Shown here in pieces: positions 1 through 46,136 of a stretch of 46,136 nucleotides of DNA (positions are counted from its first letter, which is position 1; every line of letters starts with the position of its first letter). The notes under the pieces were generated by a model, which worked only from the letters and a program-made list of their open reading frames with translations, did no database searches and was not told the origin of the DNA. Both the position numbers and the translations under genes were made by a program. Source of the DNA: an uncultured Flavobacteriales bacterium (GTDB lineage Bacteria > Bacteroidota > Bacteroidia > Flavobacteriales_D > Parvicellaceae); assembly GCA_913042175.1 (NCBI GenBank), contig CAJWIX010000007.1:1-46136 (forward strand), read 5' to 3'.

Positions 1-1384
1 ATTGAGCATACACAATATTGGGGTCTTCCGGGTCAATGGCACTTTCAAATCCGTCTCCTCCATTGGTAATGTACCAATCTGAATTCATTATCCCATGGTT
101 ATTTATAGTTCTAGAAGGTCCTCCTAAACTGTTATTATCTTGAGTTCCACCGTATACATTATAAAATGGGTAATCATTATCCACGGCCACTTTATAAAAT
201 TGAGTTATAGGCAAATTAGGTTTAAAATGCCAATTACCTGCATGATCCCAAGTTTCATAAATTCCTCCATCACAACCAACAATCCAATGTTCAGTATCGT
301 TGGGATCTACCCAAATACAATGATTGTCTACATGCTTACTTTTTTCACCTGTTTTTACCACTGTTTTTCCACCATCAGATGTATGGTGTAACCACGTATC
401 CATAAAGAAAACTTTATTTTTATCTAAAGGATCACAAAATACTTCTTGATAATAATTACCGCTTGTAACGTAGCTATTCACTTTTTTCCAGCTCTCTCCT
501 CTATCAGTGGATTTATAAAGACCTTGTTTATCCATTTCTGCCTCTACCAATGCATACAAAATATCTGGATCAGCAGGTGAAATATCCATACCTATCCTAC
601 CCTTGATAGAACTAGGCAATCCACCACCTAATTTTCTCCAATTTTCACCTCCATCAGTTGATTTGTAAATCTGAGAACCTGGGCCACCACCAACATAAGT
701 AAAAACATGTCTTCTTCTCTGATGAGCAGTCGCATACATTACAGATGGATTTCGTGGATCTAAATGAATTTCATTAATACCTGTATGTTCATCAACTTTC
801 AAAACCAATTCCCATTTATTTCCACCATTTGTAGTTTTATACAATCCTCTGTCACCTCCTTCTTTCCATAATGGACCATAAGCAGCAGCAAAAACTACAT
901 TAGAGTTACTTGGATGTACAGCTATCATACCAATATGTTCTGATGTTTTTAAACCCATATTTTTCCAACTTTTTCCACCATCTAAGCTTTTGTAAATCCC
1001 GTCACCATAAGCTACACTTCGTTGATTGTTATTTTCACCTGTTCCAACCCAAACAACATGTTCATTATTAGGGTCTATAGTGACACATCCAATACTGAAT
1101 GAGGATTGACTATCAAAGATGGGTTGGTAAGTATTTCCAGCATTTGAAGTTTTCCATACACCACCAGAAGCTACTGCCACATAGTACTCTTTAGGATTGT
1201 TTTCATTTACAGCTATATCTGCAATTCGGCCAGCTGTTAATGCAGGACCTATTGAGCGAAACTTCAACCCATTTATGTTAACTTTTTCAAGAGGGGATTT
1301 ATCTTCAGATTTCTTTTTACCACCACCCTTTTGAGCATAAAAAGGTAGGCAGAGTATCAATAATAGGTATAATAATTTTTTCAT
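1..1384 (-). CDS. Secreted BNR/sortilin-like repeat protein (3' end outside window)
   Basis: The reading frame stays open from the ATG at 1384 to the left edge, giving about 461 residues with the C-terminus missing. The first 18 residues (MKKLLYLLLILCLPFYAQ) form a signal peptide. A short Gly/Lys-rich stretch follows, then a beta-propeller-like region opening with FRSIGPALTAGRIADIAV. Asp-box (BNR) motifs recur, for example SLDGGKSW, TTNGGNKW, STDGGENW and STDRGESW. This pattern matches the large 'WD40/YVTN/BNR-like' or VPS10/sortilin-type exported proteins common in Bacteroidota, often labelled glycosyl hydrolases without proof. No catalytic residues can be assigned, and a C-terminal sorting domain would lie outside the window. 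It starts 9 bases after the stop of the thioesterase gene, so the two are probably co-transcribed. Confidence 0.85.
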   Translation of the reverse strand, partial: MKKLLYLLLILCLPFYAQKGGGKKKSEDKSPLEKVNINGLKFRSIGPALTAGRIADIAVNENNPKEYYVAVASGGVWKTSNAGNTYQPIFDSQSSFSIGCVTIDPNNEHVVWVGTGENNNQRSVAYGDGIYKSLDGGKSWKNMGLKTSEHIGMIAVHPSNSNVVFAAAYGPLWKEGGDRGLYKTTNGGNKWELVLKVDEHTGINEIHLDPRNPSVMYATAHQRRRHVFTYVGGGPGSQIYKSTDGGENWRKLGGGLPSSIKGRIGMDISPADPDILYALVEAEMDKQGLYKSTDRGESWKKVNSYVTSGNYYQEVFCDPLDKNKVFFMDTWLHHTSDGGKTVVKTGEKSKHVDNHCIWVDPNDTEHWIVGCDGGIYETWDHAGNWHFKPNLPITQFYKVAVDNDYPFYNVYGGTQDNNSLGGPSRTINNHGIMNSDWYITNGGDGFESAIDPEDPNIVYAQ

Positions 1385-1393
1385 GGTTTTAAG

Positions 1394-1828
1394 TTATAAA
1401 AATTTCATATCACTCTTGTCAAATGGATAGGCATTTAAAGTGGCAATTCCTTTGGCAAGCAATTCATTATTCTGATTAAATATCTGACCTTCAACAGTAT
1501 ATAGTCTTTTTCCATGATGAAGTACAACTCCATAACCTTTAAGTTCATCATGTAAAAAAGCAGGTTTCAAATAATTAATTTTAAATTCTACGGTAGAAAC
1601 TAATTTATCATCCAACATGGCCTTAGTTAATGCTGCAGTTCCAACTATTTGATCAAAAATAGCTGCTAAAAAACCTCCATGTGCCGATTTGTATGTAGCC
1701 AAATGATCTTTTTTAACTTTTACATAATAATTAACTTCTCCAGGTTTAACCACTTCCAATTTAAGTCCAATAAATTGACCAAAATGATTAGTAGAAGCAT
1801 ATTTTTTAAGAATTTCCATGTTCTGCAT
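1394..1828 (-). CDS. PaaI-type hotdog-fold thioesterase
   Basis: A 144-residue single-domain protein. The stretch SAHGGFLAAIFDQIVGTAA (about residues 49-67) matches the HGG...D signature of PaaI-like acyl-CoA thioesterases, and the following STVEFKINYLKPA fits the strand after the central helix. The family hydrolyses acyl- or aryl-CoA thioesters in the cytoplasm; the substrate cannot be told from sequence. The start at 1828 is an ATG; a second in-frame ATG lies three codons later and is equally possible. It is divergent from thrS and reads into the BNR-repeat gene 9 bases downstream. Confidence 0.85.
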   Translation of the reverse strand: MQNMEILKKYASTNHFGQFIGLKLEVVKPGEVNYYVKVKKDHLATYKSAHGGFLAAIFDQIVGTAALTKAMLDDKLVSTVEFKINYLKPAFLHDELKGYGVVLHHGKRLYTVEGQIFNQNNELLAKGIATLNAYPFDKSDMKFL

Positions 1829-1863
1829 TTAACAAAGTAAAAGAATAATTTTTCATTACGAAT

Positions 1864-1891
1864 TTTGAAGAGGTTCAATTGATTATATTTG
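1864..1891 (+). promoter_or_regulatory. Probable Bacteroidota-type promoter of thrS operon
   Basis: TATATTTG at 1884-1891 is a perfect match to the Bacteroidota -7 element TAnnTTTG and lies 20 bases before the thrS ATG. A TTTG at 1864-1867 could be the -33 element, but its 16-base spacing is shorter than usual. The region between the divergent thioesterase and thrS is only 83 bases. Confidence 0.5.
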
Positions 1892-1911
1892 CGCTCTGAA
1901 AAGAAAAAAAC

Positions 1912-3852
1912 ATGATTAAAATTACGCTGCCAGACGGAAATATTAAAGAGATGAATGATGGTTCTTCAGCAATGGACGTTGCGCTTTCTATTAGTGAAGG
2001 TTTAGCTAGAAGAGTACTTGCAGCTGAAGTAGATGGTGAGGTATGGGATCTAACAAGACCTATTCCTACAGACTCTTCTTTAAAATTATTGAGCTTTTCA
2101 GATGAAGGTGGTAAATCAACGATGTGGCATAGTAGTGCTCACCTTATGGCTGAAGCTCTAGAATTTTTCTATCCAGGTATAAAATTGGCTATTGGACCAC
2201 CAATTGAAAATGGTTTTTACTACGATATAGACTTTGGGAAATATGAGTTTACAGATAAAGATTTAGCTAAAGTTGAAAAGAAAATGCTTGAATTGGCTAG
2301 AGAAAAAAATCCATTTGAGCGAAAGGAAATAAGTAAAAAAGATGCCATCGAATACTTCAAAACAAAAGAAGATCCATATAAATTGGAACTGATTGACGAA
2401 TTAGAAGATGGTTCCATCACTTTTTATACACAAGGTAATTTTACAGATTTATGTAGAGGACCTCACCTTCCTCACACTGGTTTTATAAAGGCTGTCAAAT
2501 TACTGAATATAGCTGGTGCCTATTGGAGAGGTGACGAAACAAGAAAGCAACTTACCCGCGTATATGGAATAACGTTTGAAAAGCAGAAAGAATTGAACCA
2601 ATATTTAGTTCAGTTAGAAGAAGCTAAAAAAAGAGATCATAGAAAATTAGGAAAAGAATTAGAATTATTCACTTTCTCTGAAAAAGTAGGTCAAGGACTT
2701 CCACTTTGGTTACCAAAAGGAGCTGATTTAAGAGAAAGATTAATGGACTTTTTGAAAAAAGCACAAATTCAAAGCGGATATTTACCCGTGTCTACTCCTC
2801 ACATTGGGCACAAGGATCTGTATGTTTGTTCCGGACATTATGACAAATATGGTGCGGACTCTTTTCAAGCAATTAATACACCCCATGAAGGTGAAGAGTT
2901 TTTGCTTAAACCCATGAACTGCCCTCATCACTGCGAAATTTTTAATGCCTCACCTAGGTCATACAGAGATCTTCCATTAAGGTTAGCTGAATTCGGTACC
3001 GTTTATCGTTATGAACAAAGTGGTGAATTACATGGATTAACAAGAGTCAGAGGGTTTACTCAAGATGATGCACATATTTTTTGTAGACCAGACCAATTAG
3101 AAGATGAATTTAAAAAGGTTATTGATCTTGTACTTTATGTTTTTAAGGCATTAGATTTTAAAGATTTTGTAGCTCAAATTTCTTTAAGAGATAAAGAAAA
3201 ACAAGAAAAATATATTGGATCTGATGAAAATTGGAACAAAGCAGAGAAAGCTATTATCAATGCCGCGGAAGATAAAGGGTTACAAACTGTAGTTGAATAT
3301 GGAGAAGCTGCATTTTATGGGCCTAAATTAGATTTTATGGTTAAAGATGCCCTAAACAGATCTTGGCAATTAGGAACTATTCAAGTTGATTACAATCTAC
3401 CTGAAAGATTTGAGCTTGAATATACTGGTTCTGACAACAGTAAGCACAGACCAATTATGATTCATAGGGCACCATTTGGATCGTTAGAAAGGTTTATAGC
3501 TTTACTTATAGAGCATACGGCTGGTAAGTTTCCTTTATGGCTTAGTCCTGAACAATTTATCATACTACCTGTAAGTCAACAATACAATGATTATGCTCAA
3601 GAAGTTTTAAAACTTCTAAAAAATTACGATATTCGCGGTCTTGTTGACGGAAGGGCTGAAAAAGTGGGCAGAAAAATTAGAGATGCTGAGCTAAGTAAAA
3701 TACCATTTATGCTCATTATTGGAGAAAAAGAAGCTCAAGAAAAAACAGTTTCAGTAAGGCAACAAGGAAAGGGAGATTTGGGTGTTTTTAGTATTGATAA
3801 GTTTCAACAACTTATTAACGACAAAATCAACCAAAGCCTGATTAAATTTTAA
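1912..3852 (+). CDS. thrS: Threonyl-tRNA synthetase
   Basis: A full-length class II synthetase of 646 residues that charges tRNA-Thr. The N-terminal TGS domain (about 1-62) is followed by the editing domain with the HSSAHL zinc/active-site motif near residue 74 and the later [10 protein letters not shown]. The catalytic core shows KPMNCPHH (the Cys is a zinc ligand), [20 protein letters not shown] (motif 2) and [11 protein letters not shown] (motif 3). The C-terminal anticodon-binding domain contains [15 protein letters not shown]. It heads the conserved thrS-infC-rpmI-rplT order found in many bacteria. Only 24 bases separate its stop from the proposed infC start. Confidence 0.98.
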
Positions 3853-3867
3853 ATGTTAAACTAAAAA

Positions 3868-3873
3868 AGGAGG
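3868..3873 (+). promoter_or_regulatory. Strong Shine-Dalgarno AGGAGG before infC
   Basis: AGGAGG at 3868-3873 is a perfect anti-16S match, three bases before the proposed ATC start at 3877. Nearly all other genes here have A-rich leaders without a Shine-Dalgarno sequence, as is normal in Bacteroidota, so this site stands out and supports the choice of the infC start. Confidence 0.6.
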
Positions 3874-3876
3874 AAT

Positions 3877-4422
3877 ATCAGACCAAGAAGACCAAACAGA
3901 GGGAGAGTCATTAAGGAAGACCCCCACAGAATAAATGAAAAAATTAGAGTTCCTGAAGTTAGGGTTGTAGGGGAAGGAATAGCTCAAGGAGTTTACCCAA
4001 CGCACAAAGCATTAGTGATGGCTAGTGACATGGAACTTGATTTAGTGGAAATATCACCAAATGCTAAACCGCCTGTTTGCAAAATTATTGATTATAAAAA
4101 GTTTCTTTACGAGCAAAAGAAAAAACAAAAAGAGCTGAAAGCAAAGCAAACTAAAGTAGTCATTAAAGAAATTAGATTTGGTCCGAATACTGATGAACAC
4201 GATTTTCAGTTTAAATTAAAGCATGCCGTTAAATTCCTTAAAGAAGGAGCAAAATTAAAGGCATTTGTATTTTTTAAAGGAAGAACCATAATTTACAAAG
4301 ATCGTGGTGAGATATTACTTCTGAAATTCGCTCAAGAATTAGAAGAGTTTGGAATTTTAGAAAAGATGCCAGAATTACAAGGGAAAAAGATGACAATTAT
4401 CATCAACCCTAAAAAGAAATAA
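3877..4422 (+). CDS. infC: Translation initiation factor IF-3, non-canonical ATC start
   Basis: IF-3 binds the 30S subunit and rejects wrong start codons and initiator tRNAs. The first ATG in frame (4015) would remove about 46 residues that are clearly IF-3, including [21 protein letters not shown], which matches the conserved basic tail plus INxxI(R) opening of the N-domain. The frame is open back to the TAA at 3862-3864, and no ATG, GTG or TTG gives a full-length protein. ATC at 3877 gives 181 residues, the usual family size; ATT at 3910 is the next candidate. IF-3 genes in many bacteria use AUU or similar codons for autoregulation, so the choice is expected for the family. C-domain motifs [10 protein letters not shown] and KAFVFFKGR are present. 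Confidence 0.9.
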
Positions 4423-4450
4423 AAGATAATAACTACATAATATAAATGTT

Positions 4451-4645
4451 ATGCCTAAAATGAAAACCAATTCCAGTGCCAAGAAGAGATTCAAATTTAC
4501 TGGTAGTGGAAAAATAAAAAGAAAGCACGCTTTTAAAAGTCATATTTTGACCAAGAAAGCGACTAAAAGAAAGAGAAATCTGACTAAAGCTACTCTAGTA
4601 GACAAGTCAGATGTGAAGAACATCAAGTTGCAACTTTGCGCTTAA
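4451..4645 (+). CDS. rpmI: Ribosomal protein bL35
   Basis: A 64-residue, Lys/Arg-rich protein opening [20 protein letters not shown], the diagnostic bL35 N-terminus, followed by [24 protein letters not shown]. It is a component of the 50S subunit. It lies between infC and rplT in the standard order, 28 bases after infC. The last residues (KLQLCA) are not basic, unlike the rest of the protein, but the length is normal. Confidence 0.97.
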
Positions 4646-4736
4646 TTTTCTTTACGGTTATTAAATGTTAAACCCGAATTACAGTCACAAAAGATAAGTT
4701 CTATTACAGACGCTTTAATTCAAAAAACTTAAAATT

Positions 4737-5081
4737 ATGCCAAGATCAGTAAATAGTGTAGCAGCCAAGGCAAGAAGAAAAAAGATATTAAAACAAGCTA
4801 AAGGTTACTACGGAAGAAGAAAAAATGTACACACTGTTGCTAAAAATGCTGTAGAAAAAGGATTACAGTATGCATACAGAGACAGAAGACAAAAGAAGCG
4901 AAATTTCAGAGCGCTTTGGATACAAAGAATAAATGCAGGAGCTAGACTTCACGGAATGAGTTATTCAGAATTTATGGGTAAAGTAAATGATAAAGGAATT
5001 CTACTTAATAGAAAAACTTTAGCTGATTTAGCCATGAATCATCCTGAAGCATTTAAAGCTGTTGTTGATTCGCTTAAATAA
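4737..5081 (+). CDS. rplT: Ribosomal protein bL20
   Basis: A 114-residue protein with the signature [20 protein letters not shown], then [40 protein letters not shown] and a globular C-terminus. It is a 50S assembly protein and, in several bacteria, a repressor of its own operon. The 91-base gap after rpmI has no clear hairpin or promoter. It is the last gene of the operon and is followed directly by the terminator at 5106-5133. Confidence 0.98.
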
Positions 5082-5103
5082 ATTGTAAAAAAGTAGTTAT
5101 TAT

Positions 5104-6372
5104 TTAAAGGGGTTCTTTTGAGCCCCTTTTTTTGTCCCATAATCTTAAATACATAAGCTGATCTAGCTCTGTTTTTAAATCAGGTTTATTCAACTCTAAC
5201 AAAAGGGAATTGACATTATCCTTCAAAATACTAAGTGTCATAATATTATCCCTGTAAAAATGAACAAATTTTAAAACCCAAAAGGCATCAAATAAAGTAT
5301 AAAACCTTTTCATAAATGACGTATGATTGTTTGTATGCCTATTTAATTCTTCCATAGATTTTTTCCAATTTGACTCACCTAAAAATTGCTGTATTGAAAG
5401 TGGAAAATTAATAAATGTTACTTCTCCAGATTTAACTGAATTTAACCAGGCTTTCAGATCTTTAAAGCAATCGAATGAATAAGTCAAACTTAAATCTTTC
5501 TTTTTTTCATGCGCTTCTAAAATTGCCCTTCCTGTTCCAAATGGAACCCTATTAGATAATCTTGGTGAAGGAATAACTTTTGTTGAGCTTATCTCTCCAA
5601 AATTCTCTCCTTTGATTAATTTATTAATAAAGTAAAAATCTTCACCAGCCTTTCTCCTATTCATCCCCCCTTGTCTAGCATAGGCAGATGCCAGCAATGC
5701 AAAAGCACTCCCTATGGTATGAAAAGCAAATGGAAACCCAACATATTGTAAAGCATTTTTATAGTATCTAAGATGCAACTCATAGCAGGTAATGCTATGT
5801 TTATGAAATGATGAATACCTATCATCATCAAGAGGATGTTCAAAATGAATGGACACCGCAGTATTATCATGACTTTTAAAATGGGAGTAAATGGAATTTA
5901 AGTAGTTTCTTTCAACAACAGTATCAGCATCTAACCCTATTATCACCCCATTTTTTTCTATGTGTTGGAATCTTTTTAAAGCAAAATCCATCCCAATTTT
6001 TCTTGCCCAACCAACACCTGCATGTTTTGGAGATAAATCATCAACTAAAAAAGAAATAAGTTTAATTTTTTCGTTATTATGATTTAATGCAAACTCTTTT
6101 AATAAAGCATGAGTCTCTATATTTTGCTTTTTTATATCAATAGATGAATTATGTGCATTATTCACAACAGCTATAATTTCTACATTAAAGAAAACGGAGT
6201 CTTGTTCTTGAAATAAAGATTTTAATGTTGGCAAAACATCTTTTTCATCAAAAACAGGGATGACAATAACAAGTGCTAGGTCAGGATGAGGCAAATGATC
6301 AAAAGGCAACTCAAGAAAAGGAAACCTTTTAAAATAATTGGAAGCTATGGAGACAAACGATTTTTGGTCCAT
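5104..6372 (-). CDS. Family 2 glycosyltransferase (GT-A fold)
   Basis: A 422-residue cytoplasmic protein with a GT2 nucleotide-sugar domain: LVIVIPVFDEKDVLPTLKSL (about 34-53) is the N-terminal beta-alpha unit, and IIGLDADT (D148, D150) is the metal-binding DxD. GEDFYFINKL further on resembles the acceptor-side ED motif. No strong membrane segments are visible. Sugar donor and acceptor are unknown; a surface glycan role is inferred only from the family. The start overlaps the end of pdxH by 28 bases, and no internal start would keep the N-terminal strand, so the overlap looks real and the genes are probably translationally coupled. Confidence 0.85.
   Translation of the reverse strand: MDQKSFVSIASNYFKRFPFLELPFDHLPHPDLALVIVIPVFDEKDVLPTLKSLFQEQDSVFFNVEIIAVVNNAHNSSIDIKKQNIETHALLKEFALNHNNEKIKLISFLVDDLSPKHAGVGWARKIGMDFALKRFQHIEKNGVIIGLDADTVVERNYLNSIYSHFKSHDNTAVSIHFEHPLDDDRYSSFHKHSITCYELHLRYYKNALQYVGFPFAFHTIGSAFALLASAYARQGGMNRRKAGEDFYFINKLIKGENFGEISSTKVIPSPRLSNRVPFGTGRAILEAHEKKKDLSLTYSFDCFKDLKAWLNSVKSGEVTFINFPLSIQQFLGESNWKKSMEELNRHTNNHTSFMKRFYTLFDAFWVLKFVHFYRDNIMTLSILKDNVNSLLLELNKPDLKTELDQLMYLRLWDKKRGSKEPL
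5106..5133. terminator. Bidirectional hairpin terminator after rplT
   Basis: The stem AAAGGGGTTC (5106-5115) pairs with GAGCCCCTTT (5120-5129) around a TTTT loop, with one T-G wobble, and runs into seven Ts (5127-5133). The A-rich 5' flank lets it also work on the opposite strand, where it overlaps the last codons of the glycosyltransferase gene. Confidence 0.85.
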
Positions 6373-7001
6373 TGGTTGTTTTTTCTTTCATACACTATTC
6401 TATCGTGAAGTCTACTTGGTCTACCCTGCCAAAATTCTATTTTAATAGGCCTCAAGCAGTATCCACCCCAGTGTGGAGGTCTTGGTACTGGTTTATCTTT
6501 AAATTTCTCTTCGTAGTGCAAAAACCTATTTTCTAATTCCTCTCTATTCTTAATTTGCTGGCTTTGAGCAGATGCCCAAGCTCCTAATTGACTACGTCTA
6601 GGTCTTGCATTGAAATATTTATCTGACACCAAATGATCTACTTTTTCCAAAACACCCTCTATTCTAATTTGTCTCTCAAGTTCTCCCCAAAAAATATTCA
6701 AGGCCCCTTGACTATTTTCATCAATGGCTTTCCCCTTTTCAGATTGATAATTTGTATAGAATATAAAACCTTTGTCCGTTACATCTCTTATGTATAGCAT
6801 TCTTGAAGAAACCTTGCCATTTTTATCAGATGATGAAAAACAAGCAGCATAAGGGTCAAGAATTTTACTATCAACAGCTTCTTGAAACCAAATTGCATAT
6901 TGTTTCAAAGGATCATCATCAGCCATTTCTTCCGAAAAGGGTTTATCAGCAAAATCTCTTCTTACGGTGTTTATGTAATTTTTAATCTTATCTATTGACA
7001 T
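6345..7001 (-). CDS. pdxH: Pyridoxamine 5'-phosphate oxidase
   Basis: A 218-residue FMN enzyme that oxidises pyridoxamine or pyridoxine 5'-phosphate to pyridoxal 5'-phosphate. Visible family motifs are the FMN-binding SSRMLYIRDV and FYTNYQSEKG, the LERQIRIEG strand, the RPRRSQLGAWASAQSQ stretch, and the C-terminal signature IEFWQGRPSRLHDRI, ending in NRLSP as many PdxH proteins do. Length is normal. It is divergent from kdsB, with only 26 bases between the two starts. Confidence 0.97.
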   Translation of the reverse strand: MSIDKIKNYINTVRRDFADKPFSEEMADDDPLKQYAIWFQEAVDSKILDPYAACFSSSDKNGKVSSRMLYIRDVTDKGFIFYTNYQSEKGKAIDENSQGALNIFWGELERQIRIEGVLEKVDHLVSDKYFNARPRRSQLGAWASAQSQQIKNREELENRFLHYEEKFKDKPVPRPPHWGGYCLRPIKIEFWQGRPSRLHDRIVYERKNNQWTKNRLSP

Positions 7002-7027
7002 CGTCCAAAAATAACTAATTTAGAAGT

Positions 7028-7792
7028 ATGAAAGTGGAAGTTTCATCTATTTTAGGCATAATTCCTTCAAGATATAAATCAACACGCTTAGAAGGCAAAG
7101 CTTTGAAGAAAATTGGTGACAAAACCATGATTCAACATGTATACGAGAATACATCCACTATACTCAGTAATCTTCTGGTAGCCACTGACCATGATGCTAT
7201 CTTTCAAGAAGTTAAACGCTTTGGTGGAAATGTAATTATGACCAATGAAAACCATCAAACAGGAACAGATCGATGTCTGGAAGCTGTTGAAAAATGGGAA
7301 TCAATACAAAACAAATCTTATTCACACGTTATAAATGTACAAGGTGATGAACCATTTATTCATCAAAACCATCTTATTCAGTTAATTGATTGTTTTGATG
7401 ATGAAAAGACAGATATAGCTACTTTAACCATGCAGCTGAATCAAGATACTATTCTAGAAGAAGGCAACGTTTATGTTGTTATGGACCACCATCAATTTGC
7501 ATTATATTTTAGTAGATTTCCCATTCCATTTAACAGAGAAATACCCAAGGAAGAATGGTCTAAAAAACACCAATACTACAATCACATTGGTCTTTATGGA
7601 TTCAAAAAAGAAATTTTGAAGGAATGCTGCCATGCTGTACACAGTCCTTTAGAACATGCTGAGAAATTGGAACAACTAAGATGGTTACAAGCTGGAATGA
7701 ATATTAAGGTAGGTATAACTACAACTCCTAGTTATGGTGTAGATACTATGGATGACCTTATTAAGGTTCGTGAGCTATACAAGTCAAAATAA
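7028..7792 (+). CDS. kdsB: CMP-KDO synthetase (3-deoxy-manno-octulosonate cytidylyltransferase)
   Basis: A 254-residue enzyme that activates KDO with CTP for LPS inner-core assembly. Signature motifs are IIPSRYKSTRLEGKAL (CTP-binding loop), MTNENHQTGTDR, and VINVQGDEPFI with the metal-binding Asp. FSRFPIPFNRE and the EKLEQLRWLQAG region complete the fold. Length matches the family. It starts a three-gene KDO operon with kdsD and kdsA. Confidence 0.97.
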   Translation: MKVEVSSILGIIPSRYKSTRLEGKALKKIGDKTMIQHVYENTSTILSNLLVATDHDAIFQEVKRFGGNVIMTNENHQTGTDRCLEAVEKWESIQNKSYSHVINVQGDEPFIHQNHLIQLIDCFDDEKTDIATLTMQLNQDTILEEGNVYVVMDHHQFALYFSRFPIPFNREIPKEEWSKKHQYYNHIGLYGFKKEILKECCHAVHSPLEHAEKLEQLRWLQAGMNIKVGITTTPSYGVDTMDDLIKVRELYKSK

Positions 7793-7826
7793 AATCAATT
7801 ATAAGTACTTTTGAAAAAAATAAAAT

Positions 7827-8420
7827 TTGAAAGCAAAGATTAACAGTATTGTACAAAAAGAAATTGAAGCCATCAATAACATTCCAATAGATGGTATAGT
7901 TGAAAGTGTAATTGAAGTACTCTACAAAAGAATACATCAAAAAAAGGGAAAGCTAATAGTTAGCGGAATGGGAAAAGCTGGTCAAATAGGCATGAATATG
8001 GCAACTACCCTATCCTCTACAGGCACACCATCTTTGTTTTTACATCCAAGTGAAGCCCAACATGGAGACTTAGGAATTATACAAGAAAATGATGTACTCT
8101 TGTTGATCTCAAATTCAGGTAAAACAAGAGAAATTTTAGAACTAAATCATTTGGTCAAGAATTTATATTCTAGTATTCCTATGATTGCACTTACAGGAAA
8201 TGAAGAAGGTGATTTAGCTACTTTAGCAGATATATGTTTATTTACTGGAAATCCTGAAGAAGTTTGTCCATTGGGACTAACTCCTACAACTTCTACAACA
8301 GTAATGACCGTTGTGGGTGACATCATTGTTGTATTGATGATGGAAAAAATTAAATTCAGTAAAGATGAATATGCCAAAAGACATCATAGTGGATACTTAG
8401 GTCAAAAAGCAAAAGAATGA
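7827..8420 (+). CDS. kdsD: Arabinose-5-phosphate isomerase, SIS domain only
   Basis: Converts ribulose 5-phosphate to arabinose 5-phosphate, the KdsA substrate. The 197 residues form one SIS domain: GMGKAGQIGMNMATTLSSTG (sugar-phosphate loop), HPSEAQHGDLGII, LISNSGKTREI and TPTTSTTVMTVVGD. The end YAKRHHSGYLGQKAKE corresponds to FAKRHPGGALGRRL in KdsD/GutQ. The two CBS domains of the 320-330-residue enterobacterial enzyme are absent, and the gene simply stops at the ATGA overlap with kdsA. The start is a TTG; no ATG lies early enough to keep the SIS fold. Function is inferred from the domain and its place between kdsB and kdsA. Confidence 0.9.
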   Translation: MKAKINSIVQKEIEAINNIPIDGIVESVIEVLYKRIHQKKGKLIVSGMGKAGQIGMNMATTLSSTGTPSLFLHPSEAQHGDLGIIQENDVLLLISNSGKTREILELNHLVKNLYSSIPMIALTGNEEGDLATLADICLFTGNPEEVCPLGLTPTTSTTVMTVVGDIIVVLMMEKIKFSKDEYAKRHHSGYLGQKAKE

Positions 8421-9196
8421 ATAGATTTAAATTAATAGCTGGTCCGTGTGCTATAGAAGATCAAGATACTGGCTTTCAAATTGCAGAAAGGGTTAAATCA
8501 ATTTGTGAAGAATTAGATATTTCATACATATTTAAAGCAAGTTATAAAAAAGCCAATCGATCAAAACTAGATAGTTTCACAGGTATAGGCAACGATGAAG
8601 CTTTAAGTATAATCAAACAAATTGGCGATAAATTTAATGTTGATACAATAACTGATATTCACGAAAGCCATGAAGCTCATACAGTTGCCCAGTATGTTAA
8701 CCACATTCAAATTCCTGCATTTTTATGTAGGCAAACAGATTTACTGATTGCAGCTGGAAAAACAGGTCTTCCTGTAAATATAAAAAAGGGACAATTTATG
8801 TCTCATGATTCCATGCAATTTGCTATTGAAAAGATAAAAAGCACAGGAAATGAGAAAGCATGGATCTGCGAAAGGGGAAATAGTTTTGGCTATAACGACC
8901 TAATTGTTGATGCAACTGCTATTTTCAAGCTTAAAAAACATGGTGTTCCAGTTATTATGGATTGTACACATGCTGTTCAAAAGCCAAATCAAACAACTGG
9001 AGTTACTGGTGGTGACCCATCTCTCATTGAAACAATAGCAATTAACGCTGCTGCTACAGGTGCTGATGGATTATTTATTGAAACGCATCCCAATCCAACT
9101 TCTGCTAAAAGTGATCCACACACCATGTTGCAATTGGATCAGCTAAAACCAATACTTGAAAAAGTAATGAAGATTAGAAAAGCTTTAAGTAATTAG
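8417..9196 (+). CDS. kdsA: KDO-8-phosphate synthase
   Basis: A 259-residue enzyme that condenses PEP with arabinose 5-phosphate. Motifs are LIAGPCAIED, FKASYKKANRSKLDSFTG, TDIHE, IPAFLCRQTDLL, NIKKGQFM and the C-terminal MDCTHAVQKPN...TGGDPSLIETIA, where GADGLFIETHPNP completes the barrel. The Cys in MDCTH and the CRQTD segment are positions used to separate metal-dependent from metal-independent forms, but I do not assign the type. The ATG overlaps the kdsD stop by 4 bases. The KDO-8-phosphate phosphatase gene kdsC is not in this window. Confidence 0.97.
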   Translation: MNRFKLIAGPCAIEDQDTGFQIAERVKSICEELDISYIFKASYKKANRSKLDSFTGIGNDEALSIIKQIGDKFNVDTITDIHESHEAHTVAQYVNHIQIPAFLCRQTDLLIAAGKTGLPVNIKKGQFMSHDSMQFAIEKIKSTGNEKAWICERGNSFGYNDLIVDATAIFKLKKHGVPVIMDCTHAVQKPNQTTGVTGGDPSLIETIAINAAATGADGLFIETHPNPTSAKSDPHTMLQLDQLKPILEKVMKIRKALSN

Positions 9197-10069
9197 TTAT
9201 TTAACTTCTACAACTAAATATTTACTATTCTTCCAAAATGCTTCAGCGTTAATAATGATTAATGAATCAATTATACCGTCTTTATTTTCAGAAAATCTAT
9301 AGGAATTTGCTGGATGAGAGGTCATTATTTTAGCGTTTTTACTTCCTACAATAATATAATTCAACAATAGCTTTGATTCATAGTTGAAATATGCTGTATT
9401 AAGATCATTGCTTAACTTTTTAGTCTTACCAATTCCAATAATGCCTCCCTCTTTAGTAAGAATATTATTTTTAAATAACTCCGATTTAGTTCCAATGACA
9501 TATCCTACTTTATTGAGCTCTTCTTCAAGAGAATTAATAACTGATATCTGTTCATTATAACGCTCAAACAAACTGGAATATGAATTATTTAATTGGCTAA
9601 TTTCTTCCTTTAAAAAATATACTTCTCTGTTTGTAGTAGCAATTTCTATATTTAATTCATTTATCTTTTTACTGAATATGTTGTTTTTATTTTCAGCAAT
9701 AGATAGGCTTTTATTTAATGATTCAATTAACCGTTCATTTTCTTTGATTTTAAAGGCCATATCTTCAATAGCTTTAACCACATCAAGTGAGTCAGCTAAT
9801 AAAAACTCTCTTGATTTTGCGCTATTAATGAATTTCCTATCCTGATTTATAGCATTTAGATTGTCCTTTATTTTTTGAATATATAATGCATATTCATTAT
9901 TCAATGAATCACTAAATAATACATCTTCCTCCAAAGCGTTTATAGTAATTTCTTTCTCTTTAATATCCGTTGATAGGCTATCAATAAGCATAGCATTTGC
10001 CTCTTCTTTTACTGAATCTTCAGCACAAGAATACATGAACAATAAAAAGGGAATAATTAATTTTTTCAT
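9197..10069 (-). CDS. Coiled-coil lipoprotein of unknown function
   Basis: A 290-residue protein with a lipoprotein signal: a basic start, a hydrophobic run and the lipobox-like FMYSC with Cys at residue 15, followed by acidic residues (AEDSVKEEA). Acidic residues just after the Cys can mark surface export in some Bacteroidota, but the match is loose. Residues of about 30-190 are Leu/Ile, Asn, Lys and Glu rich with heptad-like spacing, consistent with a long coiled coil. A globular tail of about 100 residues follows (VGYVIGTKSELFKNNILTKEGGIIGIGK). I do not recognise a named family. It is the last gene of the M28-bshB1 group (3 bases after bshB1) and converges on kdsA with no gap. Confidence 0.75.
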   Translation of the reverse strand: MKKLIIPFLLFMYSCAEDSVKEEANAMLIDSLSTDIKEKEITINALEEDVLFSDSLNNEYALYIQKIKDNLNAINQDRKFINSAKSREFLLADSLDVVKAIEDMAFKIKENERLIESLNKSLSIAENKNNIFSKKINELNIEIATTNREVYFLKEEISQLNNSYSSLFERYNEQISVINSLEEELNKVGYVIGTKSELFKNNILTKEGGIIGIGKTKKLSNDLNTAYFNYESKLLLNYIIVGSKNAKIMTSHPANSYRFSENKDGIIDSLIIINAEAFWKNSKYLVVEVK

Positions 10070-10072
10070 AGC

Positions 10073-10795
10073 TTATTTTAAATCTAATATATTATTTACA
10101 CCTAAAGCTCTTGACTTGGTAAATCCTTCTCCATATGTTGAGGAAATTGTTCTTCCCCATAAAATAGCTTTTGACTTTATTGATGATAAAAATTCTTTAG
10201 ATGAAATGGGTGTATCTGGTTCATCACTTTCAGGATTGTAAAATTGACTTTTAAAGCTGGTGATTGCTTTCATTTTATCTTCAAATTCTGATGATATATC
10301 AACTATAAAATCAGGATCAATCCATCTATCCTGAATGTAATGATAGACAGCGTTTGGACGAAATGCCGCTTGAGAATTACCCTGATGATTGGTTGTTATT
10401 TTAGCTAATCCTGCTGTAAAAGATGCTTTAATTACCAAGTTAGCTGCGCTACCATGGTCTGGATGTCTGTCCTTAATAGCATTACACAAAATAATTTTGG
10501 GTCTATGCTGTCTAATTATAGCAACTAATTTTAATATGGAATCATCATCGTCTCTAATAAACCCATCTTTTAATGCTAAATTTTCTCTGAACTCAGCTCC
10601 AATGATATCTTTTGAAATTTCAGCTTCTTTTAGTCTGGTCTCGACATCTCCCCTTGTTCCAAGTTCACCTAAAGTCAAGTCTAACAACCCAACTTTAAAA
10701 CCCATTTTTACATGCTTTATTAATGTTCCACCGGCACCAATCTCTATATCATCTGGATGTGCTCCAATGGCCAATATGTCTATTTCTGAAATCAT
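10073..10795 (-). CDS. bshB1: N-acetylglucosaminyl-malate deacetylase (bacillithiol synthesis)
   Basis: A 240-residue LmbE/PIG-L-type zinc deacetylase. AIGAHPDDIEIGAGG holds the HPDD zinc/catalytic motif (about residues 12-15) and DRHPDHG the third zinc ligand. LDLTLGELGTRG is typical of the BshB1 branch. The product would be the GlcN-malate precursor of the low-molecular-weight thiol bacillithiol, which many Bacteroidota make. The ATG overlaps the M28 peptidase stop by 4 bases, so translation is likely coupled. bshA and bshC are not in the window. Confidence 0.92.
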   Translation of the reverse strand: MISEIDILAIGAHPDDIEIGAGGTLIKHVKMGFKVGLLDLTLGELGTRGDVETRLKEAEISKDIIGAEFRENLALKDGFIRDDDDSILKLVAIIRQHRPKIILCNAIKDRHPDHGSAANLVIKASFTAGLAKITTNHQGNSQAAFRPNAVYHYIQDRWIDPDFIVDISSEFEDKMKAITSFKSQFYNPESDEPDTPISSKEFLSSIKSKAILWGRTISSTYGEGFTKSRALGVNNILDLK

Positions 10796-12180
10796 TGTTT
10801 AAAATTAGCTTTATTTGGGAATCCATATTTGTCAATCAAATAAACCATTGATGTAATGGCAGATGCACCAAGTTCTAATTCTCTTTTATTTACATTTTCA
10901 AATACATCAGTAGGTGCATGATGAAAATCAAAATATCGCTGTGAATCAGGAACTAATCCAACTAAACATGTTTTTCCATTCCTAAGAGGACCAATATCCA
11001 CTCCTCCATATCCTTTATAGAATAGATGTAATTGATATGGTTCAAATAAGGGTTCAAAGCCTTGTATAAACTTTAACTGCATAGGGGTGCCATCTATACT
11101 AAATCCTCTTGGACTAAAACCTCCCCTGTCTGATTCTAAAGCAAACAAATGATCTTCATTTTTATTCTTAACCATTTCTGCATAAGTAATTCCTCCTCTA
11201 TTTCCATTTTCTTCATTCATGTATAAAACACATCTTATTGTACGTTTTGGTTTAATATTCAATTTTTTAATGGACTCCAACACTTGAATACTTTGAATTA
11301 CACCAGCACCATCATCATGTGCTCCCTCTCCAATATCCCAGGAATCTAAATGCCCCCCTACTAATATAATTTCATCTGGAAAAGTACTTCCTCTTATTTC
11401 TGCAATAACATTATGAGAAATAGTGTCTGGCATTTGTTTACATGCTAACTCTATTGATAAATATTTAACTCTATTATCTTTTAGGGCATTGCTAAGCCTA
11501 TAGGCATCTTTAGAACTTATTGCTGCAGCCGGTATCTTTGGAATAGAGTCAATATAACTCATTGATCCAGTATGAGGATTGTGATCCATTTTGAGCGTCA
11601 TTGAACGTACAATTACTGCTTTTGCTCCATATCGACCAGCCCTCACAGCCCCATTATGTCTTTGATCAACACAACTTCCATATGCCATGAATGTACTAAT
11701 GTAAGTTGGATTCATAGGACGATTAAAAAAGACAATGTTTCCAGCAATATTTTTCTTACCCAATGAATCTAGTTCATTCCAGGAATTTATTTCGATTACT
11801 TTTCCTTTTATTGTACCATTTGTTCCAATTGACCCACCCAATGCTGTGCAATTTGTTTCTATGACATTTCCTTTTCTATCCTTCCATTTGACTTCCTCTA
11901 CCTCTCCTCTTACCCATTTTGGAACTTTAACAGGTTGCAAATAAACAGAATCTAAATTCATTGTGCTTAATAGGTCATACCCCCATTCTACTGCTTTTTG
12001 AGCTGAGGGGGAACCACTTAACCTATGCCCGACATCTTTACATAGTGACCTCAGGTTATCATGACATGTGGATTTTGTTAAACTAAAATTATAAATTTCA
12101 CGAAGAAGAATGGAGTCTTCTAATTGTGCAAAAAACGAAACTTTAATAAAAAAAAATGTAAGTAAAAGTTTAAATTTCAT
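10792..12180 (-). CDS. Secreted M28-family metallopeptidase (carboxypeptidase Q-like)
   Basis: The first in-frame ATG (12255) would run into the divergent redoxin gene. The ATG at 12180 instead begins a clean signal peptide (MKFKLLLTFFFIKVSFFAQ) and gives 462 residues, so I use it. A PA-like insert lies in the middle. The M28 zinc site is visible as VGGHLDSWDIGEGAHDDGAGV, MNEENGNRGG (catalytic Glu), ALESDRGGF and FDFHHAPTDVFENV, so all expected ligands are present. The family cleaves amino- or carboxy-terminal residues from peptides outside the cytoplasm. It is first in an operon with bshB1 and the coiled-coil lipoprotein. Confidence 0.92.
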   Translation of the reverse strand: MKFKLLLTFFFIKVSFFAQLEDSILLREIYNFSLTKSTCHDNLRSLCKDVGHRLSGSPSAQKAVEWGYDLLSTMNLDSVYLQPVKVPKWVRGEVEEVKWKDRKGNVIETNCTALGGSIGTNGTIKGKVIEINSWNELDSLGKKNIAGNIVFFNRPMNPTYISTFMAYGSCVDQRHNGAVRAGRYGAKAVIVRSMTLKMDHNPHTGSMSYIDSIPKIPAAAISSKDAYRLSNALKDNRVKYLSIELACKQMPDTISHNVIAEIRGSTFPDEIILVGGHLDSWDIGEGAHDDGAGVIQSIQVLESIKKLNIKPKRTIRCVLYMNEENGNRGGITYAEMVKNKNEDHLFALESDRGGFSPRGFSIDGTPMQLKFIQGFEPLFEPYQLHLFYKGYGGVDIGPLRNGKTCLVGLVPDSQRYFDFHHAPTDVFENVNKRELELGASAITSMVYLIDKYGFPNKANFKQ

Positions 12181-12207
12181 GCTAATCATTAATTCATATA
12201 TAATAGC

Positions 12208-12215
12208 TATTTTTG
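12208..12215 (+). promoter_or_regulatory. Possible -7 promoter element of redoxin gene
   Basis: TATTTTTG fits TAnnTTTG and lies 16 bases before the ATG at 12232, inside the 51-base divergent gap. No convincing TTG lies at the -33 position. Confidence 0.35.
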
Positions 12216-12231
12216 AATAAAAGTAATTAAA

Positions 12232-12786
12232 ATGGCTCGAACACCAACTACTCAAATACCATTAGGTTTTAAAGCTCCGGCTTTTAATTTACCTGATGTC
12301 ATTTCAAATAAACATGTAAAATTGAATGATATATCATGTGAAAATGGTCTTGTAGTTATGTTTATCTGTAATCATTGTCCATTTGTTGTACACGTTATTG
12401 AACAAATTGTTGAGCTTGCTAATGATTACCAAAATAAACATATTGGATTTGTAGCTATAAGCAGTAATGATATTATAAACTATCCTGATGATAGTCCTGA
12501 TAAAATGAAAGTGTTTGCTGAAAAGTATGCTTTTCCTTTTCCCTATTTATACGATGAATCACAAGAAGTTGCCAAAGCTTATGATGCCGCATGCACACCT
12601 GATTTTAGTGTTTTTAATGGTGATTTAACATGTATTTACAGAGGGCAGTTAGATGATGCAAGACCTGGTAATGAAGCACCATGTAATGGAAAAGATTTAC
12701 GTAAAGTCTTAGATTACCTTTTGGAAGAAAAAACATTAGATTTTGAACAAAAACCATCTCTTGGCTGCAACATCAAATGGAAATAA
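12232..12786 (+). CDS. Thioredoxin-like redoxin (AhpC/TSA, PRX-like1 type)
   Basis: A 184-residue cytoplasmic redoxin: the N-terminal PLGFKAPAFNLPDV is the usual AhpC/TSA opening, followed by VVMFICNHCPFVVH with a CxxC pair (C46, C49). CNHCPFV and the C-terminal PSLGCNIKWK are characteristic of the thioredoxin-family PRX-like1 group. YDESQEVAKAYDAACTPDFSVF carries the cis-Pro region (TPD). It probably acts as a thiol-disulfide oxidoreductase or peroxidase; the partner is unknown. The next gene overlaps its 3' end by up to 44 bases. Confidence 0.88.
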   Translation: MARTPTTQIPLGFKAPAFNLPDVISNKHVKLNDISCENGLVVMFICNHCPFVVHVIEQIVELANDYQNKHIGFVAISSNDIINYPDDSPDKMKVFAEKYAFPFPYLYDESQEVAKAYDAACTPDFSVFNGDLTCIYRGQLDDARPGNEAPCNGKDLRKVLDYLLEEKTLDFEQKPSLGCNIKWK

Positions 12787-13345
12787 AAATCAATTAAGAA
12801 AAGTATATCTTCAAAAAAGAAATACATTAAATGAGAATGATGTACTATCATTTTCAAAAAAAATTTGCCAAGAATTAATCCATAATTTTAATCTAAATGA
12901 TCTTAATGTTCATTTGTTTTATCCCATAAAAACTAAAAAAGAAGTTGACACATGGCCTATTCATCAAGCTATAGGTGGATCATGTAGATTATTTACTTCA
13001 GTTTACAACGATGGATTAAAGGAATGGGAATGTGTATCATTTGAAAGGAACACTCCATTTAAAGAAAAAAAATACCATGTACCAGTACCAGAATTTTATA
13101 AATCATCAAAATGGTCTCAAATAGACTTAATCTTAATTCCCCTTATTTGCTTTGATTTAGATGGAAATAGGGTTGGTTATGGAAAAGGTATTTATGATTC
13201 AATTTGTACTCAATTAAAAAAATCAACCATTAAAGTCGGATTATCATTTTTTAATCATAATGATGTTTTTATCGATAAAGAAAACCATGATATTGCTCTA
13301 GACTATTGTCAAACACCTTCTAAACTATATCAATTTAACTTTTAA
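12743..13345 (+). CDS. 5-formyltetrahydrofolate cyclo-ligase
   Basis: Converts 5-formyl-THF to 5,10-methenyl-THF with ATP. Family hallmarks are KNQLRKVYLQKRNTL near the N-terminus and DLILIPLICFDLDGNRVGYGKGIYDS, where GYGKG(I/Y)YD is the diagnostic phosphate-binding loop. No ATG precedes the conserved start: TTG at 12743 gives 200 residues and TTG at 12761 gives 194. Both lie inside the redoxin gene, so initiation probably depends on coupling. I list the longer form; the shorter is equally defensible. Confidence 0.88.
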   Translation: MNKNHLLAATSNGNKNQLRKVYLQKRNTLNENDVLSFSKKICQELIHNFNLNDLNVHLFYPIKTKKEVDTWPIHQAIGGSCRLFTSVYNDGLKEWECVSFERNTPFKEKKYHVPVPEFYKSSKWSQIDLILIPLICFDLDGNRVGYGKGIYDSICTQLKKSTIKVGLSFFNHNDVFIDKENHDIALDYCQTPSKLYQFNF

Positions 13346-13394
13346 TAAATAGTTATATTCCTTATTTTAGTAATAGAATTATGTTGTATTTAGG

Positions 13395-13991
13395 ATGATA
13401 AAACATACTTTTACTATATTATATTTATTTTTAACATTCTGTTTTTCAGATATTTACAGTATTTCACCTAAACCTGATGTTAATTTATCATATCACCTTG
13501 CTATTTCCATTAATCCTGGCGCGAATTCAAGTTATGTAAATTATGCTGTTGTTGGAGAGTCTGGAGGTAAGTTGGTTTATAGTAAATTCATATCACTAAA
13601 AGAATTTTTAAGAATAGCCAAGGGAATTCAATTTTCACCGGCAAATGAGGTTGGTAAAAACATGTTTAAAGATTTTTCCATAAAAGATTGTTTTTACAAA
13701 ATTGATTCTTTGGAATGTTTAAAAAAACCTGAGCCAAAGATATTTGACTTATGGGCGCTTAGATATAATAGAAACCCCTATTGCCCTCCAGATTGCTCTC
13801 CTGCTGATTATATGTTAGTGGATGGAATTGGTCAACATACATTAAGACCAAGTTGGCCGCAAATTCAAATTTTACAACAATATGGAATTGTTTATCTAAA
13901 TGACTTTTTCTATGGAGAAAAGCTATTTAAACTTATGGCTGATTTTCAGAAACCTGAATGGCGACAAATTTACCAAGATGCTGTGGAGTAA
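13395..13991 (+). CDS. Secreted protein of unknown function
   Basis: A 198-residue protein with a signal peptide at about 1-22 (MIKHTFTILYLFLTFCFSDI). The rest is soluble, with aromatic and proline-rich segments (NPYCPPDCSPADYMLVDG, LRPSWPQIQILQQYG) and four cysteines in the mature part, two in CPPDC. I do not recognise the family. It lies 49 bases after the cyclo-ligase and 38 bases before a thioesterase on the same strand, so co-transcription is possible. Confidence 0.7.
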   Translation: MIKHTFTILYLFLTFCFSDIYSISPKPDVNLSYHLAISINPGANSSYVNYAVVGESGGKLVYSKFISLKEFLRIAKGIQFSPANEVGKNMFKDFSIKDCFYKIDSLECLKKPEPKIFDLWALRYNRNPYCPPDCSPADYMLVDGIGQHTLRPSWPQIQILQQYGIVYLNDFFYGEKLFKLMADFQKPEWRQIYQDAVE

Positions 13992-14029
13992 TTGGATTTT
14001 CAATTTTTTTCTATTTCTTTAGATAAAAA

Positions 14030-14530
14030 ATGACCATGATAAATGCAGAGATAGTAAAGGGAATTCAAAAAAACAGCGTTTCATTTAAATTTAAAATATT
14101 TTTAATGCTTAAGCTTCCAATGGGTTTCCTATGCGGAATGCGAATAAGAAAATTAACAGAAGAAACATGTGTAGTAACTGTACCCTATAAATGGATAAAT
14201 AAAAACCCTTTTAAATCAACATTTTGGGCAGTTTTAGGTATGGCAGCAGAAATGAATGGAGCAGCGTTACTTTTACAGTATACTCAAGATCAGTCACCTT
14301 CCATTTCTACATATCCAGTTACATGTGAAGCTGAATTTGTAAAAAAAGCGACAGACATCACTACGTTTACTTGTAATGATGGGTTAATGGTGAAAGAAAA
14401 AGTAATGGAAGCCATGAAATCTGGAGAAGGAGTAACATTTGAAACAGTAATGAACGGACTTAATCAAAATGGAGAGCTCATTTGTAAATTCAAATTTCTC
14501 TGGTCCATAAAAAGGAGAAGTAAATCCTAA
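14030..14530 (+). CDS. DUF4442-type hotdog thioesterase-like protein
   Basis: A 166-residue protein. The pattern PYKWINKNPFKSTFWAVLGMAAEMNGAALLLQY fits the DUF4442 family, which is related to acyl-CoA thioesterases (hotdog fold). The central long helix after FKSTFWAV and the strand CEAEFVKKATDITTF agree with that fold. Substrate and reaction are unproven, and the HGG motif of the other thioesterase at 1394-1828 is absent. The start ATG is followed two codons later by another ATG; either could be used. Confidence 0.75.
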   Translation: MTMINAEIVKGIQKNSVSFKFKIFLMLKLPMGFLCGMRIRKLTEETCVVTVPYKWINKNPFKSTFWAVLGMAAEMNGAALLLQYTQDQSPSISTYPVTCEAEFVKKATDITTFTCNDGLMVKEKVMEAMKSGEGVTFETVMNGLNQNGELICKFKFLWSIKRRSKS

Positions 14531-14570
14531 TATATAATTTCTTTAAAATTTATTTTCTTAACTTTAATAG

Positions 14571-15296
14571 ATGTCAAACTTCACATCTCTTAAAGAAAAT
14601 TGGTTCAGCGATGGATGGATTGACTATGAGCTCAAAAAATATACTCTTCTCGCCTACTTAAAACATGTTGATGAATTCTTCCAGGATACTAAAGTTTATC
14701 CTTTTCTATCAGATTTAATAACACATTACAACAATCTTGTGCTTTATAAAACTAAAAAACAAGACTTTGAAAGCAGATTAAAAAAAGAGATTAAGGGAAT
14801 AGACTTAAAAAAAATGAAAATTTATTTTGAAAAAAATGAAATATCATCTAAAGCACTTGATGAAGTATTGAAGATTATTCAATTTGCCAAAAAAGAAATT
14901 AAAAAAAGCATTAATCAAGGAGAAGAAATATATGATCATTTATCTTCAAAAATGTCATTTGACACTGTAGGTTTAATCCCTTTTTATAATAAAGAAGGAT
15001 ATATAATCATTAGCAGAGATAATGATTGCATTTCACGTGTATATGAATATAATTACTCCATTATACAACATGAAAATGATATTTTCTATAATCTCAAAAC
15101 AAAAAAAATAGGTTTAGAATTTAACAACATCACTACCTCTCCTACGAGTATTAAATTAAACCTAATTAAGCATTTTAAAAATCTACCCAACCCTGCAACT
15201 TATCAGTTACATAGTTATTTAAATGTATCATTAGAACATTCTATTATCCCTATTGCAAAGAGATGGCTTCTTAAAGAAATAGCTACTGCAGCTTAA
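14571..15296 (+). CDS. Conserved-looking hypothetical protein
   Basis: A 241-residue soluble protein without signal peptide or membrane segment. Residues of about 75-130 are Lys/Glu-rich and likely helical (KKEIKGIDLKKMKIYFEKNE); the C-terminal half looks beta-rich, with GLIPFYNKEGYIIISRDND. I do not recognise a family or any catalytic motif. Its codon use and base composition look like its neighbours. A weak hairpin follows its stop. Confidence 0.65.
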   Translation: MSNFTSLKENWFSDGWIDYELKKYTLLAYLKHVDEFFQDTKVYPFLSDLITHYNNLVLYKTKKQDFESRLKKEIKGIDLKKMKIYFEKNEISSKALDEVLKIIQFAKKEIKKSINQGEEIYDHLSSKMSFDTVGLIPFYNKEGYIIISRDNDCISRVYEYNYSIIQHENDIFYNLKTKKIGLEFNNITTSPTSIKLNLIKHFKNLPNPATYQLHSYLNVSLEHSIIPIAKRWLLKEIATAA

Positions 15297-15320
15297 GAAT
15301 GAAGAGCATTCTACTTTTAA
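15296..15320 (+). terminator. Possible weak terminator
   Basis: AGAATG (15296-15301) pairs with CATTCT (15307-15312) around AAGAG, followed by ACTTTTAAT. The stem is only six pairs and starts at the last base of the stop codon, so this is tentative. The rest of the gap up to 15477 is AT-rich and shows nothing else. Confidence 0.3.
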
Positions 15321-15477
15321 TAATGGCACAAATTTTGGTTTACTTTAAGCATGTACTTCCATTTAAAATCAAAGAAATAGTAATATAAATTCATCAAAAT
15401 AGCTCATTATTTAACCCAAATTAATAGGTATGTATTTAAAAATTCACCTATGTAAACATGATTCTTTATATTTAAAT

Positions 15478-16464
15478 ATGAAATTGAAATCGCTTTTAAT
15501 ATCATTTCTAATTTTATTATCTCATAATTTATTTAGTGGTTGGGGGTTTTTTGCACATAAAAAAATAAATCGATTAGCTGTTTTTACTTTACCTGAGTCT
15601 GAGTTATTTCAATTTTATAAGTACCATATAGATTTTATTGGCGAACATGCTGTTGACCCTGATAAAAGAAGATATGCAGTTAAAGGTGAAGCAGAAAAGC
15701 ACTATATAGATATAGACCATTACATCAAAAATGGTGAAGATCCTTTTCTAATAATGCCAAAAAAATGGGGAGAAGCAGTAGAAAAATTTTCTGAAGACAC
15801 TTTAAAAAAATATGGTATTTCTCCTTGGAATATTCAAAATATGCTGAGTAAACTAACTAAAGCGTTTCAAAATAAAGACCTAGAACGTATCTTAAAGTAT
15901 TCTGCTGAATTAGGACATTACATTGGAGATGCTCATGTTCCGCTACATACTACAGAAAATTATAACGGACAGCTTACAGGGCAAAAAGGAATTCATGGCT
16001 TTTGGGAATCACGTGTTCCAGAACTTTTTTACGCTGAATATGACTTTATAACAGGTAAGGCAGCCTATATAGATTATCCCTTGTCAGACACTTGGAATTT
16101 TGTTGAACAAAGCTTTAGAGCAGTTGATTCAGTATTAAAATTTGAAAAACAATTAAGTGAAGAATGGTCAGATGATAAGAAATATGCTTATGAAAAAAGA
16201 GGTCAATTAACCATGAAGGTTTATAGCGCTGACTTTAGTAAAGAATATAGCAACCGACTTAACGGAATGCAAGAAAGGAGAATGAAGGCATCTATAAAAT
16301 CTATTGGTTCGTATTGGTATACAGCTTGGGTTAATGCTGGACAGCCTGATCTTTCAGGTATGTATGGTAAAGATCATGAGAAAAAAAGAATGAAGGAAAT
16401 TATGGATAAAGAAAACCCAATAACTGACAAAGATAAAGTACAAACAAGATTACATCAAAACTAA
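15478..16464 (+). CDS. Secreted S1/P1 nuclease or phospholipase C-like zinc hydrolase
   Basis: An upstream ATG (15430) would add 16 residues before the signal peptide, so I use the ATG at 15478 (328 residues; MKLKSLLISFLILLSHNLFS). Cleavage would leave a mature N-terminus near GWGFFAHKKIN. An N-terminal Trp and nearby His are zinc ligands in the S1/P1 nuclease and zinc phospholipase C fold. Further ligand motifs are HYIDIDHY, ELGHYIGDAHVPLHT and GIHGFWESRVPE. This supports a trinuclear-zinc hydrolase acting on nucleic acids or phospholipids outside the inner membrane. It converges on the DUF4294 gene with a 4-base gap. Confidence 0.85.
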   Translation: MKLKSLLISFLILLSHNLFSGWGFFAHKKINRLAVFTLPESELFQFYKYHIDFIGEHAVDPDKRRYAVKGEAEKHYIDIDHYIKNGEDPFLIMPKKWGEAVEKFSEDTLKKYGISPWNIQNMLSKLTKAFQNKDLERILKYSAELGHYIGDAHVPLHTTENYNGQLTGQKGIHGFWESRVPELFYAEYDFITGKAAYIDYPLSDTWNFVEQSFRAVDSVLKFEKQLSEEWSDDKKYAYEKRGQLTMKVYSADFSKEYSNRLNGMQERRMKASIKSIGSYWYTAWVNAGQPDLSGMYGKDHEKKRMKEIMDKENPITDKDKVQTRLHQN

Positions 16465-16468
16465 AGGA

Positions 16469-17110
16469 TTACTTTCTTGTTTTTCGTTTCTTTTTTTGCT
16501 CCATTGCCTTCTTAGCAGACTCTGTTAGCACTACTCTTTTAAAGTAATTCATTCTACCAGATTCAATCATATTAACTGCTTTTTCAATTAAATAATCTTC
16601 TCCCTCAGGGTCATAGTTTTTTTTTAAATTTTGCCCATTAACTAAACACAATGCTTGAAACCAAAAAGCATTACCTGATCCCCTATAAGTTTTAATAATA
16701 TCATATGCTGTCAAACCTGTGTTTCTGTAAATTAGCTTCATCAAATAACTACCCCTTGTTATTGACATTTGTTTTATTTCATCACCAAACTCGCTCTTAA
16801 GCATTTTATTTGCCTTTTTTAAGTACTTTTTCTTTGACCTATTGCTCTCCATCAGCTCTAGTGTGTCATTAAATGATTCAAACATATTAGAGGCAATCCT
16901 CGAATAGTCATATACACTTTTGACATAAAATTTTGTTCTATTCCATTTTTTTAAATACTCTTTATCTGATGTATTGACTTCATGATCTGGGAGAAATAAA
17001 TTTAGAAGCATGGTGTCTTTTGATTTAATATCTAATGTTTTGCTATTGTTTTGAGCAAAAGTTAAGATGCTAAAAAATGAAAATATGATATAAAAATTGA
17101 TTTTCATCAC
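16469..17110 (-). CDS. Secreted DUF4294-type protein
   Basis: A 213-residue protein with a signal peptide (about 1-19, ending FAQ). The region YDYSRIASNMFESFNDTLELM...KKYLKKANKMLKSEFGDEIKQM and the later GLTAYDIIKTYRGSGNAFWFQAL match my memory of DUF4294, a Bacteroidota-restricted secreted family of unknown function. The C-terminus is very basic (KKRKTRK). A second in-frame ATG is the next codon. It is divergent from the GWxTD gene. Confidence 0.8.
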   Translation of the reverse strand: MMKINFYIIFSFFSILTFAQNNSKTLDIKSKDTMLLNLFLPDHEVNTSDKEYLKKWNRTKFYVKSVYDYSRIASNMFESFNDTLELMESNRSKKKYLKKANKMLKSEFGDEIKQMSITRGSYLMKLIYRNTGLTAYDIIKTYRGSGNAFWFQALCLVNGQNLKKNYDPEGEDYLIEKAVNMIESGRMNYFKRVVLTESAKKAMEQKKKRKTRK

Positions 17111-17198
17111 TAAATTATAAAGACAAATATTATTCCTTTATTGTGTCAAATATTCTAAATTAATATATTTTAACTTTAATAAAATGTAGTTTTACAAA

Positions 17199-18638
17199 GT
17201 GAAAATATTTTATGCCATATTTTTTATTATTTCCACTCAAACTGCTGTAGGACAAATTGAGGCACTCTTTGACGTTAAACAATTTCGTCAAAATGACCAA
17301 CATTTTATCGAAACATATCTGTATATATATGGTAATTCTCTTCGCAATAATTTAGACACATCTAATTACGATAAATCAGTTGAAGTTCTTCAGTATATTG
17401 AAAATGACAAAAATGAAATTGTTGATTTTAAAAAATATAATATTTCAGGTAATGCTCAAAGCATAAACAGGAACGGAATCCTTGATCAACAGCGATTTTC
17501 TTTGGTTGACGGAGAATATACCATTAACTTAAAACTAAAAGACATTAATGACACAACCAATAAAGAAGAACATCTACAGAAGATAAGCTTAATCAAAGCT
17601 ACAAAAACCATGTTTTCAGATATTGAGTTATTAGATAGATATTGGAAAAGCGATAGCTCAACTAAACTGAACAAATCTGGCATAGAAATGATTCCTTTAG
17701 TCACTACTTATTTTGGGCCAGAGTTCAATAAACTTGCCTATTATTCAGAAATATATTTTGATGAGGAAACAAAAAAGAATCACGAAAGTTTACTCTTAAC
17801 GCAATCTATTCTAATAAAAGAAAGTGGTGAAATCGCTGGACAGTATAACAAACTTAAAAAAGTATCTACATCATCTGTATTTCCCATTTTAAACAGTTTT
17901 GATTTAAATAATTTACCTACTGGAAATTACATACTAAAACTCAACTTGATTGATAAAAATCAACAATTGATTAATTCACAAGAATTATCTTTCCAGCGAA
18001 CAAACCTAAATAACAGCATGAAATTAAATAGATTAAATGCAGTCTCCATAATGAACACATTTGCTCATGATTTACCATCAGACTCACTTAATGAATTTAT
18101 GAAATGTTTGGTTCCCTTAGCATCTAACCTAGAAAAAAACATTATTGACAACAAACTTGAAGAAATTGATGACACCTTAAAAAGACAGTTTATATATAGT
18201 TTTTGGTACAACAGGTATCCTTCAGATCCTGCATTATTTTGGAATAAATATAAAAATGAAGTCAAAAAAACCAATCAACTTTTTGGCACTAAAGTTAGAA
18301 GAGGTTATCAAACAGACAGAGGTAGAATTTATTTAAAATATGGTCCGCCAAACACTATAACAGACCGACCTAATGAACCAAGTGCCTACCCCTACCAAGT
18401 TTGGCATTATTACAAAATAGGCAGATTCAATAATAAACGTTTCATTTTTTATTTACCAGATTTAGTATCTAACGATTACGTTATATTACATTCAAATCTT
18501 CAAGGTGAATATTTCAACAATAATTGGAAAACTGATCTACACAGTAGAAATACACCAGGCAGAAGTGTTGATGCACTACAAAACCCCAATGACACACAAT
18601 GGGGAAGCAACAGTAACTTATTCTTTATAAACCCTTAA
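17199..18638 (+). CDS. Secreted GWxTD domain protein
   Basis: A 479-residue protein starting at GTG, with a signal peptide (KIFYAIFFIISTQTAVGQ). The N-terminal two-thirds look like beta-sandwich repeats. The C-terminal region FWNKYKNEVKKTNQLFGTKVRRGYQTDRGRIYLKYGPPNTI is the GWxTD domain, here with GYQTD, followed by YQVWHYYKIGRFNNKRFIFY. The function of these Bacteroidota exported proteins is unknown. A TAACTTTA at 17171-17178 is a near match to the -7 consensus, without a clear -33 element. It is followed directly by a GT2 gene whose start lies two bases after this stop. Confidence 0.88.
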   Translation: MKIFYAIFFIISTQTAVGQIEALFDVKQFRQNDQHFIETYLYIYGNSLRNNLDTSNYDKSVEVLQYIENDKNEIVDFKKYNISGNAQSINRNGILDQQRFSLVDGEYTINLKLKDINDTTNKEEHLQKISLIKATKTMFSDIELLDRYWKSDSSTKLNKSGIEMIPLVTTYFGPEFNKLAYYSEIYFDEETKKNHESLLLTQSILIKESGEIAGQYNKLKKVSTSSVFPILNSFDLNNLPTGNYILKLNLIDKNQQLINSQELSFQRTNLNNSMKLNRLNAVSIMNTFAHDLPSDSLNEFMKCLVPLASNLEKNIIDNKLEEIDDTLKRQFIYSFWYNRYPSDPALFWNKYKNEVKKTNQLFGTKVRRGYQTDRGRIYLKYGPPNTITDRPNEPSAYPYQVWHYYKIGRFNNKRFIFYLPDLVSNDYVILHSNLQGEYFNNNWKTDLHSRNTPGRSVDALQNPNDTQWGSNSNLFFINP

Positions 18639-18640
18639 GA

Positions 18641-19657
18641 ATTAACACAGCCGTTGTCATATTAAACTATAATGGAGAAAATTGGTTAAAAAAATTCCTA
18701 CCTATTTTTTTAGAACACTCCATTAATGAAGCTGAAGTAGTTGTAATTGACAATGGTTCATCAGATAATTCTGTTAATTACATTTCATCTAACCACAACG
18801 AAGTAAAGATTATTCAGATTGAAAACAATTTAGGTTTTGCTGGAGGATACAATGAGGGGCTAAAACAACTTAAAAATGACTATTTTATTATTGTAAATTC
18901 AGATATTCAAGTTACGCCAAACTGGATTACTCCTATGACAAGAATATTGTCAAAAAACGAAAATGTAGTTGCGGTACAGCCAAAAATTCTTAGCTACAAT
19001 AAAAAACAAGAATTTGAATATGCTGGAGCTGCTGGAGGATTTATTGATAAACATGGTTATCCTTTTTGCAGAGGTAGAATTTTAAACTTCGTTGAGCAAG
19101 ACCTTGGTCAATACAATACATGTCATGAAATATTTTGGGCATCAGGAGCATGTATGGCTGTTAAATCAAATGAATTTTTCAAAGTTGGTGGTTTTGATGC
19201 AGATTTTTTCGCTCATATGGAAGAAATTGACCTTTGCTGGAGATGGAAAAATGCGGGAAAATCCATTATGTATACCAATGAATCTAAAATTTACCATGTT
19301 GGTGGTGGAACTTTATCCTATGAAAGCCCTCGTAAAACATTTTTAAACTATAGAAATAACCTATGGATGATTCATAAAAATTACGCTGGTAAAAGTCCAC
19401 TATTTATGAAAATTTTCATCCGGCTACTGCTTGACCAATTGTCATTTTACAGGCTAATAATTCTAGGACAGTTTAGAAATGCAATCAGTATTTTTAAAGC
19501 ACACCTTAATTATTACTCTTCATTAAAAACACTACACCAAAAAAGAAAGAAAATTAAAAAAACAACATTTAGTCGAATGAAGGGATACTTTAAAAAATCT
19601 ATTGTTTGGGAATTTTTCATTTTACAAAATCGTACTTTTAAAAAACTTCAGTTTTAA
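18641..19657 (+). CDS. Family 2 glycosyltransferase with probable ATT start
   Basis: The frame encodes the complete GT2 N-terminus (TAVVILNYNGENWLKKFL, VVVIDNGSSDNS, NLGFAGGYNEGL, FIIVNSD), all upstream of the first ATG at 18935. The frame opens at 18617 after a TAA at 18614, and no ATG, GTG or TTG precedes the conserved strand. ATT at 18641, two bases after the GWxTD stop, gives 338 residues and the typical opening (M)NTAVVILNYNG; ATT at 18620 is an alternative. NSD is the metal-binding motif, and HMEEIDLCWRWKNAGK the acceptor-side ED motif typical of rhamnosyltransferase-like GT2 enzymes. The substrate is unknown. Its stop overlaps the next ATG by one base. Confidence 0.85.
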   Translation: MNTAVVILNYNGENWLKKFLPIFLEHSINEAEVVVIDNGSSDNSVNYISSNHNEVKIIQIENNLGFAGGYNEGLKQLKNDYFIIVNSDIQVTPNWITPMTRILSKNENVVAVQPKILSYNKKQEFEYAGAAGGFIDKHGYPFCRGRILNFVEQDLGQYNTCHEIFWASGACMAVKSNEFFKVGGFDADFFAHMEEIDLCWRWKNAGKSIMYTNESKIYHVGGGTLSYESPRKTFLNYRNNLWMIHKNYAGKSPLFMKIFIRLLLDQLSFYRLIILGQFRNAISIFKAHLNYYSSLKTLHQKRKKIKKTTFSRMKGYFKKSIVWEFFILQNRTFKKLQF

Positions 19658-20370
19658 TGAAAATTTTCACCCTTTTAAGTTTTATCACTTTTACATGTTT
19701 TGTAAACAACCAAATTCATGGTCAATTCGACTTTGATAAGCAACTTAAAAAAGTAGAACACAACAGCGATATAATTGACCCTATATATGGGATAACTATT
19801 TATGAACCTTTAAATCTATATCTACACTCAGACTCAACAAGAATGGAAGAAGGATATGCTGTAAATGGATGGAAAGAAGACCATTATTCTACAGGTGAAT
19901 TATTACATAAAGGATACTACATTGAAGGTCAACTTAAAGTGTATAAAAACTTTTACCCTAATGGTAATGTAGAACGCAACTTTAAAGCCATAGACAGTTT
20001 TAAATCGAAATTGACTTTATTCTTTCCTAATGGTAATATTAAAAGCAAGATTAGCTATTCCAATGACTTTGCTATGGAATGGACAGATTACAATACGAAT
20101 GGAAATGTATCTTTTTATGAGAAATACAATAAGGATAAAATGTCACATGATAGTAAAGTGTTCTATTATGAATCCGGAAACATCAGAGATGAGCTTACCA
20201 TTGATCATAAAAAGAAGAAAACCTACATCTATACAGAATATTATGAAAATGGCAACATTAAATTAAAGGGCCATTTGAAATTTGATATGGGTATTTATGA
20301 TTATGTTAAATATGGAACATGGCACCACTATGATGAAGATGGCACCAATCATAAAAAAGACCACTATTAG
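19657..20370 (+). CDS. Secreted YwqK/MORN-like repeat protein
   Basis: A 237-residue protein with a signal peptide (about 1-22, FVNNQIHGQ). The body carries about five repeats of the form (F/Y)(F/Y)xxGN(I/V)xxx: FYPNGNVER, FFPNGNIKS, YNTNGNVSF, YYESGNIRD and YYENGNIKL. These are the short beta-hairpin repeats of the MORN-variant/YwqK family, which in Bacteroidota are exported proteins of unknown role. It overlaps the GT2 stop by one base (TAATG) and converges on hutH with a 4-base overlap. Confidence 0.85.
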   Translation: MKIFTLLSFITFTCFVNNQIHGQFDFDKQLKKVEHNSDIIDPIYGITIYEPLNLYLHSDSTRMEEGYAVNGWKEDHYSTGELLHKGYYIEGQLKVYKNFYPNGNVERNFKAIDSFKSKLTLFFPNGNIKSKISYSNDFAMEWTDYNTNGNVSFYEKYNKDKMSHDSKVFYYESGNIRDELTIDHKKKKTYIYTEYYENGNIKLKGHLKFDMGIYDYVKYGTWHHYDEDGTNHKKDHY

Positions 20371-21863
20371 TCAAATCCTTTTTTCAAAAAATTTTCAGAT
20401 TTAATCATTAATTCATGAAGAATTACATCTTCTTCTATAAATGGAATTTCAGAAGTATAGGTTTCATAGAGTTTCATGATAATTTCTGATGACTTTCTTG
20501 GTTTTCTAAATCCAAATGCCTGAGCAGCAACTAATAATTCAATGCTCAGTATTCTTTGAACATTTTCCAATATTTCCTTCAATTTCACCCCTGATATAGA
20601 ACCCATACTAACATGGTCCTCTTGACCATTAGATGATTCAATACTATCCACACTTGCAGGATGTGATAATATTTTGTTCTTACTTACAATACTTGCTGCA
20701 GTATATTGAGGTATCATAAAACCAGAATTTAAGCCAGGGTTTTTAACTAAAAAAGGTGGCAATCCTCTAGAACCAGAAATCATTTTATAAATTCTTCTTT
20801 CTGAAATTGCACCCATTTCAGCCATAGCTATTCCAATAAAGTCCATGGCATAAGCTAATGGTTGACCATGAAAATTTCCAGCAGAAATTATTTTGTCATC
20901 TTCCTCTATAATGATTGGATTATCTGTAACTGCATTAATTTCAATTTCAACCTTTTTAATAAAATCCAAATAAACATCATAAGATGCACCATGAACTTGC
21001 GGAATACATCTAAATGAATAGGGGTCTTGAACATCTTTATCTTTTACTTTTTCTAAGTCACTTCCTGATAATAAATCGCGAATTTTTTCAGAAATATACT
21101 GCTGACCTTTGAATGGCCTTAGTAAATGTACATGATGGTTGAAAGGGCTTAAATTGCAATTAAATGCATCAAGAGAAAGAGCAGATATTGAATTGGACTG
21201 ATTGAATATTTTTTGACATCTCAATGCAGCATGTACTGCATATGCACTCATAAATTGAGTGCCATTAAGTAATGCAAGACCCTCTTTACTATCAAGTTTA
21301 ATTGGCTCTATATTTAATTCTTTATGGACATCAATTGAATTTGTTTTAGTGTTTTTAAAATTTACTTTACCATCACCAATAAGAGCAAGAGCTATATGAG
21401 CTAAAGGAGCTAAATCACCAGATGCTCCCAATGAACCTTGCTCAAAAACAACAGGTAAAATATTATTATTAAAAAAATATATTAATCGCTCAATGGTAGT
21501 TATTTTAACACCTGAAAAACCTCTTGTTAATGACTGCACTTTTAATAACAGCATCATTTTTACCAGCTCTTCATCAATTTCATCCCCAAATCCACATGCG
21601 TGTGATTTTACTAGGTTAATTTGTAGTTCTTTTAATTGGGTAGATGAAATCACTTCATTACAAAGTGAGCCAAAACCAGTATTAATACCATAATGAAGCG
21701 CATCACTAGCGTTTATTTTCTTTTCTAAATACGCTCTGTTTGAAACTACTTTTTCAACAACCTCTTCACTTAATTTCAAATGAAGCTTTTTTTCAAATAT
21801 TGAGTTTATATCAATAATTGACAACTCCTTTGTCGTTATTTCAAAAAACAAATGATCACCCAT
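20367..21863 (-). CDS. hutH: Histidine ammonia-lyase
   Basis: A 498-residue cytoplasmic enzyme that removes ammonia from histidine to give urocanate. GSLGASGDLAPLAH contains the Ala-Ser-Gly triad (about 147-149) that forms the MIO cofactor, and HYGINTGFG holds the catalytic Tyr (about 58). LLNGTQFMSAY, DNPIIIE, SAGNFHGQPLA and the late SSNGQEDHVSMG are further family signatures. Length is normal. The ATG overlaps the hisS stop by 8 bases (ATGGGTGA), so it is coupled to hisS. The other hut genes seen, hutG and hutF, lie about 13 kb away. Confidence 0.97.
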   Translation of the reverse strand: MGDHLFFEITTKELSIIDINSIFEKKLHLKLSEEVVEKVVSNRAYLEKKINASDALHYGINTGFGSLCNEVISSTQLKELQINLVKSHACGFGDEIDEELVKMMLLLKVQSLTRGFSGVKITTIERLIYFFNNNILPVVFEQGSLGASGDLAPLAHIALALIGDGKVNFKNTKTNSIDVHKELNIEPIKLDSKEGLALLNGTQFMSAYAVHAALRCQKIFNQSNSISALSLDAFNCNLSPFNHHVHLLRPFKGQQYISEKIRDLLSGSDLEKVKDKDVQDPYSFRCIPQVHGASYDVYLDFIKKVEIEINAVTDNPIIIEEDDKIISAGNFHGQPLAYAMDFIGIAMAEMGAISERRIYKMISGSRGLPPFLVKNPGLNSGFMIPQYTAASIVSKNKILSHPASVDSIESSNGQEDHVSMGSISGVKLKEILENVQRILSIELLVAAQAFGFRKPRKSSEIIMKLYETYTSEIPFIEEDVILHELMIKSENFLKKGFD

Positions 21864-23211
21864 TTATTTCATGTGTAATTTGTTTAAGTTGAATGGATTT
21901 TTGTTCACCCGTAATCATATCTTTTAACTCCAAACTCATATTATCATTAAAATTATCACTAATAAATAAAACATATGGTATGTTATTTTGATTAGCGTAT
22001 TTGAGCTTCTTCTTTAGTTTATGCTGTTTGTCAGGATATATCATCGATCGCTTTGACAATTCTCTTAGTTTTTCAGCAACTTTAAATGCATTTGAAACAG
22101 CATTAGATTGATCAATAATTAAAAATTCTGGCCCAAGAGAAATCTCGTCTGGAAATAATTGACTTTCATTTAATACATCATAGATTCTTTCTGCACCGAA
22201 GGAAATACCAACTCCAGAAATATCTTTTAAGCCAAATAGAGCAGTTAAATTATCATACCTTCCACCTCCAACAATACTGCCCATGTTATAATCATTAAGG
22301 ACTACTTCAAAAATAGTTCCTGTATAATAATTAAGTCCTCTTGCTAATGTTAAATTCAATGTTATATTTTTTAATCCTAACTGATTACAATTTTCGAAAA
22401 TATAACTTATTTCCTCTATACCTTCCAATCCGAGTTCGGTGGCTCCTACTCTACTTTTCAGCCATGATATTATATCTTTATAATCATTACCTAAGTCAAA
22501 TATAGATTCAAACATGGTTGTACATGATGGGTTATTGATTTGATCAGCTAATTCGGCCAATACTTTCTCTTTACCCACTTTATCTAATTTGTCAATAATA
22601 ACCGTAATCTTATTAAAATTAGACGATTCTCCACAAGAGGAAATTAAAGCATAAAGAATCTTTCTATTGTTTAAATGTATAGTGTGATTAGGTAATTTGA
22701 GTGCTGAAAGTGCGTGATTAATAATGTGAATTAATTCTAATTCAGCATTTAAAGAAGTTGTGCCAACTACATCAACATCACATTGATAAAACTCCCTATA
22801 CCTACCTCTTTGAGGTCTATCTGCTCTCCAAACAGGTTGTATTTGGTATCTTTTGAAAGGAAAAGAAATGTCGTTTAAGTGTTGTACCACATATCTTGCA
22901 AAAGGCACTGTAAGATCATATCTAAGCGCTTCTTCAGAAAACTGATGATCAGAAACGCCTTCAGATTTACTTACTTGATTTAATGCTTGTTCAAACTTTG
23001 CACCCCTCTTTAATAGCTTAAATAGCAATTGATCACCTTCATCTCCATACTTACCAGTTAAAGTAGACAGCTTTTCCATAGATGGAGTTTCTATAGGAAG
23101 AAAACCAAATTGTTGAAAATGTGATTTTAATACATTAAAAATGTAATTTCTTTTAGCCACCTCTTCTGGCGAAAAATCCCTTGTACCCTTTGGTATATTT
23201 GGCTTACTCAT
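21856..23211 (-). CDS. hisS: Histidyl-tRNA synthetase
   Basis: A 451-residue class II synthetase. The start MSKPNIPKGTRDFSPEEVAKRNY is the family opening. Motif 2 is seen in RYQIQPVWRADRPQRGRYREFYQCDVDVVG, and the histidine-specific motifs in LARGLNYYTGTIFEVVL and GSIVGGGRYDNL. The C-terminal anticodon-binding domain begins near FLIIDQSNAVSNAF. It reads directly into hutH with an 8-base overlap, pairing histidine charging with histidine breakdown. Confidence 0.98.
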   Translation of the reverse strand: MSKPNIPKGTRDFSPEEVAKRNYIFNVLKSHFQQFGFLPIETPSMEKLSTLTGKYGDEGDQLLFKLLKRGAKFEQALNQVSKSEGVSDHQFSEEALRYDLTVPFARYVVQHLNDISFPFKRYQIQPVWRADRPQRGRYREFYQCDVDVVGTTSLNAELELIHIINHALSALKLPNHTIHLNNRKILYALISSCGESSNFNKITVIIDKLDKVGKEKVLAELADQINNPSCTTMFESIFDLGNDYKDIISWLKSRVGATELGLEGIEEISYIFENCNQLGLKNITLNLTLARGLNYYTGTIFEVVLNDYNMGSIVGGGRYDNLTALFGLKDISGVGISFGAERIYDVLNESQLFPDEISLGPEFLIIDQSNAVSNAFKVAEKLRELSKRSMIYPDKQHKLKKKLKYANQNNIPYVLFISDNFNDNMSLELKDMITGEQKSIQLKQITHEING

Positions 23212-23251
23212 AAGGAACTAAAATATAAATTTAAAAAGCAACGTATGATTA

Positions 23252-23287
23252 AAAATAAAAAAACCTCGCATAGCGAGGTTAAAAAAA
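23252..23287 (-). terminator. Terminator after tRNA-Ser
   Basis: A perfect 8-bp stem, AACCTCGC (23262-23269) with GCGAGGTT (23273-23280), and a 3-base loop lies just downstream of the tRNA on the minus strand and runs into a T-rich tail (TTTTTTTATTTTT). The flanking A run on the other side would also allow some plus-strand function. Confidence 0.8.
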
Positions 23288-23288
23288 G

Positions 23289-23373
23289 CGGAGAGTGAGG
23301 GATTCGAACCCCCGGTACCTTTCGGCACAATGGTTTTCAAGACCACCGCATTCGACCACTCTGCCAACTCTCC
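23289..23373 (-). tRNA. tRNA-Ser (UGA anticodon)
   Basis: Read on the minus strand, the acceptor stem GGAGAGT pairs with ACTCTCC, followed by discriminator G. The anticodon loop CTTGAAA gives anticodon TGA. A long variable arm (GTGCCGAAAGGTAC region) is typical of class II tRNA-Ser, and the T-loop is GTTCGAATC. The 3' CCA is not encoded. It is flanked by a promoter element and a terminator and so looks like a single-gene unit. Confidence 0.97.
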
Positions 23374-23382
23374 GTGAGAGCG

Positions 23383-23390
23383 CAAAAATA
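23383..23390 (-). promoter_or_regulatory. -7 promoter element of tRNA-Ser
   Basis: Minus-strand TATTTTTG (followed by CGC) matches TAnnTTTG and ends 9 bases before the tRNA 5' end, a fitting distance for transcription start just upstream of the tRNA. No clear TTG is seen at -33. Confidence 0.45.
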
Positions 23391-23462
23391 GAAAAAACAT
23401 TTATTATTGATAATATTTATAAAAATAAATAATAGAAAGATTTAGAATAGTAAATTTAGGTC

Positions 23463-24380
23463 ATGTCTTGGGATATTTGGATTAACAGCTATCAGCAATA
23501 TTTAAGAATAGAAAAATCATTATCTATTCACACTATTGATGCATACAAAAGAGACATAAAAAAGCTTGGTCAATATTTCACATCTATTGAAACCCCCAAA
23601 AACCCAAAAGATGTTCAATATGAAGATTTTATGGGATTTTTAGCTCAACTTCATCAAGAGAAAATTTCAGCGAGAACTCAATCAAGAATTATTTCAAGTA
23701 TAAAATCATTTTATAAATTCCTTTTTTTAGAAAAAGAAATAACAACAAATCCAAGTGACCTTATTGAATCTCCTAAAATTGGAAAAAAATTACCAGAATT
23801 TTTAACCATTGATGAAATTGATCTTTTAATTCAAAGTATAGATAGAAGTAAAAAAGAAGGTGAACGAAATTTAGCCATGTTAGAAGTGCTATATGGATGT
23901 GGATTAAGAGTGTCCGAACTTATTGATTTAAAAATATCTGAAATATATTGGAAAGAAGGTTTTATTAGAATAATTGGAAAAGGAAATAAAGAAAGATTAG
24001 TCCCATTAGGGAAAATAGCTTCTAAACACCTTAATATTTACATTAAAGAAGTTAGAGTACATCAAAAAAACATTAAAGAACAATTTATAGACCATGTCTT
24101 CATAAATAAAAACGGAACAAAACTTTCAAGAGTGATGATCTTTAAGATCATTAAATCTTTAAAGCAACAGTCTGGAATAAATAAAAATATATCCCCTCAT
24201 ACATTAAGACATTCATTTGCAACTCACCTAGTTGAAGGTGGTGCTGACCTAAGAGCAGTGCAAGAAATGCTTGGACATCAATCCATAACTACTACAGAGA
24301 TATATACACATTTAGACAGGAACTATCTAAAACAAACTATTTTGGATCATCATCCTATGGAAAAGAAACACAATTATTAA
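23463..24380 (+). CDS. xerD: Tyrosine recombinase XerD-like
   Basis: A 305-residue site-specific recombinase of the size and layout of XerC/XerD, which resolve chromosome dimers at dif. The N-terminal SAM-like DNA-binding domain covers about 1-100. The catalytic set is complete: R149 (GCGLRVSEL), K173 (GKGNKER), H246 and R249 (SPHTLRHSF), H272 (GHQS) and nucleophile Y281 (TEIYTH). There are no nearby repeats, att-like sites or cargo, so a housekeeping role is more likely than a mobile-element integrase. XerD rather than XerC is a judgement from overall similarity. Confidence 0.9.
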   Translation: MSWDIWINSYQQYLRIEKSLSIHTIDAYKRDIKKLGQYFTSIETPKNPKDVQYEDFMGFLAQLHQEKISARTQSRIISSIKSFYKFLFLEKEITTNPSDLIESPKIGKKLPEFLTIDEIDLLIQSIDRSKKEGERNLAMLEVLYGCGLRVSELIDLKISEIYWKEGFIRIIGKGNKERLVPLGKIASKHLNIYIKEVRVHQKNIKEQFIDHVFINKNGTKLSRVMIFKIIKSLKQQSGINKNISPHTLRHSFATHLVEGGADLRAVQEMLGHQSITTTEIYTHLDRNYLKQTILDHHPMEKKHNY

Positions 24381-25081
24381 AAAGGATTCGTAGCCCAAAC
24401 ATTTAGCTCAGGAATAAAACCCCTAGAATCCATTTCAATGGTTGAGATAATAGCGTGTGCTATTTCCTTTGAAGTCAGTTTTTTAGGTTCCTCTTCTCTT
24501 TCATCCCTATTTTTATTATTGAATGCCGTTGGAACCTCACTAGGGTTAACTAACATCACTCTGATGTTATCTCTCCTAAGTTCATGCCTCCAACATGAAG
24601 ATAGTCCTCTAAGTGCAAATTTTGATGCACAATAAACAGAACCTGAGGCAAAGCCATTTGTTGAAGCCGTAGATCCAACATTAATAATGGTCCCAAACTG
24701 TTGCGTTTTAAAAAACTTAACCACTTCCTGAGTCATCATGGTAAGTCCATAAACATTTGTACTAAATACTTCTTCAAAATCACTAACCTTTATCTCATCT
24801 AACTTTGAAAATGAACCAATACCAGCATTATTAACTAGTACGTCTATGCCTCCCATAGAATGAAAGGCATCTAAAACTTTAACCGCAATGTTATTATACT
24901 TAGTAACATCTAAATGAATAGGAATGGCATTAATTTCACTTGCCACTCGATCTAACTTAGATTTATCTCTTCCTGTTATACTAACAACTGCCCCTTGTGC
25001 AGCTAATTGTTGAGCTGTGGCTTTTCCAATTCCTGAACTACCACCAGTAATCAATACCTTTAATCCCCTAACTTTTGTCAT
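24377..25081 (-). CDS. Short-chain dehydrogenase/reductase (SDR)
   Basis: A 234-residue classical SDR. LITGGSSGIGKATA (about 10-23) is the nucleotide-binding TGxxxGIG motif, VLVNNAGIG the NNAG motif, and YCASK the catalytic YxxxK, preceded by the Ser of NVGSTAS. ITGRDKSKL after strand 2, with basic residues and no Asp at the end of the strand, suggests an NADP(H) preference. The substrate is unknown. It converges on xerD with a 4-base overlap. Confidence 0.9.
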   Translation of the reverse strand: MTKVRGLKVLITGGSSGIGKATAQQLAAQGAVVSITGRDKSKLDRVASEINAIPIHLDVTKYNNIAVKVLDAFHSMGGIDVLVNNAGIGSFSKLDEIKVSDFEEVFSTNVYGLTMMTQEVVKFFKTQQFGTIINVGSTASTNGFASGSVYCASKFALRGLSSCWRHELRRDNIRVMLVNPSEVPTAFNNKNRDEREEEPKKLTSKEIAHAIISTIEMDSRGFIPELNVWATNPF

Positions 25082-25158
25082 TTGATTTCAATCTTAGTTA
25101 AAAATTAATAATTTAACGTTAATATAATGTTTATATTCCATAAATAAATGATTTCACC

Positions 25159-28100
25159 ATGATTAAAGTGGCAGGAAGCTATATATTTTCAATTTTACTA
25201 TGTATCTCTATTATATTATCAGTTAATGTAAAAGCTCAAAACATTATTCCAAATGGAAATTTTGAAGATGGACTCACAAATTGGGATACTTATTTTGCTA
25301 GTGGTTATTCAGGTACGTTGATTCAAAGTTCTCTGGAACATAGTGGAACATATGCTGCAAGAATTAATGTAACCCAAGTTCCCTCCAATCCCCAAGCACT
25401 AAATGCTCAACTAAAAACAACAAACTTTCATATTGAATCTGGACATGACTATCATTTAAGTATGTGGCTAAAAGCAGATAAAAATGTTGATGTACAAGTG
25501 ATATTAATCAAGAATACTAGCCCCTGGACATGGCTTGCTTCTAAAACAGTTAGCTTAAACACCAATTATCAATTTGTTGACTTACTTGAATCTGGCGCTC
25601 CATTTACAACAAGTAGTGATGTTAGATTAGCCATAAGATGTGGAAATAAGGTGGCTAAAATTTATGTAGATGATGTCGTGTTAACAGATTGTACTCCTCC
25701 TACCAATTATGCTAGCTTACATACAAACGTTACAGGCAAAGGCACCATAACAATAAATGATAATAACAATGAAAACAATTGTGTTTTAGCTTGTAATAAT
25801 CAATATCCCACCAATACTTTACTTACTATAAGTAGTCAACCAGAACCAGGCTATACCTTTAGTGGGTGGAGTGGACCTTGCTCTGGAACTGGCCCGTGTC
25901 AAATCACATTGAGTCAATCAACTGCACTTAGCGCTCATTTTTCATTAAGCGGAAATGACAACAGTATACTTGATTACAGAAATAGAACAGATTGGAGTAA
26001 CGTTGGGTACGATGGAGATATCCCATACAATGGAAATATTATTGATATGACACAACCTCCATACAATTGCAATGGTAATGGAACTCATAACAATTATCAA
26101 TCTCTTTTAAATGCTTTGAGTGATGTGGCTAACATGTCTGGTTTTAACATCATTTATTTTCCAGCTGGTACTTATTACATTGAAGGATATGAAAGTTTTG
26201 TGATTCCAAGCAATACCGTTATAAGAGGTGAATGTCCAAGCAATACCACCCTAAAAATTAAACCAAAAGTTAGTAATGCCACAAACCACGTTTCAAATAG
26301 CCTATTTCAACTAAGGAAGTACAACAATTTAACTTCTGGGTACTCAAATTTAAAAGGTGGCTATCATAAAAGAAGTAGTGAGCTTGTAGTGGATAATCCA
26401 TCAGATTTTAGCCAAGGAGATTACATTGATCTTAGACAAGACAATGACATAGAAAAAATGAGCACCAATTTAGTTCCAAATTCTCTTTCAGCAAGCACAT
26501 TCAATAACGCGTACAACAATTGGGGATCTAGTTCAGTTGGTGAAGTATTCAAAATTAAATCCATTGCAGGAAATAGACTAATTATAGACAGAGGGCTACA
26601 TTATACTTATGACCCTAAATTAAATCCGAGAATAAAGAAATTAAATGTCATAGAAAATTCAGGAATTGAAAACATTGAAATAAAGAGAATACAAACAAAA
26701 GAAGGTCACAATATACAAATAGAGAATTGCTATAATTGCTGGGTAAGAAATATAGAAAGTGACTATACTACTAAATCACACATTGGTCTTGCAAGATCAT
26801 ATCATGTAGAGATAAGAGATAATTATTTTCATCACTCTTACGATTATGGAGGTGGTGGTCATGGTTATGGTGTAGCCATGAACCATCGATCATCTAACTG
26901 TTTAGTTGAAAATAATATTTTCTATACTTTGAGGCATGCCATGGTACTGAGTTATGGCCCCAATGGAAATGTATTTGGATACAACTACAGTGAAGAAAGC
27001 TGGGACCCCAATGGAAATGCTGGTTTAGGAGACTTGAAAGCCGATATTTCATTACATGGATTTTATCCTCTCATGAATTTATTTGAAGGAAATGTAGTAG
27101 AATACATCCACAGTTCTGACTGGTGGGGTCCAAGTGGACCAGGCAATACTTTTTTCAGAAATAGGGCCAGTAAAGAAGAATTAATAATAAGTGATAATTC
27201 AGATTATCAAAATGTAATTGCCAACGAACTTACTTTTGATCCATTTGGCTTTTGGCAAGATAATTTTGATATTCATTCAAGTGTTGATCACACCACTAAA
27301 CATAGCAATAATGATTTGGGTGATATTGATAATAGCTCAAAACTCAATTACCTGCCAAATTCTTTATACAAGGAAAATAATAGTCCAAACTTTTGTAACG
27401 GCTTTCCATATCCACAGATAGGTCCTGTAAATTGGTTATCAAACAATAATGGTTCATATCCTTATAACAGATCTAAAAATCCGGCAGAATTTAGATTTAA
27501 AAACGCTACTGATAAAGTTAATTGTCTTATTCCATGCAGCTTTAATTCAGGACTTCTTGATAGCTACAGTTCATGTAATACCAGTTTATCAGTAACGCTA
27601 AATTCCGAAAATGACTACATAAGACTTTATGGTGTAGGCATATATAGTGTGCCAGATACTTATGGAAATGAAACTCCAGATTTTTACATAAAGCTATATC
27701 AAGATGGAACACTACTTCAAAACACCGATAATAACCCAGTTGAATCAGATTTGGATACATATATTAAAATATCCTCAATAATTTTAAATGCATCATCCAA
27801 CTATGAAATTAAGGTATATGATAAAGATCTTTTTAATGATGATTATTTAGGCTCGGTAACTTTTTCGGGTAATTCGCCTCAATATTACCAAACCAATTTT
27901 ATAAATGGAGAATTACTAGGCTTGTACCTAGATAAATTTGAATACAAAACAAGGTATTTATGGAATGATGGTGTAGTAACAAATCCAAGAAGTTTTAATC
28001 AAAGTGGCGATTATGTAGTAGAAATTACTCAAGGAAATGGGTGTGTGTTTTATGACTCAACCGTTATAAATCTTGCAGGGACCCCGCAAACTACAGGAAC

Positions 28101-28386
28101 ACATACATGGATTGGTATAGACAATGACTGGTTCTCTAATTGTAACTGGAGCACTTATCATGTTCCAAATTTCAACAATGATGTAGTAATTCCAAGTGGA
28201 TTAACAAATTACCCTATTATCAATGGTACAGGATTTGTAACGGGGTTTGATATGAATATGGATGGCAGCATTAATAGTAGTGATGAGGTTCCAGGTAAAG
28301 CTTACTGTAAAACCTTAGAAATTGAGAATGGTGCCGAACTTGAAATTCAGGTTACAAATGGTGCCGAACTTGAAATTCAGTTTTAG
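25159..28386 (+). CDS. Large secreted multidomain beta-helix protein
   Basis: A 1075-residue exported protein (signal peptide to about residue 26, VKAQ). Domains in order: a CBM-like jelly roll (NIIPNGNFEDGLTNWD, about 28-175); an InlB/bacterial-repeat type module with YTFSGWSGPCSG (about 185-265); and a pectate-lyase-superfamily right-handed beta-helix from about 305 (IIYFPAGTYYIEGYESFVIPSNTVIRGE) with coils such as HIGLARSYHVEIRDNYFHHS. A C2-like beta-sandwich follows (VTLNSENDYIRLYGVG, about 810-920), then a tail with a dockerin-like loop DMNMDGSINSSDE. The architecture suggests binding or cleavage of a polysaccharide, but no lyase residues can be assigned. The C-terminus ends abruptly in a duplicated motif, without a recognisable T9SS sorting domain. 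Confidence 0.85.
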   Translation: MIKVAGSYIFSILLCISIILSVNVKAQNIIPNGNFEDGLTNWDTYFASGYSGTLIQSSLEHSGTYAARINVTQVPSNPQALNAQLKTTNFHIESGHDYHLSMWLKADKNVDVQVILIKNTSPWTWLASKTVSLNTNYQFVDLLESGAPFTTSSDVRLAIRCGNKVAKIYVDDVVLTDCTPPTNYASLHTNVTGKGTITINDNNNENNCVLACNNQYPTNTLLTISSQPEPGYTFSGWSGPCSGTGPCQITLSQSTALSAHFSLSGNDNSILDYRNRTDWSNVGYDGDIPYNGNIIDMTQPPYNCNGNGTHNNYQSLLNALSDVANMSGFNIIYFPAGTYYIEGYESFVIPSNTVIRGECPSNTTLKIKPKVSNATNHVSNSLFQLRKYNNLTSGYSNLKGGYHKRSSELVVDNPSDFSQGDYIDLRQDNDIEKMSTNLVPNSLSASTFNNAYNNWGSSSVGEVFKIKSIAGNRLIIDRGLHYTYDPKLNPRIKKLNVIENSGIENIEIKRIQTKEGHNIQIENCYNCWVRNIESDYTTKSHIGLARSYHVEIRDNYFHHSYDYGGGGHGYGVAMNHRSSNCLVENNIFYTLRHAMVLSYGPNGNVFGYNYSEESWDPNGNAGLGDLKADISLHGFYPLMNLFEGNVVEYIHSSDWWGPSGPGNTFFRNRASKEELIISDNSDYQNVIANELTFDPFGFWQDNFDIHSSVDHTTKHSNNDLGDIDNSSKLNYLPNSLYKENNSPNFCNGFPYPQIGPVNWLSNNNGSYPYNRSKNPAEFRFKNATDKVNCLIPCSFNSGLLDSYSSCNTSLSVTLNSENDYIRLYGVGIYSVPDTYGNETPDFYIKLYQDGTLLQNTDNNPVESDLDTYIKISSIILNASSNYEIKVYDKDLFNDDYLGSVTFSGNSPQYYQTNFINGELLGLYLDKFEYKTRYLWNDGVVTNPRSFNQSGDYVVEITQGNGCVFYDSTVINLAGTPQTTGTHTWIGIDNDWFSNCNWSTYHVPNFNNDVVIPSGLTNYPIINGTGFVTGFDMNMDGSINSSDEVPGKAYCKTLEIENGAELEIQVTNGAELEIQF
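28327..28380 (+). repeat. Tandem 30-bp repeat at the 3' end of a CDS
   Basis: A perfect 24-base unit at 28327-28350 recurs at 28357-28380 with a 30-base period (spacer GTTACA) and encodes NGAELEIQ twice. The stop codon TAG follows 3 bases after the second copy. It looks like a recent slippage duplication at the end of the beta-helix gene. Confidence 0.9.
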
Positions 28387-28904
28387 ATTAATGAAATAAT
28401 CTTATCCGAGTCTGGTTTGGTAATGCTTCTAAAGCGTTTTACTAATTTTCCTGATTCATCAATCAAATATTTTTCAAAATTCCACATAATATCACCAACA
28501 AATGATTGATTTTCTTGTTGGTTAAGCCATTTAAATAATGGGCATATATCACTACCTTTAACACTTACTTTTTCTGATAATAGAAATGTAACACCATAAT
28601 TTTTTTGACAGAATGATTTTATCTGGTCATTAGACCCTGGTTCCTGACCACCAAAGTTATTGGCTGGAAAACCAATAATTATTAAATCCTCACCGTACTT
28701 CTCATGAACAGATTGTAATTCCATGTATTGTGTCGTAAAACCACATTCGCTAGCGGTATTTACAAATAACATTTTTTTTCCTTTAAAATCGGACAAACTC
28801 TTTTCAACTCCATCAATAGAAGTTATGGTAAATTCGTGAACAGATTGTTGTGCATTCATAATGGTAAGATTGATTAACAGGGTTATTAAGGCTAAGTATT
28901 TCAT
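28383..28904 (-). CDS. Exported glutathione-peroxidase-family protein
   Basis: A 173-residue protein with an N-terminal signal peptide (MKYLALITLLINLTIMNAQ), then a GPx thioredoxin fold: NTASECGFTTQY with the peroxidatic Cys in the selenocysteine position, FPANNFGGQEPGS (catalytic Gln) and DIMWNFEKYLID (catalytic Trp-Asn). As a Cys-type GPx it probably uses thioredoxin-like reductants rather than glutathione. The signal peptide places it in the periplasm. It converges on the beta-helix gene with a 4-base overlap. Confidence 0.9.
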   Translation of the reverse strand: MKYLALITLLINLTIMNAQQSVHEFTITSIDGVEKSLSDFKGKKMLFVNTASECGFTTQYMELQSVHEKYGEDLIIIGFPANNFGGQEPGSNDQIKSFCQKNYGVTFLLSEKVSVKGSDICPLFKWLNQQENQSFVGDIMWNFEKYLIDESGKLVKRFRSITKPDSDKIISLI

Positions 28905-29012
28905 TTTGTTTAAGTATTAATTACAAATGTTAAACAAATATATGTATATTTATTTTCAAATTAAACTAAATAGTTATTTTTTAATCTAACTTTAGAACTT
29001 CTACTCATTCAA

Positions 29013-30308
29013 ATGAACCATCGAACTGCAGCATTTTACACTTTAGGTTGTAAATTAAACTTTTCAGAAACTAGTACAATAGCAAGGGACCTTGAAGAGG
29101 AAGGTTTTGCAAGAGTAGAATTTGAAAAAGGAGCTGACATTTACATCATTAATACTTGTTCTGTTACAGATCAAGCAGATAAAAAATGTAGAAATATTGT
29201 TCGTAAAGCCTTAAAATACAATCCAAATGCATTTGTTGTAGTTATTGGTTGCTATGCTCAACTTAAACCTAAAGAAATTTCATCAATTGATGGTGTAGAT
29301 TTAGTTCTTGGAGCTCAAGAAAAATTTAAAATTTCTAATTATTTAAATAAATTGGATAAAAACTCTTCTGCTGTTGTCATGAACAAACACATTAAGCATG
29401 TCAACGAATTTTATCCAGGATATAGTCAAGGTGACAGAGTAAGATCATTTTTTAAAGTTCAAGATGGTTGTAATTACTTTTGTTCATTTTGCACCATTCC
29501 ATTAGCTAGAGGTAAAAGTAGAAGTGGTTCAGTTAAACAAACCATATTAAAAGCAAAAGAATTAGCCAATTCTGAGGTAAAAGAAGTAGTCTTAACTGGT
29601 GTCAATATTGGTGATTTTGGGAATGGAACAAATGAAAACTTCTATGACTTGATCAAAGAATTAGATAAAATTGAGAACATAGATAGATTTAGAATTTCCT
29701 CCATTGAACCAGATTTATTGTCTGATCAAATTATTGAGTTTGTGCATAACTCTAACAAATTTGTTCCTCATTTTCATATTCCTCTTCAATCAGGTTCAGA
29801 CCAATTACTCAAAAGCATGAGAAGGAGGTATGATACAAAGCTATACTCCGATAAGATAGAAAAGATAAAAAAGCTAATGCCAAATGCATGTATTGGTGTA
29901 GATGTTATTGTTGGTTACCCAGGAGAAACTGATGAAGAATTTAATAAGACTATGAACTTTCTTAAATCATTGCCTATCTCCTATTTGCATGTATTCACCT
30001 ATTCTGAAAGAGCAAATACTACAGCACCAAGAATGGGAGAAGTTGTTCCTATGGAAGAAAGAAGGAAAAGAAGTAAACAACTAAGAATATTAAGTTTAAA
30101 GCTTAAACAAAAGTTTTACCAGGAACAAATTGGATCACAGGAAAAAGTATTATTGGAAACTAAAGAAGATAATAGCATTTATGGATTCACAGAAAATTAC
30201 ATTAAAGTAAAAATACCTGGAGAAATAGAACTTAAAAACAACATAGTAAAAGTTAAATTAAAGGAGCTAAATAGCGATATTGAAGCAATAGGTGAAATAA
30301 TTAATTAA
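29013..30308 (+). CDS. mtaB: tRNA t6A37 methylthiotransferase
   Basis: A 431-residue radical SAM enzyme that adds the 2-methylthio group to t6A37 in tRNAs. The N-terminal MTTase domain shows FYTLGCKLNFSET, INTCSVTDQADKKCRN and VIGCYAQ, giving three cysteines for the second cluster. The radical SAM motif is DGCNYFCSFCTIPLARGKSRS. A C-terminal TRAM domain follows PRMGEVVPMEERRKRS. The TLGCKLNFSET opening separates it from MiaB (usually GCQMN). It is preceded by TAACTTTA at 28987-28994, a near match to the -7 consensus. Confidence 0.95.
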   Translation: MNHRTAAFYTLGCKLNFSETSTIARDLEEEGFARVEFEKGADIYIINTCSVTDQADKKCRNIVRKALKYNPNAFVVVIGCYAQLKPKEISSIDGVDLVLGAQEKFKISNYLNKLDKNSSAVVMNKHIKHVNEFYPGYSQGDRVRSFFKVQDGCNYFCSFCTIPLARGKSRSGSVKQTILKAKELANSEVKEVVLTGVNIGDFGNGTNENFYDLIKELDKIENIDRFRISSIEPDLLSDQIIEFVHNSNKFVPHFHIPLQSGSDQLLKSMRRRYDTKLYSDKIEKIKKLMPNACIGVDVIVGYPGETDEEFNKTMNFLKSLPISYLHVFTYSERANTTAPRMGEVVPMEERRKRSKQLRILSLKLKQKFYQEQIGSQEKVLLETKEDNSIYGFTENYIKVKIPGEIELKNNIVKVKLKELNSDIEAIGEIIN

Positions 30309-30334
30309 TACTTTATATAAACTATAATAAAATA

Positions 30335-33121
30335 ATGATTATCAAATATTTAAACATATACATATTCATACTTTTTTTCTTTTTTTCTTCCGCTTTTTTT
30401 AGTCAAAACATGTCTATTTACGGAAGCATTAATGACACACTAAATAGCAAACCAAAAGAAAATGCTGTAGTAATGCTGATTAGACTTTCAGATTCCGTTT
30501 TGGTTGACTTCCAACGCACGAATGAAAATGGTGAGTTTTATTTAAATGTACCGATGGATACGGTGGAAATAATTATCTCACATCACGATAATGATGATAA
30601 AATCATATTTTTCTTTCCTTCAAAAGATAGACTTAGTCTTGATTTAAACAATACCATTTTACCTGAAAAAAGCGAAATGATGGAAGAAGTAACCATCTAT
30701 GCCTATAAAGACCCTGTTTTTTTTAGAGGAGACACTTTAGTGTTTTTAGCGGATTCGTTTCAAACGAAAAAAAATGCTGTTGTAGAAGATTTGCTAAAAA
30801 AACTTCCAGGTGTTGAAGTTGATAAAAGTGGAAATATAACATCTCAAGGTAGAGAAGTAAACAAAGTACTAGTAGATGGTGATGAATTCTTTGGTAGTGA
30901 CCCAACTATTGCTACAAAAAATTTAGGTGCTAAAAGCATTGAGAGTGTTGAAATTTATGAAGAAGAAAACACAGAGAGTGATGAAACCTCAGAGGAAACT
31001 ATCCAAGTAATGGATTTGAGGCTTAAAGAAGATGCAAAAAAAGGATATTTTGGAAGAATATCCATGGCATCAGATTTTGGCACAACACCAAATGTTGATT
31101 ACTTATCCAACTTTTTTGAAAGCGAGATACTCTTTAACAGATTTAACAAAGACTTTAAATTATCTGTATTCAATCTAGCCTCAAATACTCCAAGAGCGAA
31201 CTTTGGATATGGCGATATCAGACAATTTGGATTGAGCACAAATAATGGCAACTTTTTTAGCGATGACGAACGTGGATGGTGGGGTGGCTCCTACCCTTTT
31301 AACAATAACGGCATTCCTAGAACCATTAAGAGTGGTATATTTTATTCAGACAAATTAAGTAAAAAGGTAAAAGTTGGATTAAATTACTCTAGAAACCAAA
31401 CAGACTTAAATGCATCTTCTACAAGAAACACACAGTATATACTTAGAGACACTACCTATTCTGTTGGAGAACAAAATAATAGTATACAACAAAACCAAGA
31501 CCATTTGATAAACGGACGTCTTGAGATTCAAGTTGACAGTCTCACTGAAATTGAAATATTACCCAGCTTTTCTTTGTCAATAGATTCCATTTCAAATAAT
31601 TTACAAAATAATTTCTTAACCAGTGAAGGCGACACCAACTCTATTTCTAATGTTTTTCAAAACTATAAAACTGCTGCATCTACTTTCTCCACCGAGTTTA
31701 GATTGAAGCGAGATTTCAAGAAAAAAGATAGAATGCTTAAGTATGCTTTCCAATACAGACAAACAGAAAATGATCAAGACCAATTTAACACCACTTTAAA
31801 CGAGTACTACAACACCTCCTATCAAAATGACACCATAGATCAATTACAAGACTTCTATACTAATTCTGACAGGTATAAGTCTCAAATGCTTTTTAGAGAA
31901 CCTGTTACTAAAAAATGGGGCATCGATATAGAACATTTATTTATACTTAACAAATCTAATCAACGATTAGAAACCTTTGACTTTGACCAATCTTCACAAG
32001 ACTACACGAACTTAGACAGTATTTTCTCTAATAATTTTAACAACACTAAACAAACTAATAGAGCTGGGGCCTTCTATAGATATCGTTACAAAAAAAACTT
32101 TCTTAAGATTGGTGCATATACAAGAAATGTTCAAATTATTAATCAAGATTTAGAAGGCAACCCTCTAACAGATGATTTAAACTTTTGGGATGTGCTTCCT
32201 CAAATTTCTTACAGACATAAATTTAGCAATTCACAAAGGCTTAGATTAAACTATAAAACTAATTCAAGACAACCATCATTAAATCAGTTACAACCAGTTC
32301 AAAACAATGCCAACCCCAACAAAATATCAGAAGGAAATCCAAATTTAATTCCTGATTATACCCATCAGCTTTCTGCATCATATAACCACTGGAAAGGTCT
32401 AACAGGAAGTTATGTTTGGTCTAACATAACACACCGAACAGTATTTAATGCATTTTCAACTGAAGTAACTTATGACAGTCTTGGAAGATCAATCTCAAAA
32501 TCAATTAACGTAGATCAACAGCAATTCAATAATTTAAATTTAGGGGGGAAGATTCCTTTGGGAAATACACCTTTAGGATTAAGAGGTGGTTTTTTTACAT
32601 CATATAACATCACTAAAAACATTATCGATGGATTAGAAAATACGACAAAGACCTTTTCAAATACAACTGAACTTTCAATTGAATATGAAACTGATTCCAT
32701 TTTCTTAGAATTTGGTGCTGAATATTCTTATTCTAAACCCAATAATTCATTACCATTTTACAACAACAGGCCATTCACAACTCAAAATTACTATGGCGAA
32801 GTAAGTTTTGAACTACCCTGGAATATGGAATTCGAAATTTCGGGTGACTATACCATAAACAACCAATGGGCTGACGGTTACAACATAAGTTTTCTGTTAT
32901 TAGACTGTTACATTGGAAAACGATTTTTAGAAAATGAAAATTTAATCTTAGCTATTGAAGGAAATGACATACTTAATCAAAACACAATGGTTCAACGGTC
33001 AGTTCAAAACAATATGATTATAGATGATCAGACAACCATTATCTCAAGGTATTTTTTATTAAAAATGACCTATAAATTTAACAACAATAAAACCAAAGTA
33101 AAAGATGCAAGTTTTCACTAA
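30335..33121 (+). CDS. Outer membrane beta-barrel protein with regulatory and plug-like domains
   Basis: A 928-residue exported protein. After the signal peptide (to about 23, FFSQ) comes a CarboxypepD_reg-like domain (SIYGSINDTLNSKPKENAVVMLI, about 25-110), then a TonB-plug-like region with VVEDLLKKLPGVEVDKSGNITSQGREVNKVLVDGDEFF (about 145-185). The rest alternates aromatic and polar residues as in a large beta-barrel and ends in a C-terminal strand (SRYFLLKMTYKF). It resembles the 'outer membrane beta-barrel family' of Bacteroidota; there is no SusC-type signature and no SusD partner. The substrate is unknown. The GLPGLI gene starts 17 bases inside its 3' end. Confidence 0.88.
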   Translation: MIIKYLNIYIFILFFFFSSAFFSQNMSIYGSINDTLNSKPKENAVVMLIRLSDSVLVDFQRTNENGEFYLNVPMDTVEIIISHHDNDDKIIFFFPSKDRLSLDLNNTILPEKSEMMEEVTIYAYKDPVFFRGDTLVFLADSFQTKKNAVVEDLLKKLPGVEVDKSGNITSQGREVNKVLVDGDEFFGSDPTIATKNLGAKSIESVEIYEEENTESDETSEETIQVMDLRLKEDAKKGYFGRISMASDFGTTPNVDYLSNFFESEILFNRFNKDFKLSVFNLASNTPRANFGYGDIRQFGLSTNNGNFFSDDERGWWGGSYPFNNNGIPRTIKSGIFYSDKLSKKVKVGLNYSRNQTDLNASSTRNTQYILRDTTYSVGEQNNSIQQNQDHLINGRLEIQVDSLTEIEILPSFSLSIDSISNNLQNNFLTSEGDTNSISNVFQNYKTAASTFSTEFRLKRDFKKKDRMLKYAFQYRQTENDQDQFNTTLNEYYNTSYQNDTIDQLQDFYTNSDRYKSQMLFREPVTKKWGIDIEHLFILNKSNQRLETFDFDQSSQDYTNLDSIFSNNFNNTKQTNRAGAFYRYRYKKNFLKIGAYTRNVQIINQDLEGNPLTDDLNFWDVLPQISYRHKFSNSQRLRLNYKTNSRQPSLNQLQPVQNNANPNKISEGNPNLIPDYTHQLSASYNHWKGLTGSYVWSNITHRTVFNAFSTEVTYDSLGRSISKSINVDQQQFNNLNLGGKIPLGNTPLGLRGGFFTSYNITKNIIDGLENTTKTFSNTTELSIEYETDSIFLEFGAEYSYSKPNNSLPFYNNRPFTTQNYYGEVSFELPWNMEFEISGDYTINNQWADGYNISFLLLDCYIGKRFLENENLILAIEGNDILNQNTMVQRSVQNNMIIDDQTTIISRYFLLKMTYKFNNNKTKVKDASFH

Positions 33122-33824
33122 AATAATATCCTTATTTATTGTTTTAAGCATTACTCTACCCCTATTTGGACAAATAAAAAGTGGTGTTATTCTCTACGAG
33201 CGAAAGACAAATCTCCTCAAAAAATACAAAACAGCTGAATCACAACGATGGTTGCGTGGAGAAAAGACTAAAATTGATCGATTTAATTTACATTTTACTC
33301 CAGAGAAATCTATTTTTTTACCAGACGAATCTACGATACCTTCAAAAGCAGATTGGGCCACATCAAAGAATACCGTATATCAAGACTTTAATAAAGGAGA
33401 GAGAATCAATATATATAATCTATTTGGTGATAAAAAAGTAGTAAAAGATGATCTCATCAAAAGAACTTGGAAAATCACAGAAAGAAAAAGATTTATTGCA
33501 GGTTATGAGTGTAGAAGAGCCATATGGTATAAAAACGATACCACAAGAATATATGCATGGTACACAGATGAAATATTACCAAGTACAGGTCCAGAAACAT
33601 TTAATGGATTGCCTGGTACTATTTTAGGCTTAGCTACAGAAGATGGTGGGGTTGTATATTTTGCCAAAAAAGTGGAAAAAAACAATAATGAAGTAGATGA
33701 ACTGGTAAGTGACTTGAAGATTAAAAAAACCTATACTGAAGAAGAACTAAAAACAGAATTAAAAATGAAAGGAAAATCTAATCCATGGATGAACAGAATT
33801 ATCGACTATCTGTTCGAATGGTAA
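33105..33824 (+). CDS. Secreted GLPGLI family protein
   Basis: A 239-residue exported protein (signal peptide ending LFGQ, about residue 24). The family-naming motif appears as TFNGLPGTILGLATEDGG near residue 165-180, preceded by IAGYECRRAIWYKNDTTRIYAWYTDEIL, the usual 'YxC.KA...IxAWYT.EIP' region. Function is unknown; in Bacteroidota these genes are often next to outer membrane barrel genes, as here. It overlaps the upstream gene by 17 bases, so coupling is likely. Confidence 0.92.
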   Translation: MQVFTKIISLFIVLSITLPLFGQIKSGVILYERKTNLLKKYKTAESQRWLRGEKTKIDRFNLHFTPEKSIFLPDESTIPSKADWATSKNTVYQDFNKGERINIYNLFGDKKVVKDDLIKRTWKITERKRFIAGYECRRAIWYKNDTTRIYAWYTDEILPSTGPETFNGLPGTILGLATEDGGVVYFAKKVEKNNNEVDELVSDLKIKKTYTEEELKTELKMKGKSNPWMNRIIDYLFEW

Positions 33825-33829
33825 CCAAA

Positions 33830-34789
33830 CTAAAGAATTTCCGCAATTATGCTATCTACATTTAACCCATCAGCCTCAGCCAAATAGTTTTTCACCAATC
33901 GATGTCTTAAGATTGGTTTAGCGACTGCTTTAACATCTTCAATGTCTGGAGAGTATTTTCCAGTCTTCAACGCATGACATTTTGCACCCAAGATAAGGTA
34001 TTGTGATGCTCTTGGACCTGCACCCCACGAAACATACTTTTTAATAAAATCTGTAGCGTTTTGAGCATTTGGTCTAGATTTCTGAACTAAACTGACCGCA
34101 TATTCTACTACACTTTGATTTACTGGAACCCTTCTAATTAATTCTTGAAAGAAAATAATTTCCTCTTGGTTGATGACTACATTTAATTTTGCATCAGAAA
34201 CACCAGTTGTTTGCTCAATTATTTTTATTTCTTCTTCAAATGAGGGGTAATCCACTTCAATATTAAACATAAATCGATCTAACTGAGCCTCAGGCAACGG
34301 ATATGTACCCTCTTGTTCAATTGGATTTTGAGTCGCCAGTACGAAGAAAGGACTATCTAATTGATGATTTTTACCAGCTACAGTAACTGTTCTCTCCTGC
34401 ATAGCTTCTAATAGAGCAGCTTGGGTTTTAGGAGGAGTTCTGTTGATTTCATCTGCAAGAATAATATTGGAGAAAACCGGACCTTTAATAAACTTAAATG
34501 CTCTTTTTTCATCTAAAACTTCTGCTCCAATAATATCTGAAGGCATTAAATCTGGTGTAAATTGAATACGATTAAATTTTAAGCCCATGCAATCAGCTAT
34601 AGTATTAATCATCAATGTTTTTGCTAAACCAGGAACTCCCACTAAAAGCGCATGACCTTTGCAAAAGACACTGATTAAGACCTGATCTATCACCTCTTCT
34701 TGGCCAATGACTTTTTTAGCAATTTCAGCTTTAAGTTGATCGATTTTATTTAAAAAGGCATTTGCCGCCTCAACATCAGTTTTAAACAT
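33830..34789 (-). CDS. MoxR-family AAA+ ATPase
   Basis: A 319-residue cytoplasmic ATPase. Walker A is GVPGLAKT, Walker B is ILADEINRTPPKTQAALLEAMQER, followed by sensor 1 ATQNPIEQEGTYPLPEAQLDRF and a C-terminal lid. MoxR proteins act as chaperones, often for VWA-domain partners; no VWA gene lies next to it, which is less usual in Bacteroidota where a DUF58/VWA cluster is common. It is divergent from hutG. Confidence 0.93.
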   Translation of the reverse strand: MFKTDVEAANAFLNKIDQLKAEIAKKVIGQEEVIDQVLISVFCKGHALLVGVPGLAKTLMINTIADCMGLKFNRIQFTPDLMPSDIIGAEVLDEKRAFKFIKGPVFSNIILADEINRTPPKTQAALLEAMQERTVTVAGKNHQLDSPFFVLATQNPIEQEGTYPLPEAQLDRFMFNIEVDYPSFEEEIKIIEQTTGVSDAKLNVVINQEEIIFFQELIRRVPVNQSVVEYAVSLVQKSRPNAQNATDFIKKYVSWGAGPRASQYLILGAKCHALKTGKYSPDIEDVKAVAKPILRHRLVKNYLAEADGLNVDSIIAEIL

Positions 34790-34827
34790 TCCAAAAATTT
34801 TAGCTAAATATATATGAATTTAACTTT

Positions 34828-34857
34828 TTGAATTGCGAATATTGCAGTATATATTTC
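34828..34857 (+). promoter_or_regulatory. Probable promoter of hutG-hutF
   Basis: TTG (34828-34830), a 19-base spacer and TATATTTC (34850-34857) match the Bacteroidota promoter layout, with one mismatch in the -7 element. It lies about 31 bases before the proposed hutG start. Confidence 0.45.
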
Positions 34858-34888
34858 ATTTGTTTGTTAATTAATTAAAAAATTACCG

Positions 34889-35686
34889 TTGCAGATATAC
34901 TCTATCATAAAGCCTAAAGTTAAAGCTGTTCCATTTGTTTTAAGTATTCCCCACTCTGGTGTGAATTTCCCTGCAGATATAAAAGAATCCTACAACAGCA
35001 AACAATTATCTACATTGGATGACACTGATTGGTATCTTGATCAATTGTATGATTTTGCCCCATCTTTGGGTATTACGACCATTATTTCAACTTATTCACG
35101 TTGGGTAATTGATTTAAACCGAAGTCCAGAAAACAAATCATTATACAATGATGGCAGAATAATAACTGATTTATGTCCAAAAACTAATTTTCTTGGAGAA
35201 GATCTATACAAGAAAAAAAACCTACTAAATAGCAATGAATTAAAAAGAAGAATAGATAATTATTATTGGCCTTATCATCATAAAATACATGAACTGATTG
35301 ATTCATTTAAAAGTCAATTTAACGAGGTACTATTCTGGGACGCTCACTCTATAAGAAGAAAAGTTAGCACAATAAGAAAAGAACCATTTCCTGACTTTAT
35401 AATTGGTGATAACAATGAGAAAACAGCTGATAAAAGATTTATTGATTCCGCAATAAATCAATTAAAGGATTCAACTTATGAAGTGAAACACAATCATCCT
35501 TTTAAAGGAGGTTATTTGACTCGTTCCATTGGAAATCCTTCAGAAAACATTCATGCATTACAACTGGAGATGTCTAAAGACCTATACATGTCAAATAATG
35601 AGACGGAATATGACGCTAATAAAGCTGCAGAAATTAAAAAATTATTAATTCGTACATTTCAATGTTTAATTGCTGAACTAAAATGA
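34889..35686 (+). CDS. hutG: N-formylglutamate amidohydrolase
   Basis: A 265-residue enzyme that hydrolyses N-formylglutamate to glutamate and formate, the last step of one histidine route. Motifs are VLSIPHSGVNFP, DDTDWYLDQLYDF, WVIDLNRSPENKSLY, FWDAHSI and NHPFKGGYLTRSIGNP, then HALQLEMSKDLYM. The start is a TTG at 34889, since no ATG precedes the conserved IPHSG. The stop overlaps hutF by 4 bases. The pairing with hutF confirms the role, since HutF makes this substrate. Confidence 0.92.
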   Translation: MQIYSIIKPKVKAVPFVLSIPHSGVNFPADIKESYNSKQLSTLDDTDWYLDQLYDFAPSLGITTIISTYSRWVIDLNRSPENKSLYNDGRIITDLCPKTNFLGEDLYKKKNLLNSNELKRRIDNYYWPYHHKIHELIDSFKSQFNEVLFWDAHSIRRKVSTIRKEPFPDFIIGDNNEKTADKRFIDSAINQLKDSTYEVKHNHPFKGGYLTRSIGNPSENIHALQLEMSKDLYMSNNETEYDANKAAEIKKLLIRTFQCLIAELK

Positions 35687-37047
35687 GCAAATATGATTTT
35701 AAATACCTGTTACAGGAAAATGGCTGGTTAGAAAATGTAACCGTTGAGACTGATGATAATGGTATAATAAAGTCCATAAATCAGCTATCGTCAAATTCAT
35801 CTGAAAACATTGGTATTCCAGGATTTCAAAATGCTCACTCACATGCTTTTCAATATGCAATGGCTGGACTGGCAGAATATCATCCAACCACTAAAAGTCC
35901 TGATGATTTTTGGAGTTGGAGAAAATCCATGTATGAATTAGCACTTAAAATTGATCCAGATCAACTTGAAGCTATTGCAAGTATGTTGTATGCCGAAATG
36001 GTCAGGCATGGCTATACACATGTTGCCGAGTTTCACTATCTACATCATGATAAAAAAGGCAAATCATTTGAAAATATTGCTGAAATGGGTTCAAGACTCA
36101 TACAAGCAGCAAAAAATGCTGGAATAAACATTACCCTAATTCCAATATTTTATCAAAAAGGTGGTTTTTGCAAAGAAGCTACTATTGAACAAAGAAGATT
36201 TATATCAAATAACATAGATGCTTACATGAATTTATTTGAAGCCTCTAAATTATTAACTTTAAATAAGCCACATGCAAGTATAGGCTTTGGCATTCACTCT
36301 ATGAGAGCCGTTGAAACAGAAAACATAATTAAAGTTTCAAATTTCAGACATGACCATATTCCCTTTCATATTCATGTGTCTGAACAAATTAAAGAAGTTG
36401 AAGATTCTTTACATTACTTAAAAGCAAGACCTGTTGAATGGCTTTCAGACAACATATCACTTTCTAAAGATTATCATTTAGTACATGCGACTCATTTAGT
36501 TGAAAAGGAAATTAATGCGATTGCAAATTCAAAAGCAAATGTTGTAATATGTCCATCAACAGAAGGAAACTTGGGAGATGGAATCTTTCCATTGCGAAAT
36601 TATTTATCTAAAAATGGAAATTGGTCTATAGGCACAGATAGCCATATCGGCATTAACCCAATGGAAGAAATAAAACTTTTGGATTACGGACAACGTCTCA
36701 CAACAAACAAAAGAAATACATTTTCAAACTTAGAAAGTGGAGACAGCGGTTTCAACGCACTTAAAACTGCACTACAAAGCGGGAGAAAAGCAATGGGAAA
36801 TCACCATAATTCATTTTTTGAAATTGGGAAACCACTCAATGCTGTAGTATATTCATCTGAACATCCATTACTATCTTCATGCAGTAAAAAGAACTTGTGT
36901 AATACATTGGTTTTTGCATCAGACATTAGCATGTTAAAGGCAACAATTGTAAATGGAAATTACATTTTTAATGATGGTATACATAAGAACATGGGAACCA
37001 TCAAACATGAGTTTGAAAGAGCGCTTAAAGTACTTGAATATAGATAA
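35683..37047 (+). CDS. hutF: Formimidoylglutamate deiminase
   Basis: A 454-residue amidohydrolase-superfamily enzyme that converts N-formimidoyl-glutamate to N-formyl-glutamate and ammonia. GFQNAHSHAFQYAMAG carries the HxH metal ligands (H52, H54). FHIHVSEQ, HATHLVEKE and SIGTDSHIGINPMEE supply the remaining His and Asp. FWSWRKSMYELA is a typical HutF segment. Its presence means histidine is degraded by the deiminase/formylglutamate branch rather than the one-step HutG formiminase. It converges on the first desaturase gene with no gap. Confidence 0.95.
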   Translation: MSKYDFKYLLQENGWLENVTVETDDNGIIKSINQLSSNSSENIGIPGFQNAHSHAFQYAMAGLAEYHPTTKSPDDFWSWRKSMYELALKIDPDQLEAIASMLYAEMVRHGYTHVAEFHYLHHDKKGKSFENIAEMGSRLIQAAKNAGINITLIPIFYQKGGFCKEATIEQRRFISNNIDAYMNLFEASKLLTLNKPHASIGFGIHSMRAVETENIIKVSNFRHDHIPFHIHVSEQIKEVEDSLHYLKARPVEWLSDNISLSKDYHLVHATHLVEKEINAIANSKANVVICPSTEGNLGDGIFPLRNYLSKNGNWSIGTDSHIGINPMEEIKLLDYGQRLTTNKRNTFSNLESGDSGFNALKTALQSGRKAMGNHHNSFFEIGKPLNAVVYSSEHPLLSSCSKKNLCNTLVFASDISMLKATIVNGNYIFNDGIHKNMGTIKHEFERALKVLEYR

Positions 37048-38130
37048 CTAAGCTTTAGCTCCCATTAACTTCAAATGAGTTGCATGGTGTTTTAGAGCTT
37101 GGAAAAAAGATTGATTAGCATGGTATGGCAAACCATATTCATGAGCGGTAGCCTTAACTATCTTAGATAGATCATAATAATGCACATGGCATATATTGGG
37201 GAATAGATGATGTTCTATTTGGTAATTTAATCCTCCAATGAACCAAGAGAAAAAACTCTTTCTATTACTAAAATTAGCCGTAGTTTCCATCTGATGAACA
37301 TACCAATTCTTCTCGATATTACCTTCTTGATTAGGCAGTGGAAAATCAGCTTGGTCAACAATGTGTGCACACAAAAACACAGTAGTTAAGAATAGACCAG
37401 CAATAAAATGCATTAAGAAAAATCCACCTATAGTTATACCTATTTTACCATTAAATAAAATAGGTAAGCCAAAGATATAAGTCATATATAGAACTTTCCA
37501 AAATGTCAAGTTTAGAATAGCTGATTTCAAAGAATGACCCTGGGTTTCAATGAGATTTTTTTTATGGTATTTAACTACCTGAATATAATCCTTAGTAAAA
37601 ATCCATGAAATAGTCATTAGCCCATACAAAAACCAAGCATAAAGGTGTTGGTATCCATGATGGAATTTTCTTTTTTGTGATGAAGAAAACCTTAAAACTA
37701 TACCTGCATCCACATCTTCATCCATGCCTATGATATTGGTGTAGGTATGATGTAGTACATTATGCTGTATTCTCCAATTTAAATCAAACCCACCAACAAT
37801 ATTTAAACAATAACCTAACCACTTATTGACTTTAGGATTTTTAGAATAAGCTCCATGATTGGCATCATGCATTACAGATAAGCCAATTCCAGCCATACCA
37901 AAACCCATTAGTGACCACATAATAATGTGAAACCACCAAGAGTCAACAACATTTATAGTCAATAAAATAAATGGAACAAAAAACAATGACAGCATAAATA
38001 CAGTCTTAAAGTGCATGGAAAAATTGCTGTTTTTTGATTTGTTATTTTCTTTGAAATAAGTATTAACTCTTTTTCTAAGAACTTTTACAAATTCAGGTTT
38101 GCTTGTTTCAAACTGTACTGATTTATTCAT
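37048..38130 (-). CDS. Membrane fatty acid desaturase, paralog A
   Basis: A 360-residue integral membrane di-iron desaturase of the acyl-lipid/linoleoyl-CoA (front-end-like) group. The three His boxes are HDANHGAYS (H88 and H92), HNVLHHTY (H123, H127, H128) and QIEHHLFP (about 305-312); the Gln in the last box marks the delta-5/6-type branch. Hydrophobic segments lie at about 43-60, 65-85 and 215-255. There is no cytochrome b5 domain, so the electron donor is separate. It lies 15 bases after its close paralog and is probably co-transcribed. Confidence 0.93.
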   Translation of the reverse strand: MNKSVQFETSKPEFVKVLRKRVNTYFKENNKSKNSNFSMHFKTVFMLSLFFVPFILLTINVVDSWWFHIIMWSLMGFGMAGIGLSVMHDANHGAYSKNPKVNKWLGYCLNIVGGFDLNWRIQHNVLHHTYTNIIGMDEDVDAGIVLRFSSSQKRKFHHGYQHLYAWFLYGLMTISWIFTKDYIQVVKYHKKNLIETQGHSLKSAILNLTFWKVLYMTYIFGLPILFNGKIGITIGGFFLMHFIAGLFLTTVFLCAHIVDQADFPLPNQEGNIEKNWYVHQMETTANFSNRKSFFSWFIGGLNYQIEHHLFPNICHVHYYDLSKIVKATAHEYGLPYHANQSFFQALKHHATHLKLMGAKA

Positions 38131-38145
38131 GCTTGATATAAAGAG

Positions 38146-39231
38146 TTAATTAGCAATTCCTAATTTTTTGAGTTGTCTTGTGTGACAACTTAAGGCATCA
38201 AAAAAAGTTCTGAATGAATGGTATGGTAAACCAAATTCTTCCGCAGTTTTTTTAACAATAGGACTTATTTTTTTGTAGTGGACATGACAAATATTAGGAA
38301 ATAAATGATGTTCAACCTGAAAGTTCAGACCTCCAACGAACCAAGAAAACAATCTAGAATTTGAGGCAAAATTAGAAGTGGTATGTAATTGATGAGCAAA
38401 CCAGTTATGCTCCATGTTACCTCCATCTTTTGGTTTAGGATAATCGGCATTTTCAACAACATGAGCACACTGAAAAACTATAGCTAGAACAAAACCAGCT
38501 ATGAAATGCATAACAAAGAAACCAACTAGAGCCATCCACCAAGACGGTGACACAATAATGGGTAAAACCAACATGTATCCGTAGTAAAACAACTTAGAAC
38601 ATATTAAAAAAGAAAAAGATTTTGAGAAATCAATTTTATGAATCTTCAACAACCCTTTTCTTTTGTAACGGAATAATTGTTGGAAATCTTTATCTAACGC
38701 CCAAGAAATGGTCATAAAACCATATAAAAACCATGCATAAATATGTTGAAACCTGTGAAATTTTTTTCTTTTTTGATCTGGAGAAAATCTCATTAGAGGA
38801 TCAAGATCAATGTCTTCATCCATACCTGAAATATTCGTGTAAGAATGATGAAGCACATTATGCTGGAGTTTCCAATTTGTGGCACTTCCACCAATAAAAT
38901 GGATTAGATAGCCCATGATGAGATTAACTGTCTTAGACTTTGAATAAGAACCGTGATTGGCATCGTGCATGACACTCATCCCAATGCCTGCCATTCCAAA
39001 GCCCATCACCATCCAAATTAATAGATAGGTGAAGAAATTAAAGTTAACAATGTATAACAAGGCATATGGTAGAAAAAACATTGACAACATAACAATGCTT
39101 TTTAGTATCATAGATGAATTATTATTTTTTGACAAGTTATTTTCTTTGAAATAACCATTGACTCTCTTTCTTAAAACTTTAACAAATTCTGAAGAAGAGT
39201 TATTAAACTGTATGTGTGAAAATGTAGAAAT
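38146..39231 (-). CDS. Membrane fatty acid desaturase, paralog B, non-canonical start
   Basis: A second desaturase with the same His boxes: HDANHGSYS, HNVLHHSY and QVEHHLFP. A TTG at 39135 would give 329 residues, but the frame continues upstream with QFNNSSSEFVKVLRKRVNGYFKENN, which aligns with QFETSKPEFVKVLRKRVNTYFKENN of paralog A. That segment must be coding. The frame is open only to the TAA at 39235-39237, with no ATG, GTG or TTG upstream of the match, leaving ATT at 39231 (361 residues, near the paralog's 360) or ATA at 39213. I use ATT. Conserved differences outside the His boxes suggest different substrate or double-bond position. Confidence 0.85.
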   Translation of the reverse strand: MSTFSHIQFNNSSSEFVKVLRKRVNGYFKENNLSKNNNSSMILKSIVMLSMFFLPYALLYIVNFNFFTYLLIWMVMGFGMAGIGMSVMHDANHGSYSKSKTVNLIMGYLIHFIGGSATNWKLQHNVLHHSYTNISGMDEDIDLDPLMRFSPDQKRKKFHRFQHIYAWFLYGFMTISWALDKDFQQLFRYKRKGLLKIHKIDFSKSFSFLICSKLFYYGYMLVLPIIVSPSWWMALVGFFVMHFIAGFVLAIVFQCAHVVENADYPKPKDGGNMEHNWFAHQLHTTSNFASNSRLFSWFVGGLNFQVEHHLFPNICHVHYKKISPIVKKTAEEFGLPYHSFRTFFDALSCHTRQLKKLGIAN

Positions 39232-39246
39232 AACTTAAATTTTGGA

Positions 39247-39275
39247 CAATATTAGTCAATAATATAGACCTCCAA
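39247..39275 (-). promoter_or_regulatory. Possible promoter of the desaturase pair
   Basis: On the minus strand TTG (39275-39273), an 18-base spacer and TAATATTG (39254-39247) resemble the Bacteroidota promoter with one -7 mismatch. A start of transcription a few bases downstream leaves about 10 bases before the ATT at 39231. Confidence 0.4.
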
Positions 39276-39376
39276 GAATTTGTACACCTTTTTGTATTCA
39301 CATTTTTTTAAACAAAATCATTTTCATTTGATTAAAAAAAAGGATATTAGACTTAATATAGTAAACACAAACTAAA

Positions 39377-40300
39377 ATGAATTTTGGAATTGCTCTACAT
39401 GGAGGTGCTGGAACCATCCTAAAAAAAGAAATGACTTTAGATAAAGAAAAAGAGTACCTTTTTGGTTTAGAAGCTGCTTTAAGTAGGGGTGAAAAAATTC
39501 TATCAAAAGGAGGAAGTGCTATTGAAGCAGTTACAGAAACTGTAGTAGAATTAGAGAACAATTCTTTATTTAATGCTGGTAAGGGGTCTGTTTTTAATCA
39601 TTTAGGAAAGCATGAAATGGATGCTTCTATAATGAATGGCAAAGATTTAAATGCAGGTGCAGTATGTTGTGTTGAACAATTCAAAAACCCCATAATATTG
39701 GCAAAATTAGTTATGGAGAAAAGTGAGCATGTCATGCTTACTGGTAATGGAGCCATGGAGTTTGGAGAAAAAATGAACTGTGAAAAAGTAGAAGAAAGTT
39801 ATTTTTTTGATCAATTAAGATATGACCAATGGCAGTCAATTAAAGACAGTGATCATTTTCAATTGGACCATTCGATAAATAATCCTAAAAAATTTGGAAC
39901 TGTTGGCGCAGTGGCCTTAGATCAACATGGCAACTTAGCTGCAGCAACATCAACTGGAGGAATGACCAATAAAAAATTTGGTAGAATTGGTGATAGCTCT
40001 ATAATTGGAGCAGGCAATTACGCTAACAATAATACCTGTGCAGTTTCATGCACAGGATCTGGAGAATATTTTATTAGAAATGTAACAGCTTATGATGTTT
40101 CATGTCTAATGGAAATGGGAGGTCTTGACCTAAAAGAAGCATCAGATAAAGTTATTCATGAAAGAATCAAAAAAATAGGTGGTGATGGTGGATTAATAGC
40201 CATTGATAAAAACGGTCATATTGAAATGCCATTTAATACTGAGGGAATGTACAGAGGGTGTTGGTCAAGTAAAGGGATCAAAAAAATAGAAATATACTAA
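39377..40300 (+). CDS. iaaA: Isoaspartyl peptidase / L-asparaginase (plant type)
   Basis: A 307-residue Ntn-hydrolase that cleaves itself before the nucleophile Thr175 in KKFGTVGAVALDQHGNLAAATSTGG. IALHGGAGT at the N-terminus, AGKGSVF, GDSSIIGAGNYANN and the GTGEY-like CTGSGEYFIRN are family motifs. Such enzymes hydrolyse beta-aspartyl dipeptides, including the beta-Asp-Arg released by cyanophycinase. Its position beside cphB and cphA makes that the likely role. There is no signal peptide, so it acts in the cytoplasm. It converges on cphB with a 4-base overlap. Confidence 0.93.
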   Translation: MNFGIALHGGAGTILKKEMTLDKEKEYLFGLEAALSRGEKILSKGGSAIEAVTETVVELENNSLFNAGKGSVFNHLGKHEMDASIMNGKDLNAGAVCCVEQFKNPIILAKLVMEKSEHVMLTGNGAMEFGEKMNCEKVEESYFFDQLRYDQWQSIKDSDHFQLDHSINNPKKFGTVGAVALDQHGNLAAATSTGGMTNKKFGRIGDSSIIGAGNYANNNTCAVSCTGSGEYFIRNVTAYDVSCLMEMGGLDLKEASDKVIHERIKKIGGDGGLIAIDKNGHIEMPFNTEGMYRGCWSSKGIKKIEIY

Positions 40301-41139
40301 GTTATATATTCTTCTAATGGATATACTTTGATGGTTCTTTTGTCCATATAAAAGCAATCACCATCTGCAAGAATATGAGTGGTTAAATCAGTCATACTCA
40401 TAGGTAACCCGTCATCCAAAATACCATAATTATTGTGTGATAAATTGGAAGGGTCAAATACAATAACCATTCCTGAACCTATTACTTTAAACTCTTCATT
40501 TTTTATGATGAGTCCGGTATCTTCAGCTAAACCTACACCAATAAGTTGAGGAAATCTAGCTACAGCTTCTGCCAGTCGACCAAACCTTCCTCTATTAACA
40601 AAGTGAGAGTCTATTATCATACTAGGAATATAACCCATTCCATTTCTCATTTTAACAGAGCCTTTGGTTAAACATTCAATGCTACTACCACCCATAATCA
40701 TTTCTTCAGACATAGACATGGCTCCAGCACTAGTTCCAGAAAGCACTATTTTTTCATTTTTTAACCTGTTAAATATGATATCGTGGACAGGCGTATCTCC
40801 AATGATGTCTACAATCCTTGATTGATCGCCTCCAGTAAAAAAAATACAATCTGCATCTGTGAAAAGCTTTTGGATTGACTTTTTATCACACTGACTTCGT
40901 TTGGTGATATTTTTAATATTGATATTTGTGCACCCTAATTTTTTTAGTGCTTTTTTATAATTCTTTCCTACTTGATTAGGAATCATCGATGCGGTAGGAA
41001 TAACTAAAAAATTGGCATCTTCTCCTCCACTCTCTTTAACTACTTGAGATAAGATTCCATCTTTGACAAATTCTGTGATTTCATCACCAGCTCCTTTGTC
41101 TTCATTGCCACCTATGGGTATTAGTGTTCCTTTTAACAT
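40297..41139 (-). CDS. cphB: Cyanophycinase
   Basis: A 280-residue S51-family serine exopeptidase without signal peptide, so it acts on intracellular polymer. Nucleophile Ser137 lies in LSGTSAGAM, with Gln106 in FFTGGDQ and His179 in IIDSHF. Arg183, Arg185 and Arg188 (NRGRFGRL) correspond to the arginines that line the Synechocystis site, from memory with a constant offset of 5. The cyanobacterial Gln in D-Q-H-F is Ser here. It cuts cyanophycin to beta-Asp-Arg. It is divergent from cphA (104 bases) and convergent with iaaA. Confidence 0.95.
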   Translation of the reverse strand: MLKGTLIPIGGNEDKGAGDEITEFVKDGILSQVVKESGGEDANFLVIPTASMIPNQVGKNYKKALKKLGCTNINIKNITKRSQCDKKSIQKLFTDADCIFFTGGDQSRIVDIIGDTPVHDIIFNRLKNEKIVLSGTSAGAMSMSEEMIMGGSSIECLTKGSVKMRNGMGYIPSMIIDSHFVNRGRFGRLAEAVARFPQLIGVGLAEDTGLIIKNEEFKVIGSGMVIVFDPSNLSHNNYGILDDGLPMSMTDLTTHILADGDCFYMDKRTIKVYPLEEYIT

Positions 41140-41182
41140 ATTTACTTCACATTAATTTAACGTAAAGAAAATAAATTTTAAC

Positions 41183-41212
41183 TTGTTTTGATTTTCCTTT
41201 GGCATATATTCG
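41183..41212 (+). promoter_or_regulatory. Probable promoter of cphA
   Basis: TTG (41183-41185), a 19-base spacer and TATATTCG (41205-41212) fit the Bacteroidota promoter with one mismatch at -7. It lies in the 104-base gap between cphB and cphA, about 31 bases before the cphA ATG. Confidence 0.45.
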
Positions 41213-41243
41213 CGATTTTTTTAAAATAAGCTAAATTTAAAGC

Positions 41244-43904
41244 ATGAAAATAATTGACATCAAAACCATGAAAGGACCAAATTATTGGTCAGTTAGAAGG
41301 CACAACCTAACTGTGATGGTCCTTGACCTTGAAGAAATGGAACAATTCCCAACCAACAAAATTGATGGTTTTGGTGAACGATTAGAAAAAATGTTTCCTT
41401 CCATGCATAGTCACAGATGCTCAGTAGGAAAAGCTGGTGGTTTTTTTCAACGTGTAAAAGAAGGAACATGGATGGGTCATGTCATTGAGCACATTGCCCT
41501 AGAAATACAAACTCTTGCTGGAATGGATTGTGGTTTTGGAAGAACAAGAGGCTATGGTGAAGAGGGTGTTTATTTTGTGGTATTTAACCATATGGTTGGT
41601 AGAGTTGGAAGATATGCAGCTAAAGCTTCATTTAGGATTGCTGAAGCACTAATTTCTGGTGAAGAATACGATCTAGCTGAAGATATTTTAAACATGAAAG
41701 AAATTAGGCAAAATGAAGGCCTTGGTCCATCTACAGCTTCCATAATAAAGGAAGCAGAAGCAAGAAATATTCCTTGGATTAGATTAAATCGATATTCTTT
41801 GTGTCAGTTAGGATATGGAGCAAATCAAAAGAGAATTCAAGCAACAGTTACAAGTCAAACAAGCAATATAGGGGTTGATATCGCTTGCGATAAAGAAGAA
41901 ACTAAATTATTATTAGAACAAGCAGAAGTCCCTATACCAAAAGGAGATATAATAAGAACAGAAAGAGGATTGGAAGAAGCTGCTGAATATGTAGGGTTTC
42001 CATTAGTAATTAAACCCGTAAATGGTAATCATGGTAGAGGTATTACTACAAATATCAACAGCATGGATGAAGCGTTAATAGCTTTTAAAGAAGCAAAAGA
42101 AATTTCCAGATTAGTCATTGTTGAAAAATATATTACCGGTGAGGATTATAGATTATTGGTTATTGACAACAAATTAGTTGCTGCAGCAAAAAGAACACCT
42201 GCACATGTAATTGGTGATGGCAAATCCTCCATTCAACAACTAGTAGATGAAGTAAACAAAGATGAACGAAGAGGATATGGCCATGAAAAAGTGCTTACAG
42301 AAATTTCTATCAATTCATTGACCATTGAATTACTAAAAGAAAATGGAATGACACCCGAAACTATTGTACCAAAGGGTGAATTTGTTAAACTTAAAAGCAC
42401 AGCTAATCTTAGCACTGGAGGAACAGCTGAAGATGTTACTGATCTAATACATCCATACAATATATTTATGGCTGAACGTATTTCCAAGATAATAGGTCTA
42501 GATATATGTGGTATTGATATAATGGCCCATGATTTAACTAAGCCTTTAAATGAATCTGGAGGAGCTGTTCTTGAGGTAAATGCCGGTCCAGGTTTTAGAA
42601 TGCACATTCAACCTACTGACGGGTTACCAAGAAATGTTGGTGGACATGTTGTAGATATGTTATTCCCATATGGCAGTAATGCAAGAATTCCAATTATAGC
42701 CGTAACTGGAACCAATGGAAAAACAACTACTACTCGTTTAATTGCACACATTGCAAAGATGCGCGGTAAAAAGGTTGGTTACACCACAACTGATGGTGTT
42801 TATATTCAAAACAGACTTTTAATGAGTGGTGACTGTACAGGTCCTGTTAGCGCAGAATTTGTCCTTAAAGATCCTACAGTAAATTTTGCTGTTTTAGAGT
42901 GTGCAAGAGGCGGAATTTTAAGAGCCGGTTTAGGATTCAAAAAATGTGATATTGGTGTAGTTACTAATGTTGCAGGTGATCACTTAGGACTAAAAGGAAT
43001 TCACACCATTGATCAACTGGCTAAAGTTAAAGGAGTTATTCCTGAAACTGTTCAGAAAGATGGTTATTCAGTACTAAACGCTGATGATGATAGAGTTTAT
43101 GCCATGAGAGATAATGTAGAATCTAATGTGGCACTTTTTTCCATGGATGAAGAAAACCCAAGAATCTTAAGACACTCTAGAAATGATGGTATTTCCGCAA
43201 TTTATGAAAATGGATACATTACTATCATTAAAGGAGAATGGAAAATGAGAGTAGCAAAAGCAGTTAATGTTCCTTTAACAAAGGGTGGTAAGGCGTCCTT
43301 TATGATTCAAAATGTGTTAGCAGCAGTTTTAGCTACTTATTTACAAGGGTTTTCTATTGAAGACATCAAGGTTGCGATAGAATCATTTATTCCATCACCT
43401 TCTCAAACACCAGGTAGATTAAACATGTTTAACTTTGATAAGTTTGATGTACTCTTGGATTATGCTCACAACCCTGCAGGTTTAAGAGCTTTACATAAAT
43501 ATGTAGAAAAGTTAGATGGAAGTCCTAAAGTGGGCATTATTGCCGGTATAGGAGATAGACGTAAGCAGGACAATTTTGAGCTTGGTCAAATTGCTGCTGA
43601 AATGTTTGATGAGGTCATTATAAGACAAGACAGAAATTTAAGAGGCAAGGAAGAGGAAGAGTTAATTAAAGAGATTCACGATGGAATAATTGACATAGAT
43701 GCTAAGAAGCCTGTTAAGATTATCAACAAAGAAAGTGAAGCCATAAAGTACGCTATTGAAAATGCTAAAGAGGGATCACTTGTAGTGGTTAGTAGTGATG
43801 TTGTACCAGATGCATTAAATATGGTTATGAAATTGAAGGAAAAGGAAAGCAAGGAACTTTACGGAAATGTAAAGGAAGAGATTCCTAACCTTGAAGTTCA
43901 ATAA
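41244..43904 (+). CDS. cphA: Cyanophycin synthetase (CphA1 type)
   Basis: An 886-residue ATP-dependent polymerase that adds Asp and then Arg to the growing chain. The N-terminal domain (about 1-160) has RGYGEEGVYFVVF. The ATP-grasp domain shows FPLVIKPVNGNHGRGITTN (about 250-267) and EVNAGPGFRMHIQP near 445-458. The Mur-ligase-like domain has the P-loop GTNGKTTTTRLIAH (about 488-501), ECARGGILRAGLGF and LDYAHNPAGLRAL (about 737-749). Both active sites look intact, which favours CphA1 over the one-site CphA2. Length is normal. The 3' end overlaps the saccharopine-reductase-like gene by 7 bases, tail to tail. Confidence 0.96.
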   Translation: MKIIDIKTMKGPNYWSVRRHNLTVMVLDLEEMEQFPTNKIDGFGERLEKMFPSMHSHRCSVGKAGGFFQRVKEGTWMGHVIEHIALEIQTLAGMDCGFGRTRGYGEEGVYFVVFNHMVGRVGRYAAKASFRIAEALISGEEYDLAEDILNMKEIRQNEGLGPSTASIIKEAEARNIPWIRLNRYSLCQLGYGANQKRIQATVTSQTSNIGVDIACDKEETKLLLEQAEVPIPKGDIIRTERGLEEAAEYVGFPLVIKPVNGNHGRGITTNINSMDEALIAFKEAKEISRLVIVEKYITGEDYRLLVIDNKLVAAAKRTPAHVIGDGKSSIQQLVDEVNKDERRGYGHEKVLTEISINSLTIELLKENGMTPETIVPKGEFVKLKSTANLSTGGTAEDVTDLIHPYNIFMAERISKIIGLDICGIDIMAHDLTKPLNESGGAVLEVNAGPGFRMHIQPTDGLPRNVGGHVVDMLFPYGSNARIPIIAVTGTNGKTTTTRLIAHIAKMRGKKVGYTTTDGVYIQNRLLMSGDCTGPVSAEFVLKDPTVNFAVLECARGGILRAGLGFKKCDIGVVTNVAGDHLGLKGIHTIDQLAKVKGVIPETVQKDGYSVLNADDDRVYAMRDNVESNVALFSMDEENPRILRHSRNDGISAIYENGYITIIKGEWKMRVAKAVNVPLTKGGKASFMIQNVLAAVLATYLQGFSIEDIKVAIESFIPSPSQTPGRLNMFNFDKFDVLLDYAHNPAGLRALHKYVEKLDGSPKVGIIAGIGDRRKQDNFELGQIAAEMFDEVIIRQDRNLRGKEEEELIKEIHDGIIDIDAKKPVKIINKESEAIKYAIENAKEGSLVVVSSDVVPDALNMVMKLKEKESKELYGNVKEEIPNLEVQ

Positions 43905-45244
43905 AATACAGGAGTAACTTCTTTTTCTGTAAACGAAACGCCAAATTCTTTTAACTCTCTAAGTACAGGTTGATATATTTCTTTTGTAATAGGAAGTAGT
44001 ACCCCTTTTGCCTTAATTTCACCATTCAACAATAGTTTTGCAGCAACGCCTAAGGGTAAACCAACTGTATCACTCATTGCTGTAAATTGACTATCCTTCC
44101 CTATATAAACCATATGAGATCGAATTTCTTTATCCACTTGATTTAATTTGTAATTGAATTTATGCCACATAACTATCATATCTTTATCATCCTCAGATAA
44201 AGACCATTTGTCTTTCAAAATCTTCTGCAACATTTGTGCTGGGGTAGCATTTTTTAATCCAATCTTTTTATCTTCAAAAATTCCTAGCCAAACCAATTTT
44301 TCCCATATATAATCATCTTGCTCAATACCAAGGTAATGTCTTAACTTTAGTTCAACCGAATCGTGCGGGTTATACGCTAAAAAAGAGTTGAAAAATTCTC
44401 TATTGGTCATATCCTCAGATCCTTCTATGATATAAGAGTCATCAGTTACACCGAGTTGAACAAAGACATTCCAAGCCCTACAAAAACCAATTTTTCGAAG
44501 AGTTCCCCTAAACATAGTTGGAATATCATCAAGACCATAAATAGACCTATAGCTTAAGGAATCTCTGTTAGCATATCCTTCAAACTTACCATAGCCTTCA
44601 ATTTCAATTATTTCAGTTCTTCTGAATAACTTATTGTAAGGTATGTATTTATACTTACCCTCTTGAATAAATTTAGCTGCTCCACCCTGCCCTGCTAAAA
44701 CTACATTTCTTGGGTTCCAAGTAAATTTATAATTCCATGGGTTATCATCACTTTCAGGAGCTACTAATCCACCAGTAAAGGATTCAAAACCTGTTAACTC
44801 TCCACCATTTTCTTGAATCTCATCTATAATTTTTTTGGCCGACATATGATCTATTCCAGGATCAAGTCCCATTTCATTCAATACCAAGACATTATTATTA
44901 ATGGCATCTTCATGTAATGACTCAATCTCTTTTGTTACATAGCTAGGAGTTATTACATGTACCTTTTCACTGATAGCATCTTTCACCACCTCAAAGTGCA
45001 TGTGAGCTGGTAACATGGAAATAACCAAATTGGCATCGTGAATAAATTTTAGGCGCTCTAATCTTTTAGTGGCATCTATGTAAAAAGCAGATGCCTTTGG
45101 ATGATTATTAATTTTGGACTTAGCTAATTCCTCATCAAAATCCAATACAACGATGTTTAAATCTTGGTCATTTGCTATGGATAGTAAATAATCTATTAAA
45201 GACGTAGAAGAACGTCCAGCACCAAAAATTACAATCTTTTTCAT
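43898..45244 (-). CDS. Saccharopine dehydrogenase (glutamate-forming)-like protein
   Basis: A 448-residue NAD(P)-dependent enzyme. KIVIFGAGRSSTSLIDYLL is the Rossmann opening; LNEMGLDPGIDHMSAKKIID and NPWNYKFTWNPRNVVLAGQGG are signatures of the saccharopine reductase (LYS9-like) branch, and the C-terminus ADT/SDTVGLPLGVAAKLLL is also conserved. The canonical reaction interconverts saccharopine with aminoadipate semialdehyde plus glutamate. Whether this protein acts in lysine breakdown or on another amino acid is open. It converges on cphA with a 7-base overlap. Confidence 0.88.
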   Translation of the reverse strand: MKKIVIFGAGRSSTSLIDYLLSIANDQDLNIVVLDFDEELAKSKINNHPKASAFYIDATKRLERLKFIHDANLVISMLPAHMHFEVVKDAISEKVHVITPSYVTKEIESLHEDAINNNVLVLNEMGLDPGIDHMSAKKIIDEIQENGGELTGFESFTGGLVAPESDDNPWNYKFTWNPRNVVLAGQGGAAKFIQEGKYKYIPYNKLFRRTEIIEIEGYGKFEGYANRDSLSYRSIYGLDDIPTMFRGTLRKIGFCRAWNVFVQLGVTDDSYIIEGSEDMTNREFFNSFLAYNPHDSVELKLRHYLGIEQDDYIWEKLVWLGIFEDKKIGLKNATPAQMLQKILKDKWSLSEDDKDMIVMWHKFNYKLNQVDKEIRSHMVYIGKDSQFTAMSDTVGLPLGVAAKLLLNGEIKAKGVLLPITKEIYQPVLRELKEFGVSFTEKEVTPVFY

Positions 45245-45319
45245 TCAACTAAATTTCATTACAAATCAAGTAAAATTATCTTTACACTTAACTATAACTA
45301 TTGTAATAAATTTAATTTA

Positions 45320-45718
45320 GTGAAGACATCTTTTTTTCTTAGACTTTCAATAATTAGTATTGCTGCAGCAATTATTTTAGGAGCATTTGGAGCACATGCT
45401 TTAGAGAATATTTTGTGCCACTATTGTGTTGAAATTTGGGAAAAGTCAATTTTTTATCAATTGACCAACTCCATTGGGATAATACTACTTATCATCCTAC
45501 AAAAACAACAAATTATAAAAGAAAAAAACACTAACCTCTTCTTACTGCTTGTGGGCATCATATTATTTTGTGGTTCATTATATACACTTGCCATAGCAAA
45601 ATCAATATTAAGTGAACAACACTGGATAAAATCCATCATGGGCCCTTTAACTCCTATTGGTGGAACTCTTCTAATAACAGGTTGGTTCGTATCTATTTTT
45701 TACATTAAAAAGAAGTAA
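45320..45718 (+). CDS. DUF423 inner membrane protein
   Basis: A 132-residue protein with about four hydrophobic segments (about 8-27, 44-61, 72-91 and 106-127). IILGAFGAHALENIL is the diagnostic DUF423/YgdD segment, and PLTPIGGTLLITGW fits the last helix. It begins at GTG. Function is unknown. It stands alone between the divergent saccharopine-reductase-like gene and the next gene. Confidence 0.9.
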   Translation: MKTSFFLRLSIISIAAAIILGAFGAHALENILCHYCVEIWEKSIFYQLTNSIGIILLIILQKQQIIKEKNTNLFLLLVGIILFCGSLYTLAIAKSILSEQHWIKSIMGPLTPIGGTLLITGWFVSIFYIKKK

Positions 45719-45758
45719 ACCCTTATTTAGAATCATTCAAAATACCACAAAAAAGGTA

Positions 45759-45789
45759 TTGTATATGGCCTTCATTGAAAATACATTTG
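45759..45789 (+). promoter_or_regulatory. Probable promoter of the terminal porin-like gene
   Basis: TTG (45759-45761), a 20-base spacer and a perfect TAnnTTTG match, TACATTTG (45782-45789), lie 16 bases before the ATG at 45806. This is one of the best promoter matches in the window. Confidence 0.55.
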
Positions 45790-45805
45790 TACAAAATTAT
45801 AAGGA

Positions 45806-46136
45806 ATGAAAAAATTTACGCTTGCTATATTCATATTTCTATTAATTAATGGTTATTCTCAGGTAACAAATAACAATGGTCAAACAAATGAGCCAATGAA
45901 CACTGCTGATAACATCATTTCTGGAAATGGTGGAAGAATAACTGTTTCGGGCTATGGACAAATTGATTACAACCAACCTTTTGGTGACACAGTATTCCAA
46001 AACGGGAAAATGGACGTGCATAGATTAATTACATTTTTCGGCTATCAATTTTCAGCTAACACCTTCTTTGTTACTGAGCTGGAAGTGGAACATGCCAACG
46101 AAATGTATGTAGAGCAAGCATTTCTTCAACAAAACC
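45806..46136 (+). CDS. Porin-like outer membrane protein (3' end outside window)
   Basis: The frame is open from the ATG at 45806 to the right edge (110 codons). A signal peptide (MKKFTLAIFIFLLINGYSQ) is followed by a polar Asn-rich linker and then ITVSGYGQIDYNQPFGD and HRLITFFGYQFSANTFFVTELEVEHANEMYVEQAF. Alternating beta-strands of this kind (GYGQIDY, FVTELEVEH, YVEQAF) resemble Bacteroidota porins of the phosphate-selective type. With two-thirds or more missing, family assignment is tentative. Confidence 0.65.
   Translation, partial: MKKFTLAIFIFLLINGYSQVTNNNGQTNEPMNTADNIISGNGGRITVSGYGQIDYNQPFGDTVFQNGKMDVHRLITFFGYQFSANTFFVTELEVEHANEMYVEQAFLQQN

Follow-up and report, generated by a model that had tools for sequence, protein, structure and literature searches.

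Conserved non-canonical start codons have been characterized in few bacterial genes, according to the excerpted text of PMC5472188, which also describes initiation factor IF3 as a repressor of such starts and notes that infC starts with ATT in E. coli and with ATC in Streptomyces. The first and second codon bases must pair with the initiator and the third is looser, and in vitro IF3 excludes weak third-base pairs (PMC10158994, excerpt), so that AUC and AUU must be poor starts. In poor medium, S. aureus AUU and AUA reporters reached about 10% of the AUG level, and in rich medium one of them, ccpN, reached up to 30%; extended Shine-Dalgarno (SD) motifs help the non-canonical starts of this species (PMC13009471, excerpt). 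Bacteroidia ribosomes, for their part, fail to recognize SD sequences (PMC9976891, excerpt). Gene finders assume ATG, GTG or TTG, and genes with other start codons are therefore annotated too short.

Here we describe a desaturase gene, B, whose translation very probably starts at a rare ATT instead of ATG. It lies beside a tandem paralog, A, in a 46,136-nucleotide stretch of DNA from an uncultured Flavobacteriales bacterium (contig CAJWIX010000007.1), which is called the window throughout (Table 1). Among the literature matches listed, which consisted of titles and the beginnings of abstracts and so give weak evidence of absence, none dealt with non-AUG bacterial desaturases or with AUU/AUC starts in Bacteroidota.

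Table 1. Coordinates of the features discussed, numbered from the first nucleotide of the window
Feature	Position	Strand	Remark
infC (IF3)	3877..4422	+	ATC start; known example of the near-cognate AUN kind
Family-2 glycosyltransferase (PF00535)	18641..19657	+	Starts with ATT, 2 nt past the stop of the preceding ORF; a second, independent case
Tandem paralog A (PF00487)	37048..38130	-	Orthologous to second genes of the relatives; ATG lies 13 codons ahead of the core
Desaturase gene B (PF00487)	38146..39231	-	From ATT 39231 to the stop codon
TTG, first canonical start codon in the B frame	39133..39135	-	Rejected start, not conserved
5' coding end of B, like group 2 (second genes)	39136..39231	-	Putative conversion tract; borders undefined
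Putative start codon ATT	39229..39231	-	Aligns with the ATG column of the closest orthologs
In-frame TAA 5' of the ATT	39235..39237	-	GTT is the sole codon between TAA and ATT
Promoter-like TTG-N18-TAATATTG	39247..39275	-	At chance level

The desaturase frame and its start column

Judged by its profile match, motifs and substitution pattern, B is a working membrane fatty-acid desaturase under purifying selection. It matches the Pfam profile PF00487 with an E value of 4.8e-37 (128.5 bits against a cut-off of 29.7), and its translation contains HDANH, HNVLHH and QVEHH, which we take to be the three histidine boxes of membrane desaturases. NCBIfam equivalogs score far below their cut-off (23 versus 500 bits), and a sequence search returned no PDB chain at E 0.001. 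The contig of the congener G001 spans only the last 184 codons of B, stop included; over these the two genes differ synonymously at 47 codons and nonsynonymously at 2.

The minus-strand frame that contains the ORF 38146-39135 translates as VISTFSHIQFNNSSSEFVKVLRKRVNGYFKENN and stays open up to the TAA at 39237-39235. The first-pass annotation, made from the DNA sequence of the window alone, had held that this frame continues upstream into a match to the N-terminus of paralog A with no usual start codon ahead of it, and both observations stand. No ATG, GTG or TTG precedes the conserved N-terminus, and the earliest such codon in the frame, TTG 39135, is itself preceded by a conserved protein stretch. 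Since paralog A begins with MNKSVQFETSKPEFVKVLRKRVNTYFKENN, the likeness of the upstream B frame to A is real. It also exceeds chance: in 7/7 other contigs with a homolog, the alignment extends at least six residues upstream of the first canonical start of B.

For the start itself, ATT 39231 or ATA 39213 had been proposed, and only the former is strongly supported by the alignments. The ATT sits 15 codons before the FVK core, and all four of the closest orthologs (67-72% identity) carry ATG at this place. In the second genes of the tandem pairs of 14 relatives, the same column holds ATC in 11, ATT in two and ATG in one (G031), the last of which supports the position of the column. Across these 19 genes the first two bases, AU, are constant and the third varies, a pattern that on comparative grounds fits the published pairing rules. 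ATA 39213 was rejected, its column being an internal Ile or Val codon in homologs, ATG-started ones included (one row has N). Initiation at TTG 39135, which the first-pass annotation had named as the competing site, finds no support either: none of the 30 other homologs has TTG in that column, where 29 have an Ile codon and one a Lys codon, and we rejected this start as well. The same holds for a frameshift from another frame, as no ATG-led frame runs past the start column in any of the 14 AUY genes (the few TTG- or GTG-led frames that do are not common to all). Taken together, these alignments make ATT 39231 the start with the best support.

According to the first-pass annotation, relatives with ATG would refute the reading by betraying a single-base error in the window. 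The direct orthologs formally match this description, yet the neighboring paralog of the same four relatives carries ATC or ATT in its column, so an error at ATT 39231 is not required, although it may affect this one base. Set against near-cognate AUN starts of the infC kind, B has no canonical start before its conserved N-terminus, and its AUN codon falls in the start column of AUG-started homologs. The non-canonical codon is conserved as AUY in 13 of 14 second genes, with B itself seen in one genome and its direct orthologs having ATG; within the window's genus, the G001 sequence is cut off before the start of B, and G002 and G003 have no match.

Tandem pairs and a putative gene conversion

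The relatives were sampled from 60 genomes, including the window's own, with 39 genomes making up the family and 80 named contigs. Thirteen of 109 distinct desaturase ORFs (loci L001-L112, first histidine box) lack a canonical start, and all 13 lie in tandem pairs. Both 5' ends are present in 15 pairs, namely those of the window and of 14 relatives (genera g1, g4, g5 and g8), a set that includes two added genomes and also G031, where the 3' part of the second gene is missing. Exactly one member lacks a canonical start in 14 of these 15 pairs. The first gene has ATG in 14/14 relatives and the second gene keeps AUY in 13/14, over three genera; the window reverses this pattern, with ATT in the first gene (B) and ATG in the second (A). 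On the aligned 5' ends, an AUG/AUY split between tandem desaturases is seen in four genera of the family. The counter-example is G031, which has ATG in both genes and no non-canonical member, so that a pair need not contain an AUY copy. Its second desaturase (L010), with ATG where the 13 other second genes have ATC or ATT, is a natural start-codon variant.

Eight further desaturase copies of the family, outside these pairs, served as a control, and seven of them have ATG near the N-terminus. The eighth copy comes from genus g3 (closed genome G005): upstream of codon 50 it shows no canonical start, and ATC stands at the ATG position of an ATG-started relative (L253); non-canonical desaturase starts are therefore not confined to pairs. 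The unlinked G005 desaturase (L256, G005:C1:3858538-3859905, minus) reads ATT ATC at its expected start. The counts exclude disrupted or incomplete copies in G004, G012 and G028, as well as distant paralogs of about 30% identity.

Trees and block comparisons lend modest support to a gene conversion by which B, a first gene, acquired its 5' end, AUY start included, from the second gene. In the full-length tree B groups with the first genes (UFBoot 99, SH-aLRT 96), on a long branch, and A groups with the second genes. In a tree of 120 nt at the 5' end, which is short and noisy, B falls among the second genes (UFBoot 82, SH-aLRT 90.7). The first 30-column block of B scores 0.82 to A, 0.75 to second genes and 0.65 to first genes, and the second block is uninformative (0.28-0.34). 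Over its first 105 nt B has an identity of 0.62-0.77 to the relatives' second genes and of 0.63-0.70 to the g5/g8 first genes, ranges that overlap; over the 30 nt upstream the identities are 0.33-0.57 and 0.27-0.40, respectively. The ATG of A lies 13, not 15, codons before the core, and the 'ATA TCA AGC' that precedes it looks like a remnant of the former start. Constraint is looser in the first 41 codons of the g4 second genes than in the body: 45 non-independent pairs show 467 synonymous and 328 nonsynonymous codon differences.

Other genes without a canonical start

The survey took in 663 gene entries, each with two or more orthologs, on eight syntenic contigs, 42 of these entries in the window, and yielded 72 candidates that were judged by reading. 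Short fragments were set aside, as were cases confined to G014, because the assembly of that genome shows frameshift fragments; in L147-L166 (G014:C1) several genes are broken in this way, which suggests indel errors in the assembly. The families without a canonical start among the 72 candidates were infC (7/7 members), the desaturase (the second genes of 7/7 relatives and B of the window) and a family-2 glycosyltransferase (5/7, with TTG in G007 and ATG in G023), next to single cases in G007 and G006. A second region, with 217 entries that had an ortholog and were printed only if longer than 0.8 of its length, gave no such family by reading; one short ORF there looks antisense. With few families among the 663 entries and none in the second region, we rejected a general loss of start-codon fidelity, and non-canonical starts are therefore rare and gene-specific.

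The glycosyltransferase of the window has 106 codons of open frame ahead of its first canonical codon. Its start column holds ATT in 3/3 genomes of the window's genus and ATA in 8 g4 genomes, and TTG, ATG or GTG stands at or next to the column in 18 of 29 usable loci (of 30, L203 being without the N-terminus). The spacing between the upstream stop and the AUH codon is 2 nt for the window, 3 nt for G027 and G029 and 5 nt for G014. Of 31 infC frames, 30 could be parsed, and in 24 of these no canonical start precedes the core. GGAGG lies just upstream of the ATC of the window's infC, though the class does without SD pairing, and G001 shares ATC with GGAGG, as do g4 genomes such as G006, G029 and G014. 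The infC gene and the desaturase pair share a contig in at least six genomes.

Among the single cases, a signal-peptide-like protein in G007 (L184, G007:C41:35749-36480, minus) has no canonical start in its first 59 codons and perhaps represents another ATT start; its homolog in the window (19657-20370, plus) has ATG. In G006 (L170, G006:C52:69773-70384, minus), a TAG followed by ATT stands where relatives have TTG as their likely start, and L170 may start either at this ATT or at an inner TTG.

Initiation, alternative readings and known systems

Position -1 is U in 11 of the 14 AUY genes, which are related sequences; a U there could pair with A37 of the initiator tRNA, a weak argument here given that relatedness. 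We detected no upstream element or structure in a scan of the 14 AUY genes for SD-like tetramers and in the folding of five starts. GGAG, AGGA and GAGG are absent from -25 to -1 in 14/14 AUY genes, in line with what the excerpt of PMC9976891 says of Bacteroidia ribosomes, and RNA folding around the five starts gave no signal (z -0.07 to 1.16, with the G017 segment starting within the start region). A promoter-like string had earlier led to the proposal of a very short leader for B. TTG-N18-TAATATTG is indeed present at 39275-39247, but TTG-N18-TANNWTTG occurs three times in the window against 3.63 expected from shuffling, so the string carries no weight. The proposed short leader rests on this chance-level match, as would an assignment of B to leaderless mRNAs.

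In the mechanism we propose, the initiator tRNA would read AUU 39231 with a third-base mismatch, and initiation would proceed without an SD sequence, as is general in Bacteroidia. Such initiation should be weak and open to repression by IF3, as for infC, and we infer that production of B would therefore depend on IF3 and be slower than that of A. Lower expression from AUU is plausible by analogy with the S. aureus reporters (PMC13009471, excerpt), and the odd start may keep one desaturase copy low. In the window's genus the AUY start region would have moved from the second to the first gene by conversion, and the second gene would use an ATG two codons further in. We regard this reading as a whole, from a functional B with an AUU start in a family of AUY/AUG pairs to conversion and weak, SD-free, IF3-sensitive initiation, as quite probable.

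A single-base sequencing or assembly error, with ATG as the true codon at 39231, would agree with the ATG of the four closest orthologs and with the single genome of the genus that covers the B start; it is nonetheless very unlikely, as the flanking 5' end is second-gene-like, where ATC and ATT rule, and the glycosyltransferase of the same genome also lacks a canonical start, with ATT in 3/3 congeners. We find it highly improbable that translation starts at TTG 39135 or an internal ATG and that the upstream frame is a relic. Although TTG is the first canonical codon in frame and homologs commonly have an internal Met in front of the membrane core, TTG is missing from its column in 30/30 other homologs, and the AUY genes and their ATG-started sisters alike conserve the protein sequence of the upstream stretch. 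The lack of a canonical start might also be that of a decaying pseudogene whose start has been lost, but this is hardly credible for a gene with a 47:2 ratio of synonymous to nonsynonymous differences against G001 and with frame and histidine boxes intact, and we rejected it.

Termination-reinitiation, whereby ribosomes ending an upstream gene restart at a weak codon, would suit the relatives, in which the AUY desaturase closely follows its sister, and the glycosyltransferase, whose AUH codon lies 2-5 nt after the upstream stop in the window, G027, G029 and G014. We consider it unlikely, since the ORF upstream of B in the window is divergent and no co-directed gene precedes B; reinitiation thus cannot explain how B is initiated, but relatives may use it. 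The main rival concerns function, not the start site. It holds that AUU is used with no regulatory meaning, conversion or drift having left a weak start that is tolerated by AT-rich, non-SD translation. This is a real possibility, somewhat short of an even chance: G031 has ATG in both genes, the glycosyltransferase and the unlinked desaturase copy also have AUH starts, and no upstream element or structure was detected, whereas AUY has been kept in 13/14 second genes of three genera with ATG one substitution away, and 14/15 pairs have exactly one non-canonical copy, even after the gene switch in the window's genus.

If AUU initiation does serve regulation, the AUY region might, tentatively, be seen as a portable SD-free module, kept on one copy and moved by conversion, that ties the dose of one tandem desaturase to IF3 and hence to ribosome state or temperature. 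The locus presents a membrane-lipid enzyme, in a bacterial class whose ribosomes do without SD pairing, with AUC/AUU starts kept over several genera and a start that seemingly moved between paralogs. With AUC, AUU and AUG in one column, it forms a natural series in which start-codon strength and IF3 can be set against membrane composition.

Among bacterial membrane fatty acid desaturases, B shares the PF00487 match and stays far below the cut-offs of the NCBIfam equivalogs. It resembles infC, which in the window itself starts with ATC, in having a near-cognate AUN start, and differs from it in encoding a lipid enzyme, in having no SD-like tetramer upstream where the window's infC has GGAGG, and in that IF3 control of B is putative. 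The S. aureus genes cvfC1 (AUU) and ccpN (AUA) are, like B, conserved non-canonical starts outside infC (PMC13009471, excerpt). They carry extended SD motifs, whereas the 14/14 AUY desaturases have no SD-like tetramer within 25 nt; the extended SD just upstream that marks the S. aureus type is absent from all of them. Streptomyces sigR, with a GTC start repressed by IF3, is a related case in which a non-canonical start sets the ratio of a two-gene operon, and it differs in its codon, in belonging to a sigma/anti-sigma pair and in having been demonstrated by experiment (PMC5472188, excerpt).
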